Source: Cutibacterium porci
GTDB taxonomy: Bacteria > Actinomycetota > Actinomycetes > Propionibacteriales > Propionibacteriaceae
Length of the DNA stretch: 64,000 nucleotides
Reading direction: 5' to 3'
Assembly: GCF_009696315.1 (NCBI RefSeq)
Contig: NZ_VUMG01000002.1
Coordinates: 434,001 to 498,000, forward strand
The notes beneath the pieces were generated by a model that saw nothing but the letters and a program-made list of their open reading frames with translations, made no database searches and was not told the origin of the DNA. Positions within the stretch are counted from its first letter, which is position 1. Each line of letters begins with the position of its first letter. Below are positions 1 to 64,000 of the stretch, one piece after another. The position numbers were made by a program, and so were the translations under genes.

Positions 1-550
1 GGCTCGCGGTGGTGCGGACCCACAGGCTCAAGTGTGTGGCATGGTTGGGGTCAGGTCGTTGCGGGCCGCTACTAGCTAGCCGCACATCGAGCGCATCCCA
101 TTCTTTGACAGTCGGCGTCGGTCGCCCGAGCATCTGCTCAAGGGCCTGGGCTAGAGTTGGGCAGTTCTCCGGCCCCGGAAGATAATCGGGCATCGGATCA
201 GAATGCTCCGGACCGTCCTCGCGGTTTTTGAATGACACCTCTGCGGTGAAGATCGTTCGACCGTATTGTCGAGCGTTGACCCGGCGGGTACTAAAGGTTC
301 GACCGTCACGAATTCGCTCGACGTCGAAGATCATGGGCAGGTCAGTGCGTCCAGCGTGAAGAAACAGCGCATGCATGGAATGGGCCGTGCGCTCAGGAGT
401 TGTGCGAGCACTGGCAACTAAAGCCTGAGCTAGTACCTGCCCACCGAAAGTCCGCTGCCACGTCGTATGAGGTTGTCGGCCTCGGAATAGGTCGAGATCG
501 AGGTCCTCAAGATCAAGCAGGTCAAGCAGTTCAGCAGTCGTCGATGGCAC
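1..550 (-). CDS. tesB: Acyl-CoA thioesterase II (TesB family), partial at window edge
   Basis: Reading the minus strand from a GTG at 550 gives 183 open codons that run off the window at position 1, so the C-terminal part is missing. The translated part has the N-terminal hot-dog domain features of TesB: a Leu/Asp-rich start (LLDLLDLEDLDLDLF), then WQRTFGGQVLAQAL, MHALFLHAGR, and RTFSTRRVNARQYGRTIF. The family hydrolyses acyl-CoA thioesters in the cytoplasm. A TAA lies directly upstream of the GTG in frame, so the start is well bounded, although no clear ribosome site is visible. It follows hrpA on the same strand after about 110 bp. Confidence 0.85.
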   Translation of the reverse strand, partial: MPSTTAELLDLLDLEDLDLDLFRGRQPHTTWQRTFGGQVLAQALVASARTTPERTAHSMHALFLHAGRTDLPMIFDVERIRDGRTFSTRRVNARQYGRTIFTAEVSFKNREDGPEHSDPMPDYLPGPENCPTLAQALEQMLGRPTPTVKEWDALDVRLASSGPQRPDPNHATHLSLWVRTTAS

Positions 551-660
551 TTATACTACTGTGCCATTGACGACCCGCCATAGCGAATTTCAGCGAGGCG
601 ACAGAGGTACTCTGCAGCTCGGATGAACGCACGACGAGTGAACTCCGCTCCTCAGCGACG

Positions 661-3600
661 TCAGGAAAGCTTAGCTATTGCCGAACGTATCCGCTTGGGC
701 GATACGCTGACGCGAGTACCGAGTTTCTGCGCAAAATACTGGATACGCAGCTCCTCCAGCATGAATCCGATTTCCTCGACCTCTGCGGGGAGTTTCCCGG
801 CCGGTTGTTTCTCACATAGCACGTCATAGTCAGCCAAGAGAGGCTCAAGCTCAGCCATCTGACGGGGATCACGAGAAGGATTAGTCGTTAAAGACTCGAT
901 ACGCACACTCACCCCATGGATCCAACGCGGCATGTCGTCATACCAGGGGTCCGGTGTGGCCGAAATGAAGTTTTCAAAAATGAGGTCGTCGATCTGGGCA
1001 CTAATGTCGTCTCGGATCGTCGGATCTGAGACGGTTGCCAAAGCTTGACGAGCCTCAACGAGGCGCGTAAGCACATTGCCAGCAGTACGCACGACGCGAG
1101 CCATCCGATCAGCCTGGTCCTGGCGGACGGCCAGGGAAAGATCGTCGAAGGCGTCCTACTGCGAATCCCCGAGAGGTCCCCGGCCTTCTCGTGCGCCACC
1201 GAAGCCACTGCCTTGTGTCGGGCATCTGCCAGTAGGTCCGGGACGCTGGGATACGGAGACGCGGCCAGGGCAAGTTTGGTGGCGTTGTCCATATGTGCGA
1301 CGACCCACTTCGTCGGATCAGGAAGGTTGAGGACGAGCAATCTGACGACGCCCGCAGCGTGACTGGTCTGCTGAGCACGAGCGGTATCGAGGACAGTCGT
1401 ACCGACGGAATCTCCCTCATCAACCAGGCAGGGATAGCCGACGGCGTTAGCGCCTTTGCGTGACAGGTCAATCCGCTCCGCAATCGAATCGAAGATCCAC
1501 TCCTTCGCACCGTGAATCTGAGGTCGGCCTGCAGCCTTTGTTAAGGACGCAGAGACCTTCGAGGCTAGATCGGTTTGCAAAGCATCCAGGTCTTCGGAAC
1601 GAGCGATATGTGTCGGGCGAGATGTCTGCGCCCCCTTGCCATTCTTTCTGGACTTTTTACTGGCGGGAGCTCCTTCGCCATCAACAATGTCGAAACCGAC
1701 GCGAAGATGTGCCGGAATGGCAGCGGTATTCCAATCCTTAGAATCGACGATGATGCCGGTGAGAGCTCTGAGTGCACGCCCAAGTTCTTCAGTAAAAGGC
1801 GCTTGACGGTCGGCGTCGTGGTCCTCCAGCCACGTCAGCGCCTCTCTGGCACGATCGGGGGCGGGAACTAACTGGGTGCGAATGCGTTTAGGGAGAGCGC
1901 GAATAAGTTCCGTCGCTAATTCGGTACGCAGCCCCGGCACCTGCCAACTAAATGGCGCTGTAGGAACCTGGTTGAGTAGCGCCAGTGGAATCGTGACGGT
2001 GACGCCGTCGTGCCCGGAACCCGGGTCAAAAACGTATCGCACCGGTAAATCGAGGCTTCCAACCCTCCAGCGATCAGGAAAAGCGTCAGCGTCCACAGAG
2101 TCGGAATCAACGAGATCTTCGATCGATAAATCGAGTTGGTGACGATCGCGTACTCGACGCCACCACGCGTCAAAATGTGAGCCAGAAACGATCCCGTCGG
2201 GGATCCGACGGTCATAAAAGGCAACAATGGCATCGTCATCGGCTACTAGTCCGCGCCTGCGGCTGCGCTCCTCAAGATCCGCAGCCTCGTCACGGACCCG
2301 ATCATTATGCTTGAGGAATCCGTGCGGTGACCGCCAGTCCCGATCTACCAGGGCCGACCGAATGAATATCTGCCGAGACACCACCGGATCAATGCGGCCA
2401 TAGTTGACTCGACGATCGGCCCACAATGGCACTCCAAAAAGTGTGCCACGCTCAGTAGCGACAACTGATGCTGTTGACGCTGCCCAATGCGGAGCCGTCC
2501 ACGAACGCTTGATGAGAGGGCCCGCAACCTCCTCTACCCATTCAGCCTGAATGGCTGCGACTGTCCTGGCCCACAATCGAGATGTCTCAACCAATTCAAC
2601 AGCCACAACGAGTTCAGGCGACTTACGCGCTAATAGCGACCCTGGATTAATAGCGAATGTTGTGCCACGGGCACCAAGGTATTCTTGCGGTCCATGACGC
2701 TGGCCACGCTGGCGAGGCGACTGTCGAACCCGAGCCAGCCCAATATGGGAGAGTAGTCCCGACAGCAACGCGACAAGGACCCGATCAGTCGGGGCAGGAG
2801 CCCGGTTGACCTCCAGGTGTAACTCCTTGGCGATGTGGCGGAGTTGGCCATGCAAATCGTCCCACTCACGCACCCTTAGGTAGTTGATGTACTCCGCCCG
2901 ACACATGCGTCGAAAAGCGGAGGATCCCATCCGTCGGCGCTGGTGACGCAGATACCGCCATAGCCGGTGGATGGACATGATGTCACCACCGTCGTCGATT
3001 CCACCCGCTTGGGGAGGTACGGGAGCCTTATCCCGACGGGAATTGGTATGCGGGGTATAGCGTGCTGGACTTCCCGGTCCAGCGGCATCGACATTTTCGT
3101 CATGACCATGATGTTGACGAACCTGAGACCAATCCCCTACCCGATTATTGTCGGCGCTATCAGCCGCACGGAGTGTCTGTAACAGGTTGGTTTCGGTGGC
3201 GAAACGCCGATGAAAGCTGTCAGCCTCCTCACGTTTTTCGGCGGGACGCTCCCGGACATCGCGAATTGATAAAGCCGCGACGATAACGAGAACTTCAGCC
3301 AGACTGCCCTGTTTCGCTCCTTCAAGAAGCATACGGCCTAGCCTCGGGTCTAGCGGGACCCGAGCTAGCTGGTGACCGATCTTTGTCAGACGCGGCGAGT
3401 CACGGTGTCCTGGCTTGAGAGCTCCAAGCTCGTCAAGAAGGCGGATTCCATCATTGATCTGGGATCGATCCGGGGCTTCAACGAATGGAAAATCTGTGAT
3501 CGCACCGAGCCTGGCTTCCGCCATCTGGAGGATGACGGCAGCCAGGTTCGTGCGCAGGATCTCCGGCTCAGTGAATTTGGGACGTGACTCAAAATTGGTT

Positions 3601-4745
3601 TGGGAGTAAAGCCTGATGCAAATTCCCGGTGCCACGCGTCCACATCGTCCGGCTCTCTGGTTTGCGCTAGCTTGAGAAATAGGCTCAATCGGCAAGCGTT
3701 GGACTTTGGTGCGCACCGAGTATCGCGAGATACGGGCAGTTCCAGGATCAATGACGTAGCGGATACCAGGCACGGTCAGGGAGGTCTCAGCGACATTGGT
3801 TGCCAGCACGATGCGTCTCCCGGAGTGAGGGGTGAAAACCCGATGCTGCTCTGCGGCCGATAGCCGCGCAAAGAGCGGCAAAACTTCGGTATTCGAGAAG
3901 TTGAGGTCAGCTAGAGCATCGGCAGTCTCGCGGATTTCTTGCTCACCGGCCAGGAACACAAGAATGTCTCCAGTACCCTCACCGCACAGCTCCTGAACTG
4001 CCCGACAGATACCAGTAACTTGGTCGACCACCTCGTCGTTCGGGCCCGTTACAACGGAGGGCACGGAAGAATCGGGGAATTCGTCGTCGACGTCGTCATC
4101 GTCGACGGCACGGACCTGCTCGGAAGGGTCCAATGGGCGATAACGCACCTCAACCGGGTAGGTACGCCCCGAGACCTCGATAACTGGCGCATCATCGAAG
4201 TGAGCGGCAAACCTGGCAGTGTCAATCGTGGCCGACGTGATGATGACTTTGAGGTCGGGGCGTCGCGGCAGTAACTGCTTGAGGTACCCCAGCAGGAAGT
4301 CGATATTGAGACTGCGCTCGTGAGCCTCGTCGATAATGATGGTGTCGTGGGCGCGCAGGTCGCGATCATGGGAGATTTCAGCAAGGAGCACGCCGTCAGT
4401 CATGACGGTAAGAGCTGTACTAGCCGTAGCACGGCGGGTAAAGCGCACCTGATACCCGACCTGTTCCCCTAACTCGACGCCCATTTCCTCGGCAACTCGT
4501 TCTGCGACGCTACGTGCGGCGATCCGACGTGGCTGGGTGTGGGCGATGTGACGGCGCCCTAAAGCCAGACAGATTTTAGGGAGTTGGGTCGTCTTTCCCG
4601 AACCGGTTTCACCTGCCACCACGACGACCTGGTGGTCATTGATGAGGTCGGCAATCTCGTCGGCGTGCGCCGCTATCGGAAGGTCAGTGTCGAAGGCGAC
4701 GACTCCCCCTCCGGGAAGTTCACCTTTCAGTCGTGAATCAGGCAT
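661..4745 (-). pseudogene. hrpA: ATP-dependent RNA helicase HrpA, broken by a frameshift near 1155
   Basis: DEAH-box helicase of the HrpA family. The first frame (ATG at 4745) has GETGSGKT at residues 45-52, DEAH at 140-143, the RecA-like domain 2 motif NVAETSLTVPG, and the HA2/OB and DUF3418 regions. At about 1152-1160 the frame changes: after GIRSR the reading frame runs into an unrelated tail that stops at 909. The true C-terminal DUF3418 end (AFDDLSLAVRQDQADRMARVV and onward) continues in another frame to the stop at 661. One extra C in the plus-strand run at 1155-1156 would restore about 1,361 residues, a normal length. As it stands, about 1,196 native residues are followed by about 80 aberrant ones. 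It may be a real mutation or a sequencing error. Confidence 0.85.
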
Positions 4746-4797
4746 GACTGGCTCAGTCTATGCGGGCTCCGCGACACACAACGACCGCTTGCCATTC

Positions 4798-5961
4798 TCA
4801 CGCCGAGAAAATCGTCATCTGCTGGATGCGGTTAAACGCTTCCGTAATCTGTCCGATGCCGACGCATACGGCTAGTCGCAGGTAGTTTCCGCAATGTGGC
4901 CCGAACGCAGTGCCGGGCAGCGTCAAAACGTGAGCTTCCCTGAAGATCCGAGCCGCTACCTCGACGTCAGATAGGCCAGTCTCTGAAATGTTGACCCATA
5001 GGTAGATCGCCCCGCGGGGACCCGACGTCGACATATGAGGGGTTTCGCAGACCCGTTCATAACAATGCTCGCTGCGGGCACGATACTCAGCGACAAGTGA
5101 CGGCTGGATCTCGTTGCGAAGCCGAAGCGCGTGGAAAGCGGCGCGCTGAGACACCGAAGGAGCTGTGAACACATTATTTTCGTTAATGTCTTTGCACGTC
5201 TGGATGATGTAATCGGGTGCCACGATGTAACCAATACGCCAACCAGTCATCGCGTAGTCCTTGCTAAATGAGCTAATCGTTACGGTCCGCTCGGCCATAT
5301 TGGGCAGAGTCATCATCGGTATGAACGGCGCAGAATAGGAGTATGCCGTGTAAATATCATCGGCGATGACGAGAAGGTCATGGTCGACGGCGATACGCGC
5401 TATTGCCTCCATCGTCTGGCGCGTATAACAGACACCTGTCGGATTCCCTGGCGTATTAATAATGATCGCTTTTGTACGCTCAGTGATCGCTCTTTCGATA
5501 CGTTCAGGAACAATCTGCCAGTCATCCTCTTCACGGGCTGCCACAACAACTGGAACACCACGAGCGAGTCCGATCTGCTGAATATACGGCGTAAAATACG
5601 GCTCGTTGACAATTACCTCGTCGCCGTCATCCAGAATCGCCTCCAGAACAAGCCACATCGCGTGACATCCACTGGTCGTGATCATGCATTCTGTAAGGCT
5701 GCGAGTGTGGCTGTAGTCCTCGGTATACATGTCGATAATGGCCTGGCGCAGTGGAACCTCACCGGCATGATCGGTGTAGTGAGTCGCCCCATTGCGCGCA
5801 TCACGGAAAGCCGCGTCGATGATTCGGAAATCCGTAGTGACATCGGGATCTCCTAAGCTGAGATCAATGGAGTCGTCGTAGCTATGCACAAGTTCATCGG
5901 AACTGCCCATGGGAGTTGTGACATTCTTCCAGTACCGCTTTGCCAGGTGGGGATTCTTCAT
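4798..5961 (-). CDS. PLP-dependent class I/II aminotransferase
   Basis: A 387-residue fold-type I aminotransferase. Visible signatures are NTPGNPTG (about 169-176), ADDIYT with the PLP-binding Asp at about 201, the Schiff-base lysine in SSFSKDYAMTGW (K234), and YLRLAV near the C-terminus with the substrate-carboxylate-binding Arg. It transfers amino groups between an amino acid and a 2-oxo acid in the cytoplasm; the substrate cannot be told from sequence. Its ATG lies 3 bp after the stop of the upstream sodium symporter, so the two are almost certainly co-transcribed and may act on the same imported amino or keto acid (inference). Confidence 0.88.
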   Translation of the reverse strand: MKNPHLAKRYWKNVTTPMGSSDELVHSYDDSIDLSLGDPDVTTDFRIIDAAFRDARNGATHYTDHAGEVPLRQAIIDMYTEDYSHTRSLTECMITTSGCHAMWLVLEAILDDGDEVIVNEPYFTPYIQQIGLARGVPVVVAAREEDDWQIVPERIERAITERTKAIIINTPGNPTGVCYTRQTMEAIARIAVDHDLLVIADDIYTAYSYSAPFIPMMTLPNMAERTVTISSFSKDYAMTGWRIGYIVAPDYIIQTCKDINENNVFTAPSVSQRAAFHALRLRNEIQPSLVAEYRARSEHCYERVCETPHMSTSGPRGAIYLWVNISETGLSDVEVAARIFREAHVLTLPGTAFGPHCGNYLRLAVCVGIGQITEAFNRIQQMTIFSA

Positions 5962-5964
5962 GCG

Positions 5965-7527
5965 TTAGACCTCTACGGGGAGTTCGCCAACGGCGCCTTC
6001 GTCGATCTCGGTATTTGGCGTGATCTTGTTGGCATCAGCGAGTGTTATTACGGTGTAAGTGACAAGGCCAATAGCCATACCGATGATGATTGGCCAGTTA
6101 CCACCAATAGCGAAGTCAAGATCACCCTGAGTCTCGCCGTAGGTCATGGTCACCATAATCGCGACCGCAGAAGCCCCCAGAGAGCATAGACCAGCACGCG
6201 GCGAAACCTTTTTAAGGATGAAAGCCGCAAAGACGGGAATAAACACGGCTCCAGAAAGGAATCCATAAGACAGGTCAAGAGCCTTAAAGATCGGCTCACC
6301 ACCCAGGGATGTGATCCACACCGACAAGCCAATAATTGCCAGCCTCAGCGTGCCCGCAATAGCGCGATTAACCCACACGTCGTGCTTACCTGAAGCAGGT
6401 TCGACCGCTTCGGAACGGGCCGCATGATGACGCTCCATCGCCGAGAGTCCGGGATCTGCAGAAGCGCCGGACGACTGCTTCTTGATGAACCGCAGATAGA
6501 TGTCGTTGTAGACGACGGTAGAACAGGCGAGCATCGTCCCCGACGCAACGGACATCGACGCGGCGAGAGCGGCAGCGAGCAGCAGTCCCGCAGCCCCCAT
6601 CGGCAGAAAATGAGTGACACCTGCCTCAAACACCAGTTCTGGCCTGTCAAGCTTAATGCCAGCAGCAAAAACGGACATACCTAGCATGACGGCAGCAAAG
6701 GCGTAAAGGATCGAGTAAAGACCAGCAAGAAGAGTACCGCGCTTAGCAATCTTATCGTTCCTCGCTGTAAAGACTCGCTGCCAAATGTCTTGACCAATAA
6801 CAAGCCCCGGAACATAGAGGAGGATCCAGTAGAGAGTCCCCCAACCACCCATAGCACCAATATTCCAGTGAGAGGACGGAACTTTGTCAATAAATCCTGA
6901 CACTCCACCAATTCTCTTGTCTCGAAGGACAAATACCGGAACAAGGATCATGATCCCAAGCGTTTTTACGACGAACTGAACAATGTCAGTCATCGTTACC
7001 GACCACATGCCACCCAGGAAGGTGTAGAAAACTACAACAGCACCGGATAAAATCATCGCATAGATGGGACCAAGGGTAGGCCAAATCCCCTCCACTATTG
7101 CACCCATAGAAACGACTTGTACTACAGTAAGTGCGACCGTATAAATAATAGTAAGAATAGCGCCAAATATTCGAGCTGTAGTTCCGTAATTGCGTTCAAT
7201 AACTTCGTTAATCGAAAGCGCACGAAGGCGATTAAGTTTCGAGCTAACGAGCATTCCAAGCAGGATCAATCCCATGCCCAATGAACCGCCAACCCAAGCG
7301 CCAGCAATTCCTAGTTGGTATCCCTTTCCAGTACCGCCGACGGTGACGGCGCCGCCGACAGCCATCGCAGCCATACAGCCGAAAAATAGTGGAAAACCTA
7401 GTCGACGTCCGGCCACCAAATAATCTTCGCGAGTGTTAGTCTTTATGACCGACCACACGCCGATGCCAATCATTGCAGCGAAATATAGCGCGATAACAAT
7501 GAAGTCAACTGCAGATAGGCTCACCAT
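5965..7527 (-). CDS. Sodium:solute symporter (SSS family)
   Basis: A 520-residue integral membrane protein with about 13 hydrophobic segments along its whole length, as expected for the SSS/PutP-PanF family. It starts with VDFIVIALYFAAMIGIGVWS and has the early family motif REDYLVAGRRLGFPLFFGCM. A family-typical GQDIWQRVFTARND segment follows TM6-7. It should import an organic solute with sodium across the cytoplasmic membrane. The substrate is unknown; the adjoining aminotransferase suggests an amino acid, a keto acid or a related compound. The ATG at 7527 is preceded by AGGTGG. It heads a two-gene operon. Confidence 0.87.
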   Translation of the reverse strand: MVSLSAVDFIVIALYFAAMIGIGVWSVIKTNTREDYLVAGRRLGFPLFFGCMAAMAVGGAVTVGGTGKGYQLGIAGAWVGGSLGMGLILLGMLVSSKLNRLRALSINEVIERNYGTTARIFGAILTIIYTVALTVVQVVSMGAIVEGIWPTLGPIYAMILSGAVVVFYTFLGGMWSVTMTDIVQFVVKTLGIMILVPVFVLRDKRIGGVSGFIDKVPSSHWNIGAMGGWGTLYWILLYVPGLVIGQDIWQRVFTARNDKIAKRGTLLAGLYSILYAFAAVMLGMSVFAAGIKLDRPELVFEAGVTHFLPMGAAGLLLAAALAASMSVASGTMLACSTVVYNDIYLRFIKKQSSGASADPGLSAMERHHAARSEAVEPASGKHDVWVNRAIAGTLRLAIIGLSVWITSLGGEPIFKALDLSYGFLSGAVFIPVFAAFILKKVSPRAGLCSLGASAVAIMVTMTYGETQGDLDFAIGGNWPIIIGMAIGLVTYTVITLADANKITPNTEIDEGAVGELPVEV

Positions 7528-7611
7528 GCCACCTTTTACGGAGTTCAGCGCAAGGCTAGATGAACAGCACCCATAGCAGTCACCCGGCTTTCTCTACCCA
7601 GGGTCGGCCTG

Positions 7612-8466
7612 TCAATGGCAGATAGCCAACGGCGACTGAGCGTGCGCCATGATGCCGCGACTCACGCCACCTGCGGTCCAGCCCAAGATCGGGTGCTTCT
7701 TCATGCCGATCACAAGGAGATCAACGTTGCCTGAGAGGTCGACCAACGCGTCAACAGGCTCTCCGGACAGTACGCGAGTCTCGACCTCAACATCAGGATG
7801 CTCATTGGCTCGTGGCTTGACGACCTCGTTAAGTCGCTTGAAGGCTTCATCATGAACCTTCTTGGAATCGGTACCAGGAACCGTCACCGCGAGCAGCTTA
7901 CAGCCACGGCTCTCGGCCTCGGCAAATCCGAAACTGACAGCGGCGGTTCCTTCACTCTGAGGGCCGACCGCCACCGCTACGCACTTCTTTCCACCAGTCG
8001 GATCCGGAGTGGATGCACGAGAGATGACGACGACGGGAGCTGCTGACATACCCGCCACAGCTACCGACGTCGATCCGACGAACATCCGCTCCAACCCCGA
8101 GGTAGCACGACGACCGACGACAACGAGCTGGGCATCGGCGCTACGATCAGCCAAAATGGCAGCCGGGTTGCCCAGAACGACTTCTCCAGAGATCCGATCG
8201 GGGTCCATACCCCGCCCAGTTGCCACATGGATGGCGTCATCAACGACAACCTGACCAGCATCTTGAAGCGCAGTTGGGTCGTAGACAACTCCCCACGCGC
8301 CTGCGACAGCGGCGTCATCGACAGCATGGAGGACGACGAGGTCAGCGTCTCTCCTGATCGCTGATCCTGCGGCAAAGCGGGCAGCACGAAGACCGTCTTC
8401 AGAGCCGTCAACTCCAACAATGACGGTCGCGTGACGAGCCTTCGATGAGGTTCGGTCGTCAGTCAT
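7612..8466 (-). CDS. Universal stress protein, tandem UspA domains
   Basis: 284 residues with two UspA-like domains. The first begins ATVIVGVDGSEDG and ends with the nucleotide-binding pattern around GRRATSGLERMFVGSTS (the G-x2-G-x9-G-S/T type). The second begins CVAVAVGPQSEGTAAV and ends VIGMKKHPILGWTAGGVS, a more diverged loop. Such proteins bind ATP and are linked to dormancy and stress survival in Actinobacteria. I chose the ATG at 8466 over an upstream in-frame start because GAGGAGG lies 6 nt before it. It appears to be a single-gene unit. Confidence 0.88.
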   Translation of the reverse strand: MTDDRTSSKARHATVIVGVDGSEDGLRAARFAAGSAIRRDADLVVLHAVDDAAVAGAWGVVYDPTALQDAGQVVVDDAIHVATGRGMDPDRISGEVVLGNPAAILADRSADAQLVVVGRRATSGLERMFVGSTSVAVAGMSAAPVVVISRASTPDPTGGKKCVAVAVGPQSEGTAAVSFGFAEAESRGCKLLAVTVPGTDSKKVHDEAFKRLNEVVKPRANEHPDVEVETRVLSGEPVDALVDLSGNVDLLVIGMKKHPILGWTAGGVSRGIMAHAQSPLAICH

Positions 8467-8549
8467 AATGGTCCTCCTCAGTGAAACATCAAAGGCATTG
8501 GCCCTTGTCACATTGTCCCACCATTTGGCGTGTGGGAAAGGGGGTTGAA

Positions 8550-9482
8550 TCAGGAACCTTCTTCAAAAGTCGTTCTCCCCCGCAATTTGCGGGCCAATTC
8601 ATTGTCCAGCCCATCGGCCAGCCTCGACATAATAGACACGGCCTGGTGGAGATGCGCGGCGACGAAGGGACGAGCCATTACCGACATCGTCACGAACACT
8701 CGGTCTTGGTGAAGGGCAAAACGCCCGTAGCGGGACTGAACGTTGAGGTCGTTGAGGACCTCGACCGCGCGGGAACGTCCCTCGACGTCATGGACGAGGG
8801 CGGCAAACAGCAACAACTCCGAGGCATCGGGGGTAGTGCGTACAAAGACCATGCATGTCCCTACTCGGATAGCAAAATCACCTTCGCTATCCCGAATTGC
8901 AGGGTGACCAAACATATGGGACAGCTCATCAGCCACCAAACGATCGAGATGATCCTTGTCTACCGGCATGATCGCAGGCACACTAGCCGCTTCCGTGGCC
9001 GACAACGGGGGCTCAGGCTGCAAGATTTCCGCAAGCTGGTCGGGAGCCAGAAACACCGGGTGCGGAACGCCAAAGATGTCGCGGAGGGTCTTTACCGCCA
9101 AGTCAGCGAGCTGCTCGGAGTCGTCTTGACTTCGGTACACCCAGTAATTGTCGGTGTGATGAACTGTGCATGTTCCAGGGTCCTGCCATCCCAAAGAACT
9201 GAGAGCGTCTAGCTGACCCGGTGTAAGGTGCGCGGTCTCTGGTAGGCAGCTATTACTCGACGCTTCGACAAGGATCATCGCGCTTTCGTCACTGCGACCG
9301 GGGTCATCTTGTACGAAACGGATGAACGGGGCTGTATCAGTACGCGCTGATAGCGTTGAGATTGTGAGCTCGCCATCATCATCAATAACTGAGACGACCT
9401 CCGCCAGACGCTCGGCAAACTGGTCCCACGCCTGCGCTGTGCTGCGATCCAGGTCGAACACAAAATCTGGTGGCTCGTCCAT
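8550..9482 (-). CDS. YbjN / TY-Chap-like (type III secretion chaperone-like) domain protein
   Basis: 310 acidic residues with no signal peptide or membrane segment. The C-terminal half (from about DKDHLDRLVADELSHMFGHP) contains an alternating pattern, IRVGTCMVFVRT... then LNDLNVQSRYGRFALHQDRVFV... then LARKLRGRT, which I recognise from actinobacterial proteins annotated as T3SS-chaperone-like/YbjN (TY-Chap) domains. The N-terminal half resembles a diverged second copy. Members are proposed peptide-binding chaperones; no biochemical role is clear. It sits between nrdJ and the universal stress protein, on the same strand as both, with its own spacing. Confidence 0.5.
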   Translation of the reverse strand: MDEPPDFVFDLDRSTAQAWDQFAERLAEVVSVIDDDGELTISTLSARTDTAPFIRFVQDDPGRSDESAMILVEASSNSCLPETAHLTPGQLDALSSLGWQDPGTCTVHHTDNYWVYRSQDDSEQLADLAVKTLRDIFGVPHPVFLAPDQLAEILQPEPPLSATEAASVPAIMPVDKDHLDRLVADELSHMFGHPAIRDSEGDFAIRVGTCMVFVRTTPDASELLLFAALVHDVEGRSRAVEVLNDLNVQSRYGRFALHQDRVFVTMSVMARPFVAAHLHQAVSIMSRLADGLDNELARKLRGRTTFEEGS

Positions 9483-9588
9483 AGCTCCAACCTAGTAGGT
9501 CACGCCGTCATGTGCAGCTGCGCCCCGTGATCTCGCTATCCGATCATCTGAGTCTTATGTGGGCTCAGGTGCGATGCGTCGAATAGCC

Positions 9589-9618
9589 GGCGGGACGCAG
9601 CATCCACTGCGCCCCGCC
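9589..9618 (-). terminator. Stem-loop after nrdJ
   Basis: Arms at 9589-9600 and 9607-9618 form a 12-bp stem around a 6-nt loop. In RNA of the nrdJ strand the single plus-strand mismatch becomes a G-U pair. It lies just after the nrdJ stop at 9634. There is no clear U-tract, so it may need Rho or act as a 3' stabiliser. Confidence 0.6.
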
Positions 9619-9633
9619 TCGGTCATAGCATTA

Positions 9634-12480
9634 TCAGCTGCAACCGCTAGTTGAACCGCATCCCTCGCAGACGTAGCACGATCCCGAGGGACGCATCTTT
9701 GTTCCGCAGGTTAAACACAGCGGAGCGTCGACCTCACGGCCCATCTGCTCCTCGAGGAGTTCGGCACTAGTGTGTGCTCCTCCAACCCGCTCAACCGTCT
9801 CCTGAGTTGCGAAGAGACCGGGTTGGTTTGCTCCGTCCTCGTGCACGCGGACGCGGTCAGCTGGCGTGTCTTTGAGGGTCTCAGAGTCGATGAGCTCATC
9901 TTCCTCATCAGACAGGTAGGAACCCGTTTCGACGTAGCGAGCACGCTCAGCAGCGGTGTAGATGCCTAGCTCGGCGCGCTCATCAAAATCAAGATAGTCG
10001 AGGGCCAGACGACGGAAAACATAGTCGATGATCGACGAAGAGATGCGAATGTCAGGGTCATCAGTCATGCCGGCTGGCTCGAACTTGAGGTTCGAGAACT
10101 TCTGGACAAAAGACTCGAGCGGCACGCCATACTGCAAGCCGATAGACACCGCGATAGAGAAAGCGTCCATAACACCGGCGAGGGTCGATCCCTGCTTACC
10201 AAGCTTAAGGAAGATCTCACCCAAACGTCCGGAATCGTAAGCTCCGGTCGTGAGATAGCCGCCAGCCCCCGCAACCTGGAAGCTTGTGGTACGTCCCATA
10301 CGAGACTTCGGCAGACGCTGACGACGTGGCCGGTATTCGATGCGGACTTCCGGCTCTGACTTCTCGTCTTTCTTCTTCACCTCCGAGAGAGGCTGACCGA
10401 CCTTGCAGTTATCGCGATAAACAGCCAAAGCCTTAAGGCCAAGTTTCCAGCCCTCCATGTAGACCTCGGCAATGTCGTCGACAGTAGACGACTCCGGCAG
10501 ATTGACGGTCTTGGAGATAGCACCAGAGAGGAAGGGCTGGACGGCAGCCATCATCCGTACATGGCCCATTGGGGCGATAAACCGGGCGCCCATGGCACAA
10601 TCGAAGACCTCGTAATGGGCCTCATCGAGGACAGGAGCACCAACAACCGAACCATTATCGGCGATGTAGGCGATGATCTTCTTAGCCTGCTCGGACGTGT
10701 AACCGAGATTTTTGAGAGCACGCGGCACTGTCTGGTTGACAATCTGCATCGAGCCGCCACCGACCATCTTCTTGAACTTGACTAGAGAAAAGTCTGGTTC
10801 GATGCCAGTGGTGTCACAATCCATCATGAAGCCGATGGTGCCTGTCGGGGCAAGCACAGAAGCCTGGGCATTGCGGAAACCATGAGTGCGACCGAGCTCG
10901 ACAACCTTGTCCCACTCTGCTTTTGCAGCGGTGAGGACAGTGGTGTCGTTGTCGTGTAGCGGGTGTACTTGACGGTTAGCATCGCGATGCTTAGCCATGA
11001 CAGCCTGATGCGGCTCCGCGTTCTTGGCGTATCCAGTATAGGGACCGACGATGGCCGCCAGCTCCGCGGATCGCCGGTAGGAGACACCAGTCATAAGGGA
11101 TGTGATGGCAGCTGCGAGGGCACGTCCGCCGTCAGAGTCATAGCCCAGGCCCAGTGCCATGAGGAGAGCACCGAGGTTGGCGTATCCGATGCCGAGCTGA
11201 CGGAAGTTACGGGTCGTTTCAGCGATGGCCTCGGTCGGAAAGTCAGCGAAACAAATGGAGATGTCCATCGCTGTGATGACGAGCTCAACGGCCTTGGTGA
11301 ATTTCTCAACATCGAAATGGTCATTTTCGTCGAGGAACTTCAGCAAGTTGAGGCTTGCCAAGTTGCACGAAGAGTTATCCAAACTCATGTACTCCGAGCA
11401 TGGGTTAGACGCGTTGATCCGTCCGCTATTCGGGTTCGTATGCCAAGCATTGATGGTGTCGTCATATTGCAGGCCAGGATCAGCACACTCCCAAGCCGCT
11501 TGCGCAATTTTTCTGAAGAGTTCTTTGGCATCAACAGTGTCTAGCACCTTTCCAGGCTCGGTGCGGGACGTTAGACCGAAAGGTTTACCCTGCTCAACAG
11601 CCGTCATAAAGGCATCGGAGACGCGCACTGAGTTGTTGGCATTTTGGTACTGAACGCTGGTGATATCACGACCACCCAAGTCCATATCAAATCCAGCATC
11701 ACGCAAAGCACGAATTTTATCCTCTTCACGCGCCTTAGTTTCGATGAACTCCTCAATATCGGGATGGTCAATGTCGAGGACGACCATCTTGGCAGCACGC
11801 CGAGTCGCTCCACCCGACTTGATAGTTCCCGCCGAGGCATCAGCGCCACGCATGAAAGAAACCGGACCAGAGGCCGTACCACCAGAGCTCAACAACTCCT
11901 TTGAGGAACGGATTCGAGAAATATTGAGGCCAGCGCCAGAACCACCCTTAAAGATGAACCCCTCTTCCCGGTACCAGTTGAGAATAGACTCCATCGAGTC
12001 ATCCACCGAAAGAATGAAGCAGGCACTGACCTGCTGGGGGCTCGTCGTACCGACATTGAACCACACCGGAGAGTTGAAACTGAAGTATTGGTGCACCAAT
12101 AACCACGTCAGCTCATCACCAAAGATCTTTGCATCATCGTCAGACGCAAAGTAACCGTTTTTGCGCCCCGTAGCCACATACGTATTGACGACTCGGTCGA
12201 TAAGAGTCTTAAGGCTATCTTCGCGAGCCGGGGTACCCAGAGCACCACGAAAGTACTTATTAGTAACGATCGTCGAAGCGTTAACGCTCCAGAAATCGGG
12301 GAACTCGACTCCGTGCTGCTCAAAAACCACATCACCGGTACGCCAATTCGTCTGCACAACGTCGCGACGTTCCCAGGTCACCTCGTCATAAGGATGAATA
12401 CCTTCAGTGCTGAAGGTGCGCTCGACATGCAGCCCCTTAGAGCGGCTCGTCCTGCGCGGTGCGGACTTAGTCTCGGTCAT
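9634..12480 (-). CDS. nrdJ: Adenosylcobalamin-dependent (class II) ribonucleoside-diphosphate reductase
   Basis: 948 residues, the usual actinobacterial NrdJ length. The N-terminus contains HPYDEVTWERRDVV and FWSVNASTIVTNKYFRG. The glycyl/thiyl barrel region has SACFILSVDDSM, GSGAGLNISRIRSS, NPCSEYMSLDNSSCNLASLNL (the active-site Cys region) and APTGTIGFMMDCDTTGIEP. The C-terminus carries the redox and zinc-type cysteines CLTCGTKMRPSGSCYVCEGC. It reduces ribonucleotides to deoxyribonucleotides using coenzyme B12, independent of oxygen. It lies 77 bp downstream of nrdR on the same strand, and both genes are probably controlled by the NrdR boxes at 13149-13195. GGGAG precedes the ATG. Confidence 0.97.
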   Translation of the reverse strand: MTETKSAPRRTSRSKGLHVERTFSTEGIHPYDEVTWERRDVVQTNWRTGDVVFEQHGVEFPDFWSVNASTIVTNKYFRGALGTPAREDSLKTLIDRVVNTYVATGRKNGYFASDDDAKIFGDELTWLLVHQYFSFNSPVWFNVGTTSPQQVSACFILSVDDSMESILNWYREEGFIFKGGSGAGLNISRIRSSKELLSSGGTASGPVSFMRGADASAGTIKSGGATRRAAKMVVLDIDHPDIEEFIETKAREEDKIRALRDAGFDMDLGGRDITSVQYQNANNSVRVSDAFMTAVEQGKPFGLTSRTEPGKVLDTVDAKELFRKIAQAAWECADPGLQYDDTINAWHTNPNSGRINASNPCSEYMSLDNSSCNLASLNLLKFLDENDHFDVEKFTKAVELVITAMDISICFADFPTEAIAETTRNFRQLGIGYANLGALLMALGLGYDSDGGRALAAAITSLMTGVSYRRSAELAAIVGPYTGYAKNAEPHQAVMAKHRDANRQVHPLHDNDTTVLTAAKAEWDKVVELGRTHGFRNAQASVLAPTGTIGFMMDCDTTGIEPDFSLVKFKKMVGGGSMQIVNQTVPRALKNLGYTSEQAKKIIAYIADNGSVVGAPVLDEAHYEVFDCAMGARFIAPMGHVRMMAAVQPFLSGAISKTVNLPESSTVDDIAEVYMEGWKLGLKALAVYRDNCKVGQPLSEVKKKDEKSEPEVRIEYRPRRQRLPKSRMGRTTSFQVAGAGGYLTTGAYDSGRLGEIFLKLGKQGSTLAGVMDAFSIAVSIGLQYGVPLESFVQKFSNLKFEPAGMTDDPDIRISSSIIDYVFRRLALDYLDFDERAELGIYTAAERARYVETGSYLSDEEDELIDSETLKDTPADRVRVHEDGANQPGLFATQETVERVGGAHTSAELLEEQMGREVDAPLCLTCGTKMRPSGSCYVCEGCGSTSGCS

Positions 12481-12557
12481 AGCTCCCTCTGTATTGTTTG
12501 GCGATACGGGTGGTTAGTGTCGGTACTTCGGGGCGAGCTGAGCAGCAGCGCAGCTCG

Positions 12558-13064
12558 TCAGAACAGCGGCTCGTCTTGCTTTGAGGGCCGTTTACGCCCC
12601 GATGATTTCGCCCTGTCCGGGGACTCGTCGCGCAACCGATCGATCTCGGTAGCAAAGTCCTCAATGGTGTCGTAATTCAAGTAAACGCTGGCAAACCTCA
12701 GGTAAGCGATGGGATCAAGCTCACGCAATGGCCCTAGAATCGCCAACCCGATTTCCTCACTGGGTATCTCCGCGACGCCTCGGGCCCGCAAGCCGTCTTC
12801 GACCCGTTGCCCCAGTAACGCTAGATCGGCATCTGTGACCGGCCGTCCTTTGCATGCGTTGCGCACGCCACGGATCACCTTGTCACGCGAGAAAGGTTCC
12901 TCGATGCCATTGCGCTTATGAACTGTCATCTGCATGCGTTCGATGGTCGTAAACCGTCGTTCGCACATCGGACACTGCCGCCTCCGACGTATTGCAGTAC
13001 CGTCTTCGCATACCCGCGAGTCCAAAACTCGAGAGTCATCATGCTGACAGAACGGACAGCGCAT
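12558..13064 (-). CDS. nrdR: Transcriptional repressor NrdR
   Basis: 168 residues. The N-terminal zinc ribbon shows [17 protein letters not shown] and [17 protein letters not shown] (two CxxC pairs). An ATP-cone domain follows from about residue 46 ([20 protein letters not shown]) to about 136. NrdR senses ATP/dATP and represses ribonucleotide reductase genes. The start at 13064 is chosen because AAAGGAGG lies 5 nt upstream and the family begins M-[RH]-CPFC; the adjacent ATG at 13067 would be too close to the ribosome site. It is the first gene of the nrdR-nrdJ operon and is likely autoregulated. Confidence 0.96.
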
Positions 13065-13148
13065 CATCGCCTCCTTTCTCAACCTCACTAGGTTCTAAGC
13101 ATCTGGTTTGCCGTCGTCCTGAGAGACTACTCCTATCTGGGGGCAAAA

Positions 13149-13195
13149 ACACAACTTGTAGAGATCACAAGACTGACCGCCACAACATCTGGTAT
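13149..13195. promoter_or_regulatory. Pair of NrdR boxes upstream of nrdR-nrdJ
   Basis: Two 16-bp elements, 13149-13164 (ACACAACTTGTAGAGA) and 13180-13195 (CCACAACATCTGGTAT), resemble the NrdR-box consensus acaCwAtATaTwGtgt. Their left ends are 31 bp apart, about three helical turns, which is the spacing known for paired NrdR boxes. They lie about 85-130 bp upstream of the nrdR start. Binding is inferred. Confidence 0.7.
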
Positions 13196-13289
13196 TCAGA
13201 GGTGCTTTCCGGGGGGTGAAGTTGAACCGCTCGTCAAGCCGCCACGCGCGACACGCCCAAGACGAGCAGCTCTATAACCGGATGGCTCG

Positions 13290-13637
13290 TCAGGATCTGA
13301 CTTCGGACAGCGCCGCTGGTTGATACCCGTCAATATGAACAACGCGAGTATGACCCTCGTAACCGACAGCAGGATCCCCTCGCCATATCTGACCAAGGCG
13401 CCCTAAGGCGAGAATCACCCCGACGATCATGACGGTGATGGTTGCTAGCACGGCAACATCCAAGAGTCGATCATGGTGGGGATGATGCGCGATCGCACCA
13501 GGCCGCCCCGCCATTAATTCCTGTCGGTCAATAACAACCACCGGCTCAGCCAATTCGTCCTGCCACGGCCCGACGACCAGGTCACCTCGATGACTGGGCG
13601 TCGTTTTGATATCCCATTCGTAAGTCTGAGCGCTCAT
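13290..13637 (-). CDS. Hypothetical single-span membrane protein
   Basis: 115 residues. A hydrophilic N-terminal part is followed by one clear transmembrane segment at about residues 59-80 (LLDVAVLATITVMIVGVILAL) and a short polar tail ending YQPAALSEVRS. GAGGT precedes the ATG. It lies between nrdR and the lexA-position gene, transcribed away from the latter. In many actinobacteria a LysM-type gene occupies this slot; I see no LysM motif here, so I do not transfer that name. Function unknown. Confidence 0.6.
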   Translation of the reverse strand: MSAQTYEWDIKTTPSHRGDLVVGPWQDELAEPVVVIDRQELMAGRPGAIAHHPHHDRLLDVAVLATITVMIVGVILALGRLGQIWRGDPAVGYEGHTRVVHIDGYQPAALSEVRS

Positions 13638-13789
13638 CGGATTACCTCTCTGTCAACGAGACTCAACGAAAGCCATCCGCTCCCGTCAGCGATCCCAGGA
13701 GATGTCCCAGGAATGTTCCGGCGGGCGAAGATCCGCCGGTGCCATCAATGACAGTCCCTTGAGCCGACAAGTTCACCGCCATCGATGCG

Positions 13790-13818
13790 GAACACGAAGA
13801 GAACAACCTAGTCAGAAC
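13790..13818 (+). promoter_or_regulatory. Direct GAAC repeats upstream of the lexA-position gene
   Basis: GAAC occurs in the same orientation at 13790-13793, 13801-13804 and 13815-13818. The first two form GAAC-N7-GAAC (11-bp period, one helical turn). Two more GAACs are at 13869 and 13885, giving five in about 100 bp. GAAC is the actinobacterial LexA half-site, but no GAAC-N4-GTTC palindrome is seen here. Regulatory role is inferred. Confidence 0.45.
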
Positions 13819-13880
13819 GAGTTAAGTAGCTCTGCAACGACATCGAGATCACGCACCCGTGGTCCTCAGAACGCCACCGA

Positions 13881-13908
13881 TGACGAACTGTCGTAGCCGC
13901 CCTATACC
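13881..13908 (+). promoter_or_regulatory. Probable promoter of the lexA-position gene
   Basis: TGACGA (13881-13886), a 16-bp spacer, then TATACC (13903-13908). The ATG at 13918 is 9 nt after the -10 element and no Shine-Dalgarno is visible, so the mRNA may be leaderless. One GAAC motif (13885-13888) overlaps the -35 element. Confidence 0.5.
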
Positions 13909-13917
13909 GTGACTGCC

Positions 13918-14601
13918 ATGACCACCGATACGCCCGGAACCGACGCCTCGGACCCGGCTGCCGTCTCGTCGGCTGTTCCGTTCACGAATACCCGTGAGCC
14001 CTCCGCTAAGGAACGCGAAGTCTTAGCAATCATCAGGGAGGGGATACGTCGCGATGGCAAAGCCCCAACGGTCCGAGCCATTGTCGACATGACGGGTGCG
14101 GGGAGCACATCCACGATCCAGCGGCGTATTTCATCCCTCATTGATCTAGGGTTGCTGCGTCGAGCCAACGGCACTCTCGAAGTGGTCGAAGGCACAGTCA
14201 AAACCGCCGTTCAGCAGGGGCCGCAAGCCTTCCGCATTGAAGTCCCCAATCTGAGCAATAACGCCCCTGAAAAACGCGATGACACCGTCATCGCGGTGCC
14301 GACCCAACTTTTAAGCCACGGCGAACATGCCGTGGTTATCGCCCACGACGACGGAATGTCCCCCGATATCCGCTCCGGAGACCTCGTAGTGGTGCGGCGT
14401 ATATCAATAAGCGAGCTGCCCGATGACCCACCTGAGACCTACCTCGTAGCAGCCACGGTGGGAGGGGCGACAGTTGTTCGCACCCTATCCAAGGTCTCGG
14501 GACGGCCATGGCTGTTGGCCTCGAACCCTACCCACTCACCGATCAATCTTGACGACGCTTCCCTGCTAGGTCAGGCTGTGTCGTTGATGAGACGGCTCTA
14601 A
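13918..14601 (+). CDS. lexA: LexA-position repressor with degenerate peptidase domain
   Basis: 227 residues. The N-terminal winged helix (PSAKEREVLAIIREGIRRDG ... STSTIQRRISSLIDLGLLRR) and the C-terminal S24-like fold align along their length with actinobacterial LexA: SGDLVVVRR, YLVAATVGGATVVRTL, WLLASNPTHSPI and the LLGQAV end. Key differences: the Ala-Gly cleavage motif is absent (the region reads EVPNLSNNAPEK), the catalytic Ser position is Gly (DDGM instead of GDSM), and the catalytic Lys position is Val (ATVVR instead of ATVKR). It should therefore bind DNA but not self-cleave with RecA. The recognition helix also differs from typical LexA. Position beside nrdR-nrdJ and dinG supports orthology. 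A GTG at 13909 is an alternative start but falls against the -10 element. Confidence 0.8.
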   Translation: MTTDTPGTDASDPAAVSSAVPFTNTREPSAKEREVLAIIREGIRRDGKAPTVRAIVDMTGAGSTSTIQRRISSLIDLGLLRRANGTLEVVEGTVKTAVQQGPQAFRIEVPNLSNNAPEKRDDTVIAVPTQLLSHGEHAVVIAHDDGMSPDIRSGDLVVVRRISISELPDDPPETYLVAATVGGATVVRTLSKVSGRPWLLASNPTHSPINLDDASLLGQAVSLMRRL

Positions 14602-14734
14602 CGTCCACTAAAGCTCTAGACACGACACCACACCACGATTGGCCCATCTTGGTAGCGTCTTTCCTGACAGAGATGACGGCTACTGATTCAGGGGCTAGCG
14701 AGGCGTTGAAAATCTCGGAAAGATAGCGGCCCGT

Positions 14735-14770
14735 CCCCAACTGTCATTCCCCATCAACTGTCATTTCCCA
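14735..14770. repeat. Tandem 18-bp imperfect repeat
   Basis: Two adjacent 18-bp units, 14735-14752 and 14753-14770, share the core AACTGTCATT followed by CCC. They lie in the 209-bp gap between the convergent lexA and dinG genes. I see no hairpin in this gap; meaning unknown. Confidence 0.5.
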
Positions 14771-14810
14771 TATTGTGAGAAGACAGCACCGATAAACCGG
14801 ACTGTAACCG

Positions 14811-16859
14811 TCATGATGTCCCCAGTCGTCGCAACGCCCCAATGGCCATCTCTCGATCAGTCGTCGTCCAGAAGGGCGGCATCGACGCCCTCAGAAATCC
14901 GCCGTATCTAGCAGTCACCAGCCGCGGATCGAGAACAGCAACCACCCCACGATCGTCAGCACGTCGTATGAGACGACCAGCCCCCTGAGCCAAGAGAAGT
15001 GCAGCGTGACCAGCTGACACCGTCATAAATCCGTTGCCACCGGCATCCTCAACAGCTTTACTCCGGGCCGCCATGAGCGGGTCGTCGGGTCGCGGAAATG
15101 GAATTCGATCAATAACGACCAAACGACAGGTATCACCTGGAATGTCAACCCCTTGCCACAGTGACATTGTCCCGAAAAGACACGTCTGCGGGTCAGCGGT
15201 AAACCGCCGGGTCAGATCAGCTAAATGTCCCTCCCCCTGACACAACACCGAAATACCGGGTATAGCGTTGCGCATGTGCTCAGCGGCCGCCACAGCATTG
15301 CGCTGCGAGGAAAACAGTCCCAAAGTCCTCCCACCAGCTGCCCACACAAGCTCAGCAAGATCATCAAGTACTTCGGGTGCAATGCCGTCGCGCCCAGGGC
15401 GAGGCAACGATCTGCCCACGTATAGAATCCCTTGCTTCGAATAGTCGAAAGGCGAGCCGACGTCAACTCCTCGCCACCCCATGGGGGTCTCAAGGACCTC
15501 GGGAGCGTCCCCCTCGATCTGCTCGCGCGCAGATAGCCCGACATTGCGTGCTGTCGTGAGGAAATTACCGCCAATGCATAAGGTCGCCGACGTCAATATC
15601 GTTGTGGATTGAGCAAAGACGTTCTCCCGCAACAAACCACCGACGCTGAGCGGAGCGACGTGAATACTGCGGTATCCCTTCTCAGACTCAGAGACCCACA
15701 CCACGTCAGCACAGGCCAACTGCACTATGCGCTCGGCAGTCTCAAAAACCTCTCGCATCGCGGCTTGAGCCTGCACCCTTTGTGCATCGGTGAGTTCCTC
15801 GGAGTCATCATCTTTTCGACCCAACTGGCTGACTGCTGTGCGAGTGATGTCGCGTAACGCAGTGCAGCACTCAATAACATGGGACTGCGGCTCAGTGATT
15901 CGGCCTGGCGCGGTCGCATCGAGGGCATGGGCGATGGAATCAGCCTGATCAAGCAGGTCCGCACCCAGGTCGTCATCGAGCCATGTCAAAGCGCGCTTCG
16001 CTGCCGTCGTCACGATCGCTGGAGACAGATCCTTCGATGCAGCCCTAGTGAAGCGATTCACCAGCTCATGAGCCTCGTCGATGATGACCGTGTCATGCTC
16101 TGGCAGGACGCGCCCATCGTTGAGAGCATCAATCGCGAGCATCGCATGATTGGTAACGACAAGGTCAGCATTTCGAGCCTGCTCTCGTGCCGCCTCCGAT
16201 AGACACTCACTGCCAAATGGGCACCGCTGAGCCCCAAGACACTCATGAGCTGGCACACTCACCTGCGCCCATGCGAGTGGAGTATGGGGAGGAGCATCGT
16301 CGCGATCGCCCAGACCAGATTCCTCGGCCTGATTTTCGGCCCATTCCCGTAGCATGACAACTTCAGCACCCAGCGCAGATTCTGGAACATACTCCGCATC
16401 CTGCGCGTCGTCATCGCCAATAAGATCCGCTCCTGGCAGGAGGGCGTCTTGTCCCTTAGCACGGGTTGAACCACCCCGCACCTTGTGCAGGCAAATGTAG
16501 TTGTTCCGTCCTTTAAGGGCTGCCACTTTCGGCCGGCGAGATAGAACATTCCCAGACGCATCGAGGATCGCCGGAACATCCTTATAGGCGAGCTGAGCCT
16601 GTAGCGCCAACGTAGCGGTGGCGACGATGACTCGTGCCCCCTTTTCTACGCAATAAACCAGGGCCGGAGCCAAGTAGCCCAGAGACTTCCCCGTTCCCGT
16701 ACCGGCCTGAACCAACAGGTGCAGCTCGTCGCGCATGGCCTGGTCAACGGCATCAGTCATTGCAACCTGGCCGGGCCTCTCCTGACCACCCATCTCGCTG
16801 ACTACAGTGCTGAGGAGGTCACGGCACATCTGGCTGATTCTTGCTGAATCAGTCACCAC
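14811..16859 (-). CDS. dinG: ATP-dependent DNA helicase, DinG/XPD family
   Basis: 682 residues of superfamily 2 helicase. Walker A is AGTGTGKS (52-59), the DEAH box is at 261-264, and four cysteines at about 123, 207, 213 and 219 (CLGAQRCPFGSEC) fit the iron-sulfur cluster of XPD/DinG enzymes. Domain 2 has TILTSATL, GTMSLWQGVDIPGD and QGAGRLIRRADDRG. It unwinds DNA or R-loops 5' to 3' (family knowledge). It overlaps the end of hflX by 11 bp and is the last gene of the miaA-dapF-hflX-dinG operon. In other bacteria dinG is often SOS-regulated; here it is far from any promoter of its own. Confidence 0.9.
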   Translation of the reverse strand: MVTDSARISQMCRDLLSTVVSEMGGQERPGQVAMTDAVDQAMRDELHLLVQAGTGTGKSLGYLAPALVYCVEKGARVIVATATLALQAQLAYKDVPAILDASGNVLSRRPKVAALKGRNNYICLHKVRGGSTRAKGQDALLPGADLIGDDDAQDAEYVPESALGAEVVMLREWAENQAEESGLGDRDDAPPHTPLAWAQVSVPAHECLGAQRCPFGSECLSEAAREQARNADLVVTNHAMLAIDALNDGRVLPEHDTVIIDEAHELVNRFTRAASKDLSPAIVTTAAKRALTWLDDDLGADLLDQADSIAHALDATAPGRITEPQSHVIECCTALRDITRTAVSQLGRKDDDSEELTDAQRVQAQAAMREVFETAERIVQLACADVVWVSESEKGYRSIHVAPLSVGGLLRENVFAQSTTILTSATLCIGGNFLTTARNVGLSAREQIEGDAPEVLETPMGWRGVDVGSPFDYSKQGILYVGRSLPRPGRDGIAPEVLDDLAELVWAAGGRTLGLFSSQRNAVAAAEHMRNAIPGISVLCQGEGHLADLTRRFTADPQTCLFGTMSLWQGVDIPGDTCRLVVIDRIPFPRPDDPLMAARSKAVEDAGGNGFMTVSAGHAALLLAQGAGRLIRRADDRGVVAVLDPRLVTARYGGFLRASMPPFWTTTDREMAIGALRRLGTS

Positions 16860-18384
16860 GACAAACCTCCTGAACCTCGGCCGCTAGAGCAGGGTGAAGG
16901 TGCGCGATGACATGAGTGCCATCAGCAGTGTGATCGATCAGCTCGATAGTTCCGTTATGGTGAATCTTGTCCATAAGATCCCCGCGCGCATAGGGAATGA
17001 CGACGTCAATGCGCCGGGACGGTACTGGAAGTCTGGCCTCAATGGCATCGACAAGCTCACCCATTCCCTCACCGGTGTGGGCAGATACCAGGTACGCGTC
17101 TGGGAAGGCTGAGCGCAATGTCACGATGGCGTCATCGCTTAGACGATCAATCTTGTTAAGAGCGAGAATCTCAGGAATGTCACCTGCACCAATTCCTGAT
17201 AGCACTGCGCGCACTGCGTCGACCTGGCCAACCGGATCTGGATCGGCTGCATCTACAACGTGAAGGAGTACATCGGCCATCGCCGTCTCCTCCAATGTAG
17301 ATGCGAAGGCTTCGATAAGATCGTGCGGCAAATGTCTCACAAATCCCACCGTGTCAGTGAGGGTATAGACCCGACCATCAGAGGTTGTCGTGCGTCGAGT
17401 CGTCGGGTCAAGAGTTGCGAAGAGGGCATCCTCAACAAGTACTCCGGCCCGGGTGAGCCGGTTGAGCACGGAGGATTTTCCGGCGTTTGTGTACCCGACG
17501 ATAGCCACTGAGGGCACCATACTTCGGATGCGATCGGCCCGTTTGGAGGCGCGGGTGGATTCGATGTGCTGGAGACGACGACGCAACATTGCAATCCGAT
17601 GGCCGATACGACGACGGTCAGTCTCAATGCGGGTCTCTCCTGGGCCACGCCCGCCGATACCGGCACCTCCGGCAGCTCGTCCACCAGTCTGGCGCGAAAG
17701 ATTGCCACCCCAACCACGCAACCTCTGTTTAAGGTAGGTGAGCTGGGCCAGTTCCACCTGGGTACGACCCTCGACGCTGCTCGCATGTTGAGCGAAAATG
17801 TCGAGAATCAAAGCCGTCCGATCCACCACTTTGACCTTGACCCGATCTTCAAGGTTGCGCAACTGAGCTGCATCAAGCTCACCATCACAAATGACGGTAT
17901 CGGCACCAGTGGCCCGCACGACCTCGGCGAGCTCCACAACCTTGCCCGAGCCAATGTAGGTAGCCGGATCCGGGGTAGTCCGACGCTGCATAACGGCTTC
18001 GAGCACCTGGGATCCAGCCGTCTCGGCAAGGGCCTTCAACTCCGCCATAGCGTTCTCGGCGTCTGTAGCAGTTCCCTCAGTCCATACCGAACACAGCACT
18101 ACCCGTTCCAGTCTCAGCTTGCGGTATTCAACCTCGGAAATGTCAGACAGGTCCGTTGACATACCTGGAACGCGAGTCAGCGATAAGCGTGCGTCCAGAT
18201 CAAACTGGTCACCGTCGTAAAACCTCTGATCGTCTCTGAGATAGCCGAGGCCTTCCAGCGCATCCTCGCGCTCGTCGTCGATGTGTTCGGTCTCGCTCAC
18301 CCGATACCCGTCCTCCCTGATGCCGTTGCGCTCAGTGTAGGAGGAGACTCTGACAGGTTCGCGCGGGTGTGTTCGCACCTTCAC
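16849..18384 (-). CDS. hflX: Ribosome-associated GTPase HflX
   Basis: 511 residues if read from the GTG at 18384, which overlaps the dapF stop (GTGA). A second GTG at 18300 with AGGGAGGA 10 nt upstream would give 483 residues and fits the family length equally well; I cannot decide between them. The HflX N-terminal domain (EVEYRKLRLERVVL, TYIGSGKV) is followed by the glycine-rich linker GWGGNLSRQTGG and the G domain: GYTNAGKSSVLNRL (G1), DTVGFVRHLPHDLI (G3), NKID (G4). HflX splits stalled or hibernating 70S ribosomes. Third gene of the operon. Confidence 0.94.
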   Translation of the reverse strand: MKVRTHPREPVRVSSYTERNGIREDGYRVSETEHIDDEREDALEGLGYLRDDQRFYDGDQFDLDARLSLTRVPGMSTDLSDISEVEYRKLRLERVVLCSVWTEGTATDAENAMAELKALAETAGSQVLEAVMQRRTTPDPATYIGSGKVVELAEVVRATGADTVICDGELDAAQLRNLEDRVKVKVVDRTALILDIFAQHASSVEGRTQVELAQLTYLKQRLRGWGGNLSRQTGGRAAGGAGIGGRGPGETRIETDRRRIGHRIAMLRRRLQHIESTRASKRADRIRSMVPSVAIVGYTNAGKSSVLNRLTRAGVLVEDALFATLDPTTRRTTTSDGRVYTLTDTVGFVRHLPHDLIEAFASTLEETAMADVLLHVVDAADPDPVGQVDAVRAVLSGIGAGDIPEILALNKIDRLSDDAIVTLRSAFPDAYLVSAHTGEGMGELVDAIEARLPVPSRRIDVVIPYARGDLMDKIHHNGTIELIDHTADGTHVIAHLHPALAAEVQEVCRGD

Positions 18385-19202
18385 TCACCCGGCAAATCCA
18401 CCTGACCAGCGGCCACAATGACGGCAGGACCAGTAAGGACAGCCTGGTATCCGTCGCCAGAAGGGCTGAGTGTGACGACAACTCGACCGCCCGGAACATA
18501 GACGGTCCACGGTCCTCGATACCCGGTACGGGTGGCCATGGTCGCGGCGACCGCCACCGTCCCAGTACCGCAAGACATTGTCTCTCCCGAGCCCCTCTCA
18601 TGGACACGCATAGCGACAGTGCGCTGATCAATCTGCTCTACAAACTCGACGTTGACGCCGTCTGGGAAAGCGGATCGTGGCCGCCACGTCGGTGAGGCAT
18701 CAAAGGAAATCTCTGAAACTGTGGTGTGGTCGGTCACAACGACAGCGTGCGGGTTTCCGACATCGACCTTGTATGCCGACCACCAGGTGTCGTGGTGCTC
18801 AATAGTTACGTCATCAGGCTCGACCCGGACCGTCCCCATCGTGACGGATACATCACCGTCGTCATGCAGTCTGACGTGGCGCACCCCTGCGCGCGTTGCG
18901 ACATCAGCTGTCGTGGTCGTCATGCGCCCGGTTCGGACGAGATACCGAGCGAAGACTCGCAATCCGTTGCCACACATTTCAGCGACTGTGCCATCAGCGT
19001 TGCGATAATCCATAAACCACAAAGTCGGATCGCCATGCCAGTCGTCAACGTCACCGGCCCGCAGGGCCTGCAAGGTGCCATCAGCCCCAATCCCGAATCG
19101 GCGATGACACAACCAACGCACCTGCTCTGGGGTGAGCGGACTATCGCGGTCGACGATGACGAAGTCATTACCGGTGCCATGCCCTTTCCAAAACCTCGTC
19201 AT
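18381..19202 (-). CDS. dapF: Diaminopimelate epimerase
   Basis: 273 residues, normal for DapF. The N-terminus FWKGHGTGNDFVIVDRD and the two catalytic cysteine motifs, AEMCGNGLRVFARY and ETMSCGTGTVAVA, are intact. It converts LL- to meso-diaminopimelate, the precursor for lysine and peptidoglycan, in the cytoplasm. Only 4 bp separate its ATG from the miaA stop, GGAGG precedes it, and its end overlaps the possible hflX start, so translation is probably coupled. Confidence 0.96.
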   Translation of the reverse strand: MTRFWKGHGTGNDFVIVDRDSPLTPEQVRWLCHRRFGIGADGTLQALRAGDVDDWHGDPTLWFMDYRNADGTVAEMCGNGLRVFARYLVRTGRMTTTTADVATRAGVRHVRLHDDGDVSVTMGTVRVEPDDVTIEHHDTWWSAYKVDVGNPHAVVVTDHTTVSEISFDASPTWRPRSAFPDGVNVEFVEQIDQRTVAMRVHERGSGETMSCGTGTVAVAATMATRTGYRGPWTVYVPGGRVVVTLSPSGDGYQAVLTGPAVIVAAGQVDLPGE

Positions 19203-19206
19203 ACCA

Positions 19207-20148
19207 TTAATCCTCCTCGCCGATAGATATGCCGGTCAACACTCGCGCCACAACCTGATCGTCAAGATCGGCAGCAAGGGCATCAAACCATTCGATGCGG
19301 TTGTCTCGCCGGTACCACATGAGCTGTTTACGAGCAAAGCGACGCGTGCCGATGACAGTCCTACGGCGCGCTTCCTCCTCGTCGTATTCACCGTCGAGAT
19401 ACTCCAGCACTTGACGGTAACCTAACGCTCGGCTCGCAGTACGTCCCTCGCGCAGGCCAACGTCAATGAGGGAACGTACCTCGTCGACGAAGCCATCTGC
19501 CCACATCTGGTCGACTCGATCAGCGATGCGCTGATCCATGTCTTCACGCGGCAGTGCTAGCCCAATGTGCACTGTGTTAGGCCAGTGAGAGGCCCCATCA
19601 GGGATCGTGGCCGTAAAAGACCCTGTCAGATCAATGACTTCGAGGGCCCTAACAAGCCGTCTGCCGTTGCCCGGCAAAATTGACGTGGCTGCTTGAGGAT
19701 CGCGACGGGCAAGCTCGTCATGCAGCGCTTGAGGTCCCTCGACGTCAAGCTTGTGCTGCCAGCGAGCCCTCACCTGCGGATCAGTTGGCGGGACGGACAT
19801 TTCGTCAATGATGGCCTTGGTATACAGCGCAGAGCCACCAACGAGAACAGGAACGACCCCGCGAGACAGACAGTCTTCCGCAGCATCACGGGCCAACGTC
19901 TGCATGAGCACTATCGAGGACGGTTCGGTTACATCAAGGATCGACACCAGGTGATGCACCACTGCTTGCTGCTCAGACAAACTAGGAGTGGCGGTACCGA
20001 TGTCCATCCCGCGATACACCACCATCGAGTCGGTGTTAATGATCTCGGCAGGATGTCCACCAGCGCACAAACGACGGCACACACGGACTGCTAGCCCTGA
20101 TTTTCCACTAGCGGTAGGCCCGATGAGACAAATAACCGGCAGATTCAC
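19207..20148 (-). CDS. miaA: tRNA dimethylallyltransferase
   Basis: 313 residues from the GTG at 20148, chosen because AAGGA lies 7 nt upstream and the family begins with this hydrophobic strand; an in-frame GTG at 20166 has a weaker site. The P-loop GPTASGKSGLAVRV, NTDSMVVYRGMDIGTA and the ALGYRQVLEYLDGE and RRTVIGTRRFARKQ C-terminal motifs are typical. It adds a dimethylallyl group to A37 of tRNAs reading codons that begin with U. MiaB, 0.5 kb upstream, performs the next modification step. First gene of the miaA-dapF-hflX-dinG operon. Confidence 0.95.
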   Translation of the reverse strand: MNLPVICLIGPTASGKSGLAVRVCRRLCAGGHPAEIINTDSMVVYRGMDIGTATPSLSEQQAVVHHLVSILDVTEPSSIVLMQTLARDAAEDCLSRGVVPVLVGGSALYTKAIIDEMSVPPTDPQVRARWQHKLDVEGPQALHDELARRDPQAATSILPGNGRRLVRALEVIDLTGSFTATIPDGASHWPNTVHIGLALPREDMDQRIADRVDQMWADGFVDEVRSLIDVGLREGRTASRALGYRQVLEYLDGEYDEEEARRRTVIGTRRFARKQLMWYRRDNRIEWFDALAADLDDQVVARVLTGISIGEED

Positions 20149-20284
20149 ATACTTATCCTTGCGCACCCTGGCGATATCACTGCAACAACGCGTAGAGCGA
20201 AAGATTTCACAAGTGTGAACCGCCCCATGTGTACCCTTGACAGAGTCATCCCCGAGAGGGGGAAACCTCCCGAAAGGAGATCAC

Positions 20285-20485
20285 ATGGGACTCTTTGATA
20301 AGGCCAAGGACGCCATCAGCGACCATCAGGACGACATCAAGAACCAGGCCAGCCAACACAGCGATCAGGTCGAGCAGGGCATCGACAAGGCTGGCGACGC
20401 TGTCGATGACAAGACCGGCGGCAAGTTCTCCGATCAGATCGACAAAGGTCAGGATGCCCTCAAAGACAAGCTCGGCGACCTCTGA
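20285..20485 (+). CDS. MT0933-family antitoxin-like small protein
   Basis: 66 residues, highly charged and predicted helical: MGLFDKAKDAISDHQD, then VEQGIDKAGDAVDDKTGGKFSDQ and a final DKLGDL. This matches the MT0933/Rv0909 antitoxin-like family, common in Actinobacteria and often present without a toxin. AAAGGAG 6-7 nt upstream fixes the ATG at 20285. It is alone on the plus strand between miaA and miaB, with a strong terminator after it. I see no adjacent toxin gene. A role as a general stress protein is equally possible. Confidence 0.75.
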   Translation: MGLFDKAKDAISDHQDDIKNQASQHSDQVEQGIDKAGDAVDDKTGGKFSDQIDKGQDALKDKLGDL

Positions 20486-20552
20486 GTCGTCCACGATATG
20501 ACGCAGCTGGTCACGGACCCCACTTCGGATGGAAGTGGACATACTGCGAGAC

Positions 20553-20584
20553 GAGGGGTGGTGCTCCGCTGGGCACCACCCCTC
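20553..20584 (+). terminator. Strong stem-loop after the antitoxin-like gene
   Basis: A perfect 12-bp GC-rich stem (20553-20564 with 20573-20584) around an 8-nt loop, followed by TTGCTATAC. It lies between this gene and the convergent miaB end at 20631, so it may end transcription from both sides. Confidence 0.8.
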
Positions 20585-20630
20585 TTGCTATACAAAAACT
20601 CGTGTCATTAACAACGTCGGTATTGCGCAC

Positions 20631-22097
20631 TCAACGTCGCGGCACCACCGGAACTCCGAGCATCGTTGTGCACGACATGTGACGGTCCTGCCAGGCCTCT
20701 CCCCCGCGGGTACGCCGCAAATGCACCAATCCACCATCAGCGACTAAGTGATGCGGGTGACCAGACGTAATAACAACCTCGCCGATATCACCTGGCCGTG
20801 GCACATCATCGTCGGCCTGAAGACTCACGTGAACTAAGCGATTGTCCCGGGCACGGCCCGTGACGCGGTGGGTAGCGTCATCTTTTCGACCCTCGCCCTC
20901 CGCAAACATGACCTCGACGGTACGACCAACCTGAGCCTTATTTTCTTGCCACGCAATATCGTCGACGAGGCCAACGAGACGCTCGTAGCGCTCCTGGACG
21001 ACCGATTTGGGAACCTGATTCGCCATGACACCAGCCGGTGTATTGGGGCGGATGGAGTATTGGAACGTATATGCTGCCGAGAATCTCGATTCTTCAACAA
21101 CTCGCATCGTCTCGGCGAAGTCCTCATCGGTTTCACCCGGAAACCCGACGATGATGTCGGTAGTAATCGCAGCTTCAGGTATGGCCTCGCGCACCCGTTC
21201 GAGAATGCCTAAGAACTTCGTGGACCGATACGAGCGTCGCATCCGACGCAAGACATCGTCGGAACCAGACTGCAGTGGCATATGCAAGCTTGGCATGACG
21301 TTGGGAGTCTCGGCCATGGCTTCGATGACGTCATCGGTAAAAGCAGCCGGATGCGGGGAGGTGAACCTCACCCTTTCCAAACCGTCGATATCTCCGCAGG
21401 CGCGTAGCAGCTTAGCGAAAGCGCCACGATCACCGAACTGAACGCCATAGGAGTTAACATTTTGTCCTAGCAGCGTGATTTCCTGAACTCCCTCGTCAAC
21501 GAGCGCGCGGATTTCAGAAAGAATCTCGCCAGGGCGGCGGTCAGTTTCCTTACCACGCAACTGCGGGACGATACAGAAAGTACACGTATTATTGCAGCCA
21601 ACTGAGATAGACACCCATGCCGAGTATGCGGACTCGCGTTTGGCTGGCAGATTCGATGGGAAAGTGACCAGAGACTCTTCAATCTCTACTTGAGCGGTCG
21701 CATTGTGGCGAGCTCTCTTCAAAAGCGCGGGCAGCGACCCAACGTTGTGGGTGCCAAAAACGACGTCGACCCATGGCGCTCGCGAAACAACAGTATCTTT
21801 GTCTTTCTGGGCCATGCAGCCACCGACAGCGAGCTGCATCCCAGGGTTGGCTGACTTCACTGACGCCATGTGGCCGAGGGTCCCGTAGAGACGGTTATCA
21901 GCATTTTCTCGCACCGCACACGTGTTGAAGACGACGACGTCGGCGGGTGCCAAGGTATCGGTTCTCGGATCGGGGACATAACCGGCTTCCTCAAGGAGAC
22001 CGGCTATGCGCTCAGAATCATGGACATTCATCTGACACCCATAGGTCACAACCCGATAGGTCGGGGCCTCGGTGTGCTTCACGGTGTTATTGGGCAT
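20631..22097 (-). CDS. miaB: tRNA-2-methylthio-N6-dimethylallyladenosine synthase
   Basis: 488 residues. The UPF0004 N-terminal domain ([35 protein letters not shown]) is followed by the radical-SAM motif GCNNTCTFC and then a TRAM domain. It inserts sulfur and a methyl group at position 2 of i6A37 in tRNA, completing the modification begun by MiaA. The C-terminus continues about 30 residues beyond the TRAM domain ([12 protein letters not shown] ...), a lineage-specific tail. The ATG at 22097 lacks a clear Shine-Dalgarno; TAGAGT lies 9 nt before it. Confidence 0.95.
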
Positions 22098-22158
22098 GGC
22101 GTAGACACTCTACGTCATGAACTCACTGTCACGTGCACTCGCCGATGAGCGGGGGCGA

Positions 22159-23700
22159 TCAGATCACAGTCTGAAGCACGAGCAGAATCCCTCCATAGAC
22201 AAGAACAAAAACCACCAGCGGCCAGACAAACCTCAGCCAGTGCGAATATTTAATGTCCAGCATCTGCAAAGTCGCCATCACCAATCCGGTCGGCGCTAGG
22301 AAGAGCATCGCGTATTGACCCCACTGATATGCACACAGCACAGTAGACCGCGACACCCCAGCAGTATCCCCTAGGGGAGCCATGATTGGCAGAGCTAAGA
22401 CCGCTAATCCCGACGACGACGGCACGATGAAGCCAAGCAGGAAGAATACGATCAGCAGAGATAGTACGAACACCGGACCGCTGACATGGGAGACGACCTT
22501 TGCTGACTCATAAAGTAACGTGTCAGAAATCAATCCTTCATTGAGGATGTGGTTAATTCCACGCGCCAAGCCGATGATAAGCGAGACGGCGACAAGACTA
22601 GATGAACCTTCGCTGAACGCATCAACTAGTTGTTTTTCACTGAGCTTATGTGGACCCGTGGCAGCTACAAACATGATGATAATAGCAATAGCGAGAAAGG
22701 AGGACGCCATAGCTGGGAACCACCAGCCTCGGGCCATGACTCCCCACACCATAATTGGGAACGCCGCCGCAAAAAGGAACAGGATGACTTTGCGCCGCCA
22801 ATCGAATCCCATTTTGGCGCCGTCACTACCCAGTGACCACTGACTTGCAAAGGCTTCCCGATCTTCCCACGCATACGAGAATTCAGGATTGGCCTTGACT
22901 TTCTTTGAGTACCACGCCAAATAAATCACCACTGCAATAGCACCACCGGCAAGACCGATAACGCGCCACGTCATCCCTTCAGTAAGCCTGATCCCAGCGG
23001 AGTTAGCTCCAATTGCCGAGGAGAACGGATTGATCGTTGAGAAGCAGGTGCCAATCGATCCAGCAAGGAAAATTGAGCCCACGACGACGAGAGCGTCATA
23101 TCCCATCGCTATAAATACCGGCGCTAAGATCGGGTAAAATGCAACGGCTTCCTCTTCAAGGCCACACGTGGTGCCGCCGACGATCATAAAGAGAGACACG
23201 AAGAGAACGAGTAAAAATTCCTTGCCTTTCGATCTCGCCGCAAGACGGCCAAGGCCAGCCTCGAACGCGCCGCTCGCTTTCACCACTCCGATGAGTCCAC
23301 CCAACACGAGGATGAAGACGATGATATCGACAGCCTCAATGGTGCCGGTCACCATGCCGTTAGTGATGTCTCCCACGCCCGCAGGGTGAGCTGCAACCCG
23401 CTCATAAGTACCAGGTACCGATACTGATCCCGTTATTGATCCGGATGTAAATTCCGAGATCGTCATAGCGACACCATATTTGTCAAGGGTCGCCTGGGTT
23501 GCAGCGTGCTTAGTCGTGGCTCCATGGGGATCCACAATGACCAGCTGGTTAGAACCAGCAGAGTAACTCATCTTTGAGTAACTCCCAGCCGGAACAAACC
23601 AAGTACAGACGACAGCGAGCACCGTGAGAACGAAAAGGATTGTAAAGGCCGACGGAACCCGCAGGCGATGGCGGACCTCGACAGCATTGTTACTAGACAA
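22159..23700 (-). CDS. YfcC/DcuC-type membrane carrier
   Basis: 513 residues with about 12 membrane spans and the YfcC-family N-terminus (VPSAFTILFVLTVLAVVCTW, FVPAGSYSK). Conserved interior segments include GTTCGLEEEAVAFYPILAP, GSIGTCFSTINPFSSAIGA and GLARGINHILNEGLI. The family is predicted to carry basic amino acids, peptides or C4-dicarboxylates; substrate is not clear here. The start is a TTG at 23700 preceded by GTAGGT. A perfect TATAAT on this strand lies 20 bp upstream. It is divergent from the aldose epimerase gene. Confidence 0.82.
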   Translation of the reverse strand: MSSNNAVEVRHRLRVPSAFTILFVLTVLAVVCTWFVPAGSYSKMSYSAGSNQLVIVDPHGATTKHAATQATLDKYGVAMTISEFTSGSITGSVSVPGTYERVAAHPAGVGDITNGMVTGTIEAVDIIVFILVLGGLIGVVKASGAFEAGLGRLAARSKGKEFLLVLFVSLFMIVGGTTCGLEEEAVAFYPILAPVFIAMGYDALVVVGSIFLAGSIGTCFSTINPFSSAIGANSAGIRLTEGMTWRVIGLAGGAIAVVIYLAWYSKKVKANPEFSYAWEDREAFASQWSLGSDGAKMGFDWRRKVILFLFAAAFPIMVWGVMARGWWFPAMASSFLAIAIIIMFVAATGPHKLSEKQLVDAFSEGSSSLVAVSLIIGLARGINHILNEGLISDTLLYESAKVVSHVSGPVFVLSLLIVFFLLGFIVPSSSGLAVLALPIMAPLGDTAGVSRSTVLCAYQWGQYAMLFLAPTGLVMATLQMLDIKYSHWLRFVWPLVVFVLVYGGILLVLQTVI

Positions 23701-23720
23701 GGCGCACCTACTTTCTTGTA

Positions 23721-23726
23721 ATTATA
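23721..23726 (-). promoter_or_regulatory. TATAAT -10 element for the YfcC-type carrier gene
   Basis: A perfect TATAAT on the minus strand, 20 bp before the TTG start. I see no convincing -35 element. Confidence 0.5.
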
Positions 23727-23853
23727 GCGACAGGACAGATAACGCTTCTTGGCCCGCCGTTGGACACTGTTACGCAATGAACAATAGCGTCAATGTATGG
23801 ATACCGTGCTATAAAGACTCGCGGCTACTCACTGCGCGGGCTAGTCTTTCGCC

Positions 23854-24741
23854 ATGATCAATGACGCCGTCCTACCCACTGGCTCCCAGTATGAGATCTC
23901 GTGTGGCCCCTGGCAGGCCATCGTCACGGAACAAGGTGCCACGCTTCGCAGCCTCCAATATGACGGGGTTGACGTCATCGCATCGTTCGATGCTCATCAA
24001 TCGCCGGCGTCATCCCAAGGCCAGCAGCTTCTTCCGTGGCCTAACCGCATCCGCGACGGCCATTACACGTTCGACGGAGTCGAGCAGCAGCTAGCGGTAA
24101 GTGAAGTCGACCGCCATAACGCCATCCACGGCCTCGTAGCGTGGGCACCTTGGTCATTACTGGAGCACACCGACGTGTCAGTAACTCAGACAATCCGAAT
24201 TATGGCTCGCCCTGGCTGGCCTGGAACCATCGACGTCGATCTCACCCACCGCCTGAGTGATGCTGGCTTGGCTGTCGACGTCACCGCGCGTAATGTCGGC
24301 GCGACAGCGGTGCCTTTTGGATACGCAGCTCACCCATACTTGTCTTTAGGGGGCACCATCGACGACTGGACGATCGATGCCCCGTTGTCTTCATGGCTAC
24401 AGGTCGATGATCGGCTGCTTCCAGTACAGATGCGCGAGATGGATTACGCCCACGCGCTCAACGGTCTGAAAGTTGGGCACCGTACTTTTGACACCGCTTA
24501 CACCGTGCACGTCGGATCGCCTACCTGGCGCATCAAAGTTACTAATGGTGACACAAGCCATGAGCTGTGGGCCGATGCCGCAATGGGCTGGGCGCAGATC
24601 TACACCCCCGCCGACCGTCGCAGTCTGGCCGTCGAGCCAATGACCTGTGGCCCAGACGCGTTCAACGAGGGCCCAACCCACGATGACGTTCTCCGACTAG
24701 AGCCTGGCGAGGCCGTCACACTGCGCTGGGGCATCGCCTAA
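23854..24741 (+). CDS. Aldose 1-epimerase family protein
   Basis: 295 residues of the galactose-mutarotase fold. QGATLRSLQYDGVDVI, LLPWPNRIRDGHYTFDG, the catalytic-His segment NAIHGLVAW and AAHPYLSLGG are typical, with the catalytic Glu probably near the C-terminal AVEPMTCGPDAFN. It interconverts alpha and beta sugar anomers. No Shine-Dalgarno precedes the ATG; TAGTCT (23842-23847) ends 6 nt before it, so the mRNA may be leaderless, and a second -10-like TATAAA is at 23810. It stands alone, convergent with rny. Confidence 0.9.
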   Translation: MINDAVLPTGSQYEISCGPWQAIVTEQGATLRSLQYDGVDVIASFDAHQSPASSQGQQLLPWPNRIRDGHYTFDGVEQQLAVSEVDRHNAIHGLVAWAPWSLLEHTDVSVTQTIRIMARPGWPGTIDVDLTHRLSDAGLAVDVTARNVGATAVPFGYAAHPYLSLGGTIDDWTIDAPLSSWLQVDDRLLPVQMREMDYAHALNGLKVGHRTFDTAYTVHVGSPTWRIKVTNGDTSHELWADAAMGWAQIYTPADRRSLAVEPMTCGPDAFNEGPTHDDVLRLEPGEAVTLRWGIA

Positions 24742-24774
24742 CGACAAGAAGCCTAGAGGTGGGCACTCACAACG

Positions 24775-26397
24775 CTATCCAACAGTTTCCACTGCTTGGA
24801 ACGAGCGGATCACAGTAACCCGCGTCCTTCCGGGCACAGTGACCTGTTCCCCAATGGCAATAGCAATCTGGCGCGCAAGGCGGGAGGCCTGGACATCGTC
24901 GACAGTGCCCGGATCGACAAGAATCTGCACCTCGCGTCCTGCTTGAAGCGCAAAGGCGCGTTCGACTCCGGGAAAGCCGGTGGCAATCTCCTCGATGGTG
25001 TCCATCCGCCGGACATGGGCCTCGAGGGAGTCGCGACGTGCCCCTGGACGGGCAGCAGAGATGGCGTCGGCGGCCTTGACAATGAGGTCAGTGACACTGA
25101 CCGGGTCAATTTCGTCGTGGTGGGCGGCAATGGCATGAATGACCTCCTCCGACTCACCGTAACGGCGCGCTAGCTCGGCACCAATTGCGGCATGGCTGCT
25201 TCCCTCAATTCCGGGAGTGAGGGACTTGCCGAGGTCGTGCAAAAAGGCAGCCCGGCGACACACCTCAACGTCAGCGCCAATCTCGGCGGCCAGATTGGCT
25301 GCCAGCCGAGCGCACTCGACGCAGTGATCCAATACTTGTTGACCATAAGAGGTCCGGAATCTCAGCGAACCAAGGATCGGCAGCAAGCGGTCATCAATAT
25401 CGCCGATTCCCGCCTTCGACACAGCGTCAGCAGCAGCATCGAGGCACATATCTTCAATGCGGTCAACTGCCCGCTGATGGGCCTTCTCGATACTAATGGG
25501 GTGGATTCTCCCGTCCTCAACCAAATCAGTGAGAGCCTGACGAGCTACCTCGCGTCGCATCGGGTCGAAGCAACTCAGCAACACGATTCCCGGGGTGTCA
25601 TCGATGATGACAGTTACCCCGGTGACTTGTTCAAAGGTGCGAATATTGCGGCCTTCTCGGCCAATAACTCGGCCCTTCATCTCGTCGCTAGGCAATGGCA
25701 CAACGCTGACGACAGTGTCAGCAACCATCTCAGAGGAACAGCGCTGGATGACTTCCGCAACAATGTGACGGGCTTTGGCTTCCGCTGACGCTATCGCCTC
25801 AGAGACGATAGCGCGAGCACTATTGTCAGCAACGATGCGCGCCTCTGCCCCAAGGCGGTCAGCCAATTCGTCGCGGGCCTGCTCGAGGGACATACCAGCA
25901 ACGCGTTCCAAATCGGTAACGATCTGACCATGCCGTCGATCAAGTTCGGCCTCCCGATCGTCAAGTCGCGAACTGCGTTCGACGAGCTCCAACCGGTCTC
26001 GCTCTACCTTGTTGAGTCCCTCGTCCAGATGACGACGAGCTTCTCGTAATTGGCGATCGCGTTCGGTTAACTCTTCGACGGAGCGGCGATTGATCTCTAA
26101 TAGTGCCTCGGCGCTACGGCGGGCTTGATCGGCATGGTCGGCACGGCGAGCCTCGTCAGAGGCCAGCGTACGGCTCGATTCAAGCTCCGCTCGAACCGTA
26201 GCGAGAGTCTTACGATTATCGGCAATATCCTGATGTGCGAGAGACAATTTCTCTTCACTTCTGGAAAGCTCCGAGGCCTTGACGTCGCGTTCTGACTCCG
26301 CCTGCTGCGCCCTCTTGCCAATGGCCCGCCGGTCTGCCAACCAGCCGATGATGGCTACCACTGCGAGCACCGACACTGCAACGAGCGCGATGAGCAT
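24775..26397 (-). CDS. rny: Ribonuclease Y
   Basis: 540 residues. An N-terminal membrane anchor (residues about 2-20) is followed by a long charged coiled coil to about 180, a KH domain with VIGREGRNIRTFEQVTGVTV, and an HD domain with AAFLHDLGKS and AIAAHHDEI as metal ligands. It is an endoribonuclease that starts mRNA decay at the membrane. GAGGATAGGGG precedes the ATG. It follows recX after 99 bp, which contain an inverted repeat (26442-26449 with 26473-26480). Confidence 0.95.
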   Translation of the reverse strand: MLIALVAVSVLAVVAIIGWLADRRAIGKRAQQAESERDVKASELSRSEEKLSLAHQDIADNRKTLATVRAELESSRTLASDEARRADHADQARRSAEALLEINRRSVEELTERDRQLREARRHLDEGLNKVERDRLELVERSSRLDDREAELDRRHGQIVTDLERVAGMSLEQARDELADRLGAEARIVADNSARAIVSEAIASAEAKARHIVAEVIQRCSSEMVADTVVSVVPLPSDEMKGRVIGREGRNIRTFEQVTGVTVIIDDTPGIVLLSCFDPMRREVARQALTDLVEDGRIHPISIEKAHQRAVDRIEDMCLDAAADAVSKAGIGDIDDRLLPILGSLRFRTSYGQQVLDHCVECARLAANLAAEIGADVEVCRRAAFLHDLGKSLTPGIEGSSHAAIGAELARRYGESEEVIHAIAAHHDEIDPVSVTDLIVKAADAISAARPGARRDSLEAHVRRMDTIEEIATGFPGVERAFALQAGREVQILVDPGTVDDVQASRLARQIAIAIGEQVTVPGRTRVTVIRSFQAVETVG

Positions 26398-26441
26398 GGC
26401 CCCTATCCTCTCTCACGTTCTGACGTGAATCTGCATCGTCG

Positions 26442-26480
26442 CCCTTACAACACCGGGTACTAAACCATCAGATGTAAGGG
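26442..26480. repeat. Inverted repeat between recX and rny
   Basis: CCCTTACA (26442-26449) and TGTAAGGG (26473-26480) are perfect 8-bp arms with 23 bp between them. They could form a hairpin after recX or be a protein-binding site upstream of rny. No function can be assigned. Confidence 0.45.
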
Positions 26481-26496
26481 GTTAAACGGTACGACT

Positions 26497-27039
26497 CTAG
26501 TCGAACAGGTCAGTGGTCGGGACGTCGGGGGGTTCCTCACCGAGTTCATCGTGCGCCGCGCGAATCGCTGCCCATGCGATCTGAGGACTGTAACCCTTGC
26601 GGGCGAGCGCCCCGAGCACTCGTCGAGTCAGCCGAGCTTCCTCAATTCCACGACCGGCACGCAGCTTCGTTACCGCCAGTTTCGTGGCGGCGTCGAGTTC
26701 GTCAGCGTCAGTGATCTGAGATGTCGCATCCTCGATGATGTGAGAATCGACCCCCTTACGAGACAGCTCGGCAGACACAGCTCTACGAGATAGCCCTTTC
26801 ATCCCATGCCGAGATGCCGTCCAGCGATTCGCAAAATCAGCGTCGTTAATCAACCCAACCTCGGCGAGACGATCGAGGACCGCCTCACGTACTGACTCAG
26901 GCACCCCTTTGGAATCAAGGACATCCGCAAGCTCGCGGCGGGTGTTAGCCCGACGATCCAGTCGTGTGAGGCAGATCTCTCGAGCTTCCTCATACCACTG
27001 GTCATCAGTCAGTTCTGGAGTTTCGCGTCGCCGATTCAG
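26497..27039 (-). CDS. recX: Regulatory protein RecX, probable CTG start
   Basis: 180 residues. The conserved RecX core begins [20 protein letters not shown], upstream of the first ATG or GTG in frame (GTG at 26904), which would delete it. Reading upstream in frame gives only a CTG at 27039 before a TGA. That CTG overlaps the recA stop as CTGA and has GAGGTG 5 nt before it, giving a natural N-terminus [15 protein letters not shown]. RecX binds RecA filaments and limits their activity. Coupling to recA would keep the two in proportion. The three-helix repeats ([40 protein letters not shown]) are intact. Confidence 0.88.
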
Positions 27040-28082
27040 AATTCCACCTCACCGGTCTGGGGATCGACGCCCTCAGGAACCTCGGCTTCCCGTAAACCGA
27101 GATGGGTCAAAATCTTGTCCTCAATCTCGTTAGCGACATCCGGGTTGCCCTTGAGGAAATTCCGAACGTTTTCCTTGCCCTGCCCCAACTGTTCATTGTT
27201 GTAGCTGAACCACGAACCAGACTTGACGATGAGCCCACAATCTACGCCCATATCAATGAGGCTTCCTTCGCGAGAAATGCCCTGCCCGTAAAGGATGTCA
27301 AACTCTGCTTGCTTAAAAGGTGGTGCAACCTTGTTCTTGACGACCTTGACTCGAGTGCGGTTACCGACCATCTCTGACCCATCTTTGAGAGTCTCGATAC
27401 GCCGCACATCGAGGCGCACGGACGAATAGAATTTGAGGGCGCGACCACCTGTCGTCGTCTCCGGAGAGCCGAACATGACGCCGATCTTCTCGCGCAACTG
27501 ATTGATAAAGATGGCAGTAGTACCGGCAGCATTCAATGCACCCGTCATCTTGCGCAATGCCTGACTCATGAGACGGGCTTGCAGACCAACATGGGAGTCC
27601 CCCATCTCTCCTTCGATCTCAGCCTTTGGGGTCAAGGCTGCCACCGAGTCGATGACGATGAGTTCCAAAGCACCCGAGCGGACGAGTGTGTCGGCAATCT
27701 CGAGGGCTTGCTCGCCATTGTCAGGCTGGCTTACCAACAGCGAATCAGTGTCAACCCCAAGTTTGCGTGCATACTCGGGGTCAAGAGCGTGCTCAGCATC
27801 GATAAAGGCGCAAATGCCGCCTTCGGCCTGAGCATTAGCGATGGCGTGCAAAGCTACCGTTGTCTTGCCAGACGATTCAGGACCATAAATCTCAACGATC
27901 CTGCCACGTGGCAGGCCCCCCACCCCCAATGCGACGTCAAGGGCCACCGAGCCTGTCGGGATAGCGGCGATTTTAACGGTCTCCTGCTCACCAAGGCGCA
28001 TGATAGAGCCTTTGCCATGTTGCTTTTCGATCTGCTGTAAGGCCGTGGCAAGGGCCTTTTCACGATCAGCGGTTGCTGCCAT
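27036..28082 (-). CDS. recA: Recombinase RecA
   Basis: 348 residues, complete. Walker [20 protein letters not shown], Walker B-like [11 protein letters not shown], the DNA-binding loop region [21 protein letters not shown] and [20 protein letters not shown] are all normal. It pairs DNA strands in recombination and, in most bacteria, stimulates LexA cleavage. GGAAGGA precedes the ATG. Its stop overlaps the likely CTG start of recX. The upstream region carries GAAC direct repeats and DnaA-box-like sites. Confidence 0.98.
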
Positions 28083-28239
28083 GTCGTTCCTTCCTCACAA
28101 GCGGTCTCCCGCCTCATTTGACGTGCGGCACCGCCGCAGCGTTGGTCGTACCTGGTGATGAGGAGCCCTGTCAGCCTCCTTGAGTCATCACCCAAACTGT
28201 AGGAGCGGAGTCGGACAATTCGTCAGGCAGTTTCGTAGC

Positions 28240-28283
28240 TGTGGATAACCTGTCGACATGCCCGTCCGCCCGGCTGTGGACAA
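28240..28283 (-). promoter_or_regulatory. Two DnaA-box-like sites upstream of recA
   Basis: On the minus strand, TTATCCACA (28240-28248) is a perfect match to the DnaA-box consensus TTATNCACA, and TTGTCCACA (28275-28283) is a one-base variant. Both point the same way and are 35 bp apart. Binding by DnaA is inferred. Confidence 0.5.
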
Positions 28284-28321
28284 CCCTTCCACATGTCACC
28301 GACGACAATCGAGCACACTGT

Positions 28322-28347
28322 GTTCCGGTTTTGTTCCGCCGCTGTTC
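28322..28347 (-). promoter_or_regulatory. Three GAAC direct repeats upstream of recA
   Basis: GTTC on the plus strand starts at 28322, 28333 and 28344, so the minus (recA) strand has GAAC-N7-GAAC-N7-GAAC with an exact 11-bp period. The same GAAC-N7-GAAC pair occurs before the lexA-position gene. Candidate operator. Confidence 0.5.
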
Positions 28348-28415
28348 GCCTTCGCAAAGCTCTTGGACTTCGCACGGGTGCTGGCATTCGCTAGCTTGCA
28401 CCACCCGAGACGCCA

Positions 28416-28610
28416 TCACCTCAACGAATCGGGCAGCTCTAGCGCTTTCCAACACGCCCGCCAGATCGTCTTAGCGTCAACTCCATTTGCCAATGCTTCC
28501 CGCACAGTTCGGGAGTCGAGACCCGGAACTGCCTGCTGCGAGGCCCAAATGCGGCAGTAGTCGTCACCAAGGGCCTCGGCAAGCCGCGTCCACAGCTGGG
28601 TCTCCGTCAT
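28416..28610 (-). CDS. DUF3046 family protein
   Basis: 64 residues: MTETQLWTRLAEALGDDYCR, WASQQAVPGLDSRTVREALANG, then VDAKTIWRACWKALELPDSLR. This matches the DUF3046 family that sits beside recA in many Actinobacteria; function unknown. No Shine-Dalgarno is visible. TAGGCT ends 6 nt before the ATG, so the mRNA may be leaderless. It could be co-transcribed with recA through the 333-bp gap or end before it. Confidence 0.85.
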   Translation of the reverse strand: MTETQLWTRLAEALGDDYCRIWASQQAVPGLDSRTVREALANGVDAKTIWRACWKALELPDSLR

Positions 28611-28907
28611 GGCTCAAGCCTATGCGCTTCAGTGAGTCCTCCTCACAAGAGCTCTCTATCGGGCAAGAGACCCTAATGAACACTCGTACAACGCCAGTCG
28701 TCACCAGTATCTCGGCACATCGCACTGACGGCCCGGGAGCATCGTCGGCACTGATCCGCCCGGTCGCAGCGGAAAAATCGGGTCGTAACGGTGCCCAGCA
28801 ACGAGACCAATAATGTCGCCGGGCACCCGATATCACGCTACGATCAACACAGATACCGGACCGCTCACAACGCCGCGTGAATGCGTCAAGCAACCTGGGA
28901 GGGGACA

Positions 28908-29711
28908 ATGCCATCGGACACCCACTCGGCCTCTTCTCGTCGAAACGATCGTATGGTGGCCATTCTCGCTATGCTGCGCGACCGCGACGAGGTCCCCCTC
29001 CGAGAGATGGCATCAACTTTGGGAGCCAGTGCGGCTACCATTCGGCGGGATGTCGCTTCCTTGGCGGAACAGGGTCTGCTCATTCGCTCACACGGAACTG
29101 CGCGACGCGCTGGAACTGGCGCTGAGTTGCCCGTCAATCTCCGCGATGGTCGCCGGCGCCGCGCCAAGGAAGCCATTGCCCACGCCGTCGTTTCCGAATT
29201 GCCAATCGGACGTCACGCCATTGGTTTGACTGGCGGAACCACGACGACCGAGATTGTCCGAGCCCTGCATCATCGTCACGACCTGACCCTTATTACAAAC
29301 TCTGTAAGCATCGCCCTTGAGGCTGCAAGTCAAGGCCAGCAGAGGGTTCTCATTACCGGCGGCGTCTTGCGTCCGTCCTCCCTTGAGCTCGTCGGCTCTT
29401 TGGCCGAATCCACCTTCAAACAGGTTAATGTCGGAACAGCCATCGTTGGCTGCGACGGTTTGAGTGCTGACGGTGGTCTGACGACCCACGATGGCATCGA
29501 GGCAGCAGCCAACCACACTATGATCAAGCGTGCAGCACGCATTATTGCGGCTGTCGACGGGTCGAAGATTGGTCGCGTCACCCTAGCCAAGCTGGCGGAT
29601 GCCAAGGACGTCGACCTGCTCATCACCGACGACTCTGCTGACCCCGAAGAACTGACACGGATACGCGCACTCGGGGTCACAATTCGAATCGTCCACGCGC
29701 CCATCGACTAA
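28908..29711 (+). CDS. DeoR-family transcriptional regulator
   Basis: 267 residues. An N-terminal DeoR helix-turn-helix (RMVAILAMLRDRDEVPLREM, ASAATIRRDVASLAEQGLLIR) is followed by the sugar-phosphate-sensing DeoRC domain (AIGLTGGTTTTEIVRAL, LITNSVSIALEAA, GTAIVGCDGLSADGGL). Such repressors usually control sugar or sugar-phosphate genes. No sugar operon is next to it, so its targets are elsewhere or unknown. GGAGG 5 nt before the ATG at 28908 decides the start; an upstream in-frame ATG at 28881 has no site. Confidence 0.88.
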   Translation: MPSDTHSASSRRNDRMVAILAMLRDRDEVPLREMASTLGASAATIRRDVASLAEQGLLIRSHGTARRAGTGAELPVNLRDGRRRRAKEAIAHAVVSELPIGRHAIGLTGGTTTTEIVRALHHRHDLTLITNSVSIALEAASQGQQRVLITGGVLRPSSLELVGSLAESTFKQVNVGTAIVGCDGLSADGGLTTHDGIEAAANHTMIKRAARIIAAVDGSKIGRVTLAKLADAKDVDLLITDDSADPEELTRIRALGVTIRIVHAPID

Positions 29712-29838
29712 TTTCTCGTGGCTGTCACAGGTCAGCCATCAACCCGCAGATGCGTTGGAACTTCAATAACGTTGGGGGCTTCCAATAGCGCAAGGCCCCG
29801 GCCCCAGCGGGACCGGGAACCTCATAGGTTCAAGGCAC

Positions 29839-30114
29839 TCAGGCTGCAACGGTAATGCGGTGTTCGGTACTGCCCTCGGTCTTCAGCATCTTGTCACTGA
29901 CGATACGCATGAGCTCCGATTGGGGAAGATCCAGGGCCGTGCAAATGGCCAAGATGAGCTCGCTGGAAGCCTCTTTCTGGCCCCGCTCAACTTCTGACAG
30001 GTAGCCAAGAGACACGCGTGCGGCGGAAGACACCTCACGCAGGGTACGACCCTGTGCAAACCTCTGCTCTCGCAGAGACTCGCCGAGCACTTCACGCAAC
30101 AAAGCTGATTTCAT
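29839..30114 (-). CDS. clgR: XRE-family regulator, ClgR-like
   Basis: 91 residues. The helix-turn-helix at about 10-70 ([40 protein letters not shown]) matches ClgR, the actinobacterial activator of Clp protease and other stress genes, and the position just after pgsA-cinA is the usual one for clgR. The C-terminus ends EHRITVAA; an Ala-Ala ending is typical of ClgR and makes it a Clp substrate in other species. GGAGGAG precedes the ATG. A partial match to a ClgR site (TTTCGCCGTGTGGGGAA) lies upstream, but I do not trust it. Confidence 0.82.
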
Positions 30115-30212
30115 GGGCGTCTCCTCCTAAGTGATTCATCCGTGACAACACGCTGCACCGATGAAACATTCCCCACACGGCGAAATTTTTCACTTTTTTG
30201 CGCCCCACCTCA

Positions 30213-30692
30213 TCAGCGCTCCGAAACAACCTCACAGCCCAAATCAAGAAGACGCTCCACTGTGCCACGACGAATCTCCTCGCGCGTACCGTCAAGCTGG
30301 AGACGCTCAACAACCGGGATCCCGCGATATGCCACCGAGATAAACACAGTCCCGGCCGGTTCACCATCCTGCGGATCAGGCCCGGCGACTCCGGTACAGG
30401 CCATGCCAACATCGGCACCGCAAACCTTGCGACACCCCATCGCCATTTGGGTCGCTGTGACGGAATTAATGACACCGTGCTGCGCTATCCACTGGGCGTC
30501 AACCCCTGCCAGCGTGAACTTGAGCTCACTGGCGTAGGTGATCAGACCGCCGCGAAACACCGTTGATGCCCCTGGAACAGTGGTGATCGTCGCTGCCACA
30601 AGACCTGCCGTCAAAGACTCACAGGTCGCGGCCTTCAGACCGTGCCTAGATAACACGTCGATAAGTCGGCGCGCTCCTTCGTTCCCGATCAC
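30213..30692 (-). CDS. cinA: CinA C-terminal domain (nicotinamide-nucleotide amidase)
   Basis: 159 residues, only the C-terminal amidohydrolase domain of CinA (PncC type). Motifs are TCESLTAGLVAATITTVPGAS, GGLITYASELK and ACTGVAGPDPQDGEPAGTVF. It deamidates NMN in NAD recycling (family knowledge). Its start overlaps the pgsA stop by 4 bp (ATGA), and clgR follows after 98 bp, the normal actinobacterial order pgsA-cinA-clgR. Confidence 0.92.
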   Translation of the reverse strand: MIGNEGARRLIDVLSRHGLKAATCESLTAGLVAATITTVPGASTVFRGGLITYASELKFTLAGVDAQWIAQHGVINSVTATQMAMGCRKVCGADVGMACTGVAGPDPQDGEPAGTVFISVAYRGIPVVERLQLDGTREEIRRGTVERLLDLGCEVVSER

Positions 30693-31303
30693 TTGAGCGT
30701 GCGCTTCCGTGTCGGCCTGGCAGCAGCCATACGTGCGCTGTCACGAATACGAATCGCGTCACGGATATACACCACGCCGGTAACCACCGTCAGGGCGAAA
30801 GCAATGATCATGACTGCCCAACCGATGACGTAAACAAAGGTAGGCATACGCCACAGGCCGAGGCAGAACAGTGTGATCGCTAGTGACTGCATAGCAGTCT
30901 TGAGCTTGCCGCCCTTGTTAGCTGCCATCACCGCATATTTGAGCATCTTCATCCGCATGACGGTGATGCCCCATTCGCGCAGCAAGATGATGATTGTCAT
31001 CCACCATGGAAGCTCATTAATGATCGACAGACCGATAAAGGCCATGCCAGTCAGCGCCTTGTCGGCAATCGAATCACCGATCTTGCCGAAGTCAGTGACG
31101 AGGTTGTATTTACGAGCAACCTTGCCATCAATGAAATCTGTAAGGATTGCCACCATAAAGACGATCGTCGTCGCTGTCCGCCAGCCGCCTTCATGAGCAT
31201 GGGCTAACAGCATCCACCCGAAGACAGGAACCGCAATGACTCTCAGCAGGGTCAGCGCATTGGGAACGTTGATGTTGCTGGGGCGGTCCTTCTTCGTGGC
31301 CAT
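30689..31303 (-). CDS. pgsA: CDP-diacylglycerol--glycerol-3-phosphate 3-phosphatidyltransferase
   Basis: 204 residues with four to five membrane spans. The CDP-alcohol phosphotransferase motif is present as TDFIDGKVARKYNLVTDFGK(I)GDSIADK, with the aspartates in D-G-x2-A-R-x8-G-x3-D-x3-D spacing. NVPNALTLLRVIAVPVFGWML opens the first span. It makes phosphatidylglycerol phosphate in the membrane. It is followed by overlapping cinA. The gene is 92 bp downstream of the rimO stop on the same strand. Confidence 0.93.
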   Translation of the reverse strand: MATKKDRPSNINVPNALTLLRVIAVPVFGWMLLAHAHEGGWRTATTIVFMVAILTDFIDGKVARKYNLVTDFGKIGDSIADKALTGMAFIGLSIINELPWWMTIIILLREWGITVMRMKMLKYAVMAANKGGKLKTAMQSLAITLFCLGLWRMPTFVYVIGWAVMIIAFALTVVTGVVYIRDAIRIRDSARMAAARPTRKRTLK

Positions 31304-31395
31304 AGATCCAGTATCTCGCGTGAGGACGTCTCATGCGACTCACCGGCCCGAATGGACCCGGATTAATGTGCCTATGTCAGCGTTCGCCGCGATGC

Positions 31396-32835
31396 CTAGA
31401 CACATCGCGCAACGAGATCGACCCCATCAGCCCCAACGAATTCGACGTCGATGATGTCCCCCACGCGAACCGCAGGTGCATCAGCAACAGTGACGATCCC
31501 ATCGACCTCCGGCCCCTGATGCTCGGCTCTTCCGATGACAGCGTCGCCAATGTCTTCGACCATGACCCGCCCCCGGCTGCCAATGCGGTCCTCAGCACGT
31601 TGGGACACCAACTCGTCGATAAGGTCAGCGAGATCTTCACGGCGAGCGGCGATGACGTCCTCGTCTACGTGTCCGTCAAGCCTGGCTCCCTCAGTGCCCT
31701 CCTCGTCGGAGTAAGCGAAGATGCCGGCAACGTCGAGACGAGCTCGCTGTAAGAAATCGGTCAGAACCTCGACGTCCGCATCGGTCTCACCGGGGAAACC
31801 GGCAATGAAGTTTGACCTAAACCCAGCCTCCGGGCACCGAGAACGGATCGAATCGATGATGTTCAGGAATGACTCGGCGTCACCGAATCGACGCATCCGA
31901 CGCAGCAATGTCCCTGACGCGTGCTGGAAGGACAGATCAAAGTAGGGCACGACTTTATCTGTCATCAACATCGTGTCAATGAGCCCCGGTCGCAGCTCGG
32001 CTGGCTGCAAATATGACACCCGGATCCACTCCAAACCGTCAACCTTGTCAAGGCTCACGAGTAATTTCTCTAACAGCCTGAGATCCCCTAAATCCTTACC
32101 GTAAGAACTGGAATTCTCGCTGACGAGAAACACCTCCTTGACGCCATGATCCACCAGCCAATGCGCCTCTTCGACGATGTCTGCGACTGGTCGAGAAAGG
32201 TATGAGCCACGGAAACGCGGTATTGCGCAGAACGCACAACGGCGGTCACATCCCGAGGCTATCTTGAGCGGTGCGCTAGGCCCCGTTCCGAGACGTCGTC
32301 GGGTAGCTCGCGGGCCAGACGCCGGAGCGATAGCAGCCGGAAGGTCGGGAGCCGTGCCGTGACCGGGGACGGACACCCCGACGCGCGCGGTCGGTCGATC
32401 GACTGGGCTGAGCGGCAACAACGTACGCCGATCGCGGGGGACGTGGGCCTCAATCGAGCCGCCGTCCAAAATGGTTCGCAATCGAGCTGCAATGTCGTCG
32501 TAATCGTCAAATCCCAGCACTGCATCCGCCTCAGGTAGGGATTCAGCGAGTTCGCGTCCATACCGCTCGGCCATGCATCCAACCGCAACAACGGACGTCG
32601 TGGTGCCGTTTCCTTTAAGATCAGCGGCAGCTAACAAGGTGTCAACGGAATCCTTTTTGGCTTGCTCAATGAACCCGCAGGTATTGACGACGACCGTCTC
32701 CGCATCGGCAGGATCGTCAACGAGACGGAATCCGCCAGCCTCCATTCGAGCCGCGAGCTCCTCGGAATCGACGTCGTTGCGGGCACAGCCCATCGACACC
32801 AGGTGGACTGTCATGAGGTGATCAGGGGCGGACAC
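31396..32835 (-). CDS. rimO: Ribosomal protein S12 methylthiotransferase
   Basis: 479 residues from the GTG at 32835, chosen because GGAG lies 4 nt upstream; an ATG at 32874 lacks a site. The UPF0004 domain begins [20 protein letters not shown], the radical-SAM motif is [16 protein letters not shown], and a C-terminal TRAM domain follows. It methylthiolates an aspartate of ribosomal protein S12. It is paralogous to miaB in this window; the S12-type motifs SMGCARN and [19 protein letters not shown] separate the two. It is divergent from the fructosamine-kinase-like gene. Confidence 0.94.
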
Positions 32836-32897
32836 GGGACTCCATTCTGATACGGGAGGTGGTTTCGGCTGCATCCTACGCGTCTACCGTGGGTGTC

Positions 32898-33656
32898 ATG
32901 ACGTTCCGCAAGACCGACCACCATAAAAACGCCATTAACTATGAAGTTGCCGGGCTGGCGTGGCTCGCTGCTGCCCAACCGGCTGGAGCCGCAATCGTCA
33001 ACGTCATCGACCATGGCACTGGATGGCTCACCGAACCCGAGCTATCGACGGTGCGTCCCACCCGCGACGCAGCCGAGGAGTTTGGACGCCGACTAGCTCA
33101 CACCCACGCAGCCGGCGCGTCGCATCTAGGAGCTGCACCTGACGGGTTTACACCAGATGGCGGATACATCGGACGGGCTCCCCTGCCTCTGCCATCCGAG
33201 CCTGTCTCCTCATGGGGAGAGTTCTATGCGCAATACCGCATCGAGCCTTATATGGACAGCCTGGACGCCGACGCCCGCGCGATCATGTCCAGGCTTGTCG
33301 ACCGGCTGGCAAGTGGAGCACTCGATCATGACGAGCCAGCGTTGGTTACCGATCCTGCGGCTCGCATTCACGGCGATCTATGGGCTGGCAACCTCATGTG
33401 GACAGCCAGCGGTGTCGTCCTCATTGACCCTGCCGCCCAGGGCGGCCACGCGGAGGAGGACCTCGCAGCCCTCTCGGTTTTCGGGGCCCCATTTGCTGAC
33501 ACAATCCGTGCGGCCTACAACGAAGAATCGCCGCTCTCTGACGGTTGGCAAGACCGAATCGGGCTGCACCAACTTCATATGCTCATCGTTCATTGCTGGC
33601 TCTTTGGCGGCGGATATGTCGATCAGACCCTCACGATCGCTCGGCAGTGGATGTAG
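32898..33656 (+). CDS. Fructosamine kinase family protein
   Basis: 252 residues with an aminoglycoside-phosphotransferase-like kinase fold. The catalytic segment IHGDLWAGNLMWT and the metal-binding segment VLIDPAAQGGHAEEDLA are the family signature; QYRIEPYM and HMLIVHCWLFGGGY are also conserved. It phosphorylates sugar amines such as fructosamines or ribulosamines, helping protein deglycation (family knowledge). The ATG at 32898 is preceded by TACCGT (32885-32890) 7 nt away and no Shine-Dalgarno, so it may be leaderless. Confidence 0.88.
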   Translation: MTFRKTDHHKNAINYEVAGLAWLAAAQPAGAAIVNVIDHGTGWLTEPELSTVRPTRDAAEEFGRRLAHTHAAGASHLGAAPDGFTPDGGYIGRAPLPLPSEPVSSWGEFYAQYRIEPYMDSLDADARAIMSRLVDRLASGALDHDEPALVTDPAARIHGDLWAGNLMWTASGVVLIDPAAQGGHAEEDLAALSVFGAPFADTIRAAYNEESPLSDGWQDRIGLHQLHMLIVHCWLFGGGYVDQTLTIARQWM

Positions 33657-33710
33657 AGCTGCGATGAGTGACGGCACACAGCCACCGCAGTCACGGCACC
33701 CGCGCACTCA

Positions 33711-34355
33711 TCAGTGTGAATCCGACCATGCTTGCGGATCCGACGACCACGTCGCCAGTGTGGCCTGCTGCTCAGGTGTAATCCGACCGGATTCAGCTGC
33801 CACTTCGATAAGAGTTGGATAGTTTGACAGGGTGTAGAGTGGCAGTCCAGCCTCCTCAAAGGCACGATGTCCCTTTTCTAGTTCGTACGAAAACAGAGCA
33901 AGAACACCGACGACCGTTGCCCCTTCGCGCTCTACTGCTTGAGCAGCCTTGAGCACTGAGCCACCGGTGGAAATAAGATCCTCAACCATGATGACCTTGG
34001 ACTGAGCCGGAATCCGCCCCTCGATCTGGTTGCCTCGCCCATGATCCTTGGGAGCAGAGCGAACATAGGCCATAGGTGCGCCAAGCCGATCGGCGGCAAG
34101 AGCAGCATGGGCAATACCAGCCGTAGCAGTACCAGCCACAACATCGATGTCATCGAAATTTGTGCGAACGAGTGAGGCTAGCCCTTCCGCAATAAGATCG
34201 CGGGTCTGCGGGTCTGAAAGAGTTACCCGATTGTCGCAGTAGATGGGCGAGTGCAACCCGGATGCCCACGTAAACGGGGCGTCCGGGGACAGCGAAACAG
34301 CCTCAATGGCTAGCAGACGGTCAGCGAATTCACGAGCGATCGGGCTCACGGTCAT
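33711..34355 (-). CDS. pyrE: Orotate phosphoribosyltransferase
   Basis: 214 residues. The PRPP-binding motif is KVIMVEDLISTGGSV, with SGLHSPIYCDNR, GTATAGIAHAA and YVRSAPKDHGRGNQIEG before it. It joins orotate and PRPP to form OMP. GGAGG 8-9 nt before the ATG at 34355 decides the start over a long upstream extension. It is the last gene of the pyr operon, about 28 bp after pyrF, and convergent with the fructosamine-kinase-like gene. Confidence 0.95.
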   Translation of the reverse strand: MTVSPIAREFADRLLAIEAVSLSPDAPFTWASGLHSPIYCDNRVTLSDPQTRDLIAEGLASLVRTNFDDIDVVAGTATAGIAHAALAADRLGAPMAYVRSAPKDHGRGNQIEGRIPAQSKVIMVEDLISTGGSVLKAAQAVEREGATVVGVLALFSYELEKGHRAFEEAGLPLYTLSNYPTLIEVAAESGRITPEQQATLATWSSDPQAWSDSH

Positions 34356-34383
34356 GATGGTTTTCCTCCAGGTTGTATTGTCG

Positions 34384-35094
34384 TCAAGCTTGACGTCCGG
34401 CGTTCCAGTCGTCGCGAATGGCGTAGTAAGCAGCAACTGGGTCATCAGCCTTGGTAATTGGACGCCCCACCACAATCGCCGAGGATCCCAGCGAGGCGGC
34501 ATTTCCCGGCGTGGCGACCCTGGACTGATCTCCTAGTGCCGATCCCGCCGGGCGAATCCCTGGGGTGACGCGCAGGAAATCTGGTCCGGTAACAGATGCA
34601 ATATCAGCGGCCTCGTGAGCCGAACATACGACGCCGGCCAGTCCGGCGGCTTGGGCTAGCCTGGCGTAGTTGCGTACCGACTCGATCAGCGGAACCTCCA
34701 CCAGCTGCTCTGTTTTCAATGCTTCTGGAGACGTGGAGGTGAGTTGAGTAATAGCTATCACGCGAGTCGACTCGGCGGCGTCTCCCAAACCCTCGAGTGC
34801 GGCCTCCATCATGGCTTTTCCGCCCGCAGCATGGACGGTTAACACATCTGTACCAAGCTTGGACAGACTCGACGCGGCACCTTTGACAGTATTGGGAATA
34901 TCGTGAAGTTTAAGGTCGCAGAACACATCGTGCCCCGCCTCTTTGAGACTCGTCACGATGGTCGGCCCGGCCGCGTAAAACAACTCCATGCCGACCTTGA
35001 CGAAAAGATTCTCCTCATCGAATCGACCGACGAAGCTGAGTGCTGCCTCGGCACTAGGAAAATCGAGGGCGATAATTGGGCGGCTGGTATCCAT
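34384..35094 (-). CDS. pyrF: Orotidine 5'-phosphate decarboxylase
   Basis: 236 residues. The catalytic [14 protein letters not shown] motif, [18 protein letters not shown] at the start and [18 protein letters not shown] near the end are intact. It decarboxylates OMP to UMP, the final step of the pathway. AGGAG precedes the ATG; it follows pyrD by 25 bp and precedes pyrE in the operon. Confidence 0.95.
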
Positions 35095-35119
35095 GTGAAC
35101 TCCTTGAATGGTGGCCAGA

Positions 35120-36839
<1,720 letters not shown>

Positions 36840-36840
<1 letters not shown>

Positions 36841-39800
36841 CAAATCGACTCCGTTGAGAAAACACGTGACTCCATAACTCGACAAATTGCCGCAGCCGTA
36901 TCCAAAGAGGTGAAAAGCGGGATACCGCGTGCGATCGCTTCACGGCGAATCTGCTTACCATCGATAAGGGTATCTTGGCCATTTCCCATGACATTGATGA
37001 CGGCGTCGCAACCATTGCGGCTAATAAGGTCAAGGACAGATTCCGTCGATCCAGCCTTTCCTGACCCAATCTTCTCCGCAACGTCAATGCGCAAACCACC
37101 CTCGTCAAAGAAACGGGCGGTGCCCGCCGTCCCAACAAGTTGGAACCCAATCCGATCAAAACGGCGGGCGAGTTGAAGTGCCTCTGATTTGGCGTCGTCC
37201 GCCACTGTGATAAGGATCTTGCCGTATTCAGGAACGTGCAGACTCGCCGCTTCGAACGCCTTATAGAGTGCTTTTTCGACGGTGTCGTCTGACCCCATGA
37301 CCTCACCAGTCGACTTCATTTCCGGGCCGAGATGGGAATCGACGAGATCGAGTTTAGAAAAGCTAAATACCGGGGATTTGACGTGAATACGCTGTGACCC
37401 GGGCAATAAGCCGGGCTGCAATCCCACGTCGGCAAGTGTCTGGCCGAGAATGACCCGGGTCGCCACCTCGGCCATCGACACTCCCGTAACTTTCGACAGA
37501 AAGGGCACGGTTCGCGATGCTCTCGGATTGGCCTCAATGACGTAGACCGTTTCCTCACCGGTGGTCGGATCAGTGGCGACAACGAACTGAATGTTAAGAA
37601 TGCCCTTGGTATTAAGCCCTCGCGCCAGCTGCGTCGTCACCTCAACGATCCGGTCGGCAACCTGCGTGCTCATCCGCTGGGGCGGGTACACCGCCATTGA
37701 GTCACCAGAGTGCACCCCCGCGCGCTCAATATGCTCCATGATGCCAGGGATAAGAACGTCACTGCCATCACAGATCGCGTCCACCTCGCATTCCAAACCA
37801 TTGAGGTAACGGTCCACCAGAATCGGCTTATCGGGACTAGCGTGCACGGCGTCTCGCATGTACCGCATAAGTTCCTCGGCACTGGTGACAATTGCCATGG
37901 CGCGACCGCCGATGACGTAGGAGGGGCGCACCAATACCGGGTAGCCAAGCCGTTCAGCGACCGCCAATGCTTCCTCAGATGACCGTGCCGTGCCACCTGG
38001 AGCCTGCGGGATACCCAACTGGGCAAGGAGAGACTCGAACCCTTCTCGATCCTCCGCACGGTCAAGATCAGCTACCTGGGTTCCCAATATCGGCACTCCA
38101 GCCGCCGAGAGAGGACCAGCCAAGTTGATCGCCGTCTGGCCACCGAATTGGACGATGACACCATCGGGCTGCTCAAGGTCGATGACGTTCATGACGTCTT
38201 CAACGGTCAACGGTTCAAAATAGAGTTTGTCAGAGATAGAGAAGTCGGTAGACACCGTTTCCGGATTCGAATTCATGATAATTGCTTCGTACCCGGCGGC
38301 CTGAATAGCCTTAACAGAATGAACGGTCGCGTAGTCAAACTCAATGCCCTGACCAATGCGGATCGGCCCGGATCCCAATACGAGCACGCTAGGACGCTGT
38401 GATCTTTCCGACTCGTTCTCCATTTCGTAGGAAGAGTAGAAATACGGAGTTGAAGAATCGAACTCGCCGGCACAGGTATCAACCATCTTGTACACCGGTA
38501 CAATCTGGTTCTCGACGCGGCGAGAACGCACCTCATCGGGTGTCTCACCCCAGATCCGCGCAATAGCTGGGTCGGAGAAGCCATTACGCTTAGCGATCCA
38601 TAGCGTCTCAGGATCGTCGGGACAAGCTCGCAACCGCTCCTCGATTTCGAGGATGTGGGCAATCTTGTCGAGGAAAAACACGTCGATATTGGTCTGTTCA
38701 TGTAGCTCGCGCGCAGTGCGTCCGCGTCGGATTGCCTCGGTGAGACAGAAGAGGCGATCATCACGCGCATGAAGTAACCGTTCCTCAAGGATGTCGTCAG
38801 GCAGATCGGCAACCTCGCGCAGCTCCAGATGATCCACGCCAATCTCCAGCGAACGCACTGCCTTCAGTAACGACTCCTCGATAGTGCGCCCCAGAGCCAT
38901 GACCTCACCGGTCGCCTTCATCTGGGTGCCTAGACGACGATCGGCCCGAGCGAATTTATCGAAGGGCCAGCGCGGGATCTTGGCGACAACGTAGTCAAGC
39001 ATCGGTTCGAACATTGCCCACGTCGTCCCAGTAACTGGGTTGCGGATCTCGTCAAGGGTCAAACCGACCGCGATTTTCGCGGCGATCTTGGCGATCGGGT
39101 AACCAGTCGCCTTCGACGCCAGGGCCGAGGAGCGCGAGACTCGCGGGTTTACCTCGATGACGTAGTACTGGAAGGAATGCGGGTCAAGGGCTAGCTGAAC
39201 GTTACAGCCACCCTCGATCCCGAGCGCCCGGACAATCTCAATCGACGCATCGCGCAGCATCTCATGCTCGACGTCGGTAAGAGTTTGAGTAGGAGCAAAA
39301 ACGATGGAATCACCTGTGTGAACTCCGACTGGATCGAAATTCTCCATGGTGCAGACCACCATGGTGTTATCGGCGCTGTCACGCATCATCTCGTATTCGA
39401 TTTCCTTGTACCCGGCAATCGACTGTTCGACCAGGCACTCAGTGACCGGGGAAAGCTCTAGTCCCTTCCCAACGACACGTTCGAGCTCGGCCTCGTCGTG
39501 ACATATACCGCCTCCCGTACCACCAAGGGTGTATGCGGGACGAACGATGAGCGGATACCCGATCGCGGCTCCGACCTCGACCGCTTCATCCACGGTATGC
39601 ACAATGTCGGACGCCGGTACCGGTTGACCCAGCTCGGCCATGAGCTGTTTGAAAAGATCACGATCTTCAGCCTTTTCAATGGCCGAAAGATTAGTGCCAA
39701 GTAATTCGATGCCAAGCTCGTCAAGAATCCCAGATTTGGCCAGCTCAGTAGCCATATTGAGGCCAGTCTGACCGCCCAAGGTCGGGACAATGGCGTCAGG

Positions 39801-40046
39801 ACGCTCCCGGCGCAAGATCGAGGAGACGAATTCGAGGGTGATCGGCTCAATGTAGACCTTGTCGGCGATGTCACGATCGGTCATGATCGTAGCTGGATTG
39901 GAGTTAACGAGGATGACCTCGTACCCCTCCTCCTTCAGTGCCAGGCACGCTTGGGTTCCAGCGTAGTCAAACTCGGAAGCCTGACCGATGATAATCGGCC
40001 CGGATCCGATGACGAGGATGCGGTGCAGGTCGGTGCGACGGGGCAT
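36840..40046 (-). CDS. carB: Carbamoyl-phosphate synthase large chain
   Basis: 1,068 residues, full length. Two homologous ATP-grasp halves are visible, each opening with a similar segment ([21 protein letters not shown] and [20 protein letters not shown]) and holding [18 protein letters not shown] or [18 protein letters not shown]-terminal allosteric MGS-like domain follows. It makes carbamoyl phosphate from bicarbonate, ammonia and ATP. It overlaps carA by one base and pyrK by one base. Confidence 0.98.
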
Positions 40047-41134
40047 CAGTTATGGCCTCCAGTGTGATGGGCATCCATGAGAGCGACAAAGTCATCGAAG
40101 ACGTGAGCGGCATCGTGAGGTCCGGCGGCAGCGTCGGGATGGTATTGCACGGAGAAGGAACCGAGTCGGGTGTGACGCACGCCCATAACGGTCTCGTCAT
40201 TGATCTCAATGTGGGTGATGTCTAATTCCGTGCCAACCACCGATTTGGGATCGACGGCGTAGCCGTGATTCTGACTCGTGAAATCGATCCGGCCAGTCGA
40301 TAATTCGCGCACTGGGTGGTTGAAACCGCGATGACCAAAGGGAAGCTTGTAGGTATCGGCGCCGTTAGCCAGCGCAAAGATCTGATGACCCATACAAATG
40401 CCAAATACTGGGTATTCCTCCTGCAGCTCCCGCACAACGTCTTGTACGGCCGGGACAGATTTCGGGTCTCCGGGACCGTTGGAGAGCATGATGCCGTCGG
40501 GTGCCAGAGCACGCACCCGGTCCGCTGAGATGTTCCACGGCACCACCGTCACCGCACAACCTCGTTTGCTCAGCTCTCGCAAAATTGAGTGCTTCAAGCC
40601 GAAGTCGAACAGCACCACGCTACGCCCACCCAGAGGTGACGGGTAAGCGGTGCGAGTGGATACTTGGGAAATCTGATCGGTAGGCAACTGAACGTTGCGC
40701 AATTTCTCCAACTCGGCGTCGAGGTCAGCGTCAGGACCCAGCAAGGCACCCTTCATAACTCCCTCAGTGCGCAGCCGCCGTACCAACGCACGAGTGTCGA
40801 TCCCCGCCAACCCCGGGATGCCGTGAGTGGCAAGGAATTCGTCAAGGCTGCGGCGGTTGCGCCAATTGCTGGCCAGTCGCGGCATCTCGCGGCAGATGAC
40901 TCCGGCAGTCGTAGGAAACAACGACTCCATGTCGTCGCGGTTGATTCCACAGTTACCAATGAGGGGGTAGGTGAAGGTGACAATCTGTCCATTGTAGGAC
41001 TGGTCAGTCAAAGTCTCCTGATAGCCAGTCATACCAGTGGTGAAGACGACCTCGGCGCTCACCTCGTGGTCGGCTCCGAAAGCCTCTCCTTGGTAACTCG
41101 TCCCGTCAGCCAGCAACAAGGTGCGTCTACTCAT
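40046..41134 (-). CDS. carA: Carbamoyl-phosphate synthase small chain
   Basis: 362 residues. N-terminal substrate-channelling domain ([35 protein letters not shown]) then a class I glutamine amidotransferase: [11 protein letters not shown], catalytic Cys in [13 protein letters not shown], and His/Glu in [13 protein letters not shown]. It supplies ammonia from glutamine to CarB. Its start overlaps the pyrC stop by 4 bp. Confidence 0.97.
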
Positions 41135-42464
41135 TGCGGATCTCCCATCTCACGGTCGACAGTCTTCCCCATCGGCTGACCGCGACGGTAGACCGTCCGC
41201 CCACCAACCATCGTCAGCACGCAGTCGCCAAAGACAGAACGGCCAGCAAACGGGGTGTTGCGTCCCATCCCGGCCCCTTCCTCAGGGATAATCGTGCGCT
41301 CGGTGTGCACGTCGAAGGCAGCCAAATCAGCAGGTCCTCCTACTCGCAGCCGACCGGCTTCCGGCATCCCAAAAGTCTCTGCTGGTCCGACGGTGAGCCA
41401 ATCGACAAGCTGGTCGAGCCGGAACCGTCGATTGAGCACAAACGCGGTGTACAGCAGGGCGAACGTGTGCTCGTTTGTGACGACCCCGAACGCGGCATTG
41501 CGAAAAGAGCATGCCTTTTCGTCAGCCGCGTGCGGGGCGTTATCGGTGGCAATGCACGTCAAGGTTCCGTCACACAACCCCTCAACCATGGCGTCAATGT
41601 CATCGCGGGTGCGTAGTGGCGGGTTCATCTTGTAGAACCCGTCATCGTCTGGGATGTCATCATCGGCCAGCAACAGGTGATGCGGAGCGGCCTCGCCGGT
41701 AACATTCGCGCCATCTTCTCGGCCCCGCCGCAACGTACGAATCGATTGTCGGGTAGACGCGTGGCATAAGTGGTAGTGAGCGCCAGTCGCCTCAGCAATC
41801 ATGACGTCGCGGGCCACCTGCACGGTCTCAGTAAGACGCGTCATAGGGGGCAGGTCGAGCTCTCTAGCCCGGCGTCCGTCATTGATTACCCCGCCCCGCA
41901 CCAGCGATTCGTCCTCAGCATGAGCAGCAATCGGACGGTCTACCGCTGCTGCCGACCGCATTGCGTCATACATGACCCCGGCGAGTTGCACACCCTTACC
42001 GTCATTAGAGAATGCCACTGCCCCGGCGCTGGTTAAGGCCTCAATGTCAACAAGCGTCGTGCTCGTTAACCCAACAGTAATGGGAGAAATGGGTCGCACC
42101 CGTACCAGGGCCGACTCGTCGATCCTCCGGTTGAGTTCGGCCATGAGCTCGGGAGTATGAGGGTCAGGGACGGTATTGGGCATTGCACAAATCGTCGTCC
42201 ATCCGCCTCGGGCCGCCGCAGCAGTGCCCGAGGCGATCGTCTCTTTATGCTCCTGACCCGGCTCGCGCAGATGGACATGAAGATCCACCATCCCGGGCGT
42301 CACCAGAGCCTGACCAAGATCGATGACCTCGGCATCGGCTCCGTCGAGAGCGTGAGATCGCCCTCGAGAAATGGCTTCGACTCGCCCGTCACGGACGAGG
42401 AGCTGGGAGGGAACCGGCGTGGTTCCCTCCAGCATGGTCAACCCGGTGAGGAGGACCCGTTGGC

Positions 42465-42468
<4 letters not shown>
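41131..42468 (-). CDS. pyrC: Dihydroorotase
   Basis: 445 residues of the class I (Actinobacteria and Gram-positive) type. The metal site [16 protein letters not shown] and ATDNAPH, plus HVS-type His residues, are present. It cyclises carbamoyl aspartate to dihydroorotate. Both ends overlap the neighbouring pyr genes by 4 bp. Confidence 0.96.
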
Positions 42469-43990
<1,522 letters not shown>

Positions 43991-44131
43991 CTACCGCTGG
44001 ACACCGCGGGTGCGAGGGTAGAACACACCGGACGGCACGCATATGCGCAGCCGCCTGCTGGCACGACCTTCGCGACCTCACGGGATCGCCATTAAAGGGC
44101 GTCTGTAGGAGAGTAGCACGTTTGGGATCGC

Positions 44132-45142
44132 TCAGAGGGTATGGTCGGCCAACACCGATTCAATGCGCACTCTCTCGTCGTCGGTGAAGGGAGTGGCTTC
44201 AAGCGCGTCAATGTCTGAATCGAGCTGCGGTACCGACGATGCCCCGACGAGCACACTCGTAATACGAGGTTCGCGCAGGATCCACGACAGCGCCATCTGG
44301 GCCAGAGTTTGGTCGCGGTCTTTGGCCACCTCATTGAGGGCAGCAACAGCGGCGCGAGTAGTGTCGTCAATCTGTTCAGGTCGCAGCGAGACCGCACCCA
44401 TGCCTGCACGGGAGTGGGCAGGCACGCCCCTCAAGTACTTATCAGTGAGAATCCCCTGGGCCAATGGGGAAAAACAGATGATGCCCATCCCCTCCTGCTC
44501 ACACGTGTCAACTAGCCCATCTTCAATCCACCGATCAAACATGTTGTAGCGAGGCTGGTGGATCACCAACGGGGTACCAAGATCACGGGCGATGGCGGCG
44601 GCGCGCTCAGTCTGCGCAGAATCATATGAGGAAATACCTGCGTACAAGGCACGCCCCGATCGCACGATCCGGTCGAGGGCCGCAATCGTCTCCTCGAGTG
44701 GGGTGTCCGGATCGAATCGGTGAGAATAAAAGATATCAACGTAATCCAGACCCATTCGCTTAAGCGACTGGTCGCAGGATGCGATGAGATATTTACGGGA
44801 GCCACCCTGCCCATATGGACCGGGCCACATGTCGTAGCCAGCCTTGGTACTAATAATGAGTTCATCACGATAAAGCCTGAAATCAGTCGCCATAATGCGA
44901 CCGAAATTCAATTCGGCCTGCCCATACGGTGGGCCGTAATTATTAGCGAGATCGAAGTGGGTGATGCCCCGATCGAATGCGCGACGCAGGACAGCACGCT
45001 GCGTGGATCCAGGGTGAAGGTCTCCAAAGTTATGCCACAAGCCTAAAGAGATCGCCGGGAGCAACAACCCACTCGTTCCGCAACGTCGATACTCCATTGT
45101 CTCGTAGCGATCCTGGGCTGCCACGTAGGTGCTCACTGCCAT
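44132..45142 (-). CDS. Aldo/keto reductase (YghZ-type)
   Basis: 336 residues. MEYRRCGTSGLLLPAISLGLW opens the barrel; the catalytic tetrad is seen as Asp and Tyr in FDLANNYGPPYGQAELNFG, Lys in IISTKAGYDMWPG and His in FYSHRFDP. NADPH-binding residues follow near SVLVGASSVPQLDSD. It reduces aldehydes or ketones such as methylglyoxal or 3-phosphoglyceraldehyde in related YghZ enzymes; substrate here unknown. The ATG at 45142 has TACGCT (45149-45154) 6 nt before it and no ribosome site, so it may be leaderless. Divergent from pncA. Confidence 0.88.
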   Translation of the reverse strand: MAVSTYVAAQDRYETMEYRRCGTSGLLLPAISLGLWHNFGDLHPGSTQRAVLRRAFDRGITHFDLANNYGPPYGQAELNFGRIMATDFRLYRDELIISTKAGYDMWPGPYGQGGSRKYLIASCDQSLKRMGLDYVDIFYSHRFDPDTPLEETIAALDRIVRSGRALYAGISSYDSAQTERAAAIARDLGTPLVIHQPRYNMFDRWIEDGLVDTCEQEGMGIICFSPLAQGILTDKYLRGVPAHSRAGMGAVSLRPEQIDDTTRAAVAALNEVAKDRDQTLAQMALSWILREPRITSVLVGASSVPQLDSDIDALEATPFTDDERVRIESVLADHTL

Positions 45143-45176
45143 AGCATCAGCGTACCGAGAATGGGAGGATATGCCC

Positions 45177-45758
45177 ATGACTTCGTCACACCGTGCCCTG
45201 ATTGTCGTCGACGTCCAACCAACCTTCTGCGAGGGAGGTGCTTTAGGAGTCGAAGGCGGCAATGCCTGCGCAGAACGGATCGCCAGGTATGTGCTGGCCC
45301 ACCGTGGCCGTTACGACCTGATTGTCACCACTCAGGATTGGCATATCGACCCCGGCGATCACTTCTCCGATAGCCCCGATTTCGTGGATTCTTGGCCGCC
45401 ACATGGGATTGCTGGTACCGCCGAGGCTGAGATTCATCCAGCAATCGCCGACATTCCTGTCGACGCGCGGGTCAAGAAGGGCCAATACGCTGCGGCCTAT
45501 TCCGGCTTCGAGGGTATCACCGAGGACGGCACGAGCCTCGAAACGGTCCTGCGCGATGAGGGAATCAACGCGGTCGACGTCGTCGGCTTAGCCCTCTCCC
45601 ATTGCGTCAAGGACACCGCCTTGGATGCCCAGCGTCTCGGGTTCACCACAATCAGTCTGACGGATCTGAGCGAGCCGGTAAGCCCCGAGCTAGGTCAGGC
45701 GGCCGTAGCAGCCATGGCGGATGCCGGAGTGAGGGTAACCACCAGTTCGCAGCTGTAA
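45177..45758 (+). CDS. pncA: Nicotinamidase / isochorismatase-fold amidase
   Basis: 193 residues. The catalytic Asp is in ALIVVDVQPTF, the Lys in RVKKGQYAAAYSGFEG, the Cys in LALSHCVKDTALDA, and the metal ligands in TQDWHIDPGDHF. It hydrolyses nicotinamide to nicotinic acid for NAD salvage, and activates pyrazinamide in mycobacteria. GGGAGG lies 8 nt before the ATG at 45177; an ATG at 45171 would be too close. Divergent from the aldo/keto reductase. Confidence 0.9.
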   Translation: MTSSHRALIVVDVQPTFCEGGALGVEGGNACAERIARYVLAHRGRYDLIVTTQDWHIDPGDHFSDSPDFVDSWPPHGIAGTAEAEIHPAIADIPVDARVKKGQYAAAYSGFEGITEDGTSLETVLRDEGINAVDVVGLALSHCVKDTALDAQRLGFTTISLTDLSEPVSPELGQAAVAAMADAGVRVTTSSQL

Positions 45759-45816
45759 GGCATCTCACTTGTCACTGTGTGCGATTAAGCCTTGAACGAT
45801 GGGGTTTCCACGCTCG

Positions 45817-46224
45817 TTAGCTGCGCCGCCCGCCGCGCGGGCGCACAATCTTGTGGGCCTGCCAGTCCTTACTGACGTCGTAGCTGGTGGTGAGGACCAT
45901 GCCTGCGGTGTCTGCACCGTCAGACAGGTCAGCCGGATCGACAGTGCCCGGACGCCCCACCTTCGGGGTGACGAGAACGATAAACCCATCATCAGACAGA
46001 TCACGCATAGCGTCTACCAAGCCGTCGGCGACATCGCCGTCATCGGCACGCAACCACAACCAGACGATGTCGACAGCATCGATTGAATCCTCAATCATGT
46101 CGCCGTCGATGAGGTCCATAACCTCCTGACGAAGATCCTCGTCAACGTCATCGTCCCAACCGAGCTCCTGGACGACCTGCCCGGCCTCGAAACCGAGCTT
46201 GTCCAAATCGGTGTCGCTTCCCAC
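45817..46224 (-). CDS. DUF3052 family protein
   Basis: 135 acidic residues: LDKLGFEAGQVVQELGWDDD, then VDIVWLWLRADDGDVADGL and GFIVLVTPKVGRPGTVDPAD. This is the DUF3052 family, actinobacterial and often next to aceE, as here. GTG start at 46224 with GAGGA just upstream. Function unknown. It is separated from aceE by a strong terminator, so it is probably transcribed alone. Confidence 0.87.
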   Translation of the reverse strand: MGSDTDLDKLGFEAGQVVQELGWDDDVDEDLRQEVMDLIDGDMIEDSIDAVDIVWLWLRADDGDVADGLVDAMRDLSDDGFIVLVTPKVGRPGTVDPADLSDGADTAGMVLTTSYDVSKDWQAHKIVRPRGGRRS

Positions 46225-46297
46225 GAATCCTCAGCTTTCTCACGTGTCTGGCGTCTGACGCAAAAAGTGCGTTGAGATAAGCGTGCCAGATGCGAGA

Positions 46298-46329
46298 CGC
46301 GGAGGCCACCTCCGGGGGTGGCCTCCGCG
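46298..46329 (-). terminator. Strong stem-loop after aceE
   Basis: A 13-bp perfect GC-rich stem (46298-46310 with 46317-46329) around a 6-nt loop, just after the aceE stop at 46343. No long U-tract follows. It separates aceE from DUF3052. Confidence 0.75.
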
Positions 46330-46342
46330 CTCTCACCATTGA

Positions 46343-49096
46343 TCAGGCGTCGCCACCGGCATTCCCGGATGCTCCAGCATTAACATTGAGAAGGTCGTAC
46401 TTCTCTGCGGCCCTGGTAGGCCAGTCTTCCGGAACCTCGCCACGCTCAGCGAGCATCTGAAGGGCACGCACGGCCATGGACGGTCCATCAATGTGGAAGA
46501 ACCGTCGGGCGGCGGCACGCGTATCGGAGAAGCCGAATCCATCGGCACCCAGCGAGGCGTAATCCCCCGGTACCCATTGAGCGATTTGGTCGGGAACTTG
46601 ACGCATGTAATCAGTAGCGGCAACAACCGGGCCCGGAGCGTCAGCGAGACGCTCAACGATGTACGGAATGCGCTTGCCCTGCTCGGGATGCAGGAAGGCC
46701 TGTTCCTCGGCGTCCATAGCGTCTCGACGCAAGTTGTTCCACGACGTCACCGACCACACGTCGGCAACGACGCCAAAGTCGTCCTTGAGGAGCTTCTGAG
46801 CCTCCAAGGCCCACGGCACGGCAACCCCAGAAGCCATCAACTGAACGCGCCGAGCATCCTCCCCGACTCCCTCGAAGGAACCCTTTGACAGCAGATACAT
46901 ACCTTTGACGATGCCCTCAGCGTCGACGCCCTCGGGCTCGGCGGGCTGAATGATCGGCTCGTTATACACCGTCAGGTAGTACATGACGTCTTCAGCGTTC
47001 TCACCGTACATATGTTCAAGACCTGCCTGAACGATGTGTGAGATCTCGTATGAATACGCAGGATCATACGAAATGACGGCCGGGTTCGTGGCGGCCAGCA
47101 CTGGCGAATGCCCGTCCATGTGCTGAGTGCCCTCGCCAGTTAACGTTGTACGCCCGGCAGTGGCACCAATAATGAATCCCTTAGTCATTTGGTCTCCGGC
47201 TGCCCAGAAGGAGTCACCAGTGCGCTGGAATCCAAACATCGAGTAGAACAGATAGATGGGCACCATAGGCACGCCCTGGGTGGAATACGCCGACCCTGCG
47301 GCAATGAAAGCTGCTGTTGAGCCGGCTTCGTTGATGCCCGTGTGAATGATCTGCCCGTTCTTAGCCTCGCGGTAGCTGAGCATCAGCTCATGGTCAACCG
47401 GAGTGTAGCTTTGACCGTGCGGGTTGTAGATCTTGATCGTCGGGAAGAACGAGTCCATACCAAAGGTACGGGCTTCGTCAGGGATGATTGGGACGACGTG
47501 CGGGGCGAAGCCCTTATCGCGGGTGAGGTCTTTGAGTAACCGCACGAAGGCCATCGTGGTAGCGACTTCCTGCTTACCCGAGCCACGTTTGACACCGTCG
47601 AAAGCCTTCTGCTCAGGAATTGACAACGGGGTGTGCTTGGTGCGCCGCTCGGGCACAAAACCACCGAGGGCTCGACGATGCTCCAAAAGGTACTGAATGC
47701 GCTCGTCGTCAATTCCAGGATGGAAGTACGGGGCGCGATAAGGATCGGCCTCCAACACTTTGTCCGAAACCGGAATCTCGAGACGATCACGGAACTGTTT
47801 AAGGTCGTCGAGTGCCAGCTTCTTCATCTGGTGGGTCGCATTACGACCCGCAAAGTGAGTACCGAGATCGTAACCCTTAATAGTGCAAGCAAGAACCACA
47901 CTCGGAGCTCCCTTGAACTCCGTGGCCGCCTTGTACGCATTGTAGACCTTGCGGTAATCGTGACCGCCACGCCGCAGCGCCCAGATCTGTTCGTCAGTCC
48001 AGTTTTCGACCATCTTGGCAGTGCGCGGATCGCGACCAAAGAAGTGCTCACGAACATAGGCGCCATCATTGGCCTTGAGAGTTTGGTAATCGCCGTCGCG
48101 GGTATTGTTCATAATATCGACGAGGGCACCGTCACGGTCAGCCTGAAGTAGCGGATCCCAACCGGATCCCCAGATGACCTTAATAACGTTCCAACCTGCG
48201 CCACGGAAGACAGCCTCAAGCTCCTGAACAATCTTGCCGTTGCCACGCACCGGGCCATCTAGCCGCTGCAGATTACAGTTAATAACGAAGGTGAGGTTAT
48301 CGAGATCCTCGTTAGCAGCGACCTGCAGGAAACCGCGCGACTCCGGCTCATCCATCTCGCCGTCGCCGAGGAACGCCCAGACGTGCTGATCCGAGCAGTC
48401 CTTGAGACCACGATTAGTGAGGTACTTATTCATCGACGCCTGGTAGACGGCATTCATCGGGCCCAGACCCATCGACACCGTCGGGAACTGCCAGAAATCA
48501 GGCAACATGCGAGGGTGCGGATACGACGGTAGCCCATGGCCAGCCTTCGACTTCTCCTGACGGAACCCGTCGAGGTCATCTTCGCTGAGACGTCCCTCAA
48601 GGAAAGCACGAGCGTACATACCGGGCGCAGCATGTCCCTGGAAGAACACCTGGTCACCACCGCCAGGGGCATCCTGTCCGCGCCAGAAATGATTCTGGCC
48701 GACCTCATAGAGAGTCACTGCAGAGGCATATGTCGAGATATGACCACCGACGCCGATACCAGGGCGTTGTGCGCGATGCACGGTAATCGCAGAGTTCCAA
48801 CGCAGCAGGCGACGAATGCCTCGCTCAATCTCAGCGTCACCGGGATACTCTTCCTCATCCTCAGCGGCGATGGTGTTGATGTAGTCGGTGGAGGTGAGCG
48901 CCGATAATCCGAGCCGGCTGTGACTACGAGCCCGCTCTAACAACTTAAGCAGCACAATCCGGGCACGGTTCGGACCGTCGGTCTCGACCATCTTGTCGAG
49001 GGACTCGATCCACTCCTGGGTCTCTTCGGGATCAACGTCAGGCAGGGTTGTCGGAAGCCCGTTGAGGACTGGTCCGCGTTCTTCGCGTGGGATCAC
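46343..49096 (-). CDS. aceE: Pyruvate dehydrogenase E1 component (homodimeric)
   Basis: 917 residues, typical for homodimeric Ace[22 protein letters not shown] at the N-terminus, thiamine-diphosphate motif [18 protein letters not shown] ... [10 protein letters not shown], and [14 protein letters not shown] are present. It decarboxylates pyruvate and passes the acetyl group to E2 lipoyl domains, producing acetyl-CoA, the substrate of the nearby fatty acid genes. The GTG at 49096 is chosen because AAAGGA lies 6 nt upstream. It is divergent from the FasR-type regulator with a 243-bp gap. Confidence 0.95.
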
Positions 49097-49339
49097 GCCG
49101 GGTCCTTTCTCATCGACATTGACGCACAACCGGCAACATCACCGGTGACGACTCGAGGTGGTAACCGAAGGGCCCACCGCCAATTCATTGTGCCGCCTTG
49201 TGGGAGAAAAGTCACTCGCAGATGCCGTAAATCGACTCAACGCGTAATTTCTCGTGGATGCTAGCCGTGCGCTGCCGCTCCTGCGAGGAGGGGGCATCGC
49301 CCACTAAACTGACCGAAGTCTCGCCAGGGGGAGGCTTAG

Positions 49340-50569
49340 GTGGCCAAGAACGACAAAGCGACGACGCCGGTACGTCGTACGGGCACAAGCACCGGCCGGA
49401 CGGTGGTGTCTTCGGACCGTACACGCAAGGCCATCGCCAAGAGGTTGATGGCCCGCACCTCAGCTATGACGACGGCCACGCTGGAGGAGATGGGTCGCCG
49501 TCACTCCTGGTTCCGCAGCCTGTCTGCCGAGGAGAGGTCGTGGATTTCGATCGTCGCTCGCTCCGGTATTGATGGTTTTGTCCAGTGGTTTGCTGACGAC
49601 GACGCCGAGCCCTATTCCCCCACCGACGTTTTCGATGTAGCGCCCAGATCGATGACCCGCAAGATCTCCTTGCACCAGACCGTCGAGCTTGTCCGCACCA
49701 CGATCGACGCCGTCGAGGCTCACATCGAGACCGAGATGCCCCGCGGCGATCGCCAGGTACTACGGACCGCCATCGTCCACTATTCCCGCGAGGTGGCCTT
49801 CGCCGCAGCCGAGGTTTACGCGAGAGCCGCTGAGCGCCGCGGTACCTGGGACGAACGCCTCGAATCGCTTGTCGTTGATGCGGTGGTGCGGGCCGATGCC
49901 GATGAGCAGCTCGTCTCGCGAGCCTCCACCCTTGGCTGGCGCCCAGGAATCAATCTATGCGTTGTGGTCGGACGGGCACCAACGAGCGAGCATGAACTCC
50001 ACGTGTTGAGACGCGACGGCGAACGCATGCACATGACTGTGCTGGCCGCAGTCCAATCCGACCGTCTCGTCGTCATTTTGGCCGGAGAGAACCTTGTCGA
50101 CGATACGGCAGCCGTCACCGCGGGGGAAGCCCTTGCAAGCCACTTCGCACCAGGCCCGATCGTCGTCGGACCCGTCGTTGCCGATCTCACCCTGGCCCCA
50201 TTGTCCGCCCGCGCCGCACTGTCCGGAGCGCGGGCGGCACGGGCCTGGCCGGAAGGTCCGCGCGTCATGGCGGCCATCGACCTACTGCCTGAACAGGTCC
50301 TGTCTGGTAACGCCGACGCCATTACGTGGCTGGTTGACGAGGTCTATAACCCCCTCGCGGCGGCTAGTGGTGACCTCATGGACACCACTGTGTCCTACTT
50401 AGATCATGGCTGTTCAGTCGAGGGCACAGGTCGGGCGATGTTCATCCACCCCAATACCGTGCGATATCGCCTCAAAAGGATCCAGGACGTCACTGGATAT
50501 TCCCCATCAGATCCGCGAGAAGCGTACGTGCTGCGCCTAGCAATTACTGTGGGACGGTTGAGGAGTTGA
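49340..50569 (+). CDS. fasR: FasR-type (PucR C-terminal HTH) regulator of fatty acid synthesis
   Basis: 409 residues. A long helical N-terminal half (RSWISIVARSGIDGFVQWFAD, REVAFAAAEVYARAAERRG) precedes a GGDEF-like middle and a C-terminal PucR helix-turn-helix, TGRAMFIHPNTVRYRLKRIQ. Streptomyces FasR has this architecture and position just upstream of fabD-fabH-acpP-fabF and activates it. Here two genes lie between. GTG start with GGGGAGG 5 nt upstream. The palindrome at 51951-51967 is a candidate binding site (inference). Confidence 0.82.
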   Translation: MAKNDKATTPVRRTGTSTGRTVVSSDRTRKAIAKRLMARTSAMTTATLEEMGRRHSWFRSLSAEERSWISIVARSGIDGFVQWFADDDAEPYSPTDVFDVAPRSMTRKISLHQTVELVRTTIDAVEAHIETEMPRGDRQVLRTAIVHYSREVAFAAAEVYARAAERRGTWDERLESLVVDAVVRADADEQLVSRASTLGWRPGINLCVVVGRAPTSEHELHVLRRDGERMHMTVLAAVQSDRLVVILAGENLVDDTAAVTAGEALASHFAPGPIVVGPVVADLTLAPLSARAALSGARAARAWPEGPRVMAAIDLLPEQVLSGNADAITWLVDEVYNPLAAASGDLMDTTVSYLDHGCSVEGTGRAMFIHPNTVRYRLKRIQDVTGYSPSDPREAYVLRLAITVGRLRS

Positions 50570-50633
50570 CGGCGCAGCTCCAACGCCTCCCCGTATCGGG
50601 CCCATCGTCCTCATTGAGGGCTACGCTCATTCC

Positions 50634-50993
50634 ATGAACGTCATGATCCCCGTTCGCCAGGATGGCTCGGTGGAGCCGCGATTCGGCAAAGCTCCTATGG
50701 TGGCCGTCGCACAGGTTGATAGCAACAGTCATATCACCGCGTGGCAGACATTCCACGTGGAATGGGACCGCTTGCACGATGAGGGCACCGAAGGCAGCCA
50801 CCACGCCCGTATCGTTCGCTTTCTGCGTGAGCACGACGTCGTCGCATGCGTAGCTACCCACGTCGGAATGGGAATGCAGCGCACCCTAGCAGCTATGAAA
50901 ATTCCAGTGCTGCCAGCCACATCCCCTGACGCTCGGGAGTCGGTGGAGGCCGCCGTCGCAGCAGCATATGGAGCAGACAAGGACGAGTCATGA
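50634..50993 (+). CDS. NifX / dinitrogenase-cofactor-type domain protein
   Basis: 119 residues of the NifX/NifB C-terminal-like fold: MNVMIPVRQDGSVEPRFGKA, VAVAQVDSN, then HHARIVRFLREHDVVACVATHVG and AAVAAAYGAD. In nitrogen fixers this fold holds a metal cluster; many non-fixers have unlinked copies of unknown role. There are no nif genes here. TACGCT (50622-50627) ends 6 nt before the ATG, so it may be leaderless. Its stop overlaps the panE-type start by 4 bp (ATGA). Confidence 0.78.
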   Translation: MNVMIPVRQDGSVEPRFGKAPMVAVAQVDSNSHITAWQTFHVEWDRLHDEGTEGSHHARIVRFLREHDVVACVATHVGMGMQRTLAAMKIPVLPATSPDARESVEAAVAAAYGADKDES

Positions 50994-51904
50994 AAGCGGC
51001 AGTCATTGGAGCCGGAGCCATCGGTGCCTTCTACGGAGCAGCCTTAGCGAATGCCGGGGTTAACACCTCCTTCATCGCTCGCGGCAAGACCCTCAGCGCC
51101 ATTCGCAAGCATGGCCTGCGTCTCGTCGGTAACACGGAATTGACCCTTGAGGTACCCGCCACTGATAACTCAGCCGATATCGGCAACGTTGACGTCGTCT
51201 TGATGTGCACCAAGACCTTCCAAGTGGCAGAGGCGGCACGCACCTACCTCCCCGCTCTCATGAGTTCTCACACACTGGTCGTAACTACCCAAAATGGCGT
51301 GACCGCACCGCGCGAACTCTCCGCGATTATTGGCTCTGAGCATGTTGCGCCAGGGGTATGCCGCGAATGGGTCAAGATCGTGGAACCAGGTCTCATCATG
51401 GATTTGGGAGGCCCTCGAATGATCGAGATCTCCACCATTGACAACTCCCCCAACACCATCATCACCGAGTTACGAGACGCGTTCCGTAAGGCCGGGCTCA
51501 CCTCTCCCGACGTGGACGACATCACCACCACCTTGTGGCGCAAGATGTGTTCGGTCGTCCCCCAAGGAGCCTGCGGTGCCGTACTCGACGTTCCCCTGGG
51601 AGACCTCCTCACCGACTACCGCGATCTTTTCTCACGATGTATCGACGAGACAGTTCAGGTGGCCCGCGCCCATGGAGCCCAACTCACCACTGACTTCGTC
51701 GACAAGAATCTTGCCGCTTTGGCCGGGCAGGATCCTGCGTCGACAACCTCCTTTCAACGCGACATTCTTGCTGGACGCCCCAGCGAATACGCTGCCCAGG
51801 TGGGGGCTGTCCCTGGTCTGGGTGACCACGTCGGCGTCGATACCCCCATCAACGACGTCATCGCAGCCGTGCTGGGACGACGAGAAGCTGCGAATCGCGC
51901 CTAG
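50990..51904 (+). CDS. panE: Ketopantoate reductase family protein
   Basis: 304 residues. N-terminal Rossmann motif AVIGAGAIGAFYGAALANAG, MCTKTFQV and the C-terminal all-helical domain with LWRKMCSVVPQGACGAV are the ApbA/PanE signature; the catalytic Lys is probably in LWRKM. It reduces 2-dehydropantoate to pantoate with NADPH, a step to CoA and acyl carrier protein prosthetic groups, which fits its place before the fab operon. Paralogues with other substrates exist, so the symbol is tentative. Confidence 0.82.
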   Translation: MKAAVIGAGAIGAFYGAALANAGVNTSFIARGKTLSAIRKHGLRLVGNTELTLEVPATDNSADIGNVDVVLMCTKTFQVAEAARTYLPALMSSHTLVVTTQNGVTAPRELSAIIGSEHVAPGVCREWVKIVEPGLIMDLGGPRMIEISTIDNSPNTIITELRDAFRKAGLTSPDVDDITTTLWRKMCSVVPQGACGAVLDVPLGDLLTDYRDLFSRCIDETVQVARAHGAQLTTDFVDKNLAALAGQDPASTTSFQRDILAGRPSEYAAQVGAVPGLGDHVGVDTPINDVIAAVLGRREAANRA

Positions 51905-51950
51905 TACTACGGCCCACAAGTCGTGCTTTTGGAGGATCCCCCCTGCCAAT

Positions 51951-51967
51951 TTGTGGGGATCCCACAA
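51951..51967. promoter_or_regulatory. Palindrome upstream of fabD
   Basis: TTGTGGG-GAT-CCCACAA, a 7-bp inverted repeat with a 3-bp centre, in the 131-bp gap before fabD. Position and symmetry suggest an operator for the fab operon, perhaps for the FasR-type regulator. Not proven. Confidence 0.5.
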
Positions 51968-52035
51968 TGGCCACCGCGGGTACTTCGTCGGTTCCCTGTC
52001 TCGCATTGGGCCCTGCAAGGGGGCACAGTGGGGAT

Positions 52036-52968
52036 GTGCTTGCAATTGTCGCTCCGGGACAAGGAGCCCAGAAACCAGGATTCCTGTCGGACTGGATGTC
52101 CGACCCCACTTTTTCCGATCACCTTGCCTGGCTCTCGGCGGTGGCAGATATCGATCTTGTGACCCACGGCACGACCTCCGACGAAGCGACTATCAAGGAC
52201 ACTGCGGTCGCCCAGCCACTGCTGGTCGCCGCCGCGCTCGCCACCGCATGGTCGGTTGATCCCGCGATTTTCTCCAAGGCTGATGTGCTCGCTGGCCACT
52301 CCGTTGGTGAAATCGCAGCAGGAGCCGCTGCCGGAGCCTTTTCTGCCGAGGCCGCCATGGTTCTCGTGCGTGAACGCGGTCGCGCAATGGCCGAGGCCGC
52401 ATCACGCACGGCGACATCCATGACCGCTGTCATTGGCGGGAACGCCGATGACGTACTGGCTGCCATTGAGGCCGCCGGACTCACCCCGGCCAACCACAAC
52501 GGTAAAGGGCAGATCGTAGCCGCCGGCACCGTCGAGCAGCTCGAGGCCTTCGCAGCTGAGCCGCCGGCACGCACCCGGCTCTTCCCGCTGTCGGTCGCGG
52601 GGGCTTTCCACACAGTTCATATGGAGCCAGCCGTCGATCACCTCCGAGAGGTCGCCGCAGCCATGCCGACTACTACCCCGTCGGTAGCCCTGTTGTCTAA
52701 CCGCGATGGTGCCGTTGTCACGGATGGACGCGAGTTCGCTGATCGCCTCGTCAATCAGGTTGCCCACCCAGTCCGCTGGGACCGTTGTATGGACACCATG
52801 GCTCAACGCGGTGTCACCGGCCTCCTGGAACTTACCCCAGCCGGTACGCTCACTGGCATTGCCAAACGCAACCTCAAGGGTGTCGAATTGTTCAATCTCA
52901 ATACCCCAGACCAGATCCCGGCTGCCCGCGAGTTCATTGCGGCACATGCCGGTAAGGAGAATGCATGA
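52036..52968 (+). CDS. fabD: Malonyl-CoA:ACP transacylase
   Basis: 310 residues from the GTG at 52036. Reading starts with [17 protein letters not shown], the usual beginning of FabD; an ATG at 51967 would add a 23-residue extension with no conserved content. The nucleophile is in [13 protein letters not shown], the Arg in [15 protein letters not shown] and the His in [10 protein letters not shown]. It moves malonyl from CoA to ACP. The stop overlaps the fabH start by 4 bp. First gene of the fab operon. Confidence 0.93.
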
Positions 52969-53963
52969 CAGCCATCAAGACCCGCCCGGTAGACAGATAC
53001 TCGACGTTCCTGTCTACCGGGTCTACACGGGGCTCCCGTGTGGTCACAAACGAAGAGATGTGTACCATCATCGACTCCACCCCAGAATGGATCGAGCAGC
53101 GTACTGGCATCACTGAGCGTCGCTGGGCCACCGAGTCTGAAACGGTGCTGTCGATGGGCACCGAGGCGGCCCGTATTGCCCTGGAACGCTCCGGCTTGCA
53201 GACCTCCCAGATTGACGCCATCATCGTGGCAAGCGTTTCCCACCACCGTCCCTCCCCAAGCTTGGCGACCTACATTGCTCGGGAACTCGGCTTAGGTGAC
53301 GCTGCCGCCTTCGACCTCAATGGCGCATGTGCGGGTTTCTGTTACTCAACGGCCCTAGCTGACTCTATGATCCGCACCGGATCGGCGAACTATGTCCTCG
53401 TCATCGGCGTTGAGAAGCTCTCCGATATGACGAATCTTGACGATCGATCCACCGCTTTCCTCTTTTCCGACGGGGCCGGTGCCGCAGTCATTGGTGCCAG
53501 TGATGAACCCGGTATCGGCCCAGTGGTGTGGGGATCTCGTTCCGACCAGCTCGCGACCATCGAGATTGAAGACTGGGCTGCGGCTAGTGCCGATCCCGGG
53601 AAAACCCATCCCCTCATTCACATGGAGGGCCACGCAGTCTTCAAGTGGGCTATGACTGACGTCGCCAAGCGCGCCGCCGAGACCGTCGCTGAGGCGGGAA
53701 TCACTCCTGAAGACCTCGATGTCTTTATCCCCCATCAGGCTAACGACAGGATTACCGACGTTGTATGTCGTCACCTCAAGCTGCCTCAGTCAGTGACGGT
53801 GTGCCACGACATTGCAGATATGGGAAATACCTCCGCCGCATCCGTGCCGATCGCCATTGACCGTATGCTTCAGCGTGGAGAGGCCCATAGCGGTGACCTC
53901 GCCCTCATTATCGGATTTGGAGCCGGGCTGGTATATGCCGGTCAGGTGATTCGCCTCCCCTGA
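52965..53963 (+). CDS. fabH: 3-oxoacyl-ACP synthase III
   Basis: 332 residues. The catalytic Cys is in [13 protein letters not shown], His in [11 protein letters not shown] and Asn in [24 protein letters not shown] is also typical. It condenses an acyl-CoA primer with malonyl-ACP to start fatty acids; in propionibacteria primers include branched acyl-CoAs that give iso and anteiso chains (family knowledge). ATGA overlap with fabD. Confidence 0.95.
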
Positions 53964-54038
53964 GCCCCACCTTCGATACGAGAAAAAACAAGCTTCGGGC
54001 TCACACCCGAGAAAACAACAAGAAAAGGAACAATCATC

Positions 54039-54284
54039 ATGGCTGACAAAGACCAGATCCTTGCCGACATGGCTGACATCGTCAACGACATCACCGGAGT
54101 CGACCAGTCCGAGGTCACCCTTGAGAAGTCCTTTGTCGACGACCTCGACGTCGACTCGCTGTCCATGGTCGAGATCATCTACGCATGTGACGAGAAGTTC
54201 GGCGTCGAGATCCCTGACGAGGAGTCCAAGAACATCAAGACTGTCGATGATGCTGTCACCTACATCGTCGAACACCAGAGCTGA
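54039..54284 (+). CDS. acpP: Acyl carrier protein
   Basis: 81 acidic residues with the phosphopantetheine serine in DDLDVDSLSMVEIIYACDE. It carries growing acyl chains. AGGA precedes the ATG. A 12-bp stem-loop lies between it and fabF, which may protect or terminate the acpP message so that more ACP is made than FabF (inference). Confidence 0.97.
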   Translation: MADKDQILADMADIVNDITGVDQSEVTLEKSFVDDLDVDSLSMVEIIYACDEKFGVEIPDEESKNIKTVDDAVTYIVEHQS

Positions 54285-54290
54285 TTTCAA

Positions 54291-54320
54291 GGCGTCCGGG
54301 GCCTCGCAGCCCCGGACGCC
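54291..54320 (+). terminator. Stem-loop between acpP and fabF
   Basis: A perfect 12-bp stem (54291-54302 with 54309-54320), 6-nt loop, in the 72-bp gap. No U-tract follows, so a partial terminator or mRNA-stabilising hairpin is more likely than full termination. Confidence 0.65.
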
Positions 54321-54356
54321 GGCTTGCACTGACCCATCACCGATACTGGAGAATTC

Positions 54357-55628
54357 ATGAGCGACGTCGTCATCACTGGTTTCGGGGCCACCACACCGTT
54401 GGGACCCGATGCCCCCACCACCTGGGAGGGGCTGCTGGAAGGTCGAAACGGGGTGCATAGCCTCGACGTTGACTGGATTGACGACGTCCCCGTCAAATTC
54501 GCAGCCCCTGTGGTCGACGATCCAACCAACCACCTGCCCCGCCCCCAGGCCCGTCGCCTAGACCGTTCAAGTCAGCTGGCCCTTGTCGCCGCTAAGGAGG
54601 CCTGGACCGACGCAGGCCTTGAGCTTCCTGAACCCAACGATGATTCTGGCTCTAACGGTATCGACCCCGAGCGCCTGGCCGTATGCTGCGCTACCGGTAT
54701 TGGGGGCCTGCATTCTCTACTCGGCCAATGGGACATTCAGAAAGACAAAGGATTCAAGCGGGTTAGCCCCTTCACCGTGCCAATGCTGATGGCAAATGCC
54801 CCTGCTGCCAATATTGGTTTGATGGTGCATGCCAAAGCCGGTGTCCACACCCCTGTTTCAGCTTGCGCTTCATCCTCTGAGGCGATTTCTTTAGGCTTGG
54901 ATCAAATTCGTTTGGGGCGAGCTGATATCGCTGTTGTCGGTGGCGCCGAAGCCATCATCCACCCATTGCCGGTGGCTGCCTTCGCTCAAATGAAAGCGTT
55001 GTCTACCCGCAATGACGATCCCAAGCACGCATCGCGCCCGTGGGACGTTGATCGTGACGGCTTCGTCATTGGTGAAGGGGCCGCAATCATGATCATCGAG
55101 ACTCTCGAGCATGCTCAAGCCCGCGGTGCAAAGATTTACGGCACTCTTGCTGGATCGGGTATCTCGGCGGATTCGCATGACATCGTTCAGCCCGATCCCA
55201 CCGGCTCTGGCCAGACATCGTCAATGCGCAAGGCCCTCGCTTCGGCTGACCTGTCACCCAACGACATTAATCACGTGAACGCGCACGCAACCTCGACTCC
55301 TTTGGGCGATACTGCGGAGGCTCACTCAATCGCTGGCGTCTTCGGCACCGCCACCGATCATGTGCTCGTCAACGGCACCAAATCAATGACCGGGCATCTT
55401 TTGGGGGGCGCGGGTGCCTTGGAATCCTTCGCCGCAGTGATGGCCCTGCTCAAGCATCGAGTACCGGGCACCATCAACATCGACCACATCGAGGAAGACC
55501 TCGGCATCAATGTCGTCACTGAAACGACCGACCTGCCTGAGGGCAACCTGGCTGCTCTCAATAACTCATTCGGATTCGGGGGGCACAACGTTACCCTCGC
55601 GTTCACCAACGAGAACGCCACCCGCTAA
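54357..55628 (+). CDS. fabF: 3-oxoacyl-ACP synthase II
   Basis: 423 residues. The catalytic triad is Cys in PVSACASSSEAISLG, His in NAHATSTPLGDTAE and His in NGTKSMTGHLLGGAG. It elongates acyl-ACP with malonyl-ACP. GGAG precedes the ATG. Last gene of the fab operon, with a hairpin after it. Confidence 0.95.
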   Translation: MSDVVITGFGATTPLGPDAPTTWEGLLEGRNGVHSLDVDWIDDVPVKFAAPVVDDPTNHLPRPQARRLDRSSQLALVAAKEAWTDAGLELPEPNDDSGSNGIDPERLAVCCATGIGGLHSLLGQWDIQKDKGFKRVSPFTVPMLMANAPAANIGLMVHAKAGVHTPVSACASSSEAISLGLDQIRLGRADIAVVGGAEAIIHPLPVAAFAQMKALSTRNDDPKHASRPWDVDRDGFVIGEGAAIMIIETLEHAQARGAKIYGTLAGSGISADSHDIVQPDPTGSGQTSSMRKALASADLSPNDINHVNAHATSTPLGDTAEAHSIAGVFGTATDHVLVNGTKSMTGHLLGGAGALESFAAVMALLKHRVPGTINIDHIEEDLGINVVTETTDLPEGNLAALNNSFGFGGHNVTLAFTNENATR

Positions 55629-55635
55629 TAGCGGC

Positions 55636-55666
55636 GTCGGGGCTAGTCCGAGTGACCAGCCCCGAC
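55636..55666 (+). terminator. Stem-loop after fabF
   Basis: A 9-bp stem (55636-55644 with 55658-55666), extended inside by a 3-bp helix (GTC/GAC). It lies between the convergent ends of fabF and DUF3145 and could serve both. Confidence 0.65.
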
Positions 55667-55690
55667 ACTGATCGCCATTCAGGACGTCAC

Positions 55691-56188
55691 TCACCCAGCT
55701 GACAGCCATGGCACGTGGAGCGACGGGTCACAAGCCCGATACGGCTCCAACTCAACGTCCCACGGTTCACCGAGCAGGTCGCAGATCTCGTCGTCGAGAC
55801 GCAGCCCAGTGCGACGGGAAGCAGTCATCGCAGAACGCAACCTCATCTCGTCAACGAGGACGGAACCAGCTTCGTCGGTGGGTGCGGAAAAGATACCTAG
55901 GTCAGGGGTGACGCTCCAGCGATGTGGGGCTGCCCCTGTGTCAACGGTGACCTCGACACGCACCCGCCGCCAGGCCGCCAGCGTGGAAATGAGTTTGCGA
56001 ACGTCATCAACGTCGCCACGCCATGTCGACTCTGCTCTCCATGTGCCCGGTTCGACTGGCTGATTCGTCCACCGCAGTGGTGCGGGCATAGCAAACGCGG
56101 CATCGGCTGCCCATTCAATGTGGCTGCGCAATGCCGTCGGCGCCGAGTGGATGAAAAAAGTTCCACCGGCCAACTGTGTCGTGTCCAC
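55691..56188 (-). CDS. DUF3145 family protein
   Basis: 165 residues. FFIHSAPTALRSHIEWAADA at the N-terminus and the WRAESTWRGDVDDVRKLIST and LRLDDEICDLLGEPWDVELE segments fit DUF3145, an actinobacterial family of unknown function usually near the fab genes or acetyl-CoA carboxylase. GTG start at 56188 with GGGAGGA 5 nt upstream. Confidence 0.85.
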   Translation of the reverse strand: MDTTQLAGGTFFIHSAPTALRSHIEWAADAAFAMPAPLRWTNQPVEPGTWRAESTWRGDVDDVRKLISTLAAWRRVRVEVTVDTGAAPHRWSVTPDLGIFSAPTDEAGSVLVDEMRLRSAMTASRRTGLRLDDEICDLLGEPWDVELEPYRACDPSLHVPWLSAG

Positions 56189-56265
56189 GATCGTCCTCCC
56201 GATACCACGTGCCTTCCCCTGCAGTGGTGCGGTATGGACTTACCAGCAACAATAGACGACGCGAC

Positions 56266-56982
56266 TCACGGACGCCATATCTGCGCCGGATCGCGGGGCC
56301 CGAAAATATCGGTGCCGATTCTCACTTGAGTCGAGCCGTGGGCAATGGCAATCTCCAGGTCCCCTGACATTCCCATGGACAGTTCAGACCAGTCACTGAC
56401 ATTGCTGACGTCCTGGCGCAGCTTCTCTTGCGTTGCAACGACAATATCGAAACAGTCGGCAACGGCCTTGGGGTCGGGAGTATTGAGGGCCACTGTCATG
56501 AGTCCGCGCACGTCGAGAGAATCGAAGGCAGTTAGTTCTCGAGCGAATTCGACAGCCTCTTCGGGGGCTATTCCAGACTTTTGGGGCTCAGCTGAGGAAT
56601 TAACCTGAACTAATACCCGTAGCTGGCGCCCTTCCTGCTGCAACCTTTTGTCAAGCTCGTGGGCAACCTTGAGCGAATCGAGAGCCTGAAACTCGGTAGC
56701 GAAGCGGGCTACATATTTGGCTTTGTTAGTCTGCAAACCGCCGATAATGGACCATTCTAATCCGGGATGGTCGGCATCCATAAGCTCAGATTTCGCGAGC
56801 GCGTCTTGTACCTTATTCTCGCCGAACAGACGGTAGCCAGCCCGATACGCCTCATCCACCATGCTCGGCGGCTTGGTTTTGGAAACCGGCAGCAACGAAA
56901 CGTCGCTGGGATCTCGACCGCAAGCTCGGCAGGCGTCATCGATCCGGGTACGCACAGCCGCTACGTTGTCGGCCACACTCAT
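56266..56982 (-). CDS. PLP homeostasis protein YggS family
   Basis: 238 residues. The PLP-binding lysine is in VSLLPVSKTKPPS, with RLFGENKVQDAL, WSIIGGLQTNKAKYV and MGMSGDLEIAIAHGSTQVRIG as family motifs. It has no known enzyme activity but keeps PLP and amino acid pools in balance. GGAG 6 nt before the ATG at 56982 decides the start. It lies downstream of the moxR cluster, 49 bp after the second vWA gene. Confidence 0.93.
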   Translation of the reverse strand: MSVADNVAAVRTRIDDACRACGRDPSDVSLLPVSKTKPPSMVDEAYRAGYRLFGENKVQDALAKSELMDADHPGLEWSIIGGLQTNKAKYVARFATEFQALDSLKVAHELDKRLQQEGRQLRVLVQVNSSAEPQKSGIAPEEAVEFARELTAFDSLDVRGLMTVALNTPDPKAVADCFDIVVATQEKLRQDVSNVSDWSELSMGMSGDLEIAIAHGSTQVRIGTDIFGPRDPAQIWRP

Positions 56983-57031
56983 GGGAAGCTCCTTATTACC
57001 ACAATGACGAATGTACTCTTGCGGCGGCGCA

Positions 57032-57988
57032 TTAGGGCCATCGAGCACACAAACTGATAACTGAAATGGCCGTCGCCACGATGAGAGCTAAAGCGACGCC
57101 GACGTATCTGTCCGTCACTTCTCCGAAAACTTTCTCGTACCCCACCGATTGGGCGATTGATTTATAGACGTCTGACAGCTGGCCCAAGGACTCTGCCGAG
57201 AACTTTTCGCCTCCAGAGGCTTTTGCGACCGCCGCTAATTCATAGTGGTTAACGGGAACGGGCTGACGCTGGCCGCCCTCGACGACATATCCGCCTGCGG
57301 TGCCATAAGCAATGGTGTACACCGGCACATGCTGACGTCCGGCCTCCTTCGCTGCTTCCAAAGACGGACGGCCAACATTGGTTGCGCCGTCGGAAAGGAG
57401 CACGATCGCCGCTGGCGGCTTTTGCCCAGGATGTTTCGGATCGTCGGGAACGAGCTTTAGGGCATTAAGGGAGGAATAAATCCCTTCACCTATCGCGGTA
57501 GATGGCAGCACCTGAAGATTCGCGATCGCGGTTGACACCGCAGCACGGTCAGTCGTTGGGGGTACGACGACTTGAGAGGATGCCGCAAATTTCACCAAGG
57601 AGACATTAAATCGTGGCGGCAATTCACCCAGGAAATCCTTAGCGGCCGTCTTGGCAGCAGACAGTCGGGAGGGATCGACGTCGGTCGCCACCATGGAGCG
57701 AGACACATCGATAGCCACCACGATGGTCGCTCGGTCTCTCGGCACGTTGTGGTAGGCCCTTGGCTGGGCGAATGCCAATACCATGGCAGCCATCGAGAGG
57801 ACTGACAGGCCCATCGCCACATGCTGCTTCCATGGTCGCGAGCTCGGCAGTAATCGCCTCAACTCGTTACGGCTCTGGTGCGGTCTGCGACGCCACATCA
57901 CCACCGAAAGGTACATAGCAAGGAAAAGGACCGGCACCAGGAGCCACCAGAGTCGTCCAGGGCGTCCAAAAGCAATGAGGGTCATCAT
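57032..57988 (-). CDS. vWA-domain membrane protein (second copy)
   Basis: 318 residues from the ATG that overlaps the previous stop; an ATG at 57994 is equally possible. Two N-terminal membrane spans, an external vWA domain with MIDAS motif VVAIDVSRSMVATDV and LLSDGATNVG, and a final span ending CARWP. It is the BatA/Rv1481 type found with MoxR and DUF58. It resembles the preceding gene along its whole length, a tandem duplication. Likely role: MoxR-linked chaperone complex at the membrane (inference). Confidence 0.85.
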   Translation of the reverse strand: MMTLIAFGRPGRLWWLLVPVLFLAMYLSVVMWRRRPHQSRNELRRLLPSSRPWKQHVAMGLSVLSMAAMVLAFAQPRAYHNVPRDRATIVVAIDVSRSMVATDVDPSRLSAAKTAAKDFLGELPPRFNVSLVKFAASSQVVVPPTTDRAAVSTAIANLQVLPSTAIGEGIYSSLNALKLVPDDPKHPGQKPPAAIVLLSDGATNVGRPSLEAAKEAGRQHVPVYTIAYGTAGGYVVEGGQRQPVPVNHYELAAVAKASGGEKFSAESLGQLSDVYKSIAQSVGYEKVFGEVTDRYVGVALALIVATAISVISLCARWP

Positions 57989-58953
57989 GGCCATCTCACC
58001 GCCACTGACAACGTGGCCAACCCGGAGATGACGGCGAAGCAGAACGCATAGAACGCCCACGTCGCCGTCACCTCCTTTCTGACCGGTTCGTAACCCACCG
58101 ACGAATGCACCTGCTGATAAACCTCCTGGAGCTTGTCTGCCGAATCAGCAGTCCACGACTTAGCATGAGTACGCTCAGCGACGGCAGACAGGAGCTTGGT
58201 GTCGGGCGCAACCCTCTCTCGTTGGCCGTCAAGATCGACATACCCAGTTTCGGTGCCAAAGGCGATGGTGTACACCGGGACTTTGGCTGCAGCAGCTTGA
58301 TTAGCCGATACCAGTGGAGAACCGCCCTGGGTATTGCCTCCATCGCTGAGCATGACAATGGCAGCGGGAGCCGGATCCTTAGATCCTCCGGGGGCCATCT
58401 TGACGGCCTCAAGAGACTTATCAATCGCCCCGCCTAGTGCGGTACCGTCTTGCAGCTCGATACCGTCAATGGCGCGCAATACGGTGGGTCGGTCAGTCGA
58501 TGGTGGCATCCGAATCTCTGGATGTTCAGAAATACTCACCACTGCAACATTGAATCCAGCTGGCAGAGAATTGATAAAGTCCTTGGCCTTAGCTTTAGCC
58601 GCAGCGAGGCGATTAGGAGATACATCGTCAGCTTTCATTGACAGGGATGAATCGAGGGCAACAACAATCGTGGCGCGATCGCGCGGCACCTGCTCTACGC
58701 CCATCGGTCGGGCCCACGCAACAGTAGTCGTTGCTAAACACAGCAGAACAGCAGCGACAGTGATATGCCTCTTCCACTGCGGCTGCTTACTCATCACCGC
58801 CCCTAAAATGGCGGTATTGGTAAACCTCATCGCTGTAGACCTGCTGCGATGTAAAGCCCAAATGTAGAACACCAGTAACGCCGGGACGAGCAGCAGGAGC
58901 CAAAGTACCCACGGCGACTTCACTTCAGGTAGGCCAAGGATAAGCGGCGTCAT
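57985..58953 (-). CDS. vWA-domain membrane protein (first copy)
   Basis: 322 residues. Membrane spans near 15-35 and 62-80, then the vWA domain with MIDAS VVALDSSLSMKADDV and VMLSDGGNTQGG, and a last span near the C-terminus ending AVRWP. It overlaps the DUF58 gene by 4 bp and the next vWA gene by 4 bp. See the second copy for shared features. Confidence 0.87.
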   Translation of the reverse strand: MTPLILGLPEVKSPWVLWLLLLVPALLVFYIWALHRSRSTAMRFTNTAILGAVMSKQPQWKRHITVAAVLLCLATTTVAWARPMGVEQVPRDRATIVVALDSSLSMKADDVSPNRLAAAKAKAKDFINSLPAGFNVAVVSISEHPEIRMPPSTDRPTVLRAIDGIELQDGTALGGAIDKSLEAVKMAPGGSKDPAPAAIVMLSDGGNTQGGSPLVSANQAAAAKVPVYTIAFGTETGYVDLDGQRERVAPDTKLLSAVAERTHAKSWTADSADKLQEVYQQVHSSVGYEPVRKEVTATWAFYAFCFAVISGLATLSVAVRWP

Positions 58954-59993
58954 TTCGTCACCCCCTGCGGCGGCCGATGCAAGATCGCAGCAGTACGCCG
59001 GTATCCGAGGACGAATCGTGCGATATCAGTCACCCAATCAGAGTCAGTACGCAGCTGTAGATGCCCGGCCCCCGCGCGTCGAATAGCCGCTGAAATGCGC
59101 GTGCGCTGATCCCGAGACGCAGCGTTCATCCGCTCGCGAGTGGCTTTGTCGGACGTATTGACGTAGTGAGCAAAAGACGTTTCTGGGTCTCGGACCATGA
59201 CGTCGCCAACGTCGGGAAAGTCCAGCTCAGCGACGTCAACGATTTCGATACACAGCACCTGATTTCTTACCGACAACCGGCGCAAAGACCGTTCCCATTC
59301 CGGGCGATGGTTGGGGTCCAGAACGTCGTCACCGGGAGAAAGAAAGTCAGAAACGACGACCTTCATACCTCGGCGCCTGCCCGATGCAGCAAGACTCTCG
59401 ATGCCTTTGGCTAGAGTCATTTGTCCGGGAGCGTTGTCAGCGACAATCGGCTCAGTGAGCATTGACCGCAGCAGGCCATAGAGTGCCGTACGTCCCGATC
59501 TGGCTGGCAGGCGTCTCACCGAGTCGGGACGCATGATGATGCCGCCAAAACGGTCCCCCATGCGCTGAGAAAGAAAACCGATCGTCGCGATAGCAGCAAT
59601 TCCCAAGTCGCGTTTCGTCATGGACACCGTTCCCCAGTTCATGGAACCGGTGACGTCGAGAAGTGCCCACACCTCGAGCTCACGGTCAGCGATGGTTTCG
59701 CGCACATGCGGGACGGTCGTGCGAGCCGTCACGGCCCAATCCATCATGCGCACATCGTCTTGACCGGGTTCGTATGGTCGAGCGTCATTGACGTCGGCGC
59801 CCGCGCCAGGCAGCAAACCCAGGTGGTCACCGTGGAGGAATCCTTCCAACCGACGCACGATCGTCAGTTCTAGGCGCCGCAACGCTGCCTCAGGGGCGAG
59901 CTGATTGAGTGGTACGGTCGCTCCGGTCGGTGGGCTCACCAACGTCTGAGCCACTGACGACGGCTGTGGGTCGCGGAATGTTGGTCGCGTCAT
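58950..59993 (-). CDS. DUF58 domain protein
   Basis: 347 residues. GDHLGLLPGAGADVNDARPY, YEPGQDDVRMMDWAVTART and the vWA-like EVWALLDVTGSMNWG are the DUF58 signature. It is the usual partner of MoxR. The ATG at 59993 has GAGGCG upstream and is 10 bp after the moxR stop; an upstream in-frame extension would overlap moxR and is not conserved-looking. Confidence 0.88.
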   Translation of the reverse strand: MTRPTFRDPQPSSVAQTLVSPPTGATVPLNQLAPEAALRRLELTIVRRLEGFLHGDHLGLLPGAGADVNDARPYEPGQDDVRMMDWAVTARTTVPHVRETIADRELEVWALLDVTGSMNWGTVSMTKRDLGIAAIATIGFLSQRMGDRFGGIIMRPDSVRRLPARSGRTALYGLLRSMLTEPIVADNAPGQMTLAKGIESLAASGRRRGMKVVVSDFLSPGDDVLDPNHRPEWERSLRRLSVRNQVLCIEIVDVAELDFPDVGDVMVRDPETSFAHYVNTSDKATRERMNAASRDQRTRISAAIRRAGAGHLQLRTDSDWVTDIARFVLGYRRTAAILHRPPQGVTK

Positions 59994-60003
59994 GGCGAAC
60001 GCC

Positions 60004-61122
60004 TCAGGACCAAGCGGGCGGGGCTGTCGGAGCAGGGTACTGGTCGACATTGTCAGTGTTACTGCGCTGAGCAGCCTGATGCTGTTCCTCATTCCACACT
60101 GGGGTGGGCGGCGGAACCATGGCGACGACCCTCTCAATAACGTCGGAGGCTGACACGTTGTCAGCAATGGCGTCGAAGCTGAGTACCAAGCGGTGAGCCA
60201 TGACGTCGACAGCTACGGCCTGGACATCAGTCGGAAGAACGTAATCACGACCGTGAACCAGCGCCAAGGCCCGGGCAGCGGCGACCAGACCGAGGGTTGC
60301 TCGCGGCGAGCAACCAATCTGTATGACGTTGGCAAGGTCAGGCATTCCAAAGTCACCGGGATTACGGGTTGCCAGCACCAGGCGTACCACATATTCGGCG
60401 ACGAGGTTGTGGACGAAGACGTCAGAGGCCATATCTTGCAGGGCTACGACAGCCTCCGGCGTTAACACCTGCTGAGGCTGAGGCGCTTTAACGCTCATCC
60501 TGCGGAGGATCTCGAACTCCTCGTTTCCACGCGGGTACGGAACGTCAATCTTGAGCAAAAACCGGTCACGCTGAGCCTCAGGGAGAGGGTAGACACCCTC
60601 TGATTCCACCGGGTTCTGGGTCGCTATGACACTGAATGGGTGCGGCGCAGGGAATGTCTGTCCGGCAATCGACACCTGTTTCTCAGCCATAAGCTCAAGC
60701 ATCGCTGACTGCACTTTTGCGGGAGCTCGGTTGATCTCATCAGCAAGGACGAAGTTGACAAAAACCGGCCCAAGTTCGATATCAAAAGTTTCCTTCGATG
60801 CTGAGTAGATGCGAGTGCCGACGATGTCAGAGGGGACGAGATCCGGGGTGAACTGCACCCGTGCGAAACCGCCACCCAACACAGTTGCGAAGGAGCGCAC
60901 GGCAAGGGTCTTAGCAACACCTGGGACGCCTTCAAGAAGGATGTGACCTCGAGCAAGAACTCCGACCATAAGCTGCTCGACCATGCGTTCCTGGCCAACA
61001 ATGACCCGCTGTACCTGCCCAATGGCCTGACCGATGAGACGGGCTGCCTCGTCGTTCGACATCGGGGCGTCCTGGTTACCCTTACCGATGTCCTGACCAT
61101 CTGAGTAGTGCTGGGTGCTCAC
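60004..61122 (-). CDS. moxR: MoxR-family AAA ATPase
   Basis: 372 residues. Walker A ILLEGVPGVAKT, Walker B FVLADEINRAPAKVQSAML, sensor IATQNPVESEGVYPLPEAQ and RDRF arginine-finger region are present. MoxR ATPases help mature or assemble complexes together with vWA proteins. GTG start with AGGAG 6-7 nt upstream. First gene of moxR-DUF58-vWA-vWA. The C-terminal 30 residues are Gln/Asn/Pro-rich. Confidence 0.93.
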   Translation of the reverse strand: MSTQHYSDGQDIGKGNQDAPMSNDEAARLIGQAIGQVQRVIVGQERMVEQLMVGVLARGHILLEGVPGVAKTLAVRSFATVLGGGFARVQFTPDLVPSDIVGTRIYSASKETFDIELGPVFVNFVLADEINRAPAKVQSAMLELMAEKQVSIAGQTFPAPHPFSVIATQNPVESEGVYPLPEAQRDRFLLKIDVPYPRGNEEFEILRRMSVKAPQPQQVLTPEAVVALQDMASDVFVHNLVAEYVVRLVLATRNPGDFGMPDLANVIQIGCSPRATLGLVAAARALALVHGRDYVLPTDVQAVAVDVMAHRLVLSFDAIADNVSASDVIERVVAMVPPPTPVWNEEQHQAAQRSNTDNVDQYPAPTAPPAWS

Positions 61123-61273
61123 TAACGTCTCCTGCCTGACTTACGCACGACCCACCACGGGCCCGCACTCACGATACCGTGACAGCGCCACAGCCCAAGA
61201 ACGGCAACAAATTCACTCAGATGAACGTCTACCATTCGAAGGTCGTCGTCCACATGTGGTGAGATGGTAGGTG

Positions 61274-62209
61274 ATGTCGAGTAATCCGTGGCCTCCTGAG
61301 GCAATACCCCTACAATCGTCTGACCCACCGCGGGTCGACGAGTTCTGGCTCGACGCCCGTGCCCTAGCGACGCCGTCAGGTACGGTCTTTTTCGCCCACG
61401 ACGATGACGGCCAGGCCGTCCTGGTCATTGTGTTGTCCCACGGCGCAGCCGGCGATCCCGCGTCGTGGGATCGACTTGCCGGAGAAGTCAACCATCTCCA
61501 CAGTGAGACCGTCATCGCCCGCGGTGGTGCGGGACAAAACACCGGTCGCCTCGCCGGTTTATACCGCCCGGTCACTGGCCCTGATGAGGATGCTCAGCTC
61601 GTGGCCCCTTGGGTCGCTCTGGTTAACGACGGTTCGCCAGCAGCCGTGGCAGAATCACGACGGATCCTCGACGCTGTCGATATGTCGGTCGTATCGGGAT
61701 TCCCGCCAGCAGCCGGCCCGAATTTCCGTTTGCACTGGATCGACGACACTGCCACAGGCCTAGTACGTACTTGGCCACTGCCTTGGCCAGGTCGACGCGA
61801 CAAAGCTGGTTGGTCAACAACCGTCGTAGCATGGCTCCTTACCCTGTTCATTGCCTTGACCGGCCTACTCATAGCGGTGCTGCTATTCCAAAATGTTCCG
61901 CCGACTCCCCCACCGCCACCAGTCCCAACATCTGGATCGTCGAGTAGCTCGGCAAATAGTTCCTCAAGCCCCACTCCTGGTCGTAGCTCCGGTCAAAGCT
62001 CGTCGCCGTCGAGCAGCAGTAATTCGGCAAGCCCCTCCAAGGGGCAGTCCCCCTCATCGGCTAGCAAGACCCCCTCGACGGGAGGTAGCGAATCCCCGAC
62101 CCCGTCGAATAATCCGTCGATGTCGCCGTCACGCACCCCGTCCATGCAGTCGCCAGGTGCAGGCACCGGAACCTCGTCGGGGTCCCCGACTGGACGAGGA
62201 AGGCTGTGA
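61274..62209 (+). CDS. Hypothetical membrane protein with Ser/Pro-rich tail
   Basis: 311 residues. A soluble N-terminal part (about 1-175, PWPPEAIPLQSSDPPRVDEF ... FRLHWIDDTATGLVRTWPLP) precedes one transmembrane segment (about 186-208, VAWLLTLFIALTGLLIAVLLF) and then about 100 residues that are mostly Ser, Pro, Gly and Thr. The tail looks like an external stalk or cell-wall-spanning region. It is divergent from moxR and its stop overlaps the next gene. I do not recognise a family. Confidence 0.65.
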   Translation: MSSNPWPPEAIPLQSSDPPRVDEFWLDARALATPSGTVFFAHDDDGQAVLVIVLSHGAAGDPASWDRLAGEVNHLHSETVIARGGAGQNTGRLAGLYRPVTGPDEDAQLVAPWVALVNDGSPAAVAESRRILDAVDMSVVSGFPPAAGPNFRLHWIDDTATGLVRTWPLPWPGRRDKAGWSTTVVAWLLTLFIALTGLLIAVLLFQNVPPTPPPPPVPTSGSSSSSANSSSSPTPGRSSGQSSSPSSSSNSASPSKGQSPSSASKTPSTGGSESPTPSNNPSMSPSRTPSMQSPGAGTGTSSGSPTGRGRL

Positions 62210-63006
62210 TGGTTGCACTCATTGCTACTGACCTAGATGGCACGTTCCTGGGCACCGACAAAATGCCTGGTGCTGAAAACACTGAAGCCGTGCTCGCTGC
62301 AGCCAATGCCGGGGTACACGTCGTCTTCGCTACCGGACGCCCTTACCGCTGGCTGACGGTCCTTGACCCGTTCCGCCCGATCCATCCGACGCTGTTGGCA
62401 TCCAATGGAGCGGTGAGTGTCGACGCCGCCACCGGAGAAGTGTTGCACGACGCATGTATGGATCCTCAGACGGTCCGCGACATCGTCCACGACATCCGTG
62501 ATGCGCTTCCGCAGGCGCTGTTTTCGACCGAGGAAGCCACCCGATGGTTCTCCGACAAAGGGTTCGATCGTTGGCAGATCGGCGGCCCACCCGACGGCGA
62601 GGGCCCAATCGAGGGCTTTTTAGGAGATGACCACCGCATCGTCAAACTGCTTGTGCGAACTTTCGGTTGTCCCAGTGACGCATTATTTAAGGTGGTCAAT
62701 CCCATTGTCGGTAATCGTGGAACCGTCACTTTCTCCGCGATAATGGTTGATGGCCTGGTAGAGATTGCGGCGTGTGGAGTCTCTAAGGGGGCTGCCCTCA
62801 AACGCGTCTGTGACGATTTCGGTATCGATCCCTCCGACGCGGCTGCTTTCGGTGATATGCCGAATGATCTCACCATGCTGGAACTCGTGGGACATCCATT
62901 TATCGTCTCGGGAGCTCACCCAACACTGCGTGACCGGGGATTTACCATCATTGGGGACCATGACGAGTCTGCAGTGGGGCGACAGATACAAACACTACTG
63001 GGTTAG
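62209..63006 (+). CDS. HAD-superfamily (Cof-type) phosphatase
   Basis: 265 residues. Motif I is ATDLDGTFLGTD, motif II FATGRPYRW, and motif III/IV FGDMPNDLTMLELVGHP, with a Cof-type C2 cap between. It hydrolyses a small phosphorylated metabolite; substrate not predictable. Its ATG overlaps the upstream stop (TGATG) and GAGGAAGG lies 5 nt before it, so it is coupled to the membrane protein. Confidence 0.9.
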   Translation: MVALIATDLDGTFLGTDKMPGAENTEAVLAAANAGVHVVFATGRPYRWLTVLDPFRPIHPTLLASNGAVSVDAATGEVLHDACMDPQTVRDIVHDIRDALPQALFSTEEATRWFSDKGFDRWQIGGPPDGEGPIEGFLGDDHRIVKLLVRTFGCPSDALFKVVNPIVGNRGTVTFSAIMVDGLVEIAACGVSKGAALKRVCDDFGIDPSDAAAFGDMPNDLTMLELVGHPFIVSGAHPTLRDRGFTIIGDHDESAVGRQIQTLLG

Positions 63007-63076
63007 GGCACCAATCCGAGCGGGCTGTGGTCGCCATGCCCGCACGCGTTCAGCTAACAACCACCGGATGACAGCA

Positions 63077-63111
63077 TTAGCGCTGGCTGCTACGAGAGCA
63101 GCCAGCGCTAA
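63077..63111. terminator. 15-bp perfect hairpin between convergent genes
   Basis: TTAGCGCTGGCTGCT (63077-63091) pairs perfectly with 63097-63111 across a 5-nt loop. It lies between the convergent ends of the HAD phosphatase and the lipase and can act on both strands. There is no clear U-tract. Confidence 0.75.
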
Positions 63112-63159
63112 CACTAGACGCGGTTTATCGCACCAATGATGCGGTGGCGGTAATAAAGG

Positions 63160-63993
63160 TCACTGGATGTATCCGGGCACATAGACGCAGTGGATCGCCT
63201 TGGCTTTATCTGGAAGCAGGGCGTTAAACACGACTTGGAAAGCGACCGGATCATACGTGAACCCGAAGTGGTCAGTATGGTCTTTAGCACACACAGACTG
63301 CATGGTGATATTCGTTACCCCAGGCTGACGAATGAACGCGTTGGTGTACGGCGTAACGACATCGTCATACTTAGTACTAATGACGGTGTAGCGCACGCCC
63401 GGCGCAGTCATCCCGCCGTCGTTGAGTTCGCTCAGGAATTGTGAGCCGGCAAGCTGCTGTGGCAGCGACTCGTAATTATGCTTGTCTGCGTAGCTCTGCA
63501 ACGCCTGAGCGCCTAGACTTCCAGGCCTATCGAGACCAGCAAAAGTCGCCAAACCGTAAACGCTCGTGCCCTTGTTTGACGGAACGAGGCCGATGAGATG
63601 GTTGACGACCCGGTCTCCGCCATACCACTTAATGTAGGCACGAGGGAGGGGACCTCCGCCCTGGGAGTGGCCGACAAGATCGACTTTCTCGGCACCAGTC
63701 GCCGCTCGCACTTTGTCGACATAGTGGGCTAGGAATGCCGCACTAGAACGAATATCGCCAGCAGTGGCAGCCCATTCGCGATCAGGGTTCGTCTGAATGT
63801 TGTAGTTGAAGGTAAATACGCACAGACCGGCCAATTTAAGCTCGGGTGCGTAGTATGACCAGGTCGCGAATGCGTCTTCGCCGGTCCCAGGGATAAGAAC
63901 GACAGGACGACTGCCTGGAGCAGGCTTACATGTAAAGTCGTTGGCCCCCTTAGGATTCGCGCCTAGATGCGAGTGGGAATACTGCGAAGCCAT
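63160..63993 (-). CDS. Triacylglycerol lipase (secreted alpha/beta hydrolase), 5' end cut
   Basis: 277 residues visible; the reading frame stays open to the window edge, so a signal peptide probably lies beyond 64000 and the ATG at 63993 is likely internal. VVLIPGTGEDAFATWSYYAP holds the oxyanion region, VDLVGHSQGGGPLPRAYIKW the nucleophile serine, and the catalytic Asp and His are probably near STKYDDVVTPY and CAKDHTDHFGF. It is the EstA/GehA-like lipase type of cutibacteria, which release fatty acids from sebum in C. acnes. Substrate here not tested. Confidence 0.85.
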   Translation of the reverse strand: MASQYSHSHLGANPKGANDFTCKPAPGSRPVVLIPGTGEDAFATWSYYAPELKLAGLCVFTFNYNIQTNPDREWAATAGDIRSSAAFLAHYVDKVRAATGAEKVDLVGHSQGGGPLPRAYIKWYGGDRVVNHLIGLVPSNKGTSVYGLATFAGLDRPGSLGAQALQSYADKHNYESLPQQLAGSQFLSELNDGGMTAPGVRYTVISTKYDDVVTPYTNAFIRQPGVTNITMQSVCAKDHTDHFGFTYDPVAFQVVFNALLPDKAKAIHCVYVPGYIQ

Positions 63994-64000
63994 AGGCCAG

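Follow-up and report, generated by a model that had tools for sequence, protein, structure and literature searches.

Among the described systems, the LexA of Synechocystis sp. PCC 6803 is the closest precedent for the protein reported here. According to passages of PMC3091678 and PMC7567884, it has lost both the Ala-Gly cleavage site and the catalytic serine, and is probably no longer an SOS regulator. Passages of the same two reports describe its site as the direct repeat CTA-N9-CTA (as cited in PMC3091678) and its activity as thought to be tuned by phosphorylation (PMC7567884). The repair genes of Synechocystis are thought to lie outside its regulon. A head-to-tail LexA box, GTTC-N7-GTTC, is also found in Caulobacter and other Alphaproteobacteria, as given in parts of PMC9578287 and PMC8565304. 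Mycobacteria possess a further regulator of the damage response, PafBC, which is activated by single-stranded DNA, acts at promoters of the type tTGTCRgtg-N8-TannnT (passages of PMC5656591 and PMC11804915) and works beside the LexA/RecA-dependent pathway (a passage of PMC5656591). We describe here a LexA from Cutibacterium that resembles the first of these systems in its protein and the second in its candidate operators, in a genus also carrying genes for the third.

A LexA ortholog at the conserved lexA position

The window, the whole stretch of 64,000 nucleotides that was analysed, belongs to a Cutibacterium genome of 2.6 Mb (19 contigs, estimated completeness 100). It exhibits an intact ORF of 227 amino acids and the following associated features.

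13918..14601, + strand: LexA ortholog without cleavage site, catalytic Ser and catalytic Lys (intact ORF, 227 aa)
14002..14193, + strand: winged helix-turn-helix, residues 29-92 (most constrained; recognition helix altered)
14194..14277, + strand: linker and old cleavage region, residues 93-120 (Ala-Gly gone; least constrained)
14278..14598, + strand: S24-like domain at the C-terminus, residues 121-227 (Ser and Lys of the catalytic dyad replaced; the rest aligning at full length to solved LexA C-terminal domains)
13290..13637, - strand: small divergent frame between lexA and nrdR, conserved across the genus (hydrophobic stretch by eye)

The protein matches the LexA-type winged helix (PF01726, 31.0 bits against a cut-off of 23.7) and the S24 C-terminal domain (PF00717, 40.4 bits against a cut-off of 23.3). 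Its residues 118-226 match the solved LexA C-terminal domains 6a2q-6a2t (best E-value = 1.7e-12). A fold prediction from five sequences was poor except for the winged helix-turn-helix (mean pLDDT 49). An in-frame GTG is present at 13909, nine bases 5' of the lexA start.

On one side lexA is flanked by a convergent dinG, and on the other by the small divergent frame followed by nrdR and nrdJ. Both congeners that have an intact LexA exhibit the same gene order, as does G020, a more distant member of the family, in which the small frame was not detected. The small frame has no match in Pfam; it occupies what we take to be the position where other actinobacteria carry an SOS-controlled division inhibitor. 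The assignment made in the preliminary description, a LexA ortholog in the conserved slot between dinG and nrdR-nrdJ, is thus borne out by both domain matches and by gene order, and it rests mainly on gene position because the branch leading to the other LexAs is so long. With canonical actinobacterial LexA (TIGR00498; the intact Cutibacterium L014 and L015) the locus shares the slot, the domain order, the winged-helix and S24 profiles and the half-site GAACA. It differs in the absence of Ala-Gly, Ser and Lys, in a score of only 61.2 bits where the NCBIfam lexA threshold is 110.95, and in repeats at recA and lexA that are direct rather than inverted.

Loss of the self-cleavage machinery

The LexA query matched all of the 57 genomes searched, its own included. 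The proteins of the best 30 of these 57 genomes, one per genome, were aligned; they comprise seven altered Cutibacterium LexAs, two intact ones from congeners and 21 others. The Ala-Gly site reads AAG in all 23 LexAs outside the altered group and is replaced by a shortened, unrelated stretch in the seven. The catalytic serine (GDSM or GESM) is kept in 23/23 and is a glycine (DGM) in 7/7, and the catalytic lysine (ATVK) is kept in 23/23 and is an arginine (VVR, IIR or IVR) in 7/7. All three motifs are therefore lost together in each altered protein and in none of the others.

These counts agree with what had been read from the window alone for the cleavage site and the serine. For the lysine, the loss itself stands, but the proposed replacement by valine is better read as Lys to Arg, since keeping TLS/SLA in register (VVRTLS against TVKTLS) aligns the lysine with the arginine. 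A sequencing error, which the preliminary description had argued against, is excluded by the presence of the same changes in six further genomes, one per species. The loss of the cleavage machinery is thus real and fixed across seven species.

The recognition helix, likewise thought to be altered, reads STSTIQRRI in the window LexA and STSSVQHQL in the intact congener G008. The altered LexAs keep STS, carry RR at the positions that read HQ in most intact proteins, and have a remodelled wing. As judged from the alignment, these changes may affect dimer geometry more than base choice.

No intact lexA, which would have undermined the proposed loss, was found elsewhere in the genome: TIGR00498 (E-values up to 10) gave one match, and a search with the protein itself revealed no second LexA. 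A weak second match (E-value = 0.07, at 462917) is not a LexA but another regulator, a 276-aa frame that looks to us like a DeoR-type protein.

Distribution in the genus, selection and origin

Seven of the nine Cutibacterium genomes possess the altered LexA: the present one (G000) and G002-G007, including a Cutibacterium MAG (G003), C. avidum (G005), C. modestum (G006) and C. namnetense (G007). G001 and G008 have an intact one. Both C. acnes lexA qPCR primers published in PMC11264938 match G002 without mismatch, alone among the nine lexA loci. The recA primer, tried on four loci, fits G002 and also G006.

The altered lexA evolves faster than its neighbours yet is under purifying selection. Its dN/dS is 0.10-0.24 in six comparisons with the window gene and 0.22 for G004-G005, and the median pN/pS over 21 pairs is 0.26 for lexA, 0.14 for dinG and 0.06 for nrdR (the hflX value for G000-G006 in the same comparison is an alignment artefact and was left out). 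Within lexA, pN/pS is lowest in the winged helix-turn-helix (0.17) and highest in the linker that once held the cleavage site (0.48), the C-terminal domain (0.24) and the N-terminal arm (0.28) lying between. Constraint is thus strongest in the DNA-binding domain and weakest at the old cleavage site, which indicates a working protein and not debris. In a phylogenetic tree, a fully supported branch of great length separates the seven altered LexAs from the others, with 4.44 changes per column on one side of the midpoint root and 1.98 on the other. This length and the fast evolution of the gene might be taken for decay of a lexA without function, a highly improbable explanation given a frame open in 7/7 species, dN/dS of 0.10-0.24 in seven pairs, the pN/pS values above and a conserved C-terminus.

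The long branch fits one early burst of change, and the seven altered species look like the descendants of a single event; the altered protein and the altered operator described below hence amount to a single correlation. A mobile origin was considered and rejected. In tblastn searches the altered LexA matched 23 plasmid records (nine of the best ten annotated lexA) and two unannotated phage records, all below 60% identity, and a scan of viral contigs found no relatives.

The constraint on the C-terminal domain despite its lost catalytic residues would also suit a LexA that is still an inducible repressor, released by a housekeeping protease, an S24 ligand, a modification or competition with PafBC. 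The phosphorylation thought to tune the Synechocystis protein points the same way. However, nothing positive supports any particular route, and we regard such a release as rather unlikely.

Direct repeats in place of the palindromic box

Upstream of lexA and recA, the window exhibits direct repeats of GAACA.

13790..13805, + strand: GAACA-N6-GAACA, direct repeat upstream of lexA and its candidate operator
27036..28082, - strand: recA, candidate target
28321..28347, - strand: array of three GAACA half-sites (period 11 bases) preceding recA, its candidate operator

In all nine genomes, a stretch of 330 bases preceding the recA, lexA and sbcD matches was scanned, with TCGAAC-N4-GTTCGA, an extended form of the Gram-positive box CGAAC-N4-GTTCG, as the palindromic reference. 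Of the 21 regions from altered species, 18 contain the exact direct repeat (6/7 for each of the three genes), against 0/6 from the two intact species, where the best matches have two or three mismatches. The exceptions among the 21 are recA of G006 (one base changed), lexA of G007 (two bases) and sbcD of G005 (an 11-base gap). The palindromic box with up to two mismatches exhibits the opposite pattern, being found in 0/21 regions from altered species and in 4/6 from intact ones. At recA, lexA and sbcD of the seven altered species, the best palindromes within the 330 bases have four or five mismatches. The recA box of the intact species (TCGAACACATGTTCGT or TCGAACATCTGTTCGC) is one mismatch away from the reference, and their lexA boxes are weaker, with two mismatches. 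No palindromic box was found at sbcD of the intact species, so sbcD cannot be shown to be an old target.

Three half-sites with an 11-base period precede recA in G000, G002 and G007. Beyond the three genes scanned, the repeat precedes radA in G004 and, with three half-sites, in G005, and in none of the remaining five altered species; recQ has an exact repeat in G004 and a one-mismatch repeat in G005, the gene there being recognised by its similar start. Checks of the repeat-bearing genes identified their products as RadA, a helicase of the RecQ family and a nuclease resembling SbcD, the last scoring below the SbcD cut-off (65.5 against 77.65 bits). No site was found at dinB within the 1500 bases scanned.

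Several minor observations concern the same regions. In C. avidum, 54 bases upstream of sbcD (L201), one half-site is missing through an exact 11-base alignment gap, which looks like the deletion of a single repeat unit. The same genome has three GAACA half-sites in 11-base repeats (GAACACAGGAA) at L112 2997-3023, overlapping predicted frames. It also has a direct repeat upstream of a CRISPR-associated Cas_GSU0053 gene (L115, about 2967-3152), by which its CRISPR operon could be linked to the same regulator. Upstream of imuA (L218-L224), GTTC-N6-GTTC follows TGACAAGG in six of the seven altered species, with one half changed in G003. We did not count imuA as a direct-repeat target, this period being 10 bases rather than 11; in the imuA region of the intact G008, a pair of LexA-like palindromes is found instead.

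Exact sites number 10 in G000, 7 in G002, 13 in G005, 10 in G004, 7 in G006, 7 in G007 and 6 in G003, against 1, 1, 1, 2, 1, 1 and 0 for the reversed pattern, triple arrays counting twice in these totals. The intact G001 and G008 have 1 and 3 exact sites (reversed pattern, 1 and 0). Many exact sites fall inside predicted genes and look like coincidences. The enrichment over the reversed pattern overstates the case, because repeats with multiple-of-three periods are common in genes. A second control kept the half-sites and varied the spacing, in G002 and G005, the two genomes with complete site lists. The N6 spacing gave 20 sites (7 and 13), and the five other spacings with a period that is no multiple of three gave 6, 6, 8, 4 and 6 (mean 6.0; Poisson P = 5e-6). 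As expected from coding frames, counts were as high or higher for periods of 9, 12 and 15 (21, 31 and 24). With one mismatch allowed, sites against control were 18/15, 17/11, 17/11 and 25/5 in four genomes, and near control in three. Genome-wide palindromes with two mismatches are uninformative in eight genomes (131-197 against controls of 136-188), and the intact G008 differs with 328 against 117. The recurrence at recA, lexA and sbcD is a stronger argument than the spacing statistic.

GAAC-N7-GAAC, contained in the Cutibacterium repeat, is the complement of GTTC-N7-GTTC, with the same half-site and the same head-to-tail spacing as the Caulobacter box; this arrangement is hence one that LexA proteins are known to read. 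Alphaproteobacterial LexA is a classical cleavable SOS repressor, whereas the altered Cutibacterium protein is without the cleavage machinery. Synechocystis belongs to another phylum, so the losses are independent, and in Cutibacterium the lysine has been lost too. The two also differ in that recA, lexA and sbcD of Cutibacterium carry sites. Were LexA to have left the repair regulon and taken control of different genes, as has been suggested in Synechocystis, the GAACA repeats would belong to a different regulator. The shared loss of Ala-Gly and Ser lends this some plausibility, and another factor could own the repeat. We nevertheless consider it unlikely, as the repeat fronts lexA itself in addition to recA, retains the GAACA half-site of LexA, and occurs at these genes in the altered clade but in neither of the intact species.

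PafBC and the damage signal

A tandem pair of WYL genes, as in mycobacterial PafBC, is present in all nine Cutibacterium genomes. The pair of the window's own genome, for which PafB/PafC identity was checked, matches PafB (E-value = 4.6e-42) and PafC (1.9e-31) of solved complexes, and the PafBC entry 6sj9 (1.2e-37). Two sequences in the window resemble the mycobacterial promoter type.

13888..13910, + strand: candidate PafBC-type promoter of lexA, CTGTCGTAG-N8-TACCGT, 7 bases before the ATG
28196..28218, - strand: candidate PafBC-type promoter of recA, TTGTCCGAC-N8-TACAGT

Over its first nine positions, each departs three times from the consensus published in a passage of PMC5656591. In the recA element, TTGTCC and TACAGT are kept in all seven altered species, and the corresponding element of the intact species has one mismatch. 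The elements at recA and lexA of the altered species are thus conserved near-matches, to which we attach moderate weight. The lexA start is perhaps leaderless.

At lexA the repeat is found 82 bases upstream of the candidate promoter, and at recA 102 bases, a position more usual for activators. The altered LexA might accordingly be pictured as an activator, or a co-activator with PafBC; the sbcD repeat, however, lies 43 bases before the start codon, near where a repressor would sit, and such a role appears quite unlikely.

We consider it probable instead, on the sequence evidence, that a non-cleavable LexA reading direct repeats still governs repair genes, and that damage induction has moved to PafBC. 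LexA would have lost RecA-triggered self-cleavage in an ancestor shared by the seven altered genomes out of the nine, and its operators would have shifted there from the inverted repeat (GAACA facing TGTTC) to head-to-tail GAACA one helical turn apart. The LexA retained by selection, with its winged helix-turn-helix and S24-like domains, would have stayed on the promoters of recA, lexA and sbcDC, and on those of radA and recQ in some species, binding the repeats and repressing. RecA would be unable to remove it by cleavage; PafBC, the activator sensing single-stranded DNA, would supply damage-induced transcription instead, and LexA would become a level-setter or shut-off of the PafBC-driven response. 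Since lexA itself is preceded by a repeat as well as by a PafBC-like promoter, damage may increase the amount of LexA and thereby terminate the response.

The earlier suggestion of an SOS induction that is lost, or that answers to another signal, gains support from the missing palindromes, the repeats at repair genes and the presence of PafBC genes. That several repair genes carry a candidate control site of a new kind suggests that the seven species no longer run the textbook SOS response. More tentatively, and with some doubt, this may extend to a general description of the clade that includes C. acnes, in which an uncleavable LexA would read tandem GAACA (two or three per promoter) and keep the repair genes while PafBC induces them.

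C. acnes is among the commonest bacteria of human skin. In qPCR, as described in a part of PMC11264938, the lexA gene of this species has served as a marker of the SOS response. If its LexA is uncleavable, lexA expression would not be simply readable as SOS activity, and drugs aimed at LexA cleavage would lack a target in these bacteria. Full-text searches, judged by title and the start of the abstract and mostly covering literature outside subscription, found no paper on such a LexA in Cutibacterium. A non-cleavable LexA is already known as a kind; as far as we have seen, what is new is the lineage, the repair genes carrying sites and the intact species alongside. If true, this would be the first actinobacterial case as far as the searches show, both states being preserved within a single genus, and the clade would have converged independently on the operator of Caulobacter and the protein of Synechocystis. 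A genus with both states would offer a tractable system for the shift from inverted to direct repeats and for the replacement of an SOS network.

Two sequences that we take to be DnaA-box-like, TTATCCACA and TTGTCCACA, are found at 28240-28248 and 28275-28283 (- strand) of the window, between the GAACA array and the candidate recA promoter; TTGTCCACA is kept in 7/7 altered species and TTATCCACA in 6/7. In both intact species, TTGTCCACAGG likewise comes after the LexA box. All nine genomes possess one Y-family polymerase. A second and more distant one, ImuB-like by our reading, is present in all seven altered species and in one of the two intact species.
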